Source of the DNA: Deltaproteobacteria bacterium | GTDB taxonomy: Bacteria; Myxococcota; JACPTQ01 | Length of the DNA stretch: 50,764 nucleotides | Assembly (NCBI GenBank): GCA_016192705.1 | Contig: JACPTQ010000087.1 | Span: 1 to 50,764, forward strand | Direction of reading: 5' to 3' | Part shown: positions 1 through 50,764 of the stretch, one piece after another | How the letters are laid out: the number at the start of each line of letters is the position of its first letter | Numbering within the stretch: the first letter of the stretch is position 1 | Made by a program: the position numbers and the translations under genes | Notes under the pieces: model-generated | The model's input: only the letters and a program-made list of their open reading frames with translations | Told to the model about the DNA's origin: nothing | Database searches by the model: none

Positions 1-83
1 GAATCGATATTGCGCTGCAGACCCTGCGCAAAGGTGGGGCTGCGGGCTCCGTGAAGTCCGCCACGATCGCCGAGAACGATTGA
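1..83 (+). CDS. C-terminal end of an unidentified protein (partial)
   Basis: Reading from base 3, an open frame runs from the window edge for 26 codons to a TGA at 81-83. Its residues end in SVKSATIAEND. The composition (hydrophobic stretch, then a Gly/Ala/Lys tail) is reasonable for a protein C-terminus, but no family is recognisable from so few residues. The two other plus-strand frames were not clearly better. It may simply be chance open frame, so confidence is low. Confidence 0.35.
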   Translation, partial: IDIALQTLRKGGAAGSVKSATIAEND

Positions 84-383
84 GCGTCGGTGCGGCGGCC
101 TTGTCGCGCAAAGATGCGCTCGCTGCGGCTCGCGCTCGATCATCAGCGCGTTCACCGTCGCCCTTGCCATTTCCGCTGCGCGGACGCTCCACTGGAGCAT
201 CCGCAGAAGGCAGCGGAAATAGCCACTGGCTTGCCCGCAGACTGCTCGCGGAATAGGCGCGCCTGTGCGAGCCCCTGCCGACCCTACGCAAATCCGGGCG
301 GACCGTTTACCGTGGACGTGTTTTTCTGGGCTTGAGGGCGGTACGAAGAGTTCACCGGCTGGGTGTCGGCCAGCGTTCGATCC
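84..383. other. Non-coding stretch between the first gene tail and the repeat
   Basis: About 300 bases in which no frame shows convincing coding character. Short open frames on both strands have compositions typical of GC-rich shadow frames and no recognisable family. The one structured element is the hairpin at 169-220, listed separately. Nothing else stands out between 221 and the start of the repeat at 384. Confidence 0.5.
169..220. repeat. 52-nt imperfect hairpin (long inverted repeat)
   Basis: The outer arms ATTTCCGCTGC (169-179) and GCAGCGGAAAT (210-220) are perfectly complementary over 11 bp. Inside them GCGGA (180-184) pairs with TCCGC (200-204), and GCTCC (186-190) pairs with GGAGC (194-198) around an ACT loop. 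There is one C/A mismatch and a 5-nt bulge (AGAAG). No T-run follows on either strand, so it does not look like a simple intrinsic terminator. It resembles a REP-like palindrome or a structured RNA. Confidence 0.6.
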
Positions 384-637
384 ACCCCCAAGTCTCTCGA
401 CAGCCGTTCCAGGGCAACGGCTGATTTCTGGTTGCGCGGGCTGGGATTGGGCAAGCGGAGGCTCGCATCCTCAGGGGATGAGGTGCCGATGGGGCGTGGA
501 ATTGCCGTTCTCGTGATGTTTGATTGATCTCGTGCAGACTCACATTTAATGTCAGACCCGAGGACTTTTGCGAGCCGGAGCGAGCCCAGACCCCGCCCGC
601 CCCACCGCAATGTTGCCCGTTATCCGGGAATCAGGGA
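384..637 (+). repeat. Left copy of a ~254-bp repeat, inverted relative to the copy at the right end
   Basis: This stretch matches the reverse complement of 50510-50763 at roughly 85% identity by eye. Shared blocks include GATGAGGTGCCGATGGGGCG, ATTGCCGTTCTC, GTGCAGACTCACATTT and the run from ATGTCAGACCCGAGGAC through GGAGCGAGCCCAG. The repeat ends 15 bases before the proposed start of the fliO-like gene. The reading frame open in the right copy is broken by stops here, so it looks non-coding. No transposase or terminal direct repeats were seen. Confidence 0.85.
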
Positions 638-652
638 TATGATTCGCCGCGC

Positions 653-1018
653 GTGAGTTCGATAAACGCCGACGGAGTCATTCTACAGACGATTCTGGTC
701 CTCCTCGTCGTGGTGGTCCTCGCGATCGTCATCGTGCGCTTTGGCGTCAAGCGCATCGTGGCCGGCCCCGAGTGGCGCGGCGGCGCCAACCTCAAGGTCA
801 TCGAACGACTCACGCTCGAGCCTCGCCGATCGATCGTGTTGGTGCGCGCGGGAGACAAATATTTGCTGCTCGCAACGAGCGAGGGCGGGGTGTCGTTCGT
901 GCGGGAAGTTCCGGCACATGAGATCGTCACGCCGATCGAGTCGGGCGGATCGTTGAAATCGATATGGCAGCGCATGACTGGAACGGGCGGACCCAGAGAC
1001 GGCGCGGGACAATCGTGA
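653..1018 (+). CDS. fliO: FliO-like export-apparatus membrane protein
   Basis: A 121-residue protein with one membrane helix near its N-terminus (about residues 10-30, a run of Leu/Val/Ile). A small basic, beta-rich domain follows, with the FliO-type pattern VIERLTLEPRRSIVLVRAGD...LLLATSEGGVSF. FliO helps assemble the FliP/Q/R core of the type III export gate. GTG at 653 is chosen because the in-frame sequence upstream belongs to the repeat. Its stop overlaps the GTG of the next gene (GTGA at 1015-1018), which suggests coupled translation. The FliO assignment rests on pattern and position; the family is poorly conserved. Confidence 0.7.
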   Translation: MSSINADGVILQTILVLLVVVVLAIVIVRFGVKRIVAGPEWRGGANLKVIERLTLEPRRSIVLVRAGDKYLLLATSEGGVSFVREVPAHEIVTPIESGGSLKSIWQRMTGTGGPRDGAGQS

Positions 1019-1806
1019 AGCGAGCGAGTCTCATCGCAGGCGTGGTCATCGCTGCGTCGACCCCGCTTCTCGCCGTCGCACAAAGCGCCCCGGCACCTGC
1101 GGCGCTCGCGAACGACGCATTTGGCGCGCGGCCTCTTGTTCTCGTTCTTGTGCTGGCGGCGCTCGCGCTTTTGCCGTTCATTCTCATCATGGTGACGTCG
1201 TTCGTGAAGATCGCCGTTGTCTTGTCGATTCTTCGGAACGCACTCGGCGTGCAACAAATCCCCCCAAACCAAGTCATCACGGGGCTCGCGATTGTGCTGA
1301 CGGCGTACGTGATGTCGCCCGTCGCGACCGAAATCGAGCGCGAAGCCAAGCCGCTTTTTCGCCAAGACCATCGAAAGGGCGTGTTGTCCGCGGAGACCGT
1401 TGACCTCGTCCTCCAAGCTGGCGAAAAGGCCAAGGGGCCTGTGCGCGCATTCTTGGAGCGCCACAGCCACGCAAAGGACCGCGCGTTTTTTACCGAGATG
1501 GCGCGGAAGATGCGGAAACCCGATGACCGCGCGGCGGTCAAGGAGACAGATTTTCTTGTGCTCATCCCGTCGTTTGTCGTGAGCGAGCTCAAGGAGGCGT
1601 TTCAAATCGGGTTCGTCATTTTTTTGCCATTCCTCATCCTCGACATGGTGATTGCCAACATTCTCCTCGCGCTTGGTATGCACATGCTTTCACCGACGAC
1701 GATTTCTCTGCCGTTTAAGTTTCTTCTCTTTGTGCTCGTTGACGGCTGGCACCTCGTTGCGCGCGGGCTTGTCGCCGGGTACAGCGTGCCGGGGGCCGGC
1801 CCGTGA
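1015..1806 (+). CDS. Type III secretion export-gate protein, SctR/FliP family
   Basis: A 263-residue protein with a cleavable-looking N-terminal signal (ends near LLAVAQSA) and four hydrophobic segments. The family signature SFVKIAVVLSILRNALGVQQ is at about residues 61-80. Near the C-terminus lies HMLSPTTISLPFKFLLFVLVD followed by GWHL. FliP/SctR forms the inner-membrane export pore with SctS and SctT. The LRNALGVQQ and MLSPTTISLPFK variants look closer to injectisome SctR than to flagellar FliP (from memory of the families). The GTG start overlaps the fliO stop, and the stop overlaps the next GTG. Confidence 0.88.
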   Translation: MKRASLIAGVVIAASTPLLAVAQSAPAPAALANDAFGARPLVLVLVLAALALLPFILIMVTSFVKIAVVLSILRNALGVQQIPPNQVITGLAIVLTAYVMSPVATEIEREAKPLFRQDHRKGVLSAETVDLVLQAGEKAKGPVRAFLERHSHAKDRAFFTEMARKMRKPDDRAAVKETDFLVLIPSFVVSELKEAFQIGFVIFLPFLILDMVIANILLALGMHMLSPTTISLPFKFLLFVLVDGWHLVARGLVAGYSVPGAGP

Positions 1807-2075
1807 CGCCCGACGATCCGATTCTTCGGCTGCTCAAAGAGGGGCTCGTCTTGGTGCTCGTTTGTTCGGCGCCACCCGTGCTCGCGAGCTTGGTGGTTGG
1901 ATTGGTCGTGTCGGTCTTTCAGGCGACGACGCAGCTTCAGGACCAAACCTTGACGTTCGTCCCGAAGATGATCGCGGTGTTCGCGGCGCTCGCGATTGCG
2001 GGCCCGTGGATCGCAGGCCAGCTCACGCGCTTCACTGAGGCCGTGCTAAATATTATTCCGTCTCTCGGCGGATAA
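1803..2075 (+). CDS. Type III secretion export-gate protein, SctS/FliQ family
   Basis: A 90-residue protein with two membrane helices separated by the conserved loop QATTQLQDQTLTFVPKMIAV (about residues 39-58). This is the hallmark of FliQ/SctS, a subunit of the inner-membrane export gate. Length is normal for the family (85-95 residues). The GTG start shares GTGA with the stop of the upstream sctR/fliP gene, so the two are translationally coupled. The sctT/fliR gene begins 8 bases after its stop. Confidence 0.9.
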   Translation: MTPDDPILRLLKEGLVLVLVCSAPPVLASLVVGLVVSVFQATTQLQDQTLTFVPKMIAVFAALAIAGPWIAGQLTRFTEAVLNIIPSLGG

Positions 2076-2082
2076 GGAACGC

Positions 2083-2889
2083 ATGGAGCGGCTCGAAGCT
2101 CTTTTCGCGTCTCCCGACATCACGCGCGGCATTGCGGTCGCAGCGCTCGTTTTCGCCCGCGTCGTGCCGATTGTGATGCTCGTGCCCGCATTCGGCGGGC
2201 GCCTCGTGCCCGGGACGGTCAAGGTTGGCATCGCCGCGGTTTTTGTCATGCTGCTCTATCCAGCCGTTTCAGCAGAGACGGCCGCGACGCTCGCGATCGA
2301 CCTGTCGTTCGTTGTTCTCGTCCTCAAAGAGGTGCTCGTCGGCGTCACGATCGGCTTTCTCGTTTCGATCGCTTTCTCGGCAATCGAATCAGCCGGTGCG
2401 CTCATCGACACGGCGCGCGGCGCGACCCTCGTTACGGCTCTTGTGCCGGAGCTCGGAACGCGCGATTCCGTTGTCGCCGACCTTAAGTTTCAACTCGCGA
2501 TCGTTCTGTTTTTCGCGTTCGGCGGCCATCTCCTCGCGATCTCTGCGCTCATCGACACTTTTAACGTCTTCCCCGTTGATCGATTTCCAACGACCGCCGG
2601 TCTCGGCGCGCTCGCGGATGTCACCATTCGTGCAACATCGTCTCTTTTTGTCGCGGCGTTTTCGCTTGCGGCCCCGGTTTGGGGTGCGGCCGTCGTTGCC
2701 GACGTTCTCCTCGCATTGCTGTCGCGCGTCGCTCCGCAGATGAACGCGTTCGCGCTCGGGATGCCTTTGAAGGCGGTTCTCGGCGTCTTCGCGCTGCTCC
2801 TCGCGCTTTCGTTGATAACGCCACGCCTCATCGAGATGCTCGTCGACGCTGTGCGGGGCATCGTTTTTTGGGTCAAGCTGTTTCTGTAG
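2083..2889 (+). CDS. Type III secretion export-gate protein, SctT/FliR family
   Basis: A 268-residue, multi-helix membrane protein of normal family length. It has a conserved ARVVPIVMLVPAFGGRLVPG block near residues 25-44, ESAGALIDTARGAT in the middle, and LLSRVAPQMNAFALGMPLKA near the C-terminus. FliR/SctT completes the export gate with the two preceding products. The IDTARGAT block is closer to the injectisome form than to flagellar FliR. The start is ATG with an AAGGA ribosome site upstream. FlhB/SctU normally follows or is fused; here the next gene is convergent, ending 8 bases away, so the operon stops without it. Confidence 0.88.
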   Translation: MERLEALFASPDITRGIAVAALVFARVVPIVMLVPAFGGRLVPGTVKVGIAAVFVMLLYPAVSAETAATLAIDLSFVVLVLKEVLVGVTIGFLVSIAFSAIESAGALIDTARGATLVTALVPELGTRDSVVADLKFQLAIVLFFAFGGHLLAISALIDTFNVFPVDRFPTTAGLGALADVTIRATSSLFVAAFSLAAPVWGAAVVADVLLALLSRVAPQMNAFALGMPLKAVLGVFALLLALSLITPRLIEMLVDAVRGIVFWVKLFL

Positions 2890-2897
2890 CTCGATCG

Positions 2898-4688
2898 TCA
2901 TTTGCGAATCGCCGCAAGCCCGGCCCGAACTTCATCGTTCTCGGGATCGATCTGGCGGGCAAATCCAAACAGGGTCAAGGCCTGGTCGCGCCGTCCGCGA
3001 ACCAGGCAAACGCGCGCCAAAAGGCAGAGAGCACGCGGAGAGCGCGGCCGAAGCCTAAGCGCCGTCACGAGTGCCGCTTCCGCCTCAAGAATCGCCCGTG
3101 AATCCGACGCGGCATTGGACGGGTCGAACGGTCCACGCGTATCAACGCCTTCACTCATCAGAAACGTCTCCGCGAGGCAGATGTGGAGGCGCGGGTCGTT
3201 GGGGCTCGCGAGCACAGCACGCCGACTCGACGCGACGGCGTCACCCCAACTGCGCGAGCGCACCTTCTCGAGCGCGACGGCGTATTCCCGCTCCGCGTCG
3301 AGAACAAATCCCGGCGACACCCGCGATTCACCGAGACGCGTTTCGGGCGGATCGGTCGATGCGGGTCCCTCACCATGATCCTTGGGCAAAACGGGTGCGC
3401 CCGACGGCCCAAACGCGGAATCAAGAACGCGATCGACGTCGAACGCGGGCCATGTTGAGGGTGCTGGAATCGGCGCGTCGGGGTCCGCTTCTTTCTTGAA
3501 ATGGAGCGCGCCACAAAGCTCGAGCGCGTAAAGCACGCGAAGGGTCGACGCAATTCCGAGGTTCGACCGCGCAAGGAGTTTTGCGAGCGGCGTTGTCCCG
3601 TCGATGCTCTCGACGGGCGTCATGATCGGAAGGACGCCGGAGAGCCTCGCGGCGAAAAGGGCGTAGCTCTCGGTCAATCGTGGACACTCGGAACGGCGCG
3701 GCAAAAAGTGATTCGTCAATTCTTGAAGTGACAGGGTCTCCGAGATGCCTTCCCAAACGAGTACAAACGGATCGATGGCAACGCGCAACGACTCAGGGAC
3801 ACTCATCTCGGTGCGCCGAAAACTCCATCGACAACCGTACGCCGTAAACGCCGATAGAATGACCTGGTGCGCGTGGAGGCGCTGGTAGACGGCAAGCTCG
3901 CCATTGGTCACGAGCTTTGTCGCGACGAGCGCCTGCTCGAGCGAGAGATTCCAGCGCGTTGCGTGATCGACGGCGCGCTCGAAGTCGGGGGATTCCACGC
4001 GCCCCACGTCGAGGAGCGTCTGCCCGATGTTCTCGCCCGGAAAGGCCGTGAGGATACGCACGGGCAAACCGCGATCGAAAGCGATCTCTTTTTTTCGTTT
4101 GCCGTCCGAGAGAGCGAGGATTCCAGTTGCCTCGGCGCGAAAAAGTCGAATGAGCAGTTCGGGAAGCGTGGCAAATTCATCGCGCGTTGGGGCGAGCGAA
4201 CGGTCGTCGCCTCGTTCCGGCGGAAAACGCGCGAGACCAACCTCGCAATCTTCCGGCGTCCAATTATTCGCGAGCTCCGTGTTGGCATCATTTCTCGTCG
4301 GAGTCGCCCGCGCGCTCTGCGGCAGCAAATCACCGACCGCGTCGAGCAGGTCCTTGAAGGGGAACGGCTTTTGTAGGAAGTGTTGGATGCCAAAATGCTC
4401 GCGGATTTCACGGCGGGCCTCTTCGGCGAGCGAAACGGTACTCGTCACGATGATTGGAAGCGCTTTGCCATTCGTCAGCGCGCGAACATTTCGACAAACA
4501 TCGAACCCCAAAAGCCTTGGCAAAAGGAGGTCGACGATGATGAGGTCGGGGCGCCGCTCTCTGACGAACTCAACGCCGGCGACCCCGTCGGAGACTCCGG
4601 CTACGGAGAAACCGGCGCGCTCGAGCGTCGTCGTGACCATCCGACGAATCGTTTCATCGTCGTCGATCACGAGAATCGTTTCGGTCAT
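2898..4688 (-). CDS. Receiver-PATAN (DUF4388)-TPR regulatory protein
   Basis: A 596-residue protein. Residues 1-120 are a receiver domain with acidic cluster DDD at 9-11, the likely phospho-acceptor Asp53 (IIVDLLLP) and the conserved Lys in LQKPFP. Residues about 165-290 fit a PATAN/DUF4388 domain (LIRLFRAEATGILALSDGKR...IAFDRGLPV). The last ~110 residues have helical TPR-like repeats (LHICLAETFLMSEG, ALCLLARVCLVRGR). Such proteins occur in myxobacterial signalling. ATG at 4688 overlaps the upstream response-regulator stop as ATGA, so it is preferred over GTG at 4694. There is no DNA-binding domain, so output is probably protein-protein. Confidence 0.85.
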   Translation of the reverse strand: MTETILVIDDDETIRRMVTTTLERAGFSVAGVSDGVAGVEFVRERRPDLIIVDLLLPRLLGFDVCRNVRALTNGKALPIIVTSTVSLAEEARREIREHFGIQHFLQKPFPFKDLLDAVGDLLPQSARATPTRNDANTELANNWTPEDCEVGLARFPPERGDDRSLAPTRDEFATLPELLIRLFRAEATGILALSDGKRKKEIAFDRGLPVRILTAFPGENIGQTLLDVGRVESPDFERAVDHATRWNLSLEQALVATKLVTNGELAVYQRLHAHQVILSAFTAYGCRWSFRRTEMSVPESLRVAIDPFVLVWEGISETLSLQELTNHFLPRRSECPRLTESYALFAARLSGVLPIMTPVESIDGTTPLAKLLARSNLGIASTLRVLYALELCGALHFKKEADPDAPIPAPSTWPAFDVDRVLDSAFGPSGAPVLPKDHGEGPASTDPPETRLGESRVSPGFVLDAEREYAVALEKVRSRSWGDAVASSRRAVLASPNDPRLHICLAETFLMSEGVDTRGPFDPSNAASDSRAILEAEAALVTALRLRPRSPRALCLLARVCLVRGRRDQALTLFGFARQIDPENDEVRAGLAAIRK

Positions 4689-5077
4689 GTCCACGCTTTC
4701 GCGAGTGAGATGACCCGCTCGACAATCGCGCTCGGCGATACGTCCTTGCCAAGAAAGCCGATGACACCGGGCCCTGAAACGCGCATCCGATCCTCGGGGC
4801 GATTTCGAAGACCCGTGATGACGAGGATGCGGACGTTCGCGAGGGCGTCTTCGCGCCGCAGCGTTTCGATAACCTCGAAACCATCGATTCCGGGCATGAC
4901 GAGATCCAGGAGGACAAGAGTGCGCCGCGCCGGATTGCCCTTAAGGATCGCAAGCGCGGGCCCGCCGTCGTCCGCGCACTCGACTTCGAACCCCTCGGCT
5001 GAAAGAAGATCTCTAAAAACATCACGAAAAAACTCATTGTCGTCGGCGATCAGAATCGCAGGTCGTGTGTCGGTCAA
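4685..5077 (-). CDS. Single-domain response regulator (CheY-like receiver)
   Basis: A 130-residue receiver domain with no output domain. Asp12 and Asp13 form the acidic pocket, Asp58 (LVLLDLVMP) is the predicted phosphorylation site, and Lys in GFLGKDVSP is the conserved C-terminal lysine. The proposed start is TTG at 5077. It shares TTGA with the stop of the upstream SPASM gene and is preceded by a strong AAGGGGG site about 6 bases away. An ATG at 5101 is possible but has poor spacing. It sits in an operon with the receiver-PATAN protein, so the pair may share a phosphorylation input. Confidence 0.85.
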   Translation of the reverse strand: MTDTRPAILIADDNEFFRDVFRDLLSAEGFEVECADDGGPALAILKGNPARRTLVLLDLVMPGIDGFEVIETLRREDALANVRILVITGLRNRPEDRMRVSGPGVIGFLGKDVSPSAIVERVISLAKAWT

Positions 5078-6111
5078 AACATCCCCCTTGGAACGGGGCA
5101 TCCTTCGCAAAGTCCGCGCAATGTTCCCTCCTTGAGATCTCGTCGGATCCGCCGAAAGTTTTCGTTATTCCATATTTCGCGAAACGGCGTTTGAAAAATA
5201 TTTCCGTGCCCGGTCAGCGCCGTGATTTCCACACGCCGAAGTTTTTGCCCGTAGAGACAACAGGGAAGCACCGTTCCGTCGCATAGGACGTACGTTTGCG
5301 CCCAGGGCCGCACGCATCGCTCGCGCACGGGTGACGTTTTTGGGAGACAAATGTCGATGCCGTGTCGTGCGGCGCGTGCGCGCGCGTCGGCGAAAGCCGC
5401 GTTGCAATGGATCGTCTCCGCGATGAGCGGATTATCAGGGGCCGTCGCGAGCCCGCTCCCCAAATCGATAGGGCCGTGAACCCTCACGTGTCGCACGCGC
5501 ATCGCCGCGGCGAGCTCAACGAGCAGCGGAACTTCGTCGAGATTATCCTTGAGAAGCACCATGATAAAAAAAATATCAGGGTGGGCGCGCCCCATAGCAT
5601 TGCGCGACGCCATGAGTTTATCGACACTCTCGAGAACTTGTTCCCATTTCGCCCCAACGCGGATTCGCTCAAACGTCGATTTCGTGGCGCCGTCGAGAGA
5701 AACGTGAATTTCGTCGACCGCGAGCACGACCAGCCGCCGCGCGGCGTCGGCGTTTAGCAGCGTTGCGCTGTCGCTAACGCAAACCCGAATTCCGCGCGCC
5801 TTCGCGTACTCGATCATGCGAAAAAAATCGTGATTGAGGAGCGCCTCGCCAATCCTCGTGAGTTCGAGCGACCGCAATTCAGGGATTTGATCAAGAATCA
5901 CTTTGAAAGCATCAAACGAGAGATCCGTTCCGCTGTCGATCCCAAATGACGGCTCGATCGTGAGGTGAACAGGAAGCGAGCGCATCGTTTCTACGCCCCG
6001 CGCCGTATCGGCAAAGTTGCGCGCCGTGTTGGCCCACGAGGACGGACGCGGATGATGGACCTCGTTGTCGAGAAGCTTCAGCGCGACCGATGCGCGCCTC
6101 TGAATCGCCAT
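5074..6111 (-). CDS. Radical SAM/SPASM-fold protein lacking the CX3CX2C motif
   Basis: A 345-residue protein with the layout of a radical SAM/SPASM enzyme. It has a partial barrel (LELTRIGEALLNHDFF; EIHVSLDGATKSTFERIR) and an intact SPASM C-terminus: Cys in RERCVRPW, LCDGTVLPCCLYG, the GHGNIFQTPFREIWNN segment, and CEGCP. The iron-sulfur cysteines that bind SAM should lie just after LPVHLTIEP, but that stretch reads SFGIDSGTDLSFDAF with no cysteine. Other frames there do not restore one, so this is not a simple frameshift. It is probably a pseudo-enzyme that still binds an auxiliary cluster. It lies between a nitrilase and a response regulator. Confidence 0.8.
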   Translation of the reverse strand: MAIQRRASVALKLLDNEVHHPRPSSWANTARNFADTARGVETMRSLPVHLTIEPSFGIDSGTDLSFDAFKVILDQIPELRSLELTRIGEALLNHDFFRMIEYAKARGIRVCVSDSATLLNADAARRLVVLAVDEIHVSLDGATKSTFERIRVGAKWEQVLESVDKLMASRNAMGRAHPDIFFIMVLLKDNLDEVPLLVELAAAMRVRHVRVHGPIDLGSGLATAPDNPLIAETIHCNAAFADARARAARHGIDICLPKTSPVRERCVRPWAQTYVLCDGTVLPCCLYGQKLRRVEITALTGHGNIFQTPFREIWNNENFRRIRRDLKEGTLRGLCEGCPVPRGMF

Positions 6112-6158
6112 GAAGATATTCTAGGAGCCGCTCAGCCGAAAACCAAGGGATGAATCGA

Positions 6159-7022
6159 CTAACCGATTCGCCGATGCGAGAGGCACGGAAGTTCGCGACG
6201 CAGTCGGCGTACCCGCTCGAGATCAATGGCCGCGGTGACGAAGCCCTCATCGGTGCCGGCGTTGGCGAGGACAATGCCCCATGGGTCGACGATAACGGAT
6301 CGCCCAAACGTCGCGCGCTTCGCCGTGTGGCGGCCGACCTGCGCCGCCGCGAAAACGTATGACAAATTCTCGATCGCACGCGCGCGCAAAAGCACTTCCC
6401 AGTGATCGTGGCCCGTCGGCACCGTGAACGCCGCGGGGACCGCGAGCATCTCGGCTCCTTTCGAGACAAGGTGGCGAAAGAGCTCTGGGAAACGGACGTC
6501 GTAACAAACCGACAACCCGATTCCACCGAAAACCGTTGGCGCAACGACGACTTCCGCGCCGGGGGACACCGTGTCGGACTCGCGATGCGTAGGCCCGTGC
6601 GAAAGCGCGATGTCGAACAGGTGGATTTTTCGGTAGCGCGCGAGCAGGGCGCCATCCGGCCCGAAGACGAGAAGGGTGTTAAAAACGCAGCGCGATACGG
6701 GATCGGGCTCGGGGTAGGTGCCTGCGATGAGCGTCACACAAAGCGATCGCGCGAGGGCGGCCATTCGGTCGCGCGCAACGTCAAACCACGCGTCGGCGAT
6801 TTGTCGCTTCGCCTCGTCGCGGTCGTCGTCCGCGATGTAAACGACGTTTTCGGGCAGAACAACGAGCTTCGCTCCCACGGCCGCGGCGCGCTCCACCCAG
6901 CTTTCGGCGTTTCGCAAGTTCCGCTCAGGGTCTTGCACGGACGTAAGCTGAACCACCGCGGCGACAAATCTTGAATTCTCAGCGGGCATCGGGTCGAGCG
7001 ACGGCAGCGGGAAAGTTGTCAC
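6159..7022 (-). CDS. Carbon-nitrogen hydrolase (nitrilase superfamily amidase)
   Basis: A 287-residue enzyme with the complete nitrilase triad: Glu58 in VVLPEN, Lys132 in RKIHLFD, and nucleophile Cys173 in LSVCYDVRFPELFR. The pattern matches the Nit1/Nit2 branch, whose members hydrolyse omega-amides such as deaminated glutathione or 2-oxoglutaramate. The actual substrate cannot be told from sequence. It is cytosolic, without a signal peptide. The GTG start overlaps the upstream anti-sigma-like gene's stop as GTGA, so both are probably in one transcript. Confidence 0.9.
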   Translation of the reverse strand: MTTFPLPSLDPMPAENSRFVAAVVQLTSVQDPERNLRNAESWVERAAAVGAKLVVLPENVVYIADDDRDEAKRQIADAWFDVARDRMAALARSLCVTLIAGTYPEPDPVSRCVFNTLLVFGPDGALLARYRKIHLFDIALSHGPTHRESDTVSPGAEVVVAPTVFGGIGLSVCYDVRFPELFRHLVSKGAEMLAVPAAFTVPTGHDHWEVLLRARAIENLSYVFAAAQVGRHTAKRATFGRSVIVDPWGIVLANAGTDEGFVTAAIDLERVRRLRRELPCLSHRRIG

Positions 7023-8614
7023 CGACTCCGACTCGAGCGTTTGGCACGAACCGCCTTTAACTTGTCGTCCGCCTTATCGGCCTCGTAAACCTTTTCGAGC
7101 AAGGCGAGAACTCGGTCAACGTGTGGGCCGTCCGTCAGGCGCAGCGCGAGAGGCTCCAGCAGAGCGGCCGCTTCCTTCCATTGCTTTAGCGCAATGTGTG
7201 TCTCCGCGAGCAAGAGCGCGACTTGCGGCTCCCGCGGCGCCTTGCCGTACTTCGGAACCAAGATGCGCTGCGCGGCGACATAGTTTCGCGCGTTGACGGC
7301 ACTCTGCGCGGCCGCCTGGGCGTCGTCCGCATCCCGCGCGCTCGGCATCGCGCTTTGTTGGTGAACAACCACTTTTTTAGAGTCCTGTTCACCGCGTGCG
7401 TCCTCTGCCTTTCGGCGCTCCTTGCTGTCCGGCGTTTCGGCCGGAGCTTGGGATTCCATATTGGCTGCGGTCCGAGGGGCCGACTTCGTGACGACCTTGG
7501 GGATTTCCGCCTTCGCCGTTCTATACGCCGAAGCCTTCATCCCGCCGTAACTTTTCATCGACGAACTCGAGTCGTAAGCGCGCCCCCCGGGCGCAAGTGC
7601 CGAGCCAAGACTTCCGGCGCCACTCCCCCCCGATTCCGCCGATGTCGCGCCGACATTCGTCACGCCCGCGCGCGCAATTTCCTCCCCAGCAAGGGATGTA
7701 CGCGCACCTTCCCGAATCCCAATCCGGTCGGCTCGGCTTGTGTCAACCTCTTTCCCGGCGCCTTTCGCAACGGCCGCGCCCGAAAGCGCGCCCTCGGTCT
7801 CTTTGTCGACATTGCCGCGACGCTCGGCACGCGCTCGCGCGAGAGCAGCGGTCCGCGCCACCATCGCGGCCGGAGCCGGCGCTACAACCGCTGCGGGTGT
7901 TGGCTTTGGGGTCGAGAGCCCCGCAACAGCATCGACCGATTTCATTGGCTCGTCCGCCGTTGACAAACTCTTCGTCGACGGCGTGACAACAGCGATTGCG
8001 GGTCTCGCCAACTTGTCTTTGTTCTTGAATTCGTCAGCCACCGGTGCCGCGCTGAGCCCACCCGGCGACGACGCGGGACGCGGTGCCTGTGCGGCTGGCG
8101 TCAGCGCTGCGACTCTGGGTAAGTCCGCCTTCGCAGGTTCCAGAACGCCGGATGGCGTCGATTCGGATTTCCGCGCCTCCGCACGAGACGCCATGCGACC
8201 CGGCGGCCCCGCGGTCTCGTCACGCCGACTCTCGTCGCCCGTTCCGCTTGACAAAACAACGGCCAATGCCACCGCTCCAACCGCCGCGAATCCGAGTGCC
8301 GGCCTCATCGACGGGCCAAGGAGCCACGCCCAAAACGATCGTCGCGCGCGCGGGACCGCAGCCACAGCCGCACGCGCTCGACCCGCGTTTAACGCCCCCT
8401 CAGCCACCGCCGCGTGGGCCGCACGACGAATCGCTTCAATTGTCGCCTCCCGCGGATAACCGGACGGCGCCTCGGCCAACGCGCTGCGCACGAGCGCCAA
8501 CCTTCGCACGCTCTCGCGACACGCCCCGCACGTTGCGACATGGCTCGCCGCCTCAGCCGCTGCGAGCTCGGCTGGCCTTAGCGCAAGCAACTCTTTGACA
8601 TCGTCGCAGTTCAC
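7019..8614 (-). CDS. Anti-sigma-like zinc-finger membrane protein with C-terminal TPRs
   Basis: A 531-residue protein. Its N-terminus has the zinc-finger anti-sigma pattern HxxxCxxC (HVATCGAC, about residues 26-33) with an early Cys3. A single membrane helix follows at about 105-125 (PALGFAAVGAVALAVVLSS). A long Ala/Ser/Lys/Pro-rich linker covers about 130-420, and the end has TPR-like helices (about 425-525). Proteins of this shape hold an ECF sigma factor at the membrane, but no sigma gene lies beside it. The GTG start has a GGGAGA ribosome site. It heads the nitrilase-SPASM-regulator operon. Confidence 0.75.
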   Translation of the reverse strand: MNCDDVKELLALRPAELAAAEAASHVATCGACRESVRRLALVRSALAEAPSGYPREATIEAIRRAAHAAVAEGALNAGRARAAVAAVPRARRSFWAWLLGPSMRPALGFAAVGAVALAVVLSSGTGDESRRDETAGPPGRMASRAEARKSESTPSGVLEPAKADLPRVAALTPAAQAPRPASSPGGLSAAPVADEFKNKDKLARPAIAVVTPSTKSLSTADEPMKSVDAVAGLSTPKPTPAAVVAPAPAAMVARTAALARARAERRGNVDKETEGALSGAAVAKGAGKEVDTSRADRIGIREGARTSLAGEEIARAGVTNVGATSAESGGSGAGSLGSALAPGGRAYDSSSSMKSYGGMKASAYRTAKAEIPKVVTKSAPRTAANMESQAPAETPDSKERRKAEDARGEQDSKKVVVHQQSAMPSARDADDAQAAAQSAVNARNYVAAQRILVPKYGKAPREPQVALLLAETHIALKQWKEAAALLEPLALRLTDGPHVDRVLALLEKVYEADKADDKLKAVRAKRSSRSR

Positions 8615-8695
8615 AAAATCTCCCGCACTCTCAAGGCTTTAGTCACACCCTCCTAGACGCGCCACCCACCAAATCGGTCTACCCCCAGCACCGAT

Positions 8696-8723
8696 ATTGT
8701 AGCGCGATTTATTTCGCGAGCAA
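8696..8723 (-). promoter_or_regulatory. Sigma70-like promoter for the anti-sigma-like operon
   Basis: On the minus strand TTGCTC (8723-8718) is followed after 16 bases by TACAAT (8701-8696). Transcription would start near 8690, giving a leader of about 75 nt before the GTG at 8614. Confidence 0.55.
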
Positions 8724-8730
8724 TCGGCGG

Positions 8731-8748
8731 AAAAGCCGGTGGCTTTTT
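8731..8748. other. Perfect hairpin between the divergent promoters, terminator-like
   Basis: AAAAGCC (8731-8737) pairs with GGCTTTT (8741-8747) around a 3-base GGT loop, with one further T after it. The A-run and T-run make it resemble a weak bidirectional terminator. It lies between two divergent promoters, so it could insulate them or be a protein-binding palindrome. Confidence 0.45.
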
Positions 8749-8841
8749 CGCGCGAGCGAAATGGGGAGCCCGACGAAACGGAGGGCGCACCCGACCGTTT
8801 CTTAGCAGGTGCGTCCGTGTCGCGCAACGCCCCTTGGCTTC

Positions 8842-8871
8842 TTGACGGGCCGGATCGCCGCGCGGTAGGGT
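8842..8871 (+). promoter_or_regulatory. Sigma70-like promoter for metK
   Basis: TTGACG at 8842-8847 is followed after 18 bases by TAGGGT at 8866-8871. Transcription would begin near 8878, leaving a leader of about 72 nt before the metK ATG. Confidence 0.5.
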
Positions 8872-8949
8872 GCCACTTTTTCACGAAGCGGGATGTTAAG
8901 GACGTCTCGGGCATGCGAGTCGGTTCTTTTGAAGAAAAAGGGGAAAACT

Positions 8950-11518
<2,569 letters not shown>

Positions 11519-11537
11519 TCTCTAACCGGAGGCATTG

Positions 11538-12650
11538 ATGAAGTTTCAGGTTTTTGTTCCACCGCTTTCCGAGGACGAATTCGCGATGACGTTTCAGGTG
11601 GAAGCGAAGGATTGGATGGCGGCGCTTCGGCAAATCGTCATGCGAATATCGCCGGACGGGAAGATGATTTCGAATTTGATGTGCGACGTCAAAGAGGACA
11701 ACACGTTTCACGTCACGGATCCGAAGTCGGGGCGCGTGTTTCAAGTGAAATCGGCCGACGCGGGACCGACGGGCGAGACCAAGGCGGCCGAGCCGGCACC
11801 AGCGCCGGCGGCCGAGCCGGCACCGGTCGTCGAAAAGAAGCCCGAGCCACCGGTTGCGAAGGTGGTGGAGAAGCCAGAGCCGGCACCCGTCGCGGTTGTG
11901 TCGCACGCGGCTGAAACGGAAGAAGAGCAAGAGGCGAAACCGAAGAAAGAGAAGCTGAAGAAAAAGCAGCATCGCGAAGATGATGTACGCGAGTCCGACG
12001 AGGATCGAGCGCCGGCGGTGGCGCCAGTTGCGGCGGTTCGAGAGGTTGCGTCGGTTGCTGAAGCGAAACCGGGGGCAGCGGCGCGAGGGTTTGATGAGCT
12101 CGAGAAAACGGGGCCGCAACAGATTGGACGGGCGGTCACCGAGGCCGAGTGGAACGCCGAAGAGTTGCTCGCGCAAGTTTTCGAAGAGGTTCAAGACCTC
12201 TACACGGTGGGTGGCGGCACAACGGCCGCTGCGCGTTTTGCGCTCGATTTGGCACTTAAGCACGTCCGGTGTGAATCTGGGGCCGTGCTGCTCTCGGATT
12301 TTTCGGCGAAGGAGCTCGCGTTTGCCGCGGCGAGTGGTCCAAAGGCGCGCGAGGTGCTGTCGTTTCGCGTGCCGATGGGGCAAGGGATCGCGGGGTTTTG
12401 CGCGCAGGAGGGCGTCACGATCGCCGTGTCCGCCGTTGAGAAAGACCCGCGGTTCTTTCGCAAGATCGCCGAGGCGCTCGGGTACGAAACGAAATCGATT
12501 CTCTGCGCCCCAATCGTTTCGAACGGGAAAACGGTTGGCGTCCTCGAGGTCCTGAACAGGTATTTGAGCTCGTCGTTTGCGCCCGCTGAAGTCAATGTTT
12601 TGTCGTACATCGCGACACGCCTCGGTGAGCATCTCGGCGAGGCGGCTTAA
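11538..12650 (+). CDS. GAF-domain protein with Pro/Ala-rich linker
   Basis: A 370-residue protein in three parts. Residues 1-72 form a compact N-terminal domain (KFQVFVPPLSEDEFAMTFQV...) that I do not recognise. About 75-190 is a charged Ala/Pro/Glu/Lys linker. About 195-365 is a GAF domain (VGGGTTAAARFALDLALKHV...GQGIAGFCAQEGVTIAVSAV...SILCAPIVSNGKTVGVLEVLN). GAF domains bind small ligands or mediate sensing. No catalytic output is visible. The ATG at 11538 follows GGAGG by 6 bases. It lies 19 bases after ahcY and is probably in the same transcript. Confidence 0.8.
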   Translation: MKFQVFVPPLSEDEFAMTFQVEAKDWMAALRQIVMRISPDGKMISNLMCDVKEDNTFHVTDPKSGRVFQVKSADAGPTGETKAAEPAPAPAAEPAPVVEKKPEPPVAKVVEKPEPAPVAVVSHAAETEEEQEAKPKKEKLKKKQHREDDVRESDEDRAPAVAPVAAVREVASVAEAKPGAAARGFDELEKTGPQQIGRAVTEAEWNAEELLAQVFEEVQDLYTVGGGTTAAARFALDLALKHVRCESGAVLLSDFSAKELAFAAASGPKAREVLSFRVPMGQGIAGFCAQEGVTIAVSAVEKDPRFFRKIAEALGYETKSILCAPIVSNGKTVGVLEVLNRYLSSSFAPAEVNVLSYIATRLGEHLGEAA

Positions 12651-12669
12651 CCGTCGTATAATAGATGCG

Positions 12670-13329
12670 ATGAGGCGACGTTTGGTTCAACGCTCGTCTG
12701 TTGGGTGGGTTACGGCGACGACCGTGATGCTTGCGCTGTTCTTCGCCGTTGCGAGACCTGCTGGCGCGACCGTCTACAAATGGAGAGATAAGCGCGGCGC
12801 GATTCATATCACCGACGATTGGAACGACATTCCCGATTACGCGCGATTCGTGTTGGCGAAAAAACGGCCCGGCTTGACGCGTCCCGAAGTAGGACGGGCG
12901 TCCGCGGTGCGCGCTTCGGCGGCCCGGCGGGTCGTACGCGGCGATCCGGTAACGTGGCGGATCTCGCGCGATGATTCCGCCCGCGGGCGCGATCTCCCGC
13001 CGAGCCGCGTGGTGGTTCTCAACGTCGACGGAATTCGCGTTCCACCCGATGGCAGGGAGAATCGCGCGTTTTGGGAGAATCTCGTTCGCTCGTGGCACAA
13101 AGAGATGGCGGATGCCACCGAGGCGCTTGAGAGTGCGCGCAAGGAAGAACAGGTGAGGGCGCGGATTCGACAGTACATCCCGCTTAAGATTCACACCGAT
13201 GCGATGCTCGAAGCGCAGGCGAAGGCGGCGAAATTCGAGGCGCGACAGAAGCAGGTCCGTCGAATCCTCGATGAGACGATCCCACGTCTCGCGCGAGCCG
13301 CGGGCGCCAATTTGTCGTGGATCAAGTGA
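12670..13329 (+). CDS. Secreted DUF4124-domain protein
   Basis: A 219-residue protein with an N-terminal signal peptide (RRRLVQRSS then a hydrophobic run ending AVARPAGA, about residues 1-34). A DUF4124 domain follows, recognised by VYKWRDKRGAIHITDDWNDI, which resembles the usual YKW-D-G-HFTD pattern of envelope proteins. The C-terminal half is charged and helical. The ATG at 12670 immediately precedes the signal peptide; an upstream ATG at 12665 is out of frame and closes at once. Its stop overlaps the Rieske gene start. The function is unknown, but it heads the electron-transfer operon. Confidence 0.75.
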   Translation: MRRRLVQRSSVGWVTATTVMLALFFAVARPAGATVYKWRDKRGAIHITDDWNDIPDYARFVLAKKRPGLTRPEVGRASAVRASAARRVVRGDPVTWRISRDDSARGRDLPPSRVVVLNVDGIRVPPDGRENRAFWENLVRSWHKEMADATEALESARKEEQVRARIRQYIPLKIHTDAMLEAQAKAAKFEARQKQVRRILDETIPRLARAAGANLSWIK

Positions 13330-13916
13330 CGTCTGGAGAGGCGAACCGTGTCACGCGGCGATCGTTCATCGGGTGGTTTACCCTTTTGTTGGGCGCAATT
13401 CCCGCGATCGGCGCAACGGCGGTTGGGGCGGTGTCGATCGTCGGTAGCGTCTTCCGCCGGGCCGCAAACGGCGCTCAGCGATTCGCGCGCGTCGGCGTCG
13501 TGCGCGAGTTTAAGATGGGATCGTATCGCCGAGTCGAGTTATGTGGAGGTGGTGCGGATGCATGGCGTCGTGATGCGGCGCGGGTTGAAGGCGCAGCCTA
13601 CGTTCGACTCGAATCGGGTGGAAGTTTTACGGCGTTCTCGACGCGCTGCCCGCACCTTGGGTGCGAGGTGGCCATTGACGACGCGGGGCGCGCGTTTCGT
13701 TGTCCGTGCCATGGCAGCGAATTCGACGCGTCGGGCAAACGGAAACGAGATTCTGCTGGAAAGATCATAGGTCCAGCCCCACGCGACTTGGATCCCCTCG
13801 CCGTTCGAATTGCGTCAACGGGCGAGGCCTCGCAAAACGGATCGCCGCCGCAACAAGTCGTTGAGGTTGAGGTCGCCACGTTTCAGACGGGGACATCGTC
13901 GCGGAAGCGAATCTAG
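13326..13916 (+). CDS. Rieske iron-sulfur protein of a bc-type complex
   Basis: A 196-residue protein. The N-terminus has a twin-arginine membrane anchor (RRSFIGWFTLLLGAIPAIG, about residues 11-29), the usual export route for Rieske proteins. The [2Fe-2S] ligands are present in CPHLGC (Cys108, His110) and CPCHGSEF (Cys126, His129), with Cys113 and Cys128 as the expected disulfide pair. It would pass electrons from quinol to cytochrome c together with the cytochrome b encoded next. GTG at 13326 overlaps the previous stop as GTGA; GTG at 13317 in the same frame is the alternative. Confidence 0.93.
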   Translation: MTSGEANRVTRRSFIGWFTLLLGAIPAIGATAVGAVSIVGSVFRRAANGAQRFARVGVVREFKMGSYRRVELCGGGADAWRRDAARVEGAAYVRLESGGSFTAFSTRCPHLGCEVAIDDAGRAFRCPCHGSEFDASGKRKRDSAGKIIGPAPRDLDPLAVRIASTGEASQNGSPPQQVVEVEVATFQTGTSSRKRI

Positions 13917-13917
13917 C

Positions 13918-15645
13918 GTGACGATGGGGTCGGCACCAGAATCGACTTGGCGTCGCCTCGTGCGCGGGCTTGATGAGCGCACCGGCCTCATCGCCGGAAT
14001 TCGCAGCTTTGCGGATTCACCAGTCCCCGGTGGCGCACGATGGCGATACGTTTTCGGGAGCGCACTCTTATCGTCGTTCGTCACACAGATCGTTACCGGC
14101 GTTTTCCTCGCCTTTCACTTTTCGCCGACGCTGAATGACGCATGGGGCAGCATTGTCTACCTCGAGGAAAAAGTCGCCTTGGGGCGCGAGCTGCGCGCGC
14201 TTCACCATTGGGGGGCCAATGTCATGGTCGGCGTCATGATCCTTCATTTCGCCCAAGTGGTTTTGGCCGGTGCGTACAAGCGGCCGCGCGAACTCAACTG
14301 GATCATCGGCCTGGCTGCGGGTGGTCTCGTTCTCATGCTGGCGCTGACCGGATATCTCCTCCCGCTTGACGAACGTGGCTACTACGCAACGCAAGTCGCC
14401 CTCAATATCACGGCGTCGGTTCCGGGCGTTGGACCATCGGCGGTTTCGATCCTGCAAGGCGGCGCGCGATTCGGTGTCGAATCGATGTCGCGTTTTTACA
14501 CGCTTCACGCGATGGTTTTACCCGGCGCGCTCGCTCTCCTCGTCGTGCTCCACGTCGTTTTCGTTCATCGTCTCAAGGTGACGGCGCCGTTTTCAGCCGC
14601 TGCGACGAACGAACCGTTCTGGCCACGACAGGCGTTTCGCGACGCGCTTGCGATGTCTGCAGCCTTTGCGTTGACGGTCGTTCTCGCACTGGCGGTCGGC
14701 ACGCCGCTTCTCGCGCCCGCCGATCCTGCGCGCGCGTTCGATGCGCGGCCCGAGTGGTATTTCTTGCCGCTCTTTGAACTGTTAAAACTTCTCGAAGGCG
14801 ATCTGCTACTTGTCGGTACCGTTGTTCTCCCGGGAGTCGCAGCGCTCGCTCTCGTCTTGCTCCCGTGGCTCGATCGCGCACCCACGGTTGCGACGCGCAG
14901 CCGCTTGCGAGTTATTATTCCTGTTTTTTTTGGACTTGCGATCGCGGCAAGTCTTGGTGCGAAAGCGGCCCTCGATGACGCAAACAGTCCCGAGTATCAG
15001 CGCCGCATGTCGGACGCCCATCGCGCCGCAGAACGCGCACGCGCTCTCGCCAAGCAGGGTGGGATTCCGCCGAGCGGGCCGACGCATCTCTATGAGAACG
15101 ATCCCGTCGCTCACGGCGAGCGCCTTTTTTTGCGGCACTGTCGTGACTGCCACGCCATCGCGGGCGATGGAGGCCGATCGGCGCCCGACCTCGCTGGTTA
15201 TCGATCACCGAAATGGTATCGCGAATTTTTTCGCGACCCGAACACCACGAAATATTATGGGCACGAGGAGTCGGTTTCAAAGGGCGCGATGAAGTCGATC
15301 GAAAAACTCGGCGATGAAAAGCTGGTCGCGCTCGCCGCCTTTTTCGCGCGCGGCGCTGAGATGCGTGGGGTTGACGAAGGGACGGCAAAGCGCGGCGAGA
15401 CGGTGTGGAAGGGCGAATCCTGCATGGAGCTTTGCCACACGTTTAGCGGCGCAGCGAATCCCAGTGGCAACGTTCCCGATTTAAAAGGCCACGGCTCTCG
15501 AGGCTGGCTTCGAGGTTTCCTTGTCGCGCCGGGCGACGCGCGCTTCTTCGGAAAACGGAATCGGATGCCATCGTTCCGCGACAAGCTGTCGAGCGCAGAG
15601 CGCGACGCGGTCATCGAGTTCGTGGCGACGTTGCATGAAAAGTAA
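13918..15645 (+). CDS. Cytochrome b fused to a diheme cytochrome c domain
   Basis: A 575-residue membrane protein. Residues 1-370 contain full cytochrome b: helix B histidines in ALHHWGANVMVGVMILH, helix D histidines in LHAMVLPGALALLVVLH (14-residue spacing as in cytochrome b6), and the quinol-site motif PEWY. The remainder is a periplasmic cytochrome c region with CRDCH (Cys408-His412) and CMELCH (Cys502-His507). The second has three residues between the cysteines rather than two. A likely axial Met is in RMPSF (Met550). GTG at 13918 follows the Rieske stop by one base; ATG at 13924 is possible. Confidence 0.92.
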   Translation: MTMGSAPESTWRRLVRGLDERTGLIAGIRSFADSPVPGGARWRYVFGSALLSSFVTQIVTGVFLAFHFSPTLNDAWGSIVYLEEKVALGRELRALHHWGANVMVGVMILHFAQVVLAGAYKRPRELNWIIGLAAGGLVLMLALTGYLLPLDERGYYATQVALNITASVPGVGPSAVSILQGGARFGVESMSRFYTLHAMVLPGALALLVVLHVVFVHRLKVTAPFSAAATNEPFWPRQAFRDALAMSAAFALTVVLALAVGTPLLAPADPARAFDARPEWYFLPLFELLKLLEGDLLLVGTVVLPGVAALALVLLPWLDRAPTVATRSRLRVIIPVFFGLAIAASLGAKAALDDANSPEYQRRMSDAHRAAERARALAKQGGIPPSGPTHLYENDPVAHGERLFLRHCRDCHAIAGDGGRSAPDLAGYRSPKWYREFFRDPNTTKYYGHEESVSKGAMKSIEKLGDEKLVALAAFFARGAEMRGVDEGTAKRGETVWKGESCMELCHTFSGAANPSGNVPDLKGHGSRGWLRGFLVAPGDARFFGKRNRMPSFRDKLSSAERDAVIEFVATLHEK

Positions 15646-16264
15646 GCGCCGCGGAAAGTTCATCGTGCTCGAAGGGGCCGATGGTTCTGGCACGACAACA
15701 CAAGCGAACGATGTCGCCAAACGTTTGCGCGCACTTGGGGTTCGGGTCGTTGTGACGTGCGAGCCAACATCAGGCGCGGTCGGTTCGCTCCTTCGCCGGC
15801 TTCTCGCGACAACCCGCGCGGGCGACAAACAGGGGCCATCGGCCGCTGAAGTCGCGCTTCTCTTTGCGGCGGATCGACTCGACCACCTGCGACGAGAAAT
15901 CAAACCCGCGCTCGCGCGCGGCGAATGGGTCATCTCCGACCGGTTTGTCTTGTCGTCGATTGTTTACCAAGGGGTTGAACTTCCCGCGCGTTGGGTCCGT
16001 GCGATGAACCACTTTGCCGGATTCCCAGACCTAACGCTCCTCATCGATGTTCCCGAAGTGATTGCGCGGAGACGCCGAACAACGCGTGGTGGCGCGAGAG
16101 AGCGATTTGATGCGGTCGCGTTTCAGCGAAGCGTGGTCGCGCGGTACCGCGCCCTGGCGAGCGGTTTCCCCAGGCTTACCATCATCGATGGATCCGTGGC
16201 GCCCGGCGAAGTCACGAATGCGATTCTTCGGGCCCTCCGACGCCGCAACTGGATCGTCGGTTAG
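15635..16264 (+). CDS. tmk: Thymidylate kinase with altered P-loop
   Basis: A 209-residue enzyme of the dTMP kinase family, which converts dTMP to dTDP. The N-terminal P-loop reads EGADGSGTTTQ, so the usual lysine (GxGK) is Thr20; the codon is ACG. The DRF motif in ISDRFVLSSIVYQG, the LLIDVPEVIARRR segment and the length fit Tmk. ATG at 15635 lies inside the end of the cytochrome gene (11-base overlap), so translation is probably coupled. Its stop overlaps the hemA stop on the other strand by 4 bases. It may be active with a variant P-loop or be a paralogue; another tmk elsewhere would be informative. Confidence 0.85.
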   Translation: MKSKRRGKFIVLEGADGSGTTTQANDVAKRLRALGVRVVVTCEPTSGAVGSLLRRLLATTRAGDKQGPSAAEVALLFAADRLDHLRREIKPALARGEWVISDRFVLSSIVYQGVELPARWVRAMNHFAGFPDLTLLIDVPEVIARRRRTTRGGARERFDAVAFQRSVVARYRALASGFPRLTIIDGSVAPGEVTNAILRALRRRNWIVG

Positions 16265-17601
16265 ACTTTTCGAACGGACGATGACGCGGCTTCAGATTGA
16301 GGCGCGTCCTTCTCTAAGTCGGGTTTTTCCGCGGTCTGCTGCAACGCGAAAAGATCGCGAATCACTTCAAGTACAAATGGGTTCGGATCGGCGAGCTCTT
16401 CTTTGAGAAAAACGGACGGCGAATGCAAGAACCGATTTACAACCGCATTTAGCATCACCTCGACCGACTCTCGCGTGTCGTCATCCCACTTTCGTCGCGT
16501 CGCGGATTTCTTAAACTCCTCCTCCGCGATCCGAGCCGCCTTCGCGCGCAATTCAACGAGGAGCGGGAGTCCATCGAGGGTTCGGTGCCATTCGAAGTAC
16601 CGCTCGACCTCCGCATCGACGATACGGTCCGCGGGCCCCAGCGACCGCTCTCGTTCCGCGCGATTAACCGCCGTGACGTTCTGTAAGTCATCGATGTCGT
16701 ACAAGTAGACGTTTTCAAGTTCTTCGGTTGAAGGTTCGATGTTTCTGGGCACGGCGATGTCAACGAGGAAGAGAGGCCGAAAGCGCCGCTTTCGTTGCGC
16801 CATGCGCACCGACTCTCGCGTCACAATGAAGCCCTGCGCCGAGGTCGACGTGACGACGATGTCCGCCTCGGTGAGCAAACGATCGACATCGCCCAAATTA
16901 TGCGCCGCTGCCGCATAGCGCGAGGCCAGGGCCTGCGCCCGCTCAAAACTCCGATTGGCGATCGCAATTCTCGGCGTGCCGAGAGCCCGCAAGTGGTCGA
17001 TCACCTGCTCCGCCATTTCTCCGGCGCCGATCAACACAACCAACCGGTTGTGCAGTCCCTCAAAAATCTGCGACGCCAAATCCGCCGCGATGCTTCCGAC
17101 CGACACGCTCCCAACGCCAATGGCGGTTTCCGTGCGGACGCGCTTAGCGACGCGAAGCGCTCGATGGACAAGGCGATGAAGCGACGAACCGATTGTTCCC
17201 GCCGCATTTGCAATTCCGTACGCGTGTTTTATCTGACCGGTGATCTGCGCCTCACCGACGACCATCGAATCGAGGCTTGACGTGACACGAAACAAATGGC
17301 GCACCGCCTCGCGGTCCTTGTGCTCATACAGATGTTTGTCAGGTAACGACGGCGCGCGATCGGCAAAGACCGCTCGGACGAACGCCTCTTCTTCGGCGCG
17401 ACTCACGAAGCCGTAGATTTCGACCCGATTGCAGGTCGCGACGAGAAGAACTTCGTGCGAATTGAGGCGTGCCGAGAGCGCGGTAAGTATTCCCGGTGCT
17501 TCGTCCGATGAAATCGCGAGGCGCTCACGCAGTTCGATTGGCGTCGTGCGATGGTTGAGCCCGACGACAAAAAGCGATGGCGAAGCCCCCGTGTCGCTCA
17601 A
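16261..17601 (-). CDS. hemA: Glutamyl-tRNA reductase
   Basis: A 446-residue enzyme that reduces glutamyl-tRNA to glutamate-1-semialdehyde, the first step of C5 haem synthesis. The catalytic Cys57 lies in LLVATCNRVEIYG. Other signatures are VVGEAQITGQIKHAY and the NADPH-binding VLIGAGEMAEQVIDHL. The start is inferred as TTG at 17601, which overlaps the ccsA stop as TTGA and follows a GGAG site by about 7 bases. No ATG lies between there and the conserved FVVGLNHRTTP. It is the last gene of a haem/cytochrome operon. Confidence 0.95.
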   Translation of the reverse strand: MSDTGASPSLFVVGLNHRTTPIELRERLAISSDEAPGILTALSARLNSHEVLLVATCNRVEIYGFVSRAEEEAFVRAVFADRAPSLPDKHLYEHKDREAVRHLFRVTSSLDSMVVGEAQITGQIKHAYGIANAAGTIGSSLHRLVHRALRVAKRVRTETAIGVGSVSVGSIAADLASQIFEGLHNRLVVLIGAGEMAEQVIDHLRALGTPRIAIANRSFERAQALASRYAAAAHNLGDVDRLLTEADIVVTSTSAQGFIVTRESVRMAQRKRRFRPLFLVDIAVPRNIEPSTEELENVYLYDIDDLQNVTAVNRAERERSLGPADRIVDAEVERYFEWHRTLDGLPLLVELRAKAARIAEEEFKKSATRRKWDDDTRESVEVMLNAVVNRFLHSPSVFLKEELADPNPFVLEVIRDLFALQQTAEKPDLEKDAPQSEAASSSVRKV

Positions 17602-18419
17602 CGAAACTCTCCGACGTGCTGGCCAACGCCGGCGAGCTTTAGTCCGATGAACGACCCGAGAAGAATGACAAACGCGAGCACCGTGAGAATTGCGGCGCGT
17701 CTCCCGCGCCAACCCGCAATGAGGCGCGCGTGCAGAATTGCGCCATAAAGAAACCATGTGATGAGCGACCACGTTTCGCGCGGGTCCCAGCTCCAGTATC
17801 GGCCCCACGAATGCCGGGCCCAAAGCGATCCCGTGATGATACCGAGCGTGAGGAGCGGGAAGCCAAAAACGATAAAGCGAAACGAAAGCTGGTCGAGTGT
17901 TTCGAGGGGCGGAAGGCGGCGCACAAGCGCGTTGGGACGCTTCGCCTTGAGGTCGAGGTGTTGAATGAGGTAGAGCGCGGCGGTTACGGAGGCGAGCACG
18001 AGAACGATGTCCCCGAGAAAGGCCATCGAAACGTGGATGGGAAGCCAGACCGAACGAAGGGTGGCTGGAACCGCACCAACATCGCCTTCGGCGAAAAGAC
18101 CCGCGAGAAGGAGCACGAGCGAGAGCGGTGTGACGAACGCGCCGGCGAGATTCAATGGGTATCGAAGGCGCGCAATCGCGTAGACGAGTGCGAGAAGGAA
18201 CGAGAAGAGGATGAGCGATTCCGCGAAGCTAGAGACGGGTGTGCGCGCATCGACGATGTAGCGGAGGCCGAGGCTTGTTGCGTGCACAAGCAAGGTCACG
18301 TGGAGCACCGCGGGGCCGACTCGGACGAGGCGTCGATTCTGTGTCCAAAGCTGGGCGAGAAAAACGATCGCCGCGAGGGCGTACCCGATGGGCGTGATCC
18401 AAAGGACCGTGGCGGTCAC
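17598..18419 (-). CDS. ccsA: CcsA/HemX-family cytochrome c assembly protein
   Basis: A 273-residue integral membrane protein with about eight helices. It carries the tryptophan-rich haem-handling motif WGRYWSWDPRETWSLITW (near residues 205-222) and flanking histidines. CcsA proteins export and present haem to apocytochrome c in system II maturation. The shorter HemX relatives next to hemA influence HemA levels, and the hemA neighbour here makes either role possible. The GTG start overlaps the upstream stop as GTGA and the stop overlaps the hemA start. No ccsB/ResB partner is visible in the window. Confidence 0.88.
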   Translation of the reverse strand: MTATVLWITPIGYALAAIVFLAQLWTQNRRLVRVGPAVLHVTLLVHATSLGLRYIVDARTPVSSFAESLILFSFLLALVYAIARLRYPLNLAGAFVTPLSLVLLLAGLFAEGDVGAVPATLRSVWLPIHVSMAFLGDIVLVLASVTAALYLIQHLDLKAKRPNALVRRLPPLETLDQLSFRFIVFGFPLLTLGIITGSLWARHSWGRYWSWDPRETWSLITWFLYGAILHARLIAGWRGRRAAILTVLAFVILLGSFIGLKLAGVGQHVGEFR

Positions 18420-19126
18420 GACAAAGCCTCCGACACGAGGTCGTCGATGTCGCGTTCCGATACAGTCGAACCAAACTCACGTAGGAGGCGCCCGCAAAGG
18501 GCCGCGCGATCTCTTTTGGTCACTTCGTCAAGAACCTCGGGCGCCGCGATTCGTGAGAGGCTGGGGCGCATTGCAACGGGCAAAAGGCGACGAAGCGCTA
18601 CAACCAGTTTGAAGAGAGCGAGATGCGACGGCGTTACGCGCTGTTCCAACTCGCGCCGCATAAGCGCTGCGAAGGCTGGGCTTGCGCCACCCGTGAAAAC
18701 CGCAACCTGTAAGGATGCGAGAAAACGATGCGCATGCGTTGTCGTACCGCACAGAACGTCACGCTGAAACGACGAAGGAACGTCGAAGTCGCAGAGGTCC
18801 GGCGAATCCGCAACGTTCGCCCAAACGCCCCGCGTGGCTGCGTCATCGCGAACGGTCCGGTTGACTTCTGAATCGTCTGTCGCGGCAAAAACAAGGGCCG
18901 CGCCGTCGACATCGTTTGTAACGTACGCGCGCGCCTCCCACTTCGCCTCATGCGCCGCGATTCGCGCGCGCAAGTCATCACTCACGATTTTCGGTGCGAC
19001 GACGACGACGTCCGCTCGTGCCGCGATGAGGCCGGCCACCTTTCGGGACGCGACGGCGCCGCCTCCGACGACCACGGCCTTGCGCCCGTTCATCTTCAAC
19101 CCCAGAGCGTAGACCCGATCGGACAC
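18416..19126 (-). CDS. Precorrin-2 dehydrogenase / sirohaem synthase N-terminal family
   Basis: A 236-residue protein of the Met8/CysG N-terminal family, which oxidises precorrin-2 to sirohydrochlorin and may insert iron. The NAD-binding VVVGGGAVASRKVAGL (residues ~18-33) and ALVFAATDDSEVNRTV are diagnostic, as is VPSSFQRDVLC followed by the VAVFTGGASPAFA block. Length fits the stand-alone form without the methyltransferase domain. The start is GTG at 19126. It is followed by ccsA and hemA with 4-base overlaps, so tetrapyrrole and cytochrome assembly genes share one transcript. Confidence 0.9.
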   Translation of the reverse strand: MSDRVYALGLKMNGRKAVVVGGGAVASRKVAGLIAARADVVVVAPKIVSDDLRARIAAHEAKWEARAYVTNDVDGAALVFAATDDSEVNRTVRDDAATRGVWANVADSPDLCDFDVPSSFQRDVLCGTTTHAHRFLASLQVAVFTGGASPAFAALMRRELEQRVTPSHLALFKLVVALRRLLPVAMRPSLSRIAAPEVLDEVTKRDRAALCGRLLREFGSTVSERDIDDLVSEALS

Positions 19127-19133
19127 GTTGGGG

Positions 19134-19520
19134 CTATGCCTTTTCGAGCAGGAATTTCGTCAACAGCTTGGCGTCTTCGTCGCTGACCGGCTGAGCATCG
19201 GTCGCGCGGCTGTTCATCTCCGACGACGCGGGACTGCCTTCGATGAGACCCAAATAACCCGGAGTTACGATGTACGCGATCTCTCCAAGGACAGCGCTCT
19301 CCGCAATGACTTCGACGCCAAGGGTTGCCAACTGGTCTTTGTCTTTGACGCGACCAACAAGCTCTGCGGTATCGGTGTCGCCGCCTTCGATCCCTCGGAA
19401 ATGAACGCCACTCACGAGGCGAAACAGCGAGCCGCCGCGTCGGAGAATGTCGCCGTCGAGCGATGCGTCGCCCGACTCCAACCAGCGATCGACGGCCGCT
19501 TGGGGAAAGAAAAGCCGCAT
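19134..19520 (-). CDS. Small conserved-looking protein at the head of the haem operon
   Basis: A 128-residue soluble protein that begins MRLFFPQAAVDRWLESGDA. It has alternating hydrophobic segments suggesting a beta-rich fold (ELVGRVKDKDQLATLGVEV, YIVTPGYLGLIEG). I recall similar uncharacterised proteins in myxobacteria but cannot name a family. ATG at 19520 is chosen because upstream sequence belongs to the divergent gene. Its TAG stop lies 7 bases before the GTG of the precorrin-2 dehydrogenase gene, so it probably belongs to that operon. Confidence 0.7.
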   Translation of the reverse strand: MRLFFPQAAVDRWLESGDASLDGDILRRGGSLFRLVSGVHFRGIEGGDTDTAELVGRVKDKDQLATLGVEVIAESAVLGEIAYIVTPGYLGLIEGSPASSEMNSRATDAQPVSDEDAKLLTKFLLEKA

Positions 19521-19570
19521 ACGCAAAGAATCGTACCACAACTCCCGGAGGCACAGTATGATGTTGGGCC

Positions 19571-20560
19571 ATGATTTCGTGTACATTCGTTGCTCTCGTC
19601 GCGGCGCTCGCGGGCGGAAGCGGCGCCAAATCCCCGAGTTTCGAATCCGTTGCGCGCGTCGCGGTCGGACGGCAACCGAAGCAAGTCGCGATAACGCCCG
19701 ATGGCCGATTCGCGTGGACGACGGGATTTGGGGCCGACTCGATTTCAGTGGTCGACGTGGCTCTGCGTCGGCTCGTAAAAACGTTTCGCGTGCCGGGCGC
19801 GCCAGTTGAGCTTGCATTTTCGGCGGACGGGAAAACGGCCTTCGTGACGAGCTTCAACCCTTACGAGCTCTGGTTTATCGACACAAACGATTACAACATC
19901 ACGGCGCGCATCAAAGGCAGCCTCTACCCCAAGGGTGTCGCGGTGACGCCCGATCAAAAGCGGGTTTACTTTTCGAATTGGCGCGACCCGGGGCTTGTTA
20001 CGGTCGTTGATGTAGAGGCGAAGAAGGTTGTCGCGAAGATACCGGTCCTTAACCGACCGCGCGGCATAGCGATTTCGCCGGACGGGAAGTGGGCGTACGT
20101 CTGTAATTTCGGACACGGCGGAAAGGCTGATGGAATGGGCCTCAGCGTGATCGACACCGCCACAAACCGCGTGAAGAAAACGGTGCGCACCGGCTTTAAC
20201 GTTCGACACGTGGCGCTGTCACCAGATGGAAAGCGGGCCTACGCGTCCAACCTTGGGTCTGGAACCTTGTCGGTCGTGGAAACCGCGTCGCTTAAGGTCG
20301 TGCGGCAGATTAGGGTTGGGCGTTATCCAAAGACGGTTGCGGTTTCGCCGGACGGAAAGCGGGTCTACGTCGCGAACTACGTCAGCCACACGGTGAGCGT
20401 TATCGACGCTGAATCGATGTTGGTCATTGAAACGATCGGCGGTCTCAAGAAAAAGCCGTCCGGGCTTGCATTGTCAGCCGATGGAGAAACGCTGCTGGTC
20501 ACCGGCTGGGATTCGAACGATCTCCATATCCTTCGGCGTCGCACGAGCCAGGCGAAATGA
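19571..20560 (+). CDS. Secreted YVTN-type beta-propeller protein
   Basis: A 329-residue protein with a short signal peptide (MISCTFVALVAALAGGSGA). About seven propeller blades follow, with repeated phrases such as AVSPDGKRVYVANYVSHTVS, AISPDGKWAYVCN and ALSPDGKRAYASNLGSGTLS, each about 42 residues apart. Such propellers act as extracytoplasmic binding scaffolds; the partner is unknown. An SD-like GGAGG lies too far upstream (about 20 bases) and would better serve an out-of-frame ATG at 19558. Its stop overlaps the next gene as ATGA. Confidence 0.88.
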   Translation: MISCTFVALVAALAGGSGAKSPSFESVARVAVGRQPKQVAITPDGRFAWTTGFGADSISVVDVALRRLVKTFRVPGAPVELAFSADGKTAFVTSFNPYELWFIDTNDYNITARIKGSLYPKGVAVTPDQKRVYFSNWRDPGLVTVVDVEAKKVVAKIPVLNRPRGIAISPDGKWAYVCNFGHGGKADGMGLSVIDTATNRVKKTVRTGFNVRHVALSPDGKRAYASNLGSGTLSVVETASLKVVRQIRVGRYPKTVAVSPDGKRVYVANYVSHTVSVIDAESMLVIETIGGLKKKPSGLALSADGETLLVTGWDSNDLHILRRRTSQAK

Positions 20561-21450
20561 AGCGTTCGGCGTTCGGGTTGATTGCGCTGTTTGCGGCGAT
20601 GCCTTCGGCGTTTGCCGTGAACGCGTCCCCAGGACTACTGGGTCGTGTCCCGCAGTCGTTTGACGTCGTCATCGAGGCATCTCTCGCGCAAGTGTTAAGC
20701 GCGGGCCTCGCAGAGCAGGTCGCGCGCGCGTTGGCGCGTGAGTCGGTTTCGTGGCGCAGCGTCGGCGTGAAAAGCCTTCGACTTGGGGTTGGTCTCGATG
20801 AAATGCCGCTCGTCGCCAGCATCGGAAATCGAAAAGGGAAGGGGGCTGCGGGCTTTGTCACGCTCATGAAGTTGTCGCGCAAACCCTCGGCGAATGGACT
20901 TCTTGCGCGGTCGCCGACCGTGGGGCCATTCCGCGCGACGGGGTCGGGCGTGGCGCTCAGAAACGTGCGACGCGTTTCGAGTCGCCGCGGATCTTGGGAA
21001 GCCAATAAGCGCGGTGCCGAAATCCGACGCGTGCTGACAGAGTGGGGTGATCCAAAGCCGGCCGTCGCGCTCTATTACGTGCCCCACGCCAAAGACGCGG
21101 CGCGCGATTTTCCCGACTCGAATCTTAAGGCCGCGGTGATCGGACTCGATGTCGCGGGCGGCGTGATGAGAATCCGGTTTCTCGCGCACGCACCGTCACG
21201 CGGTGCAGCAGTGCTTCGCAGGCAAGTCGAGACAGTTATTCGGCTTGGAAAGATTGCGCTTTGGGCCGCGCGCCTGGGCTCAAAGGGCGAGAAACACGAG
21301 CTCTTGGGGATCGCCAAGTCGATATTAGATGGATTCCAGATCGATGCGCGGGGCGACTGGCTTCACGGAACCGTCGCCGTCGACGCGCTGCCCGACGCGG
21401 GACGCGTGGGTGGCCTCGTCCTCCGCGCGTTCGAGCGAATGCATCAGTAG
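20557..21450 (+). CDS. Secreted protein of unknown function
   Basis: A 297-residue protein with an N-terminal signal peptide (KRSAFGLIALFAAMPSAFA). The mature part is mixed alpha/beta, with segments such as FDVVIEASLAQVLSAGLAEQ and GDWLHGTVAVDALPDAGRVG. I do not recognise a domain. It overlaps the upstream propeller gene by ATGA, so the two are translationally coupled and likely cooperate outside the cytoplasm. It ends 33 bases before a convergent gene, with a hairpin between them. Confidence 0.7.
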   Translation: MKRSAFGLIALFAAMPSAFAVNASPGLLGRVPQSFDVVIEASLAQVLSAGLAEQVARALARESVSWRSVGVKSLRLGVGLDEMPLVASIGNRKGKGAAGFVTLMKLSRKPSANGLLARSPTVGPFRATGSGVALRNVRRVSSRRGSWEANKRGAEIRRVLTEWGDPKPAVALYYVPHAKDAARDFPDSNLKAAVIGLDVAGGVMRIRFLAHAPSRGAAVLRRQVETVIRLGKIALWAARLGSKGEKHELLGIAKSILDGFQIDARGDWLHGTVAVDALPDAGRVGGLVLRAFERMHQ

Positions 21451-21453
21451 GTT

Positions 21454-21476
21454 GCTGAAAAACGGACTCTTTCAGC
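21454..21476. terminator. Hairpin between convergent genes, possible bidirectional terminator
   Basis: GCTGAAA (21454-21460) pairs with TTTCAGC (21470-21476) across a 9-base loop. It occupies most of the 32-base gap between two convergent genes, where a shared terminator is expected. There is no clean T-run, so termination may be weak. Confidence 0.45.
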
Positions 21477-21482
21477 GACGTG

Positions 21483-22388
21483 CTAGTTAATTCGCGGCGT
21501 CGGTTTTGGAGTGCCACCGCGCGGCGTTGGAGCGGGGCGAAGTTTTGATTTAGCGATGCGCGCGAGCGGGTGGCGCGGATGAACCGACACGACTTGACTG
21601 TAATACTCTTGCGCCTTTGCCATCCTCGCGGTCGCTTCGTAGTTTCGCGCGATAAAGAAAAGTGCCTTCGCCTTCTGGTCCTGCGGCGCGTCGGTTGTCA
21701 TCGACTGCTCAAATCGCTGCGTCGATTCATCGTGTCGCCCGAGTTCCCAAAGCGCGAGTCCCCAGTGAAAATTCATTTCAGACGCCCATTTCGCGCGCGG
21801 TGACTTTCTCGCGGCATCCGCAAAATTCTTTGCCGCCGCCTCCCACTGTCGCGCCTTGAACTCTTTCATCCCAGCCTGGAATTCGCGTTCCGCCACAACG
21901 GATTGAATCGACTCCGCGCGCTCGCGCAAGAGATCGAGTTCCATCGCCGAAAGCGCCTCCGTCCCCAAGTTTTGAAACTCCTTCAGCGCTTGCTCGCGCG
22001 TCGATGGGTTGCTCATCCAGTCGAAAAGTTGTTTCGCGCGCTTTGAACGCTCATCGCGCTTTGAACGCTCGCCTTCAAGTTTGTCTTTGTCGGTTTTGCA
22101 CGCTTCAATTTGCCGTGAGAGGTCCTGGACCTGCGACTCGGAGTGCTTAACGCGAGACTCGACAAGAAAAAAAGTCATTCCGCCGAGAATCGCGACGAAG
22201 AGTGCGTACGCTCCAATCGAATTCAACCAGAGGCGTTTCTCGTACCCCTCTTGCCGCTTCCCAATCCCTTTAACCTCGGCGCCAAGATTCTTGATGAGGT
22301 TGTCGGTCTTGATGATGAGGTTGTGTGTCTCGACAATCTCTTTCTTCAGCGGGTGCTCGTCTTCATCGTGACCGCGCGAAATCGGCAT
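21483..22388 (-). CDS. Membrane-anchored coiled-coil/TPR protein
   Basis: A 301-residue protein. A helical N-terminus (about 1-52) precedes one membrane helix (about 56-76, SIGAYALFVAILGGMTFFLV). A coiled coil follows (about 78-120, rich in Lys/Glu/Arg), then TPR repeats (about 170-280: WGLALWELGRHDESTQRFEQ; ALFFIARNYEATARMAKAQEYY). The end is Pro/Thr-rich. This shape suits a scaffold that gathers partners at the inner membrane. The ATG at 22388 follows CAAGGAGC by 6 bases. It lies 72 bases after mtnA. Confidence 0.8.
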   Translation of the reverse strand: MPISRGHDEDEHPLKKEIVETHNLIIKTDNLIKNLGAEVKGIGKRQEGYEKRLWLNSIGAYALFVAILGGMTFFLVESRVKHSESQVQDLSRQIEACKTDKDKLEGERSKRDERSKRAKQLFDWMSNPSTREQALKEFQNLGTEALSAMELDLLRERAESIQSVVAEREFQAGMKEFKARQWEAAAKNFADAARKSPRAKWASEMNFHWGLALWELGRHDESTQRFEQSMTTDAPQDQKAKALFFIARNYEATARMAKAQEYYSQVVSVHPRHPLARIAKSKLRPAPTPRGGTPKPTPRIN

Positions 22389-22460
22389 CGGGGCTCCTTG
22401 CGTATGACTGGACCGGTGTCACCTATTATCAGAACCCGCCGCGCGTCGCAAATATCTCGC

Positions 22461-23501
22461 TTATTTCTCGAATAATTCTGCGATCGTGCGTTCGCAGGGT
22501 GGCGCCGCGACACCGGCGTCGGTGACGATCGCAGCGATGTACCGCGCGGGAGTTACGTCAAACGCCGGATGCCGCGCGCGGACGCCGTGTGGTGCGACTT
22601 GAACGCCAGCGAACGACGTCACTTCCGCCTCGCTTCGTTCCTCGATCGGAATCTTCGAACCGTTTTCGATGGCCCGATCGATCGTTGAAAGTGGCGCAGC
22701 GACATAGAAGGGAACGCTATGCGCGGCCGCGAGAACCGCAACCGTATACGTTCCAATCTTGTTGGCCGCATCGCCATTTCGCGCGATCCGATCGGCGCCG
22801 ACGACGACGAGGTCAATTTCGCCCTTCGAAAAAAGGTGGCCACTCATGTTGTCCGAAATGACGGTGACTGGAATGTTGTCCCGCGCGAGCTCCCACGCTG
22901 TTAACCGCGCGCCTTGCAGGAATGGGCGCGTCTCATCGGCGAAAACGGCGACCTTCTTTCCGGCATCGCGGGCCGCGCGAATCACACCAAGCGCTGTTCC
23001 GTAACCACCCGTTGCAAGCGCCCCGGCGTTGCAGTGCGTGAGAATCCGCGCGCCATCTGGCACGAACGCCGCCCCGAGCCGACCCATCCTCTCATTTCCT
23101 TCGACATCCTCGCGGTGAATCGCTTCCGCCTCGCGAGCGAGCGCTGCCGCGAACGCCGCGCCCGCAACTCCTTCGGATACAAGTTTCTCCGCGACGCGTG
23201 CCATCCGTTCGACCGCCCAAAAAAGATTGACCGCGGTTGGCCGCGTTCGCGCCAATCGTTCGCGCGCTGCGGATACTGACGCGAGGGTAGGGGCCGCGGC
23301 TGCCGCCATCGCGATCCCATAAGCCGCGGTGATCCCGATCGCCGGTGCGCCGCGCACGACCATCGTCTCGATCGCCCTCGCAACCTCTTCGACGTCGTGG
23401 CATTCAACCCATTCCTCGACGAGCGGCAGCTTTCGTTGTTCGAGGAGTGAAAGACGACCGCCAACCCAGCGGATCGGCGAGAGATGAAAGTTACTTGGCA
23501 A
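22461..23501 (-). CDS. mtnA: Methylthioribose-1-phosphate isomerase (MtnA family)
   Basis: A 346-residue enzyme that converts 5-methylthioribose-1-phosphate to the ribulose form in methionine salvage. Signatures include [26 protein letters not shown], catalytic Cys157 in [20 protein letters not shown], and Asp237 in [19 protein letters not shown]. Both proposed catalytic residues are present. The start is TTG at 23501, overlapping the upstream gene by 11 bases; no ATG precedes the conserved N-terminal block. Other salvage genes are not nearby, though metK and ahcY are in the same window. Confidence 0.95.
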
Positions 23502-24882
23502 CCGAATTCGATGCGACGCGATAGGGGACGAAGAAGATCGGCGTGTCGGCGCTCGGCTTCATGACTGCGCCTTTCTTCAGCAACATCTTGAGCTTCTCTT
23601 CAAGTTTCTTGAGCTCCGCTGGATCTTTTCCAGAATCCTTATGAAGCTCCTCCGCTCGCTTGACCCACTGATTTGCTTGAAACGCGAAGTTTTGATACTC
23701 GTGCGGCTCGAACAAGTCGTCGTTGAATCTGTCCTGCTTCTCCGAGAGGTCACCGAATTCGGCAACCATTCGGTAGGTCTTTTCAATCAGCTTCATGAGT
23801 GCCTGAAGCTCAGGTTCCGCCTGATTGTTCTTTTTCGCCTGTCCCACATCCATTCGCAGCTTGAAAATATCGAGCTGCGTGCGATAAAAGTTCTTTTCGC
23901 GCGATGTGATGATCGCATCCGCCGTAATGATTGCCGGCAACTGAACGATCGTTGAACTGGCCATCTCCCAGTTTTGGTTTTCGATGTGCTCTTCCATCTG
24001 CTTGAGCGTCTGGAACAGCTTTGAGTCCTGAGTCGCCGGGTAACGCTTAAACCGCGTGATGTTGATAACGACGTACGGCGTGTCGTAATACTCCTCGTCG
24101 CGCACGAGGTCGACAAGGCGATTGCCGCGGAGTCGCAGTCTCTTCAAAAGCTTTGTCGCCGTAATGTGCTCAAACCCGCTCGCGTTCGCCGGCGGAATCG
24201 CGATGATAATGTAGCGTCCCGCCGTGAACAGCAGATCCGGCTTTTCGCGATAGATTCGGTCTGCGGAGAAAAACGTCACGGAGTATTTCCAGTCGAGCTT
24301 TTGCCATATGACTGCGTTCATGACCTGACCAAAAAGTTCCGACGCCTTGTCGACGATGGCCGTGTTAAACGGGATGATCTTCCGCAAAAAGCTCTTTTGC
24401 CCATCGACCTGCGCCTTGATCGTCGGAGCACTTTTGTCGGGAATCGCCTGGAACTGGAGCGTCAACGTGACGTTCTGCCCCGTGTAAAGAAAGGGCTCAA
24501 CCGCGAGCAGGTTGTCAAACGACAAAAACGCGTTTCCACCGACACCCTTACGTACGTCGAGGACCGTTCTGACCGGTTTTTGATCCGAGCGAATGCCATC
24601 CATAGATAAGCCGAATGCGACCTCCGCGTCGCCGAGCCCCGGCAAGTTTCTAAAAAAAGCACTGTCGAGCGAAATCGCGACGTAGTCGAGGTTTGTGCGA
24701 ATCTTGTTCTTAACGACCTCATCGCCCTCCGTGTGCGCGACAGTGATCTCCTTGTTCTTCGCTTTGAACGAGACGTGGTTTCGCCAATCGATCGCCGTTC
24801 GACCGCACGAAAGCGGGAACGCGATCGCACCCGCGAGAACCACGAAAAGAGGCGCCTCTATCAACCCTTTATGAACCCGCAT
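23491..24882 (-). CDS. Envelope protein of unknown function, possible lipoprotein
   Basis: A 463-residue protein with an N-terminal hydrophobic signal ([16 protein letters not shown]) followed by Cys. The preceding residues FPLSC only partly fit a lipobox, so it may be a lipoprotein or an ordinary secreted protein. The middle is beta-rich and the last ~170 residues are strongly helical and charged ([36 protein letters not shown]). No family is recognised. ATG at 24882 is preferred over GTG at 24888 because the GGGAGGG site then has proper spacing. mtnA overlaps its end by 11 bases. Confidence 0.7.
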
Positions 24883-24906
24883 CGACACCCTCCCTGCACA
24901 TGCAGA

Positions 24907-24933
24907 ATTGTCGCATAAGGAATATTATGTCAA
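24907..24933 (-). promoter_or_regulatory. Candidate promoter with a consensus -35 box
   Basis: On the minus strand a perfect TTGACA (24933-24928) is followed by GACAAT (24912-24907) with a 15-base spacer, somewhat short. The -35 box overlaps the stop codon of the upstream gene. It would drive the envelope protein, mtnA and the TPR gene. Confidence 0.45.
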
Positions 24934-25313
24934 CTTTTAGCCGCTGCCGCACCGGACTTCTTCGCAGCCGCACCCGGCGCCACCTTCCCAGCCGCCGCCA
25001 AGAACTTATCGAGGAGCTGCGCGTTTCGAAGTCCACTCAGACGCGCCCGAAAATCTTTATCGGCCTTCCCCTTGCGCCGCTGCGCATAAACCGCGTCCGC
25101 CAGCTTTTCCTTCGACCCGAACTGCTCCCGCACGCGCGTTTCAACCGCATGCAAACGAAGGAGCTGCGCATTCGTTACACGCAGGAGCCGCGCCTTAAAA
25201 TCTTCGTCGCTCTCGCCCTCGGGTCGCTCAAGCGTCCCAACAAGCTCACCCACAAGCTTTTCTTTCGAGCCAAACCGCTCGCGCACAATCTGAACCGGTG
25301 TCTTTTTTGCCAT
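24930..25313 (-). CDS. Small basic protein with an internal duplication
   Basis: A 127-residue protein made of two related units. Residues ~9-55 and ~60-105 both contain VRE[RQ]FGSKEKL, then [DK][DK]DF[KR]ARL, then NAQLL. The C-terminal tail is Lys/Ala-rich (APGAAAKKSGAAAAKS), as seen in nucleic-acid-binding proteins. I do not recognise a named family. ATG at 25313 is chosen; a GAGGA site lies about 12 bases upstream. It is divergent from the PQQ propeller gene and has no membrane segment. Confidence 0.7.
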   Translation of the reverse strand: MAKKTPVQIVRERFGSKEKLVGELVGTLERPEGESDEDFKARLLRVTNAQLLRLHAVETRVREQFGSKEKLADAVYAQRRKGKADKDFRARLSGLRNAQLLDKFLAAAGKVAPGAAAKKSGAAAAKS

Positions 25314-25387
25314 GGCGTTACAAATCCTCTTTTCTAACAGGCGCGAGAGGTTTACCAAACCCCTCGTTCGAGCGCAAGTAAACTATC

Positions 25388-25417
25388 TTGCTTCTTAAAA
25401 CAAGCGCTTACTATAAT
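25388..25417 (+). promoter_or_regulatory. Strong sigma70-like promoter for the PQQ-propeller lipoprotein
   Basis: TTGCTT at 25388-25393 is followed after 18 bases by a perfect TATAAT at 25412-25417. Transcription would start at about 25424, at or next to the proposed GTG start, implying a leaderless or very short-leader mRNA. Confidence 0.65.
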
Positions 25418-25423
25418 CCCCGT

Positions 25424-26617
25424 GTGAACCCGAGGTTGATGATCGTCGTCCTGGCCGTTGTTGCGTGCCATGAAAAGAACGACCCAAGCCGCCAGAAGAA
25501 GATTTCGGTTACGGAACCCCCCAAAGAGCGCGTGATCTCTCGCGATTTGTCGTGGCCTTCCGACTGGCCGATGTTCCTTGGCAACCCGCATCGAAACGGC
25601 AATGTTCTCCTCCATGGCACAGAAGCGCGCCTCCTCTGGAAGGCAAAACTCGGCGACGCGGTCTTTTCGAGCGCGGCGGTCGTCAACGACGTCGTCTTCG
25701 TCGGCAGCCGCGACCACCATTTTTACGCCATCGACGCACGCTCGGGCTCGATCCTATGGCGCTTCAAAACCGGCAACCTCATTTTCTCGAGCGCCGCCGT
25801 TGCGCTTGGTAACATCTACGTCGGAAGCGACGACGGCCATCTCTACGCCCTCGATGCAACATCGGGCGCCAAGCGTTTCGCGTTTAAAACCGAGGGCGAA
25901 GTTCGCCTCTCCCCCGCTGTTTGGCGCGGACTTGTCTTTTTCGCCGATTCGGGGTTTCGCGCTTCGGGGCTTCTTTACGCGCTCGACGCGAAAACGGGCG
26001 AAGAAAAGTGGCGCTTCCAAGCGGGCGTTGCGCGGGCCGACTGGGTCGCAACGTCGCCAACGGTTTACGAGCGCGCGGTCTATTTCGCGACGTCGACGGG
26101 TTACCTCTACTCGGTTGATGCGAATAACGGCAAGGAGCATTGGCGAAAACAAGTCGGCGTCGTGCGTTCGGCGCCAACGGTATATGAGGGAAACGTTTAC
26201 GCGGGAACGTCGGATGGGCACCTCGTCGCTGTGACGACCGAAGCGGGCCGCGAAGTTTGGCGCGCGAAGGCCGAAGCACCGGTGAACGCGGCGCCGTCGA
26301 TTTACAACGGCGTCCTTTACTTTCGGTCGGACGACCGCTTCTTGTATGCGCTCGACCTTGCCGCCGATGGGAAGCTGCTTTGGAAATACCGCACGGGGCA
26401 ACGGTTTGACACGGCGAAGGTCGAAACGGCACCGTCGGTTTGGGGCGGAATCGTTTATTTTGGGTCGGACAACAACTTTGTTTATGCGTTTGAGGCGCGT
26501 ACCGGCAAGAAGCTGTGGCAGTTCAAGACCGACGCGGAAGTCCTTGCTGCGCCTACGATTGTCGATGGTGTCGCGTATTTTGGTGATGCCGACGGGTTTG
26601 TGTATGCGGTGAAGTGA
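25424..26617 (+). CDS. PQQ-like beta-propeller lipoprotein
   Basis: A 397-residue protein. A short signal ends in a good lipobox (VVLAVVAC, Cys at about residue 15). About eight PQQ/BamB-like blades follow, each with phrases such as LYALDAKTGEEKWRFQ, FYAIDARSGSILWRFKTG and VYAFEARTGKKLWQFKT. The propeller probably sits on the periplasmic face of a membrane. BamB is a familiar relative, but nothing here ties it to outer-membrane assembly. Start could be GTG at 25424 or ATG at 25439, the latter having GAGG just upstream. Confidence 0.88.
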   Translation: MNPRLMIVVLAVVACHEKNDPSRQKKISVTEPPKERVISRDLSWPSDWPMFLGNPHRNGNVLLHGTEARLLWKAKLGDAVFSSAAVVNDVVFVGSRDHHFYAIDARSGSILWRFKTGNLIFSSAAVALGNIYVGSDDGHLYALDATSGAKRFAFKTEGEVRLSPAVWRGLVFFADSGFRASGLLYALDAKTGEEKWRFQAGVARADWVATSPTVYERAVYFATSTGYLYSVDANNGKEHWRKQVGVVRSAPTVYEGNVYAGTSDGHLVAVTTEAGREVWRAKAEAPVNAAPSIYNGVLYFRSDDRFLYALDLAADGKLLWKYRTGQRFDTAKVETAPSVWGGIVYFGSDNNFVYAFEARTGKKLWQFKTDAEVLAAPTIVDGVAYFGDADGFVYAVK

Positions 26618-26640
26618 GAGACGGAAAGAAAAGGGAACAT

Positions 26641-26684
26641 GCACCACAGAGGCACAGAAAACACAGAGGAAGACACAGAGAAGA
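26641..26684 (+). repeat. Copy 1 of a short dispersed purine-rich repeat
   Basis: The stretch has repeated CACAGAG words separated by 8-12 bases (CCACAGAGGCACAG, ACACAGAGGAAG, ACACAGAGAAGAG). It lies in the 68-base gap between two convergent genes. Related stretches are at 31041-31074 and 34081-34118. I recall such CACAGAG-rich words as dispersed repeats in some environmental genomes. Confidence 0.65.
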
Positions 26685-26685
26685 G

Positions 26686-27399
26686 CTACTTTTTGAAGAC
26701 GAGGAGATGGTGCGGATGGAGGCTTGCGTGGTCGAGACGGCGCGAGGAGGCGTGTGAAAGACCAGCGGATTCAAGCCAGCCGACGATTTCGGCGGGTGGC
26801 ACGAAATGGAGCCCCTTCCCGGTTGTAAAGCGCAAAACGTTTACGGCGAGTGATTCCTGAAAGCGGTTGAAAACGGTTTTCCAGCGCGGCGCATCGCTCA
26901 TCTCTTTGATGATGAGCCGACCGCAGGGACCAAGCTCGCGCGCGGCGGCTTCGAGGAGGCTGCGCTGGTCGTCGTACGTCATCAGGTAAAGCACGTCGAC
27001 AATGACGATCGCGTCCCATGGGCCTTTTGGTATTTGGCCGGGTTCGGTCAACCGCACTTCGAATCGATTCCCGCGCTTGAGGGAGAGCCAATGTGCCGTC
27101 TCACGCGCAACCACGATTTTTTCGGGCGAAATATCGATTCCCACGACCTCTCGATGGGGCGACGTCATCGCGAGGTGGGCCGTAAAGAGCGCATGACCGC
27201 AACCGATTTCGAGGATTTTCCCGCGTTCGGGGACTTCGCTTGCAATCGCCTCGAACGGGCACGACATCCAGCGGCCCCATGCGTGCATTCGAACGCGAAA
27301 CGATTCCTTCGTGAACAATTCGAGCGCGGGCGACGGACGGGGGAAAAAGGTCACGATCGTAGAGGTGGGGTTCGCGCTCTGTAAACAGGCGCTCCCCAT
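26686..27399 (-). CDS. Class I SAM-dependent methyltransferase
   Basis: A 237-residue protein with the Rossmann-type methyltransferase core: motif I ILEIGCGHALFTAHLA (near residues 62-77), the acidic residue in VVGIDISPEKI, and a post-motif IVIVDVLYLMTYDDQ. The target is not identifiable. It is the last of three genes that also encode a GT2 glycosyltransferase and a GT-C membrane glycosyltransferase, so a lipid or sugar substrate is plausible. ATG at 27399 lies 13 bases after the GT2 stop; longer readings would run into that gene. Confidence 0.85.
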   Translation of the reverse strand: MGSACLQSANPTSTIVTFFPRPSPALELFTKESFRVRMHAWGRWMSCPFEAIASEVPERGKILEIGCGHALFTAHLAMTSPHREVVGIDISPEKIVVARETAHWLSLKRGNRFEVRLTEPGQIPKGPWDAIVIVDVLYLMTYDDQRSLLEAAARELGPCGRLIIKEMSDAPRWKTVFNRFQESLAVNVLRFTTGKGLHFVPPAEIVGWLESAGLSHASSRRLDHASLHPHHLLVFKK

Positions 27400-27412
27400 T
27401 TCCGCCGCGCGC

Positions 27413-28249
27413 TCAAGCCCCCGGCTTTCGCGCAGATGGCGGCGGAAACACGCGAAAGAGGCTCGCGACGTCCGCTGACTGGGCTGAAACCGGAATCGCC
27501 AATAGTTCCGGCTGCAAACGCCTGATTGCGTGAAGCTCTGGATAAAGGGCGGCCATTTCGCGCACCATTTTCTCGATGACAGATACGGACGACAGCGTTG
27601 AAACCCCGCGCCACCTAGGAAAATAGTCGACGCCAAACTGAATCACCTTGTAACCGAGCCGCGAGGCGCGAATGAGAAGCTCCGCGTCGATAAAACTCCC
27701 TTCGCTCGCGAGGCGAACATGTTCGAAGATACGGCGGCGGCAAAGCTTGAACGCGAAGTTGACGTCGCGGAGCGCGATGCCGAAGCCGAACCGCAGGAGC
27801 CAGTTGTAGACAAAGCTGTACGCGGCGCGGCGCACGCCTTCGCTTGTGCGGTCGTGCCGATAGGCGCTGACGATGTCGGCCGCATAGATGCGAAGCAGGC
27901 GGCACGCCTTTGTCACTTCGGCCAGATCGAATGGCAAGTCGGCGTCCGAATAAAGGACAAGCTCATGCCGGGACGCATGAAATCCCGTTTTGAGCGCACC
28001 GCCGAGTTTTCGGTTTTTGGGGTGATGCACCGCGACGATGCGCGAATCCGCACGTGACAGCTCGTCCGCGATTTCACCGGTTGCGTCGGTCGAGGCGTCG
28101 TTCACGATGATGACCTCGAAAGCGCCGACCTCGCCCGCAGCCTCGAGCCCCTCGCCCGCTTCAATCGCTGCGGCGACGGCCTGCCGAATCGATGCGGCTT
28201 CGTTCCACATCGGGAAGAAGATCGAAATCCCACTGAAGTGTGGCGTCAT
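27413..28249 (-). CDS. GT2-family glycosyltransferase
   Basis: A 278-residue GT-A-fold glycosyltransferase without membrane helices at its C-terminus. Motifs are FFPMWNEAASIRQAV at the nucleotide-binding start, VIIVNDASTDAT, GGALKTGFHASRHELVLYSDADLPFDL (the DxD metal site), and DVNFAFKLCRRRIFE. It resembles dolichyl-phosphate/undecaprenyl-phosphate sugar transferases (DPM-like), which supply lipid-linked sugars to GT-C enzymes. That fits the GT-C gene immediately upstream in the transcript. No good ribosome site precedes ATG 28249. Confidence 0.88.
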   Translation of the reverse strand: MTPHFSGISIFFPMWNEAASIRQAVAAAIEAGEGLEAAGEVGAFEVIIVNDASTDATGEIADELSRADSRIVAVHHPKNRKLGGALKTGFHASRHELVLYSDADLPFDLAEVTKACRLLRIYAADIVSAYRHDRTSEGVRRAAYSFVYNWLLRFGFGIALRDVNFAFKLCRRRIFEHVRLASEGSFIDAELLIRASRLGYKVIQFGVDYFPRWRGVSTLSSVSVIEKMVREMAALYPELHAIRRLQPELLAIPVSAQSADVASLFRVFPPPSARKPGA

Positions 28250-28287
28250 GGGAGGATGTTTATCACAGGAACAGCGCGCTGTAACGC

Positions 28288-29667
28288 CTATCGCCGGCGG
28301 CGCATTTTGCGAACGACGAAGGTTTCTTGGTTCACGTCGAACGACTGGAGGGTCGACGCGATTTCGTAGCCACAAAAATGGCGACGTGCCGGCGAATCGG
28401 CACGGCGAAAATCGTCGTCCTCGATCAAATAAAACTCGTCGAGTTTTAGTTTTTGAAAGTCGCCACTGTACTGGTGCGAAACGAACGGCCGCTCGAGGAA
28501 TGCGAACCAGTCGTTAAAGCCACCGACGACGGTGAGGCTGTCACGCGGAATGGCCGCGCGGAGCATCGCGGTTTGGCGCGCGAAATCGACGTCGCGGTTC
28601 TTAACATAGAGGACGCCATATTGCGGGACGAGAAGGATGAAGCTCGCGAGCCACAGTCCTCGCGCGAGCCGGCGTGTATCGGCGACAACAATCGCAAGCA
28701 GTAAGAACGCCGGGTAGACGTAGATGGTGTAGTGGAAGTTTGGCCGGCCGAAGACGATGGAAAAGAGGATGAGAGAGCCGCAAAAGACCGCCGAAAGGGG
28801 CGCCCTGCGATGAAGCTTCCATTTGATGTAAAGGACCGCGCAAGCGAGAAAGAGCACGAGCTCGGGGATGTGGCGGTAGAATTTTGTTTGGAAGAAATAG
28901 TCGAAGAGAAAATTGCTCGGCCCGCCCGGGTTAATATCGGCGGTTGACGAGAAGACGACTTCGAAGGTCGCGAGGGCGTCGGAGTGCAGAGCGATGTAGA
29001 AAGCGGCGCCGGCAGCGAGGCCACCTGTCACCGAGGCGAGAGCGGTCGGCGTGAGGTTCGCCTTGATCGTCACGCGGTCGCGAAGAGCAAATGCAAGCAG
29101 GTAGATGAAGGAGACGACTCCAACCGGATGACTTTCAAAAGCAATTGCCGCTGCGATGAGGGCAAAGAAACGTTGCTCGACCACGATGAGGAGACTCGCG
29201 AGCGATATGAGAAGAAAGACGAACGCTTCGGGGCGCCCGCTCTGCGCAGCCGAGAAGAACGGCTCGTACAGCAGCATCAGAACGCCAAAGATCAGGGCGA
29301 ATTCGGGCTCGAACTTGAGTCGGCGCAAAAGGACGATCCAGAGCGCGACGGCGAGTAAAAGGAAGACCGTTGAAATGAGGTGCGCGGTCGTTTTGGTCCA
29401 GCCGAAAACGTCGAGGAGAGCGCCGACCACGCGAGCGTGGGATTTACCGAAATACCGAAGGCCGTACGGCGGCGACCGGCCAAACACCAAATCGTCGGGG
29501 CTGCCGCGCTTGAGATAGCTTTGGATGTACGAGAGCGACCAGGCGTCGTCGACGTTTCGCGGCCGGTATTTTCCGTGGAGCGCGACGTAGATTGTTGCTG
29601 TGCAGAGCAGGGAAAGGCCGAAGAACAGTTGGATTCGACGAGGAAACGCGCGAAAGGCGGATATCAC
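28288..29667 (-). CDS. GT-C-type polytopic membrane glycosyltransferase
   Basis: A 459-residue protein with about ten membrane helices. After the first helix comes RNVDDAWSLSYIQSYLKRG, where an acidic residue in the first loop is typical of GT39/83 (ArnT/PMT-like) enzymes that use polyprenyl-phosphate sugars. RPEAFVFLLISLASL and the FESHPVGVVSFIYLL helix also fit. A soluble C-terminal piece of ~100 residues follows. GTG at 29667 overlaps the upstream barrel gene's stop as GTGA and is preferred to a longer form. The acceptor is unknown; the GT2 enzyme next to it may make its donor. Confidence 0.78.
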   Translation of the reverse strand: MISAFRAFPRRIQLFFGLSLLCTATIYVALHGKYRPRNVDDAWSLSYIQSYLKRGSPDDLVFGRSPPYGLRYFGKSHARVVGALLDVFGWTKTTAHLISTVFLLLAVALWIVLLRRLKFEPEFALIFGVLMLLYEPFFSAAQSGRPEAFVFLLISLASLLIVVEQRFFALIAAAIAFESHPVGVVSFIYLLAFALRDRVTIKANLTPTALASVTGGLAAGAAFYIALHSDALATFEVVFSSTADINPGGPSNFLFDYFFQTKFYRHIPELVLFLACAVLYIKWKLHRRAPLSAVFCGSLILFSIVFGRPNFHYTIYVYPAFLLLAIVVADTRRLARGLWLASFILLVPQYGVLYVKNRDVDFARQTAMLRAAIPRDSLTVVGGFNDWFAFLERPFVSHQYSGDFQKLKLDEFYLIEDDDFRRADSPARRHFCGYEIASTLQSFDVNQETFVVRKMRRRR

Positions 29668-31088
29668 AAGTTGAGCTGGAGCTTGAGAAACGCGCGGCTC
29701 GGGCCCGTCGCGACTTGGCCGAATTTTGAGCTTGCGATGCCGCCGTACCAAAAGACGCCCGCGGTGAATTCGACGGGGCCGAACGGCTTCAGGATGAGCT
29801 GCGGAAAGATGATGTGGCTTCCGTCATCGATGTCGACGACGGCGAAGAGTTTTGCTTCGAGTTTGTCGCGCCATCCCTTGATAACGGCGCCCGCGACGAC
29901 GTAGTTGTCGAGCTGGCTCGCGCCGAACTCGTCGAAGAATCCGCGAACATACTGCGCATTCACGAGGAGCCAACGCGTAAAACTGTAATCGAGACCCGCG
30001 GTCACTTTGTAGAAAACGCCGGCGGTGTCCTGGATTCCCGTTGCGGTTGTTTTGCCGGACGGGAGGACGAAACCAGGCGAGATGTCGGTCTTGAGCGTGT
30101 CGTGGATCACCGCGGCGACCTCGCCCCAGATGCCGACTTCGATTCCGGGAATCTGCCCGGACACGTCAAGGCCGACAACCTGCTTGCGCGGATACTCAAG
30201 CCCGAGCGCGATGGGGACCGTCGAGCCCTGCGCGCTGCCCGCGCTGGACGATACGCCGCGCGGAACGTGGTCGAACCCAATGAAGTATGACGCCGACCAG
30301 TCGAACGACAACATCTTCCACGCCATTCGAAAGGCGCCCATCGAGTTCTTGAGCGATGTTTCTGGAATGGCGACGGTCGACGTGAACGCGTAGCTGAAGA
30401 GACCCGAAACGGCGCTTTGCGCGGCGATGAGCGCGGCGACGTCGGGGTCGGTCGTGTTGCGGATGGCGCGGGCGAAGGCGTTCGCGTCGGTGAATGCCGC
30501 GGAGGCCGATGTCGGAAGGAGCGAGCCGCGAAAGACCGGGACCCAGACGGCGGTCAGCGTGAGATCCTTCCGCGGCGTCCAATCGGCGCGAACCATTTGG
30601 TTTCCCATCGATTCGGCGAAGAGAAGCGGGTCTTCGAAGTCTTTGGGGTTCAAGTTGGACGTGGGATTGAACGTGTCGGCGGTTCCCCAATTGATAACTT
30701 GGCGGCCGACGCGGAGGTCGAGCCCCTTCGCAACGTCTCGGATTTCGATGAAGGCGCTGTTCGAGTCAAAGCGAAACGGGTCGAGCAGAGACTTGTCGGA
30801 CAGCGCCGGGAGCGACAGCGCCGACTGAAAGCCGCGATAACGAAACTTGACGTCGGCCTCGAGCGTCGCTTTTTTGTATGTTGCTGTCGCCTTTAAATAC
30901 GCGGCATTGTCGTTTCGGTCGAGCATCCACGCGGCCGTCTCGTTTGGTTTGCCGGGCAGGTCGACGTGGATGTCGGTTGAGACGTGGCCGGAGAGTTTGA
31001 GCTCGAGGCCAGCGTGGGAGGCGAAGGAAAAGAGAAGAGAAACCACAGAGACAGTGAGGCACAGAGGTCGGAGGAGAAGAGGCGTCAC
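29664..31088 (-). CDS. Outer-membrane beta-barrel protein, DUF1302-like
   Basis: A 474-residue protein with a signal peptide ending near FASHA, then alternating beta strands throughout and a C-terminal aromatic/hydrophobic strand (AFLKLQLNL). Phrases such as LDLRVGRQVINWGTADTFNP followed by NPKDFEDPL match DUF1302 outer-membrane proteins. These usually sit beside a LolA-like protein and an RND/MMPL exporter. The LolA-like gene is directly upstream with a GTGA overlap, but no exporter is present. The signal peptide is encoded within the dispersed repeat at 31041-31074. Confidence 0.82.
   Translation of the reverse strand: MTPLLLRPLCLTVSVVSLLFSFASHAGLELKLSGHVSTDIHVDLPGKPNETAAWMLDRNDNAAYLKATATYKKATLEADVKFRYRGFQSALSLPALSDKSLLDPFRFDSNSAFIEIRDVAKGLDLRVGRQVINWGTADTFNPTSNLNPKDFEDPLLFAESMGNQMVRADWTPRKDLTLTAVWVPVFRGSLLPTSASAAFTDANAFARAIRNTTDPDVAALIAAQSAVSGLFSYAFTSTVAIPETSLKNSMGAFRMAWKMLSFDWSASYFIGFDHVPRGVSSSAGSAQGSTVPIALGLEYPRKQVVGLDVSGQIPGIEVGIWGEVAAVIHDTLKTDISPGFVLPSGKTTATGIQDTAGVFYKVTAGLDYSFTRWLLVNAQYVRGFFDEFGASQLDNYVVAGAVIKGWRDKLEAKLFAVVDIDDGSHIIFPQLILKPFGPVEFTAGVFWYGGIASSKFGQVATGPSRAFLKLQLNL
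31041..31074 (+). repeat. Copy 2 of the dispersed repeat, inside the barrel gene's signal-peptide region
   Basis: The plus strand reads AACCACAGAGACAGTGAGGC then ACAGAGGTCGGAGG, flanked by purine-rich DNA on both sides. It aligns closely with the complement of 34081-34118, sharing GAGAAACCAC, GAGACA and TCGGAGGAG. The gene reads the other strand, giving LCLTVSVVS, part of a functional-looking signal peptide. Confidence 0.75.
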
Positions 31089-31810
31089 GGCTCGACCCGC
31101 TCGAGGGAACGGCGCGAGAAGAGGTTGTCGCCGAGGCCTTGATTGACCTTGAGGTCGACCACCGTCAAATGCGTGGAATGCCCCGACGCCGCGTCGGTCA
31201 TCGATATCTGCGTTTGCGTCGTGACTCCATCGATTTGCGTAAGTCCGCCGCGCGTCTCTGTTTTCTTAAGGCGGCCTTCGGTGTCGTAATACTCAATCTT
31301 CGATGAGAGACGCGTCTTAGGGTCGAGCCAGACTTTCATGGTTCGCCTGTGTGTGTTTCGCCGCTTTCGGCCGGTCAGCGCGAGAACAATTCTTCCGTCG
31401 TCATCGTCGACGCGTTTCGCCGTCCAATCGGATGCCCAGCGCACCGCCGCCATCTCGTCGTACGTAAAATCGCTCCCCATAAACGTCGCGTTCCGCGCGT
31501 GCATCGCGATGCGCCGCACCTTTTTGAACGCCGGCAAGTAGACGTACATTGTCGCCGAGTCCTCGATGACGACGCTCATGCCACGCACATCCGCCGGCGC
31601 GAGGAACGTCACACGTCGCTTCACGCCGCCCTTCTGCCACACGCGAAGCTCTCGCTCGTCCTCGCGCCCATCGGCCTCTCGCACGATCATCTTGATGCGA
31701 AACGTCTGGTCCGCAAAAGGGTTGTTCGCCGCGTCAGCCTTCTTCAAGAGCGCGTCGCCCTCGGCATTCCCAAGTATCGAAGCTCCCAAAATAAACGTTG
31801 TCACCAGCAT
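31085..31810 (-). CDS. Periplasmic LolA-like outer-membrane lipoprotein-sorting protein
   Basis: A 241-residue protein of the COG2834-type LolA-like family. A short signal (MLVTTFILGASILG) is followed by GDALLKKADAANNPF, KMIVREADGREDERELRVWQ, MYVYLPAFKKVRRIAMHARN, then FMGSDFTYDEMA. These are the family's hallmarks. Members often serve a neighbouring RND/MMPL exporter. The start at 31810 has AAGGAG seven bases upstream, so the much longer open frame is not used. Its stop overlaps the barrel gene start, making the two products likely partners. Confidence 0.88.
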   Translation of the reverse strand: MLVTTFILGASILGNAEGDALLKKADAANNPFADQTFRIKMIVREADGREDERELRVWQKGGVKRRVTFLAPADVRGMSVVIEDSATMYVYLPAFKKVRRIAMHARNATFMGSDFTYDEMAAVRWASDWTAKRVDDDDGRIVLALTGRKRRNTHRRTMKVWLDPKTRLSSKIEYYDTEGRLKKTETRGGLTQIDGVTTQTQISMTDAASGHSTHLTVVDLKVNQGLGDNLFSRRSLERVEP

Positions 31811-31862
31811 TCTGTTGCTCCTTGAAAATGAACGAGCTGGGAATCTATCGCACGAATCTGGC

Positions 31863-32300
31863 TTACCGCAAACGTGTAACTTGATCGGTGACGCGGAATC
31901 GCTGCGGCGGGTTTTCGAGCGGGTCAACCGGTCGCACAGCCCCCTTTTGTCCCATCGCGACGACAACGTACCGGATGTGCGTGGGTGGAATCCCGACGAA
32001 CACGGCGACGCGATCGACCTCAAACTGTCCGTCTGATCGTCGCGCAAAGGCGCGAATCATCTGTTCGACGCGGGCCTGGCTTCGGACGCGCGTGAACGCG
32101 TACATCGACGCGATGATGAGAATCGCAAGCGCAATCGTGACAACGCGCGCCTCTTTGAACGTCTCCTCACCGCCCGCGCATGGACCCATCAAGAGCGGCA
32201 GTTCAACAATGACGCCGACAACGATCAAGATGAGAAGGCCGATCCGAGCCATGTCGCGCATAAAGAAAAACGACTCAACCGAGTCCGGCTTCTGGTCCAC
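31863..32300 (-). CDS. Small membrane protein with two helices
   Basis: About 145 residues, with membrane helices at roughly 19-38 (GLLILIVVGVIVELPLLMG) and 48-67 (RVVTIALAILIIASMYAF). A soluble C-terminal region follows, with a beta-rich stretch (AVFVGIPPTHIRYVVVAMGQ). No family is recognised. GTG at 32300 overlaps the yihY-like gene by 26 bases and has AGGA too close to the start; ATG at 32261 is an alternative. The start is uncertain, but the coding frame is well supported. Confidence 0.65.
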   Translation of the reverse strand: MDQKPDSVESFFFMRDMARIGLLILIVVGVIVELPLLMGPCAGGEETFKEARVVTIALAILIIASMYAFTRVRSQARVEQMIRAFARRSDGQFEVDRVAVFVGIPPTHIRYVVVAMGQKGAVRPVDPLENPPQRFRVTDQVTRLR

Positions 32301-33186
32301 TCCTGTCTTCCTGCCTTCCTGATTGTAATTGATTCCACGTCCTAAGCACTTTGACAAATTCCGCCGAGAGTAAGAAGACGCACGAACTGTAATAGATCCA
32401 AAGGACGAGCACGACGAGTGTCGCGAGCGAGCCGTAAATGACGCTCGTGCTCGCAATCGACGACAAGTACCAGTTGATGAGCGCGCGCGCGGCATACCAA
32501 AGGAGTACGAAAAGGCCCCCACCCGCAAAGGCGTATCGCGTCGGGGCGCGGCGGCCGGTGAAGTATTTTACGGTTGCGACGAACAGCAAAACGATGACGG
32601 CCATTGTCGCGAGATGAAACCACGCGGCGTAGTCGTTCGCCGCGCGTTCGAGCGAGAGCCCGCGCGCGGCGAGCCATGTGCGCGAGAGAGCGATGAGATA
32701 CGTCGCAACGAGCGCCATTGAGGCGACGATGAGAAAGGCGAGTGCGGCGACGAGCTTCATGAGGACGAGGTTGCGAACCGTGTGCGGCGGGAAGATGCGA
32801 TTGAGCGCGGTGTCGATCGCTTCGAAGACGAGGCCGGCCGTGAGGAGCAGCGAGCCGAGGCCAACCGCAAAAAAGAGACCGCGCTTTTCGTTGAGTGTGC
32901 CGAGCGCGCGCGCGATATCTGGAAAGGTGCGCGAGGCCGTGTCGACGAACTCGCGAAAGAGCGGCGTGCCGGGCTCGACGAAGTGGCTGAGTGTTGCGAG
33001 CACGATGAGGACGAACGGGATGAGCGAGAGGATCGAGTAAAACGCGATGGCGGCCGCGAACGTGCCGCAGCCGTCGTGCGCATAGGCGACGATTGTTCGC
33101 CCAGCAATTCGAAGCCCAGCGCCGAGAACTGGTACGTCGAGAAGGCGCGAGGCGAAGATGCGAAGACGCCGAATCAACGCTCGCAT
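32275..33186 (-). CDS. YihY/virulence factor BrkB family membrane protein
   Basis: A 303-residue protein with about six membrane helices. It begins with the family pattern AYAHDGCGTFAAAIAFYSILSLIPF (about residues 34-58) and contains a long membrane-flanked middle (NLVLMKLVAALAFLIVASM) and APTRYAFAGGGLFVLLWYAA. Members are inner-membrane proteins of unclear, possibly transport, function; the old RNase BN label is not supported. The end is hydrophilic and overlaps the next gene. ATG at 33186 lies 4 bases after the der stop, suggesting one transcript with era-der. Confidence 0.85.
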   Translation of the reverse strand: MRALIRRLRIFASRLLDVPVLGAGLRIAGRTIVAYAHDGCGTFAAAIAFYSILSLIPFVLIVLATLSHFVEPGTPLFREFVDTASRTFPDIARALGTLNEKRGLFFAVGLGSLLLTAGLVFEAIDTALNRIFPPHTVRNLVLMKLVAALAFLIVASMALVATYLIALSRTWLAARGLSLERAANDYAAWFHLATMAVIVLLFVATVKYFTGRRAPTRYAFAGGGLFVLLWYAARALINWYLSSIASTSVIYGSLATLVVLVLWIYYSSCVFLLSAEFVKVLRTWNQLQSGRQEDRSGPEAGLG

Positions 33187-33190
33187 GTCG

Positions 33191-34633
33191 CTAGTCTCGC
33201 GTTCGAAAGTGGAGGCGAACGGGACACCCTTGGAGCGAAAGCGCGTCCCGAAGGCGATTTTCAATGTAGCGCCGATAGTTGTCGGGGACTTTCTCCTGGG
33301 TGTTCGTTGCAACGACAAACGTCGGCGGCGCCGCGCGGGCCTGGGTGATGTAGAGAATTTTCATGAGCTTGCCTCGAATTGTCGGCGGCGGCTTTTCGAC
33401 GACGAGTCGTTCGAGCGTGCGATTGAGGTCGCGCGTCGGGACGCGCTTTGTGTAGTTCGCGTAGACGCTGTCGACAAGCGGCAAGAGGCGGTCGACGCCA
33501 GAACCGGTGGTGGCCGTTACGAAGACTGTGGGCGTCTCTGGCAAGAAGTGGAGGCAGCGAGCGATCTCCGCGACCGCGGCGCGTTTCGAAATCTTCTCTT
33601 TCACCGCGAGGTCCCACTTATTGAGGACGACAACGAGCGCCCTCCCCTTGTCGCGCACGGTGCCCGCGAGTTTCGCGTCTTGATCGCTCGGCGTCCCCGA
33701 CGCATCGACGACGAGCACGCTGACATCCGCGCGCTCAATCGCCTTGAGCGCAAGGGCGACGCTGTAGTGCTCGACGCGCTCTTTGATGCGCGCTTTCTGG
33801 CGAATCCCGGCCGTGTCGATAAACGTGTACGTCTTTCCGGCGATTTCGACGGTCGAATCGATCGCGTCGCGCGTCGTGCCGGCCAAATCCGATGTGATGT
33901 GCCGCTCCTCCCCCAGCAACCGATTGACGAGGGTCGACTTTCCAACGTTCGGCTTTCCGATCACCGCAATCCGCGGAATGCGGGATTCCGCAAGGGGCGC
34001 GGATTTTAACGCCAAGGCGCCAGGTCGCAAAGCACCCCCCGCCGGGCTTTTTTCTTTCGCCCCCTTCTCTTCCTCCTCCGATCTCAGCGTCTCAGTGTCT
34101 CCGTGGTTTCTCCTTTCATTCCCCTTCTGTTCTAGCAACGCATCGAGCAAATCCGCGACGCCGCGCCCGTGCAGTGCCGATATGGGATAAATTGGCTCGA
34201 CCCCAAGCCGCGCAAAATCGTGGAGCCGCGCTTCGTGAACACCCTCGTCGACTTTGTTCGCCGCGACAAACACCGGGACCTGTGCGCGACGCAAGAACTG
34301 CCATGCGTCGAGATCCGACGCGAGAAGACCCTCGGACGAATCGACCACAAAAACGATCGCGTCGGCTTCAGCGATGGCGGTTTCCGTTTGATCGCGGATC
34401 GACGAAATCAGGGTGTCGTTCGACGCATCGTACCCGCCTGTGTCGACGATGCGAAAGCGATGGCCCACCCAATCGAATGCCGCGTAGTGACGATCCCGCG
34501 TGACACCCGGCGAATCTTCGACGAGCGCTTTTCGCGAACCGACGAGCCGATTGAACAACGTCGATTTCCCAACGTTGGGGCGACCCACAACGGCAACGAG
34601 CGGCAGCGCCGAACCCGCGTCACGCTTCGCCAT
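33191..34633 (-). CDS. der: GTPase Der with a repeat-encoded linker
   Basis: A 480-residue double GTPase needed for maturation of the large ribosomal subunit. G-domain 1 has GRPNVGKST (17-25), DTGG and NKVD; G-domain 2 has GKPNVGKST (226-234), DTAG and NKWD; a KH-like domain ends the protein. The linker between the G-domains is unusual: residues ~171-214 (QKGNERRNHGDTETLRSEEE...) are low-complexity and match the dispersed repeat at DNA level. Typical Der proteins have a short acidic linker there. ATG at 34633 overlaps the era gene by 14 bases. Confidence 0.95.
   Translation of the reverse strand: MAKRDAGSALPLVAVVGRPNVGKSTLFNRLVGSRKALVEDSPGVTRDRHYAAFDWVGHRFRIVDTGGYDASNDTLISSIRDQTETAIAEADAIVFVVDSSEGLLASDLDAWQFLRRAQVPVFVAANKVDEGVHEARLHDFARLGVEPIYPISALHGRGVADLLDALLEQKGNERRNHGDTETLRSEEEEKGAKEKSPAGGALRPGALALKSAPLAESRIPRIAVIGKPNVGKSTLVNRLLGEERHITSDLAGTTRDAIDSTVEIAGKTYTFIDTAGIRQKARIKERVEHYSVALALKAIERADVSVLVVDASGTPSDQDAKLAGTVRDKGRALVVVLNKWDLAVKEKISKRAAVAEIARCLHFLPETPTVFVTATTGSGVDRLLPLVDSVYANYTKRVPTRDLNRTLERLVVEKPPPTIRGKLMKILYITQARAAPPTFVVATNTQEKVPDNYRRYIENRLRDALSLQGCPVRLHFRTRD
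33991..34123. repeat. Repeat-derived insert within der (includes copy 3 of the dispersed repeat)
   Basis: At 34081-34118 the complement reads GAGAAACCACGGAGACACTG then AGACGCTGAGATCGGAGG, closely matching copy 2. Next to it, at 34007-34034, AACGCCAAGGCGCCAGGTCG with CAAAGC resembles another dispersed word type. Together they encode the Der inter-domain linker in frame. A GC-rich stretch followed by a T-run (34038-34053) sits between them. Confidence 0.7.
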
Positions 34634-35549
34634 CGGCGTCTCCAATTCCGAGGTCGCGCATCGCGCCTTCATCGTCGCGCCAGTTTTCACGAACCTTCAC
34701 GGTGAGTCCCAGAAAAACATGGTGCGCCAAAAGTTTTTCGATTTCGTGCCGCGCCGCCTCACCGATCCGGCGCAGCATCTGCCCGCGACGACCGATGATG
34801 ATCCCCTTTTGCGAATCGCGTTCGACAAAAATCGAGCACTCGATTCTCACCAGTTTCTTCGCGTCAGCCTCTTGAAAGGACTGCGTTCGCACGGCGACGG
34901 AGTAAGGCAGTTCGTCGCGCGTCGCGAGAATCACCTGTTCGCGCACAAGCTCCGAAACGAGAAAGCGTTCGGGGCGATCGGTGTAAGCGTCGTCGGGATA
35001 AAGTTGTTGTCCGACCGGGAGGAGCGCCGCCGCTTCAGCGAGAAGCCCGTCGAGTCCATCGCCCTTCGTCGCCGACGTTGGGACGATCGCCGCGAACGGA
35101 TGCCGTTCCTTCATCACGCTGATCCAATCGAGGAGCGCGTCGCGCCGTTTCAAGAGGTCGATCTTATTGAGCACCAGGATGGCCGGCTTCTTTGCACGAA
35201 CCACGGCATCGAGCACGGCGACTTCGTGCCGTTGCAATCTCGGCGTTTCAAACCGCACCGCCATCACGAACAAAACGGCATCCGCGCTGTCGAGCACGCC
35301 AAACGTTGTTCGCGTCAGCGTCTTTGCGAGCGGCTCGCGCTCAATTCGCACCCCCGGCGTATCTATAAATACAATCTGCGCGTTAGGCACCGTCTTGACG
35401 CCGAGAATGCGATTCCGCGTCGTTTGTGGCTTTGGCGCGACGATCGCCACCTTTTCGCCAACAAGCGCATTGATGAGCGTCGACTTTCCGACGTTCGGCT
35501 CACCGACGATCGCCACAAACCCAGACCGGTATTCCGCCGCGCTCGACAC
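34620..35549 (-). CDS. era: GTPase Era
   Basis: A 309-residue GTPase that binds the 3' end of 16S rRNA during small-subunit assembly. The G1 motif is GEPNVGKSTLINAL (16-29), G2 TTRNRILG, G3 DTPG, and G4 NKID. The C-terminal KH domain has the RNA-binding IIGRRGQMLRRIGEAAR. Length matches the family. GTG at 35549 is the only sensible start before MSSAAEYRSGFVAIVG. The der gene begins inside its last 14 bases; both GTPases then lead into yihY. Confidence 0.97.
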   Translation of the reverse strand: MSSAAEYRSGFVAIVGEPNVGKSTLINALVGEKVAIVAPKPQTTRNRILGVKTVPNAQIVFIDTPGVRIEREPLAKTLTRTTFGVLDSADAVLFVMAVRFETPRLQRHEVAVLDAVVRAKKPAILVLNKIDLLKRRDALLDWISVMKERHPFAAIVPTSATKGDGLDGLLAEAAALLPVGQQLYPDDAYTDRPERFLVSELVREQVILATRDELPYSVAVRTQSFQEADAKKLVRIECSIFVERDSQKGIIIGRRGQMLRRIGEAARHEIEKLLAHHVFLGLTVKVRENWRDDEGAMRDLGIGDADGEA

Positions 35550-35569
35550 GGCGTCATCCTATCAGAGGA

Positions 35570-36349
35570 TTACGGCTTCTTCCCAACCGCGAGCCGGCAG
35601 ATGGATGGGGCGTTGCCTTGGAACCACGGGTGATCCGCGCAGATATCCGCGACCGTTTTGTTTTTCGCGGCCTTTCGTGCGCACGACGCTGTCTTCTTGG
35701 CAAGGTCGTTCAAACCGCTCATTCGCGATGCGAGCAACGGTTCCTCGACCTTGTTCGCACAATTGGTCGCAGATCCAACCAACGATATCGCCTGCGCGTA
35801 ACTCTGGTTCCTGCTCAAGACCGGTGCCCCGCAGACCGTTGACGACACGACGGACGCCAAGACCTTTTCACCAAGGCACGGCTGGAGCATTGTACGCGCC
35901 CACTTCGCGAACTCGCGATGATGAAGGATGCTGTCCCGGCGCTGAAACAGCGGCTCGAGTCGAAGCACGAAGTCCTTAAGGCCGTTGTAATACGGCGCGA
36001 TTGCGGCTGGAGCCGTCTTCCGAATCAGGTCGGCAAATTTTTCGATCTGCTCAAGCGAGTAGCTTGGGTTGGCACACACCGCGACCACGGTCGCGGCACC
36101 AACAGATTGCACTTGAAAACCCACGCGTTCGCTTTCGTTTCGGGCGGCCGCTTCGCCAATCACGCTGACGCGGCTCATGAGCTCCCGCAAGAAACCGCAA
36201 GGCAACCGCAAATCGTCCCGGTGTTTCGGCGTCCAGACACGCCCAAACAGGTCCGTGTCGGCCGCCGTGAGCTTGTAGCTTTCGGCCGAGGCCGGTGCCG
36301 GAAGCGCGGCGGCGATCAAAACTCCAAGTGTTGTTTTGCGAATATGCAT
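35570..36349 (-). CDS. Secreted protein with several cysteines, unknown function
   Basis: A 259-residue protein with a signal peptide (HIRKTTLGVLIAAALPAPASA, residues 2-22). The mature part contains seven to eight cysteines (LPCGFL, AVCANP, LQPCLG, TVCGAP, TNCANK, ASCARK, ICADHP, SICRL), which could form disulfides in the periplasm. No domain is recognised. ATG at 36349 follows AAGGAG by about 9 bases. It lies 59 bases downstream of the giant A2M gene and upstream of era, on the same strand. Confidence 0.72.
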   Translation of the reverse strand: MHIRKTTLGVLIAAALPAPASAESYKLTAADTDLFGRVWTPKHRDDLRLPCGFLRELMSRVSVIGEAAARNESERVGFQVQSVGAATVVAVCANPSYSLEQIEKFADLIRKTAPAAIAPYYNGLKDFVLRLEPLFQRRDSILHHREFAKWARTMLQPCLGEKVLASVVSSTVCGAPVLSRNQSYAQAISLVGSATNCANKVEEPLLASRMSGLNDLAKKTASCARKAAKNKTVADICADHPWFQGNAPSICRLAVGKKP

Positions 36350-36408
36350 ATCGAGGATCTCCTTTCGTTCTGTCAATTAGACGAACGAAGTCGGGATTTA
36401 TTCAATCG

Positions 36409-39400
36409 TCACTTCGCCATGTCGACCTGCACGCCCTTGGTTTCGTTGCGCAGCATCTGTTCGTAGCCTTGTTTGACGCGCTGCTGTACGTCGATGTTTC
36501 GCTTGAGGATTTCCTGCTGCAGCCCGTCGAACGCCTTGGGCGCCGCCGTCGGTGCGTTGAATTCCGTCGTCGAGTCGGTCGTCGTGGTCTCGCCCTTCCC
36601 TCGATAAAACGCATACGACGTCCCTTTCGCCGCGATCACCGTTGCGCGCCCCGAGACCCCAGCCGCATTGTAAACGCCCCGCAGGTCGGTGGTGTCGCCC
36701 CGAAAACGCCCGTCGCCCGAGCCGACGACGCGCACAAACACTTTTCGCACCGGCTTCGACGACGCGCTGTCGAGCACTTGCACGCGCACGCGCCCGGCCC
36801 CCGCGTCCTCCTTCACTTCGAGCTTCAAGTCCGACACGAGCAGCATCCCCGAGGCCTCGATCTCTTTCGCCTTGAGCACAACGAGGTACGCGCCCTTGCC
36901 GCCGACGTTGATGTCGATCGTCTTTTGCGTGTCGCGGTAAAGCGGTATTTCGGAGAAGCGCACGGTCCGCTCGACGAGCGGCTTAATGCCCGCGAGGTTC
37001 ACCTTCGTGATGTTGTTCAAGTCGCGGTGAATCAAATACAGCTTCATCAGATCGACCTTGTAGACCGTGAGCGCTGCGTCCGTGACATTTCGAAAACTCA
37101 CCTTCACCTGTCTCGCCTCACCCGGCTTTACCGTCGTTACTTCGGGAACGGTCAGCGTGAGGCGTTGGAAGTTCTGAATCGCTTCGCGCGCATCGGGGAA
37201 TTTCTCCTCGATCGACTTGTAACGATCGAGCGCCTTCGCTGCTTCGCCAAGCGCATGGTGGATTTGCCCCATGATGAAGACGGCCAAGTCTTTGTTCGTG
37301 CTTTCGACCTTCTCTTTGCGCTCGTTGAAGTATTTGCCTTCTGCGACTTGTCGACAAAGGCGCATCGCATCGTTGTATTTCTCGAGCGCGAACGCGGCGA
37401 GCGCTTGAATGTACTCGTACGCGTCAAGGTAAGTCGACGTTGGGAAAATCTTTCGGAAGCGCTCCGTCAGCCCCATCGTCTCGGTGTGCGCTTCGCGTGT
37501 GAGGTACGTGTTTGAAAGTGCGAACGCCGCCTCGTCGGTCGTCGGATTCTCCGGGTAAAGCCCCATGAACTCCCAGAAGACGCGAATGGCATCGTCGAGC
37601 AGCCCAACCTTTTGGAGTTTCTGTTTTTTGAGCGCCTCGTCCTCGTGCGCGCGCTTCGCGAGATCGGCAAGGTGCTGAGCGAGCCCGTACGTCGCGTTCT
37701 GCACGGCTTGAACGTCAGGGTACAACGCCAAGAGGTCGCGCATGTAGCGCGCCGACGCCGCGACTTCGCCGTTCGAGTCAAGCGCGCCGCCGACTTGCGA
37801 GTCGACGTTAAAGCTCGCCTCCGTCGTCGCCTTCAAAACCTGAAGCCCGCGCTCAAAGTCGCGCATTGCAATGTACGCCGCGCCAATCTCAACCGACTTG
37901 TCGAGCGGCACCACGAGGTCGGGGTATTTCTCTTTGAGGATTTCGAAATACCGCACAACCTTATCCGACTGCTTTGCGTCGAGCGCGACAAAAAGCAGCA
38001 TACGAACAATCTCCTTATAGATGTCGTCGCGAATGTTGTACTGCTCGCCGTGCCCCGCGAGGAGCTTTTCGAGTGACGCCGCGGCGTTTTTATACGCCTT
38101 CTTCTCAAACTCGCGGCGACCCAACTCGTAGGCCTCGTCGGGCGTCACACGATACGGGTCGCTGGAGAGAAGCGCTTTATCGAGCACTTCGAGGCTCGTC
38201 TCCTTTCCTGTCGACAAGAACGCGGGGTCGTACGCCCCGATAACGCGCGTCGGGAGAACGCGATAGAACCCCGGCACGACGCCAAAGAGATCGTAGCGGA
38301 GGCTCGTGTACCAACCGGTCGACTCGACCAAGAAGACGATTTTGTCGGGGCGAATCTCGACGTGGACGAATCCGCCTGAAATTGATTCGCGGTCAACACT
38401 CGTCCCCGCGGGGATCGGCTCCTCAACGAGCAGATACCCCGTTTGGCCGCTGTGAGACCCGCGAAGCTCAATCGACACCTGCGCGCGTTCGCCAAGCGGC
38501 AGCTTTGAGACTTTGTTTTTCCAGGTCTTGTAGTTGCCCGTGAGGATGCCGAACCCGCGCGGAAGCAAGCGCCCGTCATGGCGTCGCGGCGCCGGCTCGT
38601 ACCAGCGCGTGACCTTGAGATGCTTATGCTCGTGGGATCGATCGATGCCGCGCGTGAAACCGGTCAAGAGAACCGAATACGAAAACTCGCCGCGCCCCGC
38701 GAGGTCGAGCTCGACCTTGTTCGCGCCGTCGACGAGCGTCGTGTGCGGAACATCGATGGTCCGAAGCCCACCGTCCGATTGCACTTCGACATCGCGGACC
38801 GCCTGCCCGTTCACGCGAATCGCGACGCGGTACCGGTCGCGCGCAAATCGAGTTGCGGCGTGGTATCGCGCGAGTGCTTGGATGGCCGCGTGCGTGAGCC
38901 GTGGCGAATGCCAACAAAAGCCGTGGCGACGCGCGAGAAGAAAATCGATTCCCGCTTTGACCGCCGGGTCCGCCGGCGCACCGCGCTGAATCGCATCAAC
39001 GACAAGCGCGACGGTCGTCAAGTCGTCCCGAAACCAGATCGCCCGTTTGTAAAACGCTTCGTTGTACGCGCGCACGACGAGCGAACCGAACGACGTCCCA
39101 ACTTTGCGCGCAAGCTGCTTTGACAACTCAGCGACCTCGGTGCGCCGACCGAGCCGATCGAGCGTCAGCGTCAAGTGCGCAAGGGCGCTGTATGACAGCC
39201 GGTTTCGTAGCCGGAACAGTCGATTCGCACTCATGAAGACGTCCACCTGCGCGGCGCCGAGCATCGCCTTTTCGCGAACGTGCGCAAGCGCGAAAAGAAG
39301 CGCCGCCTTTCCATCGTTGTTCGACTCCTCTTGTTCGCGAAAGCGCGCACCAACGTAGGCGATAAGACTCTTCAGCACGCGGTCGGGTCCCTTCGCGCCG

Positions 39401-42400
39401 GCCTCGTTCGCTAGGAGCAGCGCCCGAAGCGCCTGCGCCGAAACAAACGGGCTCGAACCCCCGCGCCCCGCCCACGCGAATCCGCCGTCCGAGTTCTGGG
39501 CCATTGCAAGCGACTGCGCGAGCGCGTGAAGCTGCGACTCAAGTTTCGCAACATCGGCGCCACCCCGTTCGCGCCCGCGCAGATACTCGAGAACGTGGTG
39601 CGTGATGAGAAGCCAGTCGGCGATCGACCCCGCGGCCGCAGCAAAGAGCCCCTGACGTGACAATGCCATCTCGACGAGCAGCCGATTCGGCGGCGGGCCA
39701 AGATCGATCGTCATCGCGCGTCGCTCAAACGTGCCGTCACCGAGCGTCACCGTGCGCGTGACCGACGTCTGCGCCGTTCCACTCACCCCCGCGCGCCGTT
39801 CCGAGCCCCACGGGAGCAGCGGCAACTCCGTCCGCTCGCGGTCCTTGTGCGCGCCCGCCTCTGCCGTCGTTTCAACGGTCGCGACGTTCTTCGCGCCCCA
39901 CTTGAAATTCCAAGCCTCGAGCGGATCAAGCGCCGCTTCGCCGGCCCCGCGCCCGGGCGCCTCTACCTTCGTCGCACGCGTCACCTTTGACTCACCAAGC
40001 GTCACGCTCGTCGTGACGTCCGCCGTGACGGCCGCACCCGTAAAGTTGTGCACACGCACGAGCGGTTTTACGACGTCGCCCTCTGTGATGGCGCGCGGAA
40101 GCCGTGCCTCGACGAAAAAGTCACGCTTCGACACGACCTCGTCGCGCCCCTCGCCGACAAGCGTCGCCGCCGTAACGCCGCGCACCGTCATCCGCCACGT
40201 TGTCGTGTTGTCGGGCAACTTAAACGCGACGACCGCCTCGCCGTTTTCATTCGTCACAACCGACGGTGTCCAATAGGCGAGATCTTTGAAATCCGCGCGA
40301 ACCTTGCCCTCCGCTGCGCGCTCCTTGCCTTCGAATTCGTCATCGCTGTCTCGCGCGGACTTAGGTTTACCGTTCTTTGCGCGCTCCTTGTGCCAGCCAT
40401 ATCGGCGCGGGTGTGCCGGACCCCTTCGCATGCCCGCGCGTCCCATGGCGCGCCCCGTCGCAATGTCCATTTCGGCCACCGGTGAAGCCGCGGGCGGCGG
40501 AGATGGCGCCGCGACACCCCCGGCCGCGCCGAGAATCGACGTCGACGATGCCGGCATGTCCAGCTTCTTCCCGGACTTCTCCTCCGAGGTCCGACGCGCG
40601 TCTTCGGCCAAGAGCTCATCCGAAATTGTTTTCGTGACGCCCTCGTGGCGATAACGATTCGACGCTGCCGTGGCGACGACGATGTCGCGCGACTGCCCAT
40701 AGAACAGATCCGCGAGCACCGGCGCCTGGTCGGGAAACAAGCTAAACAACCCGACGTCGACAGCCGCGAGCGAAAGCGATGCACGGGCCGGGCGGCCATT
40801 CTGATCGGTCGCCTTGAGCTTGACCGAAAGTTTCTTCCCGGGCGCCGAGACCTTATCGACCGCCGCAACTTCGACCTTCAACCCGCGTTTGACCCGAAAA
40901 TCGGTCGACGCCTGATGGAGCTCCTGGCCCTCGAGCATGGCCGCCGCCACGCGAACGTTCGGCGCGTAGTCCGCTGCAACCCGGAACGAAAACGGGTTTT
41001 CGCCCGCTCGCATCCGAACGATCTTGTACCCCACAACGCCGTCCGCTTCGAAAGTGACAAGCGCAAGGTCGCTCCCGGTCGCGACGCGTGAATGGAAGTG
41101 AATTCCCGCCATCTCGCCGACACTGAGCTCGCCGCGCCCCGAGAAAACGCGCAATCGAACCGCATCGTCGTCGCCCGACGCCGTCGTCCGCGCCTCGGCC
41201 GCGATCGGGTTTCCAAATCTGTCGTACGCGAGCGCCCGAAAAATGTACGTGCCGCCGCGCGCGAGCCGAAAGCGCGCAAGTGCCCTTCCCGTCTGGGAAT
41301 CCGCATCAACGTCGATGCGCGCGACACGAATTTCACCCGTGTCCCGTCGCGCAAATTCGGCCAGCGTCTGCTCCGTGAGCGGATCTCCACCCGGCTTTCT
41401 CGACACCGTCGCGGTCGGCGCCACAAACGCATCGACGACGAACTTCACACCACCCTTCGGCTTGTCGAGCACATCTCTCGCCTCGATCGAAACGAGCGCC
41501 TCATCGCCGACCAGATAGACCGGCCGGTCGACCTTCGCCGTCGCCGTAAACTCCTCGGTCGCAAGCCGCACACTCCCACGCGCCGAAACCCCTTCGTCCG
41601 GGAGCTGCGCCGTCACAACGAGCGTCTGGTCCCAATCGTAGTTTCGCGTCTCATATGAAAACGCCGCCTCACCCTTTTCCGACAGAACGGCCTCGGCATA
41701 AATCCCGTCCGGCGCGAGCGTGTACGAAACCTTTTTCCCCGACACCGGCTCGCCGAACTGATACTGCGCCTTGATCTTCCCGGTGATCTTCTCGCCCCGC
41801 ATGAAGACCGGCCGGTCGAACGCGACTTCGACGCGCACCTTCTCGATCTTGTACTGCTGCACTTGGAAGTTTCCCGCGAAGAGCGCCGCGTCTTTTTTCT
41901 CATGCGGCTTGTAAACGAGTTGCACGCGGTACGTACCAAGCGGCGCATTCGGGTCGAGCGCCAGCGACGCCGCCGCCGACCCAAACTCATCGAGCGTCAC
42001 CTCGCGCCGCAAAATCGCGTCCCCCCGCGGACTCGATACCGTGAGGACATACGGCTCGCCCACCTTGAACGCGTAGCTCCCGCGCTCGATGCGACGCAAA
42101 ATCGCTTTGATGTGAACTTCTTCTCCGGGCTTGTACGCGGGTCGATCGGTGTAAACGAGGCCGCGCGGCGTCATCACTTGGACCGCGCCGCCGATGTATC
42201 CCGACGGATTCCCGGCCATGTTGCCGCCCTCGCGCGCGAAGACCGTGTGGTTCGCAAGGTCTTTCAACGCCGCATCGCGCTTGTGCCAAACGCCGTCCGC
42301 GCCCGTTGTGCCCTCGAGAACGACTTTCTTCCCGTCCGACACCAAAACCTTGACGCCGCTCCACGCCTTGTTTCGCCGCACGTCGACCGCCAGCACCAAC

Positions 42401-44295
42401 AAATCGCGTCGCGTCGCCTTCGTGATGAGGGCGAGGTCGCTTACGTGAACAACCGTCGTCGCTTCGAGTTTCCCGCCCGCAATCGTGACCGCATAAACCC
42501 CCGGCTCGCGCACCGGCAGCTTCACCGTGTGCTCCGACTCTTTCCACTTCACGTACCCCGCGACTTTTTCGTCCCACAGCTTGTCGGGCGCGATGAGCGC
42601 CAAATCGAGCCCCTCAAGCCCCGTCAGGCGCTGCGTTCGCTTAAAGAAAGTCTCCATGTCGACTTTGTAGAGGCGCATCGACAGCTTCTCGAGGTTTCGC
42701 TGCGTGACTTTTATGACCGGCGTTTCGTTGGTGCGAAAAATCTTTTCGGTCACAACTTTAAGCGACTCGTCCTTGAAGCGTTGCAGGAGCTGCTGCGCCT
42801 GCCAACGGTGCGACCCTTGAACCTTTTCGAGCTCCTTCATCGCTTGGTCAAAGTCGCCGAGCTTATTCGCGAGCGTGAGCGCCATTTCATAGTGCCCGCG
42901 CGACCCTTCGGGGTACGTCGCATACTTCGACACGAGCGCGCGCCACGCCTTCACCGCTTCACCGAATCTCCCCTGGTCGTATTCGATCTGCCCGAGAAGC
43001 CGCATCACGCGTGGGTTTCGCGCATCGAGCGGGTAACGCGCCGCAAATTTCCCCCACTCCTCCATCGCCTGTTCGTAACGCTTCGCGAGGTAATGTTCCG
43101 CGGCGATTTCAAACTCCGCGTCGAGAATCGCCCGCTGCGCGCGCTCCGAGTCGCGGTCGGCCGGGTGCGCGATGAGATAATTGCGCCACGTCTCGATCGC
43201 CTCGGCGTACTTTCGCTGCGCCCTCAAAACATCGCCAAGCCGCACTTTGGCGCGCGCCGCTTCAAACCAGCCCGGCGAGTCGGCGGTCTTGTTCGTCGCA
43301 GGCCCGACGGAACCGAACTTCTGGATCACGCGCCGGTAAGCAAGCGCCGCATCGTCGTGTCGCCCGCGATACATATATGCATCGCCAATATTGAGTTCCG
43401 CCTTGGCCGCCCACTTGTGCGCGGAGTATTTTTCGGCAAAGTCGCGCGACGCTTTGACGCCGCGCTCGAGGTCGCGATCGCTCCCCGGCGTCGGCATGTT
43501 GAACGTCCGCGCGATTCGAAACGACGCATCTGCCGCGAGTTTGTGCCCCGCGTGGTCGTCCAAGAAATCTCGAAACGCTTTTCGCGCCTCGGAGAGGTTC
43601 CCCATCTTTTGTTGTGCTAGGCCAAGCGTAAACCGCGCCTCCGGCACGAGCGCACCGTCCTTAAACTCCTTCAAAAACGCCTGAAGCTCACGCACAGCCG
43701 TCCACCCGTCGCCGCGAAAGTGGAGCGACCGCGCGATTCGATAGCGCGCCTCTCGCTGTTTTGCGGGCGAAAGGCCGAGCCCGAGGGCGAGCCGGTAAAA
43801 GGTTTCCGCGCGGTAGTAATCTGGTTTTTCGTCGCGCGTTTTCGGCTTAAACGCTTTGTCCGCGATGTTGATGTAAATCTTCGCAACATCTTCTTTGCGC
43901 TTCGTCGAAATGAGCTCACCCGTTTCTGCGAGGTAGATTCTGTCGGCGCGCTCATAGTCTTTGAGCGCAACGTAAGCGTCGGCCTTCAAAAAATTCGCTT
44001 TGGTTGCAAACGGCGACTTTGGCCACTTATCGCGCAGCCGATCGGCCGTGCGAATCGCCTCGCTAAACCGCTTCGCCTGAAACTCGGCGCGCGCAAGCCA
44101 GTAGGTGAGGCGCGGCGCATTCGCCGCCGCGGACGCCGAAGCGAGCCGCTTCTTTATGAGGCCGATCGCCTTGTCGGGCTTTCGCTCGACCATCGCCTCG
44201 AGAATCGGATCGGCCTTCGTTGCATAAGCTGCTGGTGCACAGGCGGCCGATGCGAGAGCGGTTACAGTAACGATGAACGGCAAAAGATGCTTCAT
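36409..44295 (-). CDS. Giant TPR / alpha-2-macroglobulin-like / TPR protein
   Basis: A 2628-residue exported protein. A signal peptide ends near ALASAAC or AYA. Residues ~30-520 are TPR repeats (about a dozen). About 525-1530 holds macroglobulin (MG) domains, with YTDRPAYKPGEEVHIKA (~715) and LPDNTTTWRMTVRGVTAA (~1355) typical of bacterial A2M. About 1530-1815 is the alpha-helical thioester-type domain, but the CxEQ thioester motif is absent; the whole protein has only about three cysteines. A second TPR block (~2030-2380) is followed by MG-like domains resembling those at ~525. ATG 44295 has an excellent AAGGAGG site. It probably acts in envelope surveillance or as a scaffold. Confidence 0.88.
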   Translation of the reverse strand: MKHLLPFIVTVTALASAACAPAAYATKADPILEAMVERKPDKAIGLIKKRLASASAAANAPRLTYWLARAEFQAKRFSEAIRTADRLRDKWPKSPFATKANFLKADAYVALKDYERADRIYLAETGELISTKRKEDVAKIYINIADKAFKPKTRDEKPDYYRAETFYRLALGLGLSPAKQREARYRIARSLHFRGDGWTAVRELQAFLKEFKDGALVPEARFTLGLAQQKMGNLSEARKAFRDFLDDHAGHKLAADASFRIARTFNMPTPGSDRDLERGVKASRDFAEKYSAHKWAAKAELNIGDAYMYRGRHDDAALAYRRVIQKFGSVGPATNKTADSPGWFEAARAKVRLGDVLRAQRKYAEAIETWRNYLIAHPADRDSERAQRAILDAEFEIAAEHYLAKRYEQAMEEWGKFAARYPLDARNPRVMRLLGQIEYDQGRFGEAVKAWRALVSKYATYPEGSRGHYEMALTLANKLGDFDQAMKELEKVQGSHRWQAQQLLQRFKDESLKVVTEKIFRTNETPVIKVTQRNLEKLSMRLYKVDMETFFKRTQRLTGLEGLDLALIAPDKLWDEKVAGYVKWKESEHTVKLPVREPGVYAVTIAGGKLEATTVVHVSDLALITKATRRDLLVLAVDVRRNKAWSGVKVLVSDGKKVVLEGTTGADGVWHKRDAALKDLANHTVFAREGGNMAGNPSGYIGGAVQVMTPRGLVYTDRPAYKPGEEVHIKAILRRIERGSYAFKVGEPYVLTVSSPRGDAILRREVTLDEFGSAAASLALDPNAPLGTYRVQLVYKPHEKKDAALFAGNFQVQQYKIEKVRVEVAFDRPVFMRGEKITGKIKAQYQFGEPVSGKKVSYTLAPDGIYAEAVLSEKGEAAFSYETRNYDWDQTLVVTAQLPDEGVSARGSVRLATEEFTATAKVDRPVYLVGDEALVSIEARDVLDKPKGGVKFVVDAFVAPTATVSRKPGGDPLTEQTLAEFARRDTGEIRVARIDVDADSQTGRALARFRLARGGTYIFRALAYDRFGNPIAAEARTTASGDDDAVRLRVFSGRGELSVGEMAGIHFHSRVATGSDLALVTFEADGVVGYKIVRMRAGENPFSFRVAADYAPNVRVAAAMLEGQELHQASTDFRVKRGLKVEVAAVDKVSAPGKKLSVKLKATDQNGRPARASLSLAAVDVGLFSLFPDQAPVLADLFYGQSRDIVVATAASNRYRHEGVTKTISDELLAEDARRTSEEKSGKKLDMPASSTSILGAAGGVAAPSPPPAASPVAEMDIATGRAMGRAGMRRGPAHPRRYGWHKERAKNGKPKSARDSDDEFEGKERAAEGKVRADFKDLAYWTPSVVTNENGEAVVAFKLPDNTTTWRMTVRGVTAATLVGEGRDEVVSKRDFFVEARLPRAITEGDVVKPLVRVHNFTGAAVTADVTTSVTLGESKVTRATKVEAPGRGAGEAALDPLEAWNFKWGAKNVATVETTAEAGAHKDRERTELPLLPWGSERRAGVSGTAQTSVTRTVTLGDGTFERRAMTIDLGPPPNRLLVEMALSRQGLFAAAAGSIADWLLITHHVLEYLRGRERGGADVAKLESQLHALAQSLAMAQNSDGGFAWAGRGGSSPFVSAQALRALLLANEAGAKGPDRVLKSLIAYVGARFREQEESNNDGKAALLFALAHVREKAMLGAAQVDVFMSANRLFRLRNRLSYSALAHLTLTLDRLGRRTEVAELSKQLARKVGTSFGSLVVRAYNEAFYKRAIWFRDDLTTVALVVDAIQRGAPADPAVKAGIDFLLARRHGFCWHSPRLTHAAIQALARYHAATRFARDRYRVAIRVNGQAVRDVEVQSDGGLRTIDVPHTTLVDGANKVELDLAGRGEFSYSVLLTGFTRGIDRSHEHKHLKVTRWYEPAPRRHDGRLLPRGFGILTGNYKTWKNKVSKLPLGERAQVSIELRGSHSGQTGYLLVEEPIPAGTSVDRESISGGFVHVEIRPDKIVFLVESTGWYTSLRYDLFGVVPGFYRVLPTRVIGAYDPAFLSTGKETSLEVLDKALLSSDPYRVTPDEAYELGRREFEKKAYKNAAASLEKLLAGHGEQYNIRDDIYKEIVRMLLFVALDAKQSDKVVRYFEILKEKYPDLVVPLDKSVEIGAAYIAMRDFERGLQVLKATTEASFNVDSQVGGALDSNGEVAASARYMRDLLALYPDVQAVQNATYGLAQHLADLAKRAHEDEALKKQKLQKVGLLDDAIRVFWEFMGLYPENPTTDEAAFALSNTYLTREAHTETMGLTERFRKIFPTSTYLDAYEYIQALAAFALEKYNDAMRLCRQVAEGKYFNERKEKVESTNKDLAVFIMGQIHHALGEAAKALDRYKSIEEKFPDAREAIQNFQRLTLTVPEVTTVKPGEARQVKVSFRNVTDAALTVYKVDLMKLYLIHRDLNNITKVNLAGIKPLVERTVRFSEIPLYRDTQKTIDINVGGKGAYLVVLKAKEIEASGMLLVSDLKLEVKEDAGAGRVRVQVLDSASSKPVRKVFVRVVGSGDGRFRGDTTDLRGVYNAAGVSGRATVIAAKGTSYAFYRGKGETTTTDSTTEFNAPTAAPKAFDGLQQEILKRNIDVQQRVKQGYEQMLRNETKGVQVDMAK

Positions 44296-44341
44296 AAGAC
44301 ACCTCCTTGTGGGGGGCGGATGGAACCTTTGAAAACGACCG

Positions 44342-44347
44342 GATTGT
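44342..44347 (-). promoter_or_regulatory. Possible -10 box (TACAAT) for the giant A2M gene
   Basis: On the minus strand a TACAAT lies about 47 bases before the ATG at 44295. No good -35 box is at the expected distance, so support is weak. The rest of the 165-base gap to the RHS gene contains no open frame that could be an immunity gene. Confidence 0.3.
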
Positions 44348-44460
44348 AGGAGCGCGGTGGGCAAAAGGAAAGGCTCATAAAGATTCAACTATTTCGTTAG
44401 ACGCGCGGTATTATGCTTCGATCTCCCGATTCGGCTGTTCACGTTGTGGTACCCGCGGAA

Positions 44461-47400
44461 CTACCGAGACGCCCGATCGGCATTCATGGCCTGCAGCGTC
44501 TTAAGAAGATTGTCCTCTGTTGCCTTTAATGCGTCCGCTTCTTGCTTCGCAATCTCCTGATCGATCGCAGCTTCCTTTGCCTTGTCGCCGTAGGCACTAT
44601 CGGCACTGACGGGCGATACCCCCGAATACCCTCTGAGGCAACACCCCGCGATCGCCTTTTCAACATCCTGCTGGCAATTGGCGGACGTAACGCTGTACTC
44701 CTGCTTGTACCCTGGCGACGCATTCAGGCACGCGAGAATATCCGCATCGGCCGCCTCCGAACACGGAATGGGACACCGCCCCCACCGAAGCCAGCCGACA
44801 TTGACCTTGTACAGTCGCACCACCCACTCGTAGTCTTGGGACTGAAACGGGGTGTTTTCGCCGCGAACACCCCGCCCTTCCATGACACGCTTCCCATCGT
44901 GATAGACGTTCGTGTGCTTGAGATTCGCAAGGCATGCGGAACCCGCCTGTCCGAGTGGCCTGAGAATATTCTTCTGTATCCACGTCTCGTTCGGGGTTGG
45001 ATTCCCCGCGACGTTCTTACCGGCCACAACGAAGCCAATTAGACCGCTCGAATCTGTTTGCCGGTATCGTTCCGTATCCGCTTCCGCTTGCTTGACTTTC
45101 GCGGCCTGGTCCGAGCCAGCGCCACCCGGCCCTTCGCCGTCAAGCCCGAGCGGGTCGCGGCGATTCAGCGGGTCGTTTCCGGTGAGCGTGTAAGGGTTGC
45201 CAAAATTCGCCGGGTCGCCCCACGTGCCGATCGGGTCGCGGCTCATGAAGACGCCGAATGTGGTGTCGTAGAAACGGGCCTTCATATAGATGTGGCCCGC
45301 ATTCGAGGCGAGGCGGCTCTCGTGGTCGAAGTGGTGCCCCATGAAAAGCCACGGGTTTCCAATCGGTCGGTCGTCGAGATTCGCGTTTTCGTACGAGCGC
45401 GGCATAAGGCTCTGCGGATGGAGGATCGTCGGCGAACCTTTGTCATCGTATTTGTAGAATTCGGCCGGTGTCCCGTTCGACTCGACGAGCTGGGTCGTGT
45501 TGTTGTTGAAATCTTTGAACAGGAAAAAAATCCGGTTCAGCGTCCCGCCGCCGTCGATGTCGGCGTGCATCACCTGGACGTCGTTCGGTTGTTTCCCGAA
45601 GATATATTGGCGATTTGTGACCTCTACCGCGCCCGCGTCCGGGAGCACGGTCTCTTCGATCATATTGGTGTCGTCCCAATAGAACCGCCGCATGGAATCG
45701 AGCACGCCGCGGTTCTGCACAACTTTTTGAATTCGGCGCCCGGTCGGGATGGGCGAGAGTTCTGAGTCGTAGTTGTACCGCGCGTAAACGACATATCCGC
45801 CGTCCTCTTGCGTCGTCGAGAGGAGCGCCCGCAGGCGGTGAAAGACGTCCCACTGGTAAAGGAATCCCGGGTCTCGAGAGCGATCGCCGCTCCCGGCCGC
45901 GCCGCCGGCGTCGTTGTCGCCGTCGTGGTCGATCCCGCCGTCGAACTCCGGCTCATTCGCCGGCCCTGGCGCGTTCAGCTGGGTTCCACCTGGCGTGATG
46001 GTCTGCGTACGTCGATTCTGCGCGCCATCGTATGCCGATGTGACATTCGTCGATCCCGTGAATGACTGCGATCCGCCGTCGAACACTGCGCTGCTCGACC
46101 GCTGAGAGTTTTGCGCCTTTATTCGACCGGCGGAATCGTAACTCGCGCTGTAGAGGTTGACCTCAACAGTCGGCGAATTAAATTGCAACTCGTTAAACCC
46201 AGTCGCCTGATGTCCGCGGCTGAGACTGTCTACCGCCGCTTGTCCATACGATCCGTGATTCGTCGAGATCACATCGCGGCCTTCCGAAATAATTCGCGTC
46301 GTGCTCGAATGAAAGAATCCGCCGATATCCCGGTTGGTGTTGGGCGGTGGGCAGATCGTCCCCGATGTATCGTCCGTGACCGTCACCGTTGCGGTGTTCG
46401 CGAACCGAAACATTTGGTCCATCGCGTTATAGGTGAAATGAACCACTCGTCCGCCGTCGGGCGCGACGAAGTTCGGGTAGAAAACCTCGGAGCGCATCGT
46501 CGAGACGTATCCGTTCGTCACGGCGCGGCCGTTTTGTAGCTGCTCGGCGAGTCGCCCGAGCGAGTCGTACTTCGAGACGACCGTCCAATCGTCGTTCACG
46601 TCGGCCGGATCGTTGTTGTCGGTGCTTTGGATCACGTGGCTCCGCCCGTCGTATGCCCACGTCTGAACCGTCGTGCCGACGAACATCGCGATCCCCGCGG
46701 CAACGGTGCGCCCCGACGTCGACGTGACATCTCGCCGCGTGCGCCGCCCTTCGCCGTCGTACGTCATCGTGAGCGTCGTCCCGTCTTCGTTCGTCTCGGT
46801 CACAACGTCGTCATCGGCGTTGTAAGTTCGCGTGACGGTTTTGCCATCGGCGCGCGTGATTTGCGTCACCCGCCCGAGCGCGTCGTACGTTAACGCCGTC
46901 GTGTTACCGTTGTCGTCTTTCTTTTTGACGACCTGCGAGTTCGGGTCCCACTCGGTGACCAGCGTGATGAGCCCGTCGGGGTTGAACGCCGTCACGTCGA
47001 GCCCCGCGTCCGACTCGCCCGTCGTCGTGAGTTCGTGCACCTCGGTCCAAAGCCGCCCGAGTCCATCGTATCGATACCGAATCGCGTTGCCGCGATCGTT
47101 TCCGCCATCCGCGAGGACCGGCCCGCGCGCATCGTATTTGCTGACGAGGTTTCCGCGGCTATCGAGGTCGAAATACTCCGTGTGTCCGCCAGGATCGGCG
47201 ACGCGACGCAGGCGATTCAACGCGTCGTAAACCTTCGTTGTGGTGAGGATTTGCGCGCCGCTCCCCGCATCGGCGAGGTGCTGCGCCACATCACCCGTTA
47301 CGTTGCCGTTCGGGTCAAACGTGAACGTCGTCCCGCTCGAAGCGATTGCGCCGCCGTCGGGGTGTATTCCAGAGATGGGAAGCGTTTGGTCGATCATCCG

Positions 47401-50373
47401 ATCCGCGCCGTCGTATCGATTCGACGTGGCGCCGCCCGTGTCGCGCACCGTGTACGTGACTCTCGAGCGCGCGTCGTACTCCGTCCGCTCGGAAACTTTT
47501 TGGTCGCCCGGCGTGAGCGGGCCGTCCGTGAGCGCAGCCGCCCGCGCAAGCGAAATTCCCGTCGGCAAAAAGAGTTCGCGATCGACTTGGATGCGCCGAC
47601 CCAGCTCGTCGAAAAGGAAGTTCGTCCGCGCGAGGGAGGTTTGCGCGCCACCGACGACGGCGTTCCCCTTGACCTCGACCTTGATCGCACGGCCGTCGGG
47701 GTCGAGCGTCAGCTCCGTGCGCGTCCCCACACGATCGATGCGCGCCTTGACGCGATCGAACCCATCGAACTCGCTCGTCCATGTGTGACTTCCGACGGCG
47801 TCGGTCGCCACCGTGAGGTTCCCGTTTAGGTCGTAGGTGTAGGTTATCGTCGATGCGCTCCCCCCTTGCCCGCCGCGGGTCGACGACGTCATCAGGTTCC
47901 GCGTGTCGAACGCATAGAGTCGAACATTGTCCGTCTGCGTCCCCGCGACCGCGAGCGGGCTCTCGTTGCGCGTCAGATTCCCGTTGGCGTCGTATCGAAA
48001 GCGCTCGGTCAGCGTCTCGGGCTCGGCCGACGCGGGGGACGCTGGGTCGCGCGTTGCGTCGTTCGTCTTTTCGACCGGCTGGTTCAAAATGTCGTACGTC
48101 GTCGTGTTTCTAAAGAATTCGCGGGACGAGACGACAAGCGGAAGGTGCGTCGTCGGGCTCGTCGTCACGTTTTGGACCGACACCGCCTTTCGATTGTTGT
48201 TTGCGTCGTATTCAAAGTGGCGGAGGAACCCGCGCGCCTGCGAGCCATCGATCTTCGGCGCCTCCTCCTCGACGATCTGATCAAGCGCGTTGAAAAACAT
48301 CTTCTGCACGTTGCCCCTGGCGTCCGTTAACGTCTTCACGTTCCCGCGCGCGTCGTAAAGGTACTCTGTCGAAAGCGCGAGCGCCGCCCCCGGGTCTATG
48401 CGGTTCGCGCCGAGCGTGGCATCGACGATTCGCTGTTTGAGATAGCCGCCCGTCGTTCCGTTTCGGCCCGCGCGAATATCTAAGCCGTCGCCGTCCGGAT
48501 CCGATTCGGGGTGGTATGCGAACGTCGTGATGTTTCCGCGCTCGTTCTCGATCTGCGTCGGTTGCGCAAACGCGTTAAACCGCGTCGTCGTCACGATCGC
48601 CTGCTGCGTTGTCCCTTCGGCGATCGCCTGCTTCGTCCCCGCGACGAGCGTCACCGTCGGGCGCGCCGTGCGCACAACGTTTCCCATCGTCTGATTCGTT
48701 GCGCCATCGCCGTTCACGTCGCCCTTCGACAAGATCGCGCCCGGAACCGTGATGCCCCAGTCGGTCGCCTCGGCGGGTGTCGTCGCCGCCTCCTGATAAT
48801 CGTATGTGTAGGTCGTTGTGTAGCGCGCCGCCGATTGGCTCCCGCCGTTTTGCGGAATGTACGACGCGTCGTTGCCGCGCGGAGAGACCACCGTGAGCAG
48901 CTGGTTGAAAAGCGGCTCGTAAGTATATGTGGAGCGGATCTGCGTCTGCGCGCCGCCGCGCGTCTGATCCGGCACCTTCGTCCGCGTGAGAAGATTGCCG
49001 CGTTGAAAGCGGTCCGCGTTGGCGTCGTCGTAGGTTGAGTCGGTGCGGTTCCCGAGCGGATAGACGACCGACGTTTGGAGCCCGTCGGCGTTGTAAGTGC
49101 GATCGGTCGTAAAGGCGCCACCCGATGGGTCGACGACCGTGCGAAGCGCCTGCCCCGTCGCGTTGTGGTACGTCACGATCGTGTTGCCGCGGCGGTCGAC
49201 GACGGTCGTTTTCGACGTGGTCCCCGCCGGGCCGCCGCTCGGCGCGAAGTCGTAAGCGACGCTGAGGCTGCCGCCCGCCGCGACGCCGCTCGCATTGGTG
49301 CCGCCGACGGTTTGCGCGGTGACGCGGTCGAATGCGACGCCCGATGTACCGTACGTCGTCTGGAGATAGGCGGTGGTTGAAGCGACGGCGACTTCGTTCG
49401 GCGCGACGATCGCGGTCAAGTTGTGTACGAGTTTCGGGTCGGACGAGCCGGTCGCGTATTGGTACTGCTCGGTTTTGCCGCTCGGGAAGTCGTTCCCCGC
49501 GTCGGGAGCCCCAGTCGCGACGGGCGATCGCGCCGCGGTGAGGTGATCTAAAACATCGTAAGTGAAGTCGACGACGCGGCCTGAAAAATCGGTAATGGTG
49601 TCGAGGCGGCCGCTGCCTGTGTAGGCGAGCGTGATCGGTCGGCCCATCTCGTCATCGATTCGCGTGAGCTGGCTCCCGGTGTAGACGTAGGTGTGGAGGT
49701 CGCCGGTGCGGTGCCGGACTTGGGTGAGGCGCCCCGACGTCAAGTCAAACGTAAAAACCGTTCCGTTCGACTTTCGAAGTTCGAAGGCGCTTCCGGTCTT
49801 TCGGAGTTTCGTGAAGTGGCCGGTGGGCGATGTGAAGGCGCCGCCGCCCGTCGCAACGTAGCGGTCGCTTCTCCCGGTGCCGTCGTGGAAGAGCACGTCG
49901 CCGCTTCCCGAAAGTTCCTCGACGCGTCGAAAGACGTTCGCGTCCCAGCCGTAGCCGAGCGGCCCCAGTTGATCGTTGAAGCTGCGGTACGTGCGGACGA
50001 ATGAAAAGCCGAGGCTTCGCGCTTTGATCGCCATGTCAGTGCGCACGACGCGAAGCTCGCCGCTGTGAAGGAGCACGCCGCCCGGGTTGTCGTTCGCCGA
50101 TTGGCCGAGGCTTGGGCTTCGCGCCGGCTCTTGAAGGTACGGGCCTGCGTCTGCACCCGCTCCCGCATCCGCCCCCACGCCCGCATCCGCTCCCGCATCC
50201 GCTACCGCTCCCGCGTCCGCTCCTGCATCCGCTCCCGCGTCCGCATCCGCTACCGCCCCCGCATCGGCTTCGGTCCCCGCATCAGCGCCCGGCGACGTTG
50301 GTTTTGCACAGCCAAAAACAACGCACAAAACGCCCAACCGCCAACCGGCCAATAGATCTCGATATGCCTTCAC
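44461..50373 (-). CDS. RHS/YD-repeat lipoprotein with variable C-terminal domain
   Basis: A 1970-residue protein. The N-terminal signal ends in a lipobox (LCVVFGC). A ~50-residue Ala/Asp/Gly linker (ADAGADAGAVADAGADAG) follows, then a DUF6531-like start (LRVVRTDMAIKARSLGFSF) and many YD repeats (TYDALGRVTQITRADGKTVT and similar) up to the core end SRDPIGTWGDPANF...NRRDPLGL near residue 1742. The last ~227 residues are a cysteine-bearing C-terminal domain, the place where RHS toxins sit; it is not recognised. GTG at 50373 (MKAYRDLL...) has a GGACGGGG site; TTG at 50388 is possible. Confidence 0.92.
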   Translation of the reverse strand: MKAYRDLLAGWRLGVLCVVFGCAKPTSPGADAGTEADAGAVADADAGADAGADAGAVADAGADAGVGADAGAGADAGPYLQEPARSPSLGQSANDNPGGVLLHSGELRVVRTDMAIKARSLGFSFVRTYRSFNDQLGPLGYGWDANVFRRVEELSGSGDVLFHDGTGRSDRYVATGGGAFTSPTGHFTKLRKTGSAFELRKSNGTVFTFDLTSGRLTQVRHRTGDLHTYVYTGSQLTRIDDEMGRPITLAYTGSGRLDTITDFSGRVVDFTYDVLDHLTAARSPVATGAPDAGNDFPSGKTEQYQYATGSSDPKLVHNLTAIVAPNEVAVASTTAYLQTTYGTSGVAFDRVTAQTVGGTNASGVAAGGSLSVAYDFAPSGGPAGTTSKTTVVDRRGNTIVTYHNATGQALRTVVDPSGGAFTTDRTYNADGLQTSVVYPLGNRTDSTYDDANADRFQRGNLLTRTKVPDQTRGGAQTQIRSTYTYEPLFNQLLTVVSPRGNDASYIPQNGGSQSAARYTTTYTYDYQEAATTPAEATDWGITVPGAILSKGDVNGDGATNQTMGNVVRTARPTVTLVAGTKQAIAEGTTQQAIVTTTRFNAFAQPTQIENERGNITTFAYHPESDPDGDGLDIRAGRNGTTGGYLKQRIVDATLGANRIDPGAALALSTEYLYDARGNVKTLTDARGNVQKMFFNALDQIVEEEAPKIDGSQARGFLRHFEYDANNNRKAVSVQNVTTSPTTHLPLVVSSREFFRNTTTYDILNQPVEKTNDATRDPASPASAEPETLTERFRYDANGNLTRNESPLAVAGTQTDNVRLYAFDTRNLMTSSTRGGQGGSASTITYTYDLNGNLTVATDAVGSHTWTSEFDGFDRVKARIDRVGTRTELTLDPDGRAIKVEVKGNAVVGGAQTSLARTNFLFDELGRRIQVDRELFLPTGISLARAAALTDGPLTPGDQKVSERTEYDARSRVTYTVRDTGGATSNRYDGADRMIDQTLPISGIHPDGGAIASSGTTFTFDPNGNVTGDVAQHLADAGSGAQILTTTKVYDALNRLRRVADPGGHTEYFDLDSRGNLVSKYDARGPVLADGGNDRGNAIRYRYDGLGRLWTEVHELTTTGESDAGLDVTAFNPDGLITLVTEWDPNSQVVKKKDDNGNTTALTYDALGRVTQITRADGKTVTRTYNADDDVVTETNEDGTTLTMTYDGEGRRTRRDVTSTSGRTVAAGIAMFVGTTVQTWAYDGRSHVIQSTDNNDPADVNDDWTVVSKYDSLGRLAEQLQNGRAVTNGYVSTMRSEVFYPNFVAPDGGRVVHFTYNAMDQMFRFANTATVTVTDDTSGTICPPPNTNRDIGGFFHSSTTRIISEGRDVISTNHGSYGQAAVDSLSRGHQATGFNELQFNSPTVEVNLYSASYDSAGRIKAQNSQRSSSAVFDGGSQSFTGSTNVTSAYDGAQNRRTQTITPGGTQLNAPGPANEPEFDGGIDHDGDNDAGGAAGSGDRSRDPGFLYQWDVFHRLRALLSTTQEDGGYVVYARYNYDSELSPIPTGRRIQKVVQNRGVLDSMRRFYWDDTNMIEETVLPDAGAVEVTNRQYIFGKQPNDVQVMHADIDGGGTLNRIFFLFKDFNNNTTQLVESNGTPAEFYKYDDKGSPTILHPQSLMPRSYENANLDDRPIGNPWLFMGHHFDHESRLASNAGHIYMKARFYDTTFGVFMSRDPIGTWGDPANFGNPYTLTGNDPLNRRDPLGLDGEGPGGAGSDQAAKVKQAEADTERYRQTDSSGLIGFVVAGKNVAGNPTPNETWIQKNILRPLGQAGSACLANLKHTNVYHDGKRVMEGRGVRGENTPFQSQDYEWVVRLYKVNVGWLRWGRCPIPCSEAADADILACLNASPGYKQEYSVTSANCQQDVEKAIAGCCLRGYSGVSPVSADSAYGDKAKEAAIDQEIAKQEADALKATEDNLLKTLQAMNADRASR
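50150..50290. repeat. Low-complexity tandem repeat in the RHS linker
   Basis: Degenerate 6- and 12-base units of the form GC[AG]TCCGCTCCC recur about 20 times. They encode the Ala/Asp/Gly linker of the RHS lipoprotein. Slippage in such DNA could change linker length without shifting frame, since the units are multiples of three. Confidence 0.75.
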
Positions 50374-50439
50374 GGGCACCCCGTCCAAATAGAAACCGAG
50401 TGATCAGCGACTCGGCCTGATTGGACTCGCATAGTCCAA

Positions 50440-50469
50440 ATTGTAAGCGATGCCTTTCTGTTTTTCCAA
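50440..50469 (-). promoter_or_regulatory. Sigma70-like promoter for the RHS lipoprotein
   Basis: On the minus strand TTGGAA (50469-50464) is followed after 18 bases by TACAAT (50445-50440). Transcription would start near 50433, about 60 bases before the RHS start. Confidence 0.5.
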
Positions 50470-50509
50470 CGGCAGACGTTGAACGATTGTCACCGATTAA
50501 TCCTGAAAT

Positions 50510-50763
50510 CCCCTGATTCCCGGACAACGGGCAACAATTGCGCGGGGCGGGCGGGGGCTGGGCTCGCTCCGGCTCGCAAAAGTCCTCGGGTCTGACATGA
50601 AATGTGAGTCTGCACGAAACGAATCAAACATCATGAGAACGGCAATTCCACGCCCCATCGGCACCTCATCCCCTGCGGATGCGACCCGAAGCAAGCCCAA
50701 TTCCCGCCCGCCGAACCAGAACCCGGCCGTTTTCCTGAAACGGCGGCTAAGGGACTTGGGGGT
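50510..50763 (-). repeat. Right copy of the ~254-bp repeat, reaching the window end
   Basis: This is the inverted counterpart of 384-637. The end carrying GGGAATCAGGG faces the RHS gene, just as the same end faces fliO on the left, so each repeat has the same orientation relative to its downstream gene. The match continues to the last bases, so the repeat may extend past the window. If the window is a contig, this repeat could be why assembly stopped. Confidence 0.85.
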
Positions 50764-50764
50764 C

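Follow-up and report, generated by a model that had tools for sequence, protein, structure and literature searches.

Two copies of a repeat at the ends of a contig

The window, i.e. the whole stretch of 50,764 bases analysed here, is contig C84 of a draft assembly of 5.21 Mb in 88 contigs with 97% completeness. Near its left end, a gene for FliO (PF04347, E 5.9e-12) starts at position 653 and is followed by FliP and then by export proteins of families 3 and 1, and near its right end a gene for an RHS-repeat protein (PF05593) starts near 50379. Near this latter start, a tandem repeat of 6/18 nt (CCCGCATCCGCT type) occupies 50144-50287, which reads on the minus strand as an Asp-Ala-Gly-rich stretch.

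By self-comparison of the window, we found an inverted pair of 253 nt (384-636 and 50511-50763) with 87% complementarity, both the best and the longest one of the window, as the runner-up has only 77 nt at 71%. An earlier note on this DNA had described such a repeat, about 254 bp long and about 85% identical by eye, upstream of genes at both ends. The match is real, while the extent had to be revised: a longer element is present, of which the 253 bp make up only the 3' (right-hand) half. The features of the two copies are as follows.

1-636, plus strand: copy A of the element, very probably a MITE; model positions 159-551 at 237-635; left end lost at the contig start
384-636, plus strand: right ~253 bp of copy A, as first noticed; 87% inverted match to 50511-50763
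617-635, minus strand: right terminal inverted repeat (TIR) of copy A, CCTGATTCCCGGATAACGG; among 127 genome sites at <=3 mismatches
551-567, plus strand: subterminal motif of copy A, GTCAGACCCGAGGACTT; helix 4, 98.3% of cells paired
455-488, plus strand: inner motif of the right arm of copy A, CGGAGGCTCGCATCCTCAGGGGATGAGGTGCCG; helix 6, core nearly invariant in 22 copies
47-160, no strand assigned: additional module in the interior of copy A; 114 bp match L095:15530-15643 at 92%
50508-50764, minus strand: copy B of the element, very probably a MITE; model positions 300-551 at 50764-50512; genome match C84:50511-50763
50512-50530, plus strand: right TIR of copy B, CCTGATTCCCGGACAACGG; from the TIR site scan of the genome
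50580-50596, minus strand: subterminal motif of copy B; motif scan, 0 mismatches

Copy A is an enlarged variant with a long interior. Window 1-83 is element interior, and 5-51 and 157-235 correspond to interior sequence of other copies, for the most part with 91-100% identity. The 114-bp module (47-160) also stands alone at the L095 site, away from any recognised copy. Copy B has lost its left half at the contig end. The right ends of both copies face the genes, about 16 nt from the FliO start and about 131 nt from the RHS start, close to the 15 and about 135 nt given before. Since each copy lacks one end, their own target-site duplications (TSDs) cannot be seen.

The position of the repeat at both ends is explained by the window being one contig, whose assembly broke inside copies of the element. 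Among 98 contig termini examined, most of them picked for known copies, 53 have a copy no more than 141 nt away, and among less selected termini 8 of 30 do. The family accounts both for the assembly being fragmented and for how the window looks.

Copy number and structure of the element

With a 277-bp query from a window copy, we obtained 213 first-look candidates and 49 matches, 40 of which, besides the query itself, are near-full-length with 86-93% identity. The motif GTCAGACCCGAGGACTT has 246 genome sites at <=2 mismatches against 0 for the reversed control, and the right TIR has 127 sites at <=3 mismatches, again against 0. In total 157 copies, summing to 62.9 kb, were located in the 2.53 of 5.21 Mb that were read; these stretches were picked around known sites and their copy density is not representative, as 400 kb of less selected sequence contain one partial copy. 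Complete copies frequently carry two subterminal sites (205 sites in 133 copies of the stretches read), and scaling from motif sites gives about 160 motif-bearing copies. With the diverged and partial ones added, the genome holds roughly 160-190 copies, which bears out the earlier suggestion of a dispersed element.

Alignment of complete copies with their flanks gave sharp borders. The intact element is about 550 bp long (mode), variants that keep both ends range from 127 to 887 bp, and the GC content is 62%. Imperfect TIRs, CCYYGATYCCCGGWTAA..., lie at the ends: the element starts with CCYYRATCCCCGGWTAAGCGG and ends with CCGTTAWCCGGGAATCAGG(G), being CC-ended, and the left CCYYRATCCCCGGWTAAGCGG corresponds imperfectly to the right end read in reverse, CCTGATTCCCGGWTAACGG. 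Near the ends there is a subterminal inverted pair, GTCCTCGGGTCTGA / TCAGACCCGAGGAC, in which the left-arm GTCCTCGGGTCTGA of complete copies is the inverse of the right-arm GTCAGACCCGAGGACTT, and further inside follows a second pair, ACCCTGCGGAGGCGCGCC / GGCTCGCGTCCGCAGGGG, in which the left-arm ACCCTGCGGAGGCGCGCC pairs with the right-arm CGGAGGCTCGCATCCTCAGGGGATGAGGTGCCG. Both motif blocks are almost invariant, whereas the whole arms are only 51% alike. Interior modules are lost or gained in variants, and can be placed at mirrored positions of either arm. A single strand is predicted to fold back into one long branched hairpin (z = -4.4 as DNA and -5.4 as RNA).

Intact copies share 82% identity on average and 94% at most, and judging from this mean they appear to be old by now. 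We found no arm-to-arm homogenisation within a copy (51.3% identity within against 51.2% between copies), and there is little if any mosaic exchange between copies (39 of 400 pairs above all nulls).

Target-site duplications

We searched direct repeats at the borders of 71 complete copies that lie clear of sequence edges, permitting a border slide of <=3 nt in data and control alike. It turned out that 52 of the 71 are flanked by exact direct repeats of 7-14 bp, while shuffled border pairings give about 0.3. The commonest length is 8 bp, though the length is not perfectly fixed, and the duplicated sequences have 46% GC against 60% for intergenic DNA. These duplications are strong evidence that the copies arrived by transposition.

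Location of the copies relative to genes

Running a simple home-made codon-usage gene caller, we found no called gene that covers more than 20% of any of the 157 copies. The alignments contain frame-breaking indels, in agreement with the earlier view that the repeat is non-coding. On both grounds, a piece of a duplicated protein-coding region, for which similarity alone would speak, is practically out of the question.

The 97 copies located in gene gaps are distributed over 52 divergent, 41 tandem and 4 convergent gaps, where gap length predicts 26.7, 53.8 and 16.4 (p = 1e-8). Element ends point toward gene starts 175 times and toward stops 57 times. The right end facing the gene, true of both window copies, is no genome-wide rule and is a matter of chance there, as starts and stops are faced 99 and 30 times by right ends and 76 and 27 times by left ends. 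In tandem gaps, 20 copies have the same orientation as the genes and 21 the opposite one. Start-side enrichment without orientation bias indicates either a preference of the element for promoter-side DNA or its survival there, in both orientations.

The marked preference for divergent gaps and gene starts, together with two inverted motif blocks whose conservation far exceeds that of the remainder, could also be read as the sign of a regulatory element or non-coding RNA that is dispersed over the genome and retained by selection upstream of operons. We consider this unlikely. The balanced orientation in tandem gaps (20 against 21) speaks against it, and so does the fold, in which 86.0% of the cells in predicted pairs over 22 copies are paired against 85.6% after shuffling, with an RNAalifold covariation term of about 0, so that covarying stems are negligible. 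Besides, an Rfam scan of the window gave no match, the window copy showed no promoter-like site, and the TSDs show transposition. A transposase-binding site would equally show conserved inverted blocks, and we infer that these are better explained as putative sites of this kind than as selected RNA. Of the two possibilities raised before, a regulatory or a non-autonomous element, the non-autonomous dispersed one stands on the TIRs and TSDs, and the regulatory one lost ground with the orientation counts and the covariation.

Assignment of the element

The repeat is, with high confidence, a MITE. Such elements are short DNA transposons without coding content, which depend for their movement in trans on a transposase encoded at another site. 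This reading follows from the sharp shared ends, TIRs, inner inverted motifs, TSDs, the many copies at unrelated places, lack of coding capacity and an intergenic placement biased to gene starts, and the element is also stem-loop forming. MITEs are typically small, under 500 bp, and usually AT-rich. The GC content of 62%, the variation in TSD length and the missing autonomous partner were counted against the assignment, and the size (mode about 550 bp, range 127-887 bp) is slightly above the usual limit, so that the family is rather large and GC-rich among MITEs.

REP/BIME-like palindromes spread by a RAYT (Y1) transposase would likewise be strictly intergenic and form hairpins from paired inverted motifs. 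The size of about 550 bp, the TIRs and TSDs and the absence of Y1_Tnp (PF01797) from the genome make them very improbable. Finally, inverted copies flanking 50 kb might be taken for the two ends of a single IS or composite transposon spanning the window. This is refuted by the roughly 160-190 copies, of which complete ones each have their own two ends and mostly TSDs, by the 50 kb of flagellar and other genes in between, and by the coincidence of the repeat ends with the contig ends; the remark that the pair is no simple IS pair was right.

Transposase partner and proposed mechanism

To the MITE belongs a transposase, and this missing partner is the only real puzzle. Profiles of DDE_Tnp_1, Transposase_mut, IS1595, ISL3, rve, IS66 and Y1_Tnp (PF01797) gave no match in the whole 5.2-Mb assembly. 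In the 2.53 of 5.21 Mb of draft assembly read, we found no autonomous element that has these ends, and no TIR-bounded ORF came up in the genome part checked. Two facing ends 3.3 kb apart in contig C64 were considered as an autonomous element and rejected, being two separate MITE copies; the gene between them looks by sequence like a sigma factor with its neighbours. The transposase has been lost, or is unassembled, or comes from a family outside the seven searched. Multi-copy transposons are easily lost from draft assemblies, and the draft may simply have lost the partner; the family may also be a relic. That the family was spread by an undescribed or unsearched transposase, which recognises the four alternating inverted motifs and the TIRs and targets promoter-side DNA, and that this enzyme is still in the genome, seems to us rather doubtful.

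As for the mechanism, a DDE-type transposase would have bound the terminal and subterminal inverted repeats and cut the element out or copied it. Its insertion at staggered breaks, in promoter-side DNA that is rather AT-rich, would then have produced the TSDs. For the most part the copies are probably neutral and simply tolerated between genes as passengers, and in a few cases the promoter or leader of the facing gene may be altered by the copy.

Other repeats in the genome

Besides this family, the genome contains further dispersed repeats. A second MITE-like family of about 140-210 bp, with ends TTARCAGGTTGCTGAAAAACGCCC...CAACCTGYTA, is represented by at least 13 copies in the part read, such as L102:10826-10983, L064:7913, L067:13290, L049:7639 and 14329, L041:4816, L104:2374 and others. 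A third repeat of about 215 bp with ends GGGTGCGGAAAAACGCCCGCCGCGCGC is 85-90% identical between sites (L042:10051-10267, L098:10646, L126:18722, L047:15138 and L166:17717). Diverged relatives also occur, in which mainly the paired inner and subterminal motifs (GCGAAGGCTTGCGTCCGCAG...CAGACGCGAGGACGTTCGC) have been kept, enclosing a variable loop of about 60 nt (L120:10235-10428, L093:16492, L097:14707, L068:11649, L038:4684, L115:2308, L124:77 and L085:16833).

Distribution and comparison with known systems

We searched for relatives in same-phylum genomes (58, then 195), and outside the source genome only short matches of 26-54 bp were obtained, the element itself being absent from the 195. 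The exact TIR pattern had 3 unrelated matches in 84,980 species genomes (source record possibly excluded), which is about chance level. The plasmid collection gave no match with the left copy as query, and the subterminal motif had 1 match in viral contigs. The MITE family is new to the collections searched, while this kind of element is already known.

In this genome, a heavy MITE load (about 63 kb in the half read) is concentrated before genes and the common transposases are missing. Two questions can be put cleanly here, namely how MITEs persist after their transposase is gone, and whether their placement at promoters results from the choice of insertion site or from selection.

Among known systems, ERIC, of about 127 bp, is likewise a high-copy intergenic non-coding element, but it is shorter and has 5'-TA-3' termini. 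Its TIR has 7 bp (PMC2229807). High-copy MITEs adjoining promoters have been described (PMC10969869, PMC2229807), and the Correia elements or NEMIS of Neisseria, compared by description, are similar in being non-autonomous, with TIRs, a TSD and over 120 copies, and in lying mostly immediately upstream of genes (PMC10969869; PMC2229807). Correia elements have about 107-155 or 204 bp and 5'-TA-3' termini, whereas the present family has about 550 bp, is CC-ended and GC-rich, and has TSDs of 7-14 bp (often 8 bp) and a second, inner pair of inverted motifs. Chunjie of Geobacter uraniireducens and QMITE of Coxiella are likewise multi-copy MITEs that come in several sizes and include partial copies, with the ends conserved (PMC10969869), though both are smaller, with 178-235 bp and up to about 400 bp respectively. 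YPAL/RU-2 of Yersinia resembles the present family in not being A+T-rich, in having inverted repeats and in the variable length of its TSDs (PMC2229807), but it has 168 bp, internal instead of terminal inverted repeats, and TSDs of 3-26 bp.

Follow-up and report, generated by a model that had tools for sequence, protein, structure and literature searches.

Whether a short dispersed repeat can supply the export signal of an outer-membrane protein is the question raised by one gene of the window (the whole analysed stretch of 50,764 nucleotides, C84 in Table 1). The ORF (31088-29664, minus strand) starts with a GTG that overlaps the TGA of the upstream LolA_like gene and is translated as MTPLLLRPLCLTVSVVSLLFSFASHA followed by GLELKLSGHVSTDIHV, the minus strand from 31088 to 31011 and onwards reading (GTG)MTPLLLRPLCLTVSVVSLLFSFASHA and then GLELKLSG. 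The protein matches PF06980 (DUF1302) with 28.9 bits at a Pfam cut-off of 23.2, and its AlphaFold model, for which 19 homologues from the phylum served as input, is beta-rich, shows a first long strand at residue 28 and has its best PDB matches among AlgE outer-membrane barrel structures (E=7e-14). The operon of LolA_like and barrel genes is kept in most of the phylum loci examined by tblastn; scanning of the barrel protein against the genome contigs revealed no relative.

By a rule-based call, the N-terminus of the barrel is a predicted Sec signal peptide (SP) of the SPase I type, with Arg7, an 8-mer KD value of 2.67 and S-H-A at positions -3 to -1. A sequence-only reading had attributed this peptide, its cleavage site included, to a repeat read backwards. 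The attribution is correct for the n/h-region (residues ~4-22), as the 56 nt at 31024-31079 are scored by the repeat profile with 47.5 bits (nhmmer, E=7.3e-13), and needs refinement for the cleavage site, SHA, which belongs to a c-region (ASHA) lying, like the start codon, just outside the repeat. BLAST of positions 31005-31100 gave 45 matches in the same genome, the best other copy matching at 90% over 60 nt, and the 18-nt repeat core with ≤3 mismatches occurs three times in the window against 0.01 expected by chance; the third of these matches (26642-26659) is weak, has three mismatches and was missed by the profile. Folding of the window's own copy gave no stable hairpin, and it is a single arm. 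Both ends of the contig carry a 253-nt inverted repeat (384-636 and 50511-50763, 87% complementary).

Table 1. Features of the window and genes with repeat-coded predicted SPs (contig:position outside the window)
Feature	Position	Strand	Basis
Predicted SP, MTPLLLRPLCLTVSVVSLLFSFASHA	31011..31088	-	translation; orthologue homology from residue 28-30; first long predicted strand at residue 28
Repeat copy, CT-rich strand coding here	31024..31079	purine-rich "sense" strand = +	nhmmer; BLAST family of 45 matches
Mature DUF1302-like outer-membrane beta barrel, AlgE-like fold	29664..31010	-	PF06980 E=7.7e-7; AlphaFold pLDDT 77.8; AlgE PDB matches
LolA_like (PF17131) gene, upstream of barrel	31085..31810	-	Pfam E=3.4e-38
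Der copy, sense, hydrophilic linker between the two GTPase domains of Der (33191-34690, -)	34069..34122	-	nhmmer 41.9 bits; Pfam
Lipoprotein-type SP genes (12)	C10:64104, C10:102543, C19:32331, C4:62858, C43:175097, C45:57007, C65:38275, C65:40377, C65:51060, C82:3069, C82:10292, C9:112839		
SPase-I-type SP genes (13)	C24:16712, C30:39390 (FadL), C4:37190 (ZnuA), C47:33047 (PilQ-like secretin), C51:15908 (M20), C52:12579 (BatD), C58:54812, C80:14543 (BamA: Omp85 + five POTRA), C81:7917, C82:7587 (FadL-like), C84 window, C86:50603 (DsbD), C45:10879 (SCPU)		

The repeat is about 60 bp long, and its purine strand has a consensus of about GAAGAGAAGAGAAACCACAGAGACACTGAGNCACAGAGATCGGAGGAGAAGAA, in which the core CTCTGTGGTTTCTC is nearly invariant among copies. 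With a profile built from 31 copies, nhmmer detected 118 copies in the 1.34 Mb read, a survey that sampled the genome by stretches and covered five other contigs in full or almost in full; the 5.2-Mb genome is estimated to hold 110-150. Inverted pairs occur at C24, C47, C52, C58, C65, C79, C80 and C82, and such pairing, together with dispersal, is of the MITE type. No Y1_Tnp (PF01797)/RAYT transposase was found in this genome (96.65% complete; controls positive), an Rfam search with the repeat gave no match, and a literature search for its sequence returned no paper or named family. The 60-kb contig C65 is a hot spot, with 10 copies (three of them giving lipoprotein signals) as against ~28 per Mb on the remaining contigs of which the full length was read. 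The window also contains, at 50144-50287, a tandem CCCGCATCCGCT array with a period of 6-18 nt, resembling the GCGGGTGCGGGAGCGG tails that follow many sense copies (e.g., L004, L008, L028); the two could belong to a single, longer mosaic element.

A hexamer-based coding model, trained on the same genome, placed ~40 copies in sense orientation inside ORFs, 3 in antisense inside ORFs and ~30 in antisense at gene 5' ends within operons, the remaining ones being mostly sense copies between co-oriented genes. The bias inside genes is strong (39 sense vs 3 antisense, p=6e-9), and the sense reading there is hydrophilic, of the EKRNHRDTE type. This includes Der, in which the copy is oriented relative to its gene oppositely to that of the barrel, as the sequence-only reading had stated; its further observation, that one repeat yields a hydrophilic linker when read one way and a predicted export signal when read the other, recurs in ~25 genes.

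The survey of SPs against the repeat, which that reading had proposed, showed 25 genes reading the antisense strand in frame as their N-terminus, with the repeat as the predicted h-region: 12 of the lipoprotein type and 13 of the SPase I type (Table 1; start codons were judged by hand and SP status was predicted by rule). The families encoded downstream are mostly envelope ones, i.e., Omp85/BamA, secretin, FadL (twice), ZnuA, BatD, DsbD, SCPU, 5'-nucleotidase, cytochrome c and PilP/PilO. Directly after the repeat a c-region or lipobox typically follows in frame (SPLARA, SGSASA and SSPARA, each ending at the predicted cleavage point, SSSSLA, LLLSSC, MVSAC, LSC). In many cases the start codon and a few residues lie ahead of the repeat. 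The used frame contains no stop in any SP copy and in 19/25 genes exceeds both alternatives in hydrophobicity (p=1.6e-5). In the SLWFLL register, hydrophobicity is higher among SP copies than among non-SP ones (p=6e-4); the SVVSLL register, which holds more copies, shows a borderline difference of this kind (p=0.05), and some frames (LCGFSS) give weaker h-regions. Among unpaired 5' copies, hand-assigned to exported or other genes, the antisense ones divide 19/3 and the sense ones 8/27 (Fisher p=3e-6), a split that is partly circular because the SP itself was one criterion, and which Pfam labels independently back for most genes with a match. A crude home-made SP predictor called 42% of the 1088 predicted genes positive; this was too permissive, and its output does not serve as a background rate.

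These observations bear on the possibility that the copies are only intergenic, upstream elements, with translation beginning downstream and the SP reading an artefact of open CT-rich frames. CT-rich DNA is indeed mostly open and hydrophobic in all frames, and HemW, GcvP, a sigma54 activator and a DUF58 protein have antisense 5' copies, with their real starts probably within or after the repeat. As an account of the 25 genes it is very unlikely. The next in-frame ATG of the barrel lies ~28 residues into the mature protein, so that a start there would delete the first strand and leave no SP; the BamA, PilQ, FadL and ZnuA families require an SP and none was found after the repeat; and the lipobox cysteines and cleavage motifs stand in frame behind it.

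In five genes (BamA, PilQ, C65:38275, C65:40377 and C82:3069) the predicted reading frame runs through both arms of an inverted pair: a charged n-region (MKKRRVTTETQS..., MKTGETTKTQS...) would come from the sense arm and the h-region from the antisense arm. For the BamA leader a fold of -71.7 kcal/mol (z=-6.6) was computed, which might affect translation. Two near-identical hairpin copies 572 bp apart (L161, C47:33047-33726) are present 5' of the PilQ-like secretin gene, which suggests a recent local duplication. The hairpins also bear on convergence, i.e., independent drift of SPs to CT-rich, repeat-like sequence. Leu, Ser and Phe codon use in SPs gives a similar composition; however, the match is to a specific 56-nt sequence with the core CTCTGTGGTTTCTC, common to linker and intergenic copies, and the E-values, down to 1e-12, together with the hairpin copies refute such drift, which we regard as extremely improbable.

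The order of events can be approached through orthologues, the nearest comparison genomes being from other families of the same phylum. Homology of barrel orthologues, where the match is more complete, starts at query residue 28-30, directly after the predicted SP; DUF1302 barrel orthologues in the phylum have SPs unrelated to the repeat, and the repeat is absent from the 194 other genomes of the phylum that were searched. From this we infer that the SP is repeat-derived in this lineage and that export is older. Likewise, BamA orthologues in 16 phylum genomes have other N-termini, mostly SP-like, with 0 repeat-related. The sequence-only reading had held that the same signal in genomes free of the repeat would indicate common ancestry; the distant orthologues in repeat-free genomes of the phylum instead carry unrelated SPs. 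Inheritance of the SPs, with the repeat family spreading out of one of them, is accordingly very unlikely. The direction for a single copy cannot be set from sequence alone, but the 25 genes come from mostly unrelated families whose orthologues have different SPs, and in many phyla the repeat core forms intergenic hairpins, with no SP use seen there.

The arrangement of a start before and a c-region or lipobox after the repeat fits an insertion in the n/h part of SPs that already existed, or a conversion of that part. Since the families of BamA, PilQ, FadL, ZnuA, DUF1302 and others were already being exported when the repeat came in, existing SPs would have been remodelled or replaced rather than export created, and the earlier suggestion of a route to new signal peptides does not hold in the form given; none of the surveyed copies made a convincing case that a cytosolic protein had gained export through the repeat. 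It is thus highly probable that antisense copies at the 5' ends of already-exported genes took over the predicted h-region, and often the n-region. We also consider it likely, with somewhat less confidence, that the dispersed palindromic repeat acted as a recurrent donor of SP cores, its strands being oppositely compatible with coding (export signal vs linker or RBS), with ~25 SPs rewritten, BamA included, and hairpin copies giving a complete n+h-region.

A mechanism can be proposed in which the short repeat, often as palindromic pairs, spread through the genome. Whichever frame is taken, the pyrimidine-rich strand of the repeat abounds in codons for Phe, Leu, Ser and Val, so that reading in this direction yields a hydrophobic segment. 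An antisense copy landing at the 5' end of an already-exported gene would, on translation, replace the h-region and often the n-region too, and the original start codon would remain on one side of it and the original c-region or lipobox on the other; selection would have kept such copies because SPs tolerate any sufficiently hydrophobic core. Elsewhere, selection would have kept the hydrophilic orientation inside genes, or copies just 5' of genes in which GGAGG might serve as a ribosome-binding site. Sense copies directly 5' of genes give a Shine-Dalgarno-like GGAGGAG, as for GroEL ("...ggtaggaggagaagaaagaaATG") and ribosomal protein L35 ("...ataggaggagaaagagtaATG"), with L113 (C62:127515) and L144 (C58:89540) among the examples; the motif is present in 11/17 sense copies ≤40 nt from a start, compared with 26% of all predicted genes.

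The rapid evolution of SPs is commonly regarded as drift in place, and bamA is essential elsewhere. Overwriting by a repeat, bamA included, would be a concrete mechanism for SP turnover, in which junk-like sequence replaces the "address labels" of old exported proteins. Such SPs would also constitute a natural experiment on the extent to which export can do without sequence specificity, and one repeat would be tolerated in three roles, coding or regulatory, depending on its strand and position. For gene-calling pipelines, it follows that repeat-like N-termini can be real.

The exact core AGAAACCACAGAGNCACNGAG is also found in Planctomycetota, Acidobacteria, Chloroflexi, Nitrospirae, Spirochaetes, Cyanobacteria, Alphaproteobacteria and others (L206-L285), where copies are mostly intergenic and often hairpins (Planctomycetes UBA4800, Thermoflexia, Phycisphaerae, Spirochaetes and others); in ~105 copies from other taxa, with rough gene models, no SP use was seen. 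Among known systems, REP/BIME and other MITE-like repeats are likewise short, dispersed and present as inverted pairs, many between operon genes, whereas here Y1_Tnp/RAYT and an Rfam match are lacking and coding use predominates. Rickettsia palindromic elements, as far as they are described in PMC2229807, are in-frame inserts in conserved proteins (Ogata et al., 2000, cited therein). On that description they resemble the present repeat in being palindromic and in frame inside conserved genes (here Der), and differ from it in their hosts and in that a major class of its copies supplies a predicted exported N-terminus. The kind of event proposed here is already known from Yersinia, in which the RU-2/YPAL MITE is part of the predicted SP of YPO1552, and the SPs of orthologues are, as in our case, unrelated to the repeat (Delihas, 2007, PMC2759123; Delihas, 2008, PMC2229807). 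The present repeat was not found in the Yersinia MITE literature. The Yersinia case concerns one main gene of unknown function, whereas here ~25 genes are involved, many of them core envelope genes (BamA, PilQ, FadL), with both lipoprotein and SPase-I types, sorting by orientation and hairpin-derived n+h-regions. Relative to the literature searched, what appears to be new is this scale, together with the involvement of core envelope genes, the sorting by orientation and the bipartite SPs from hairpin copies.
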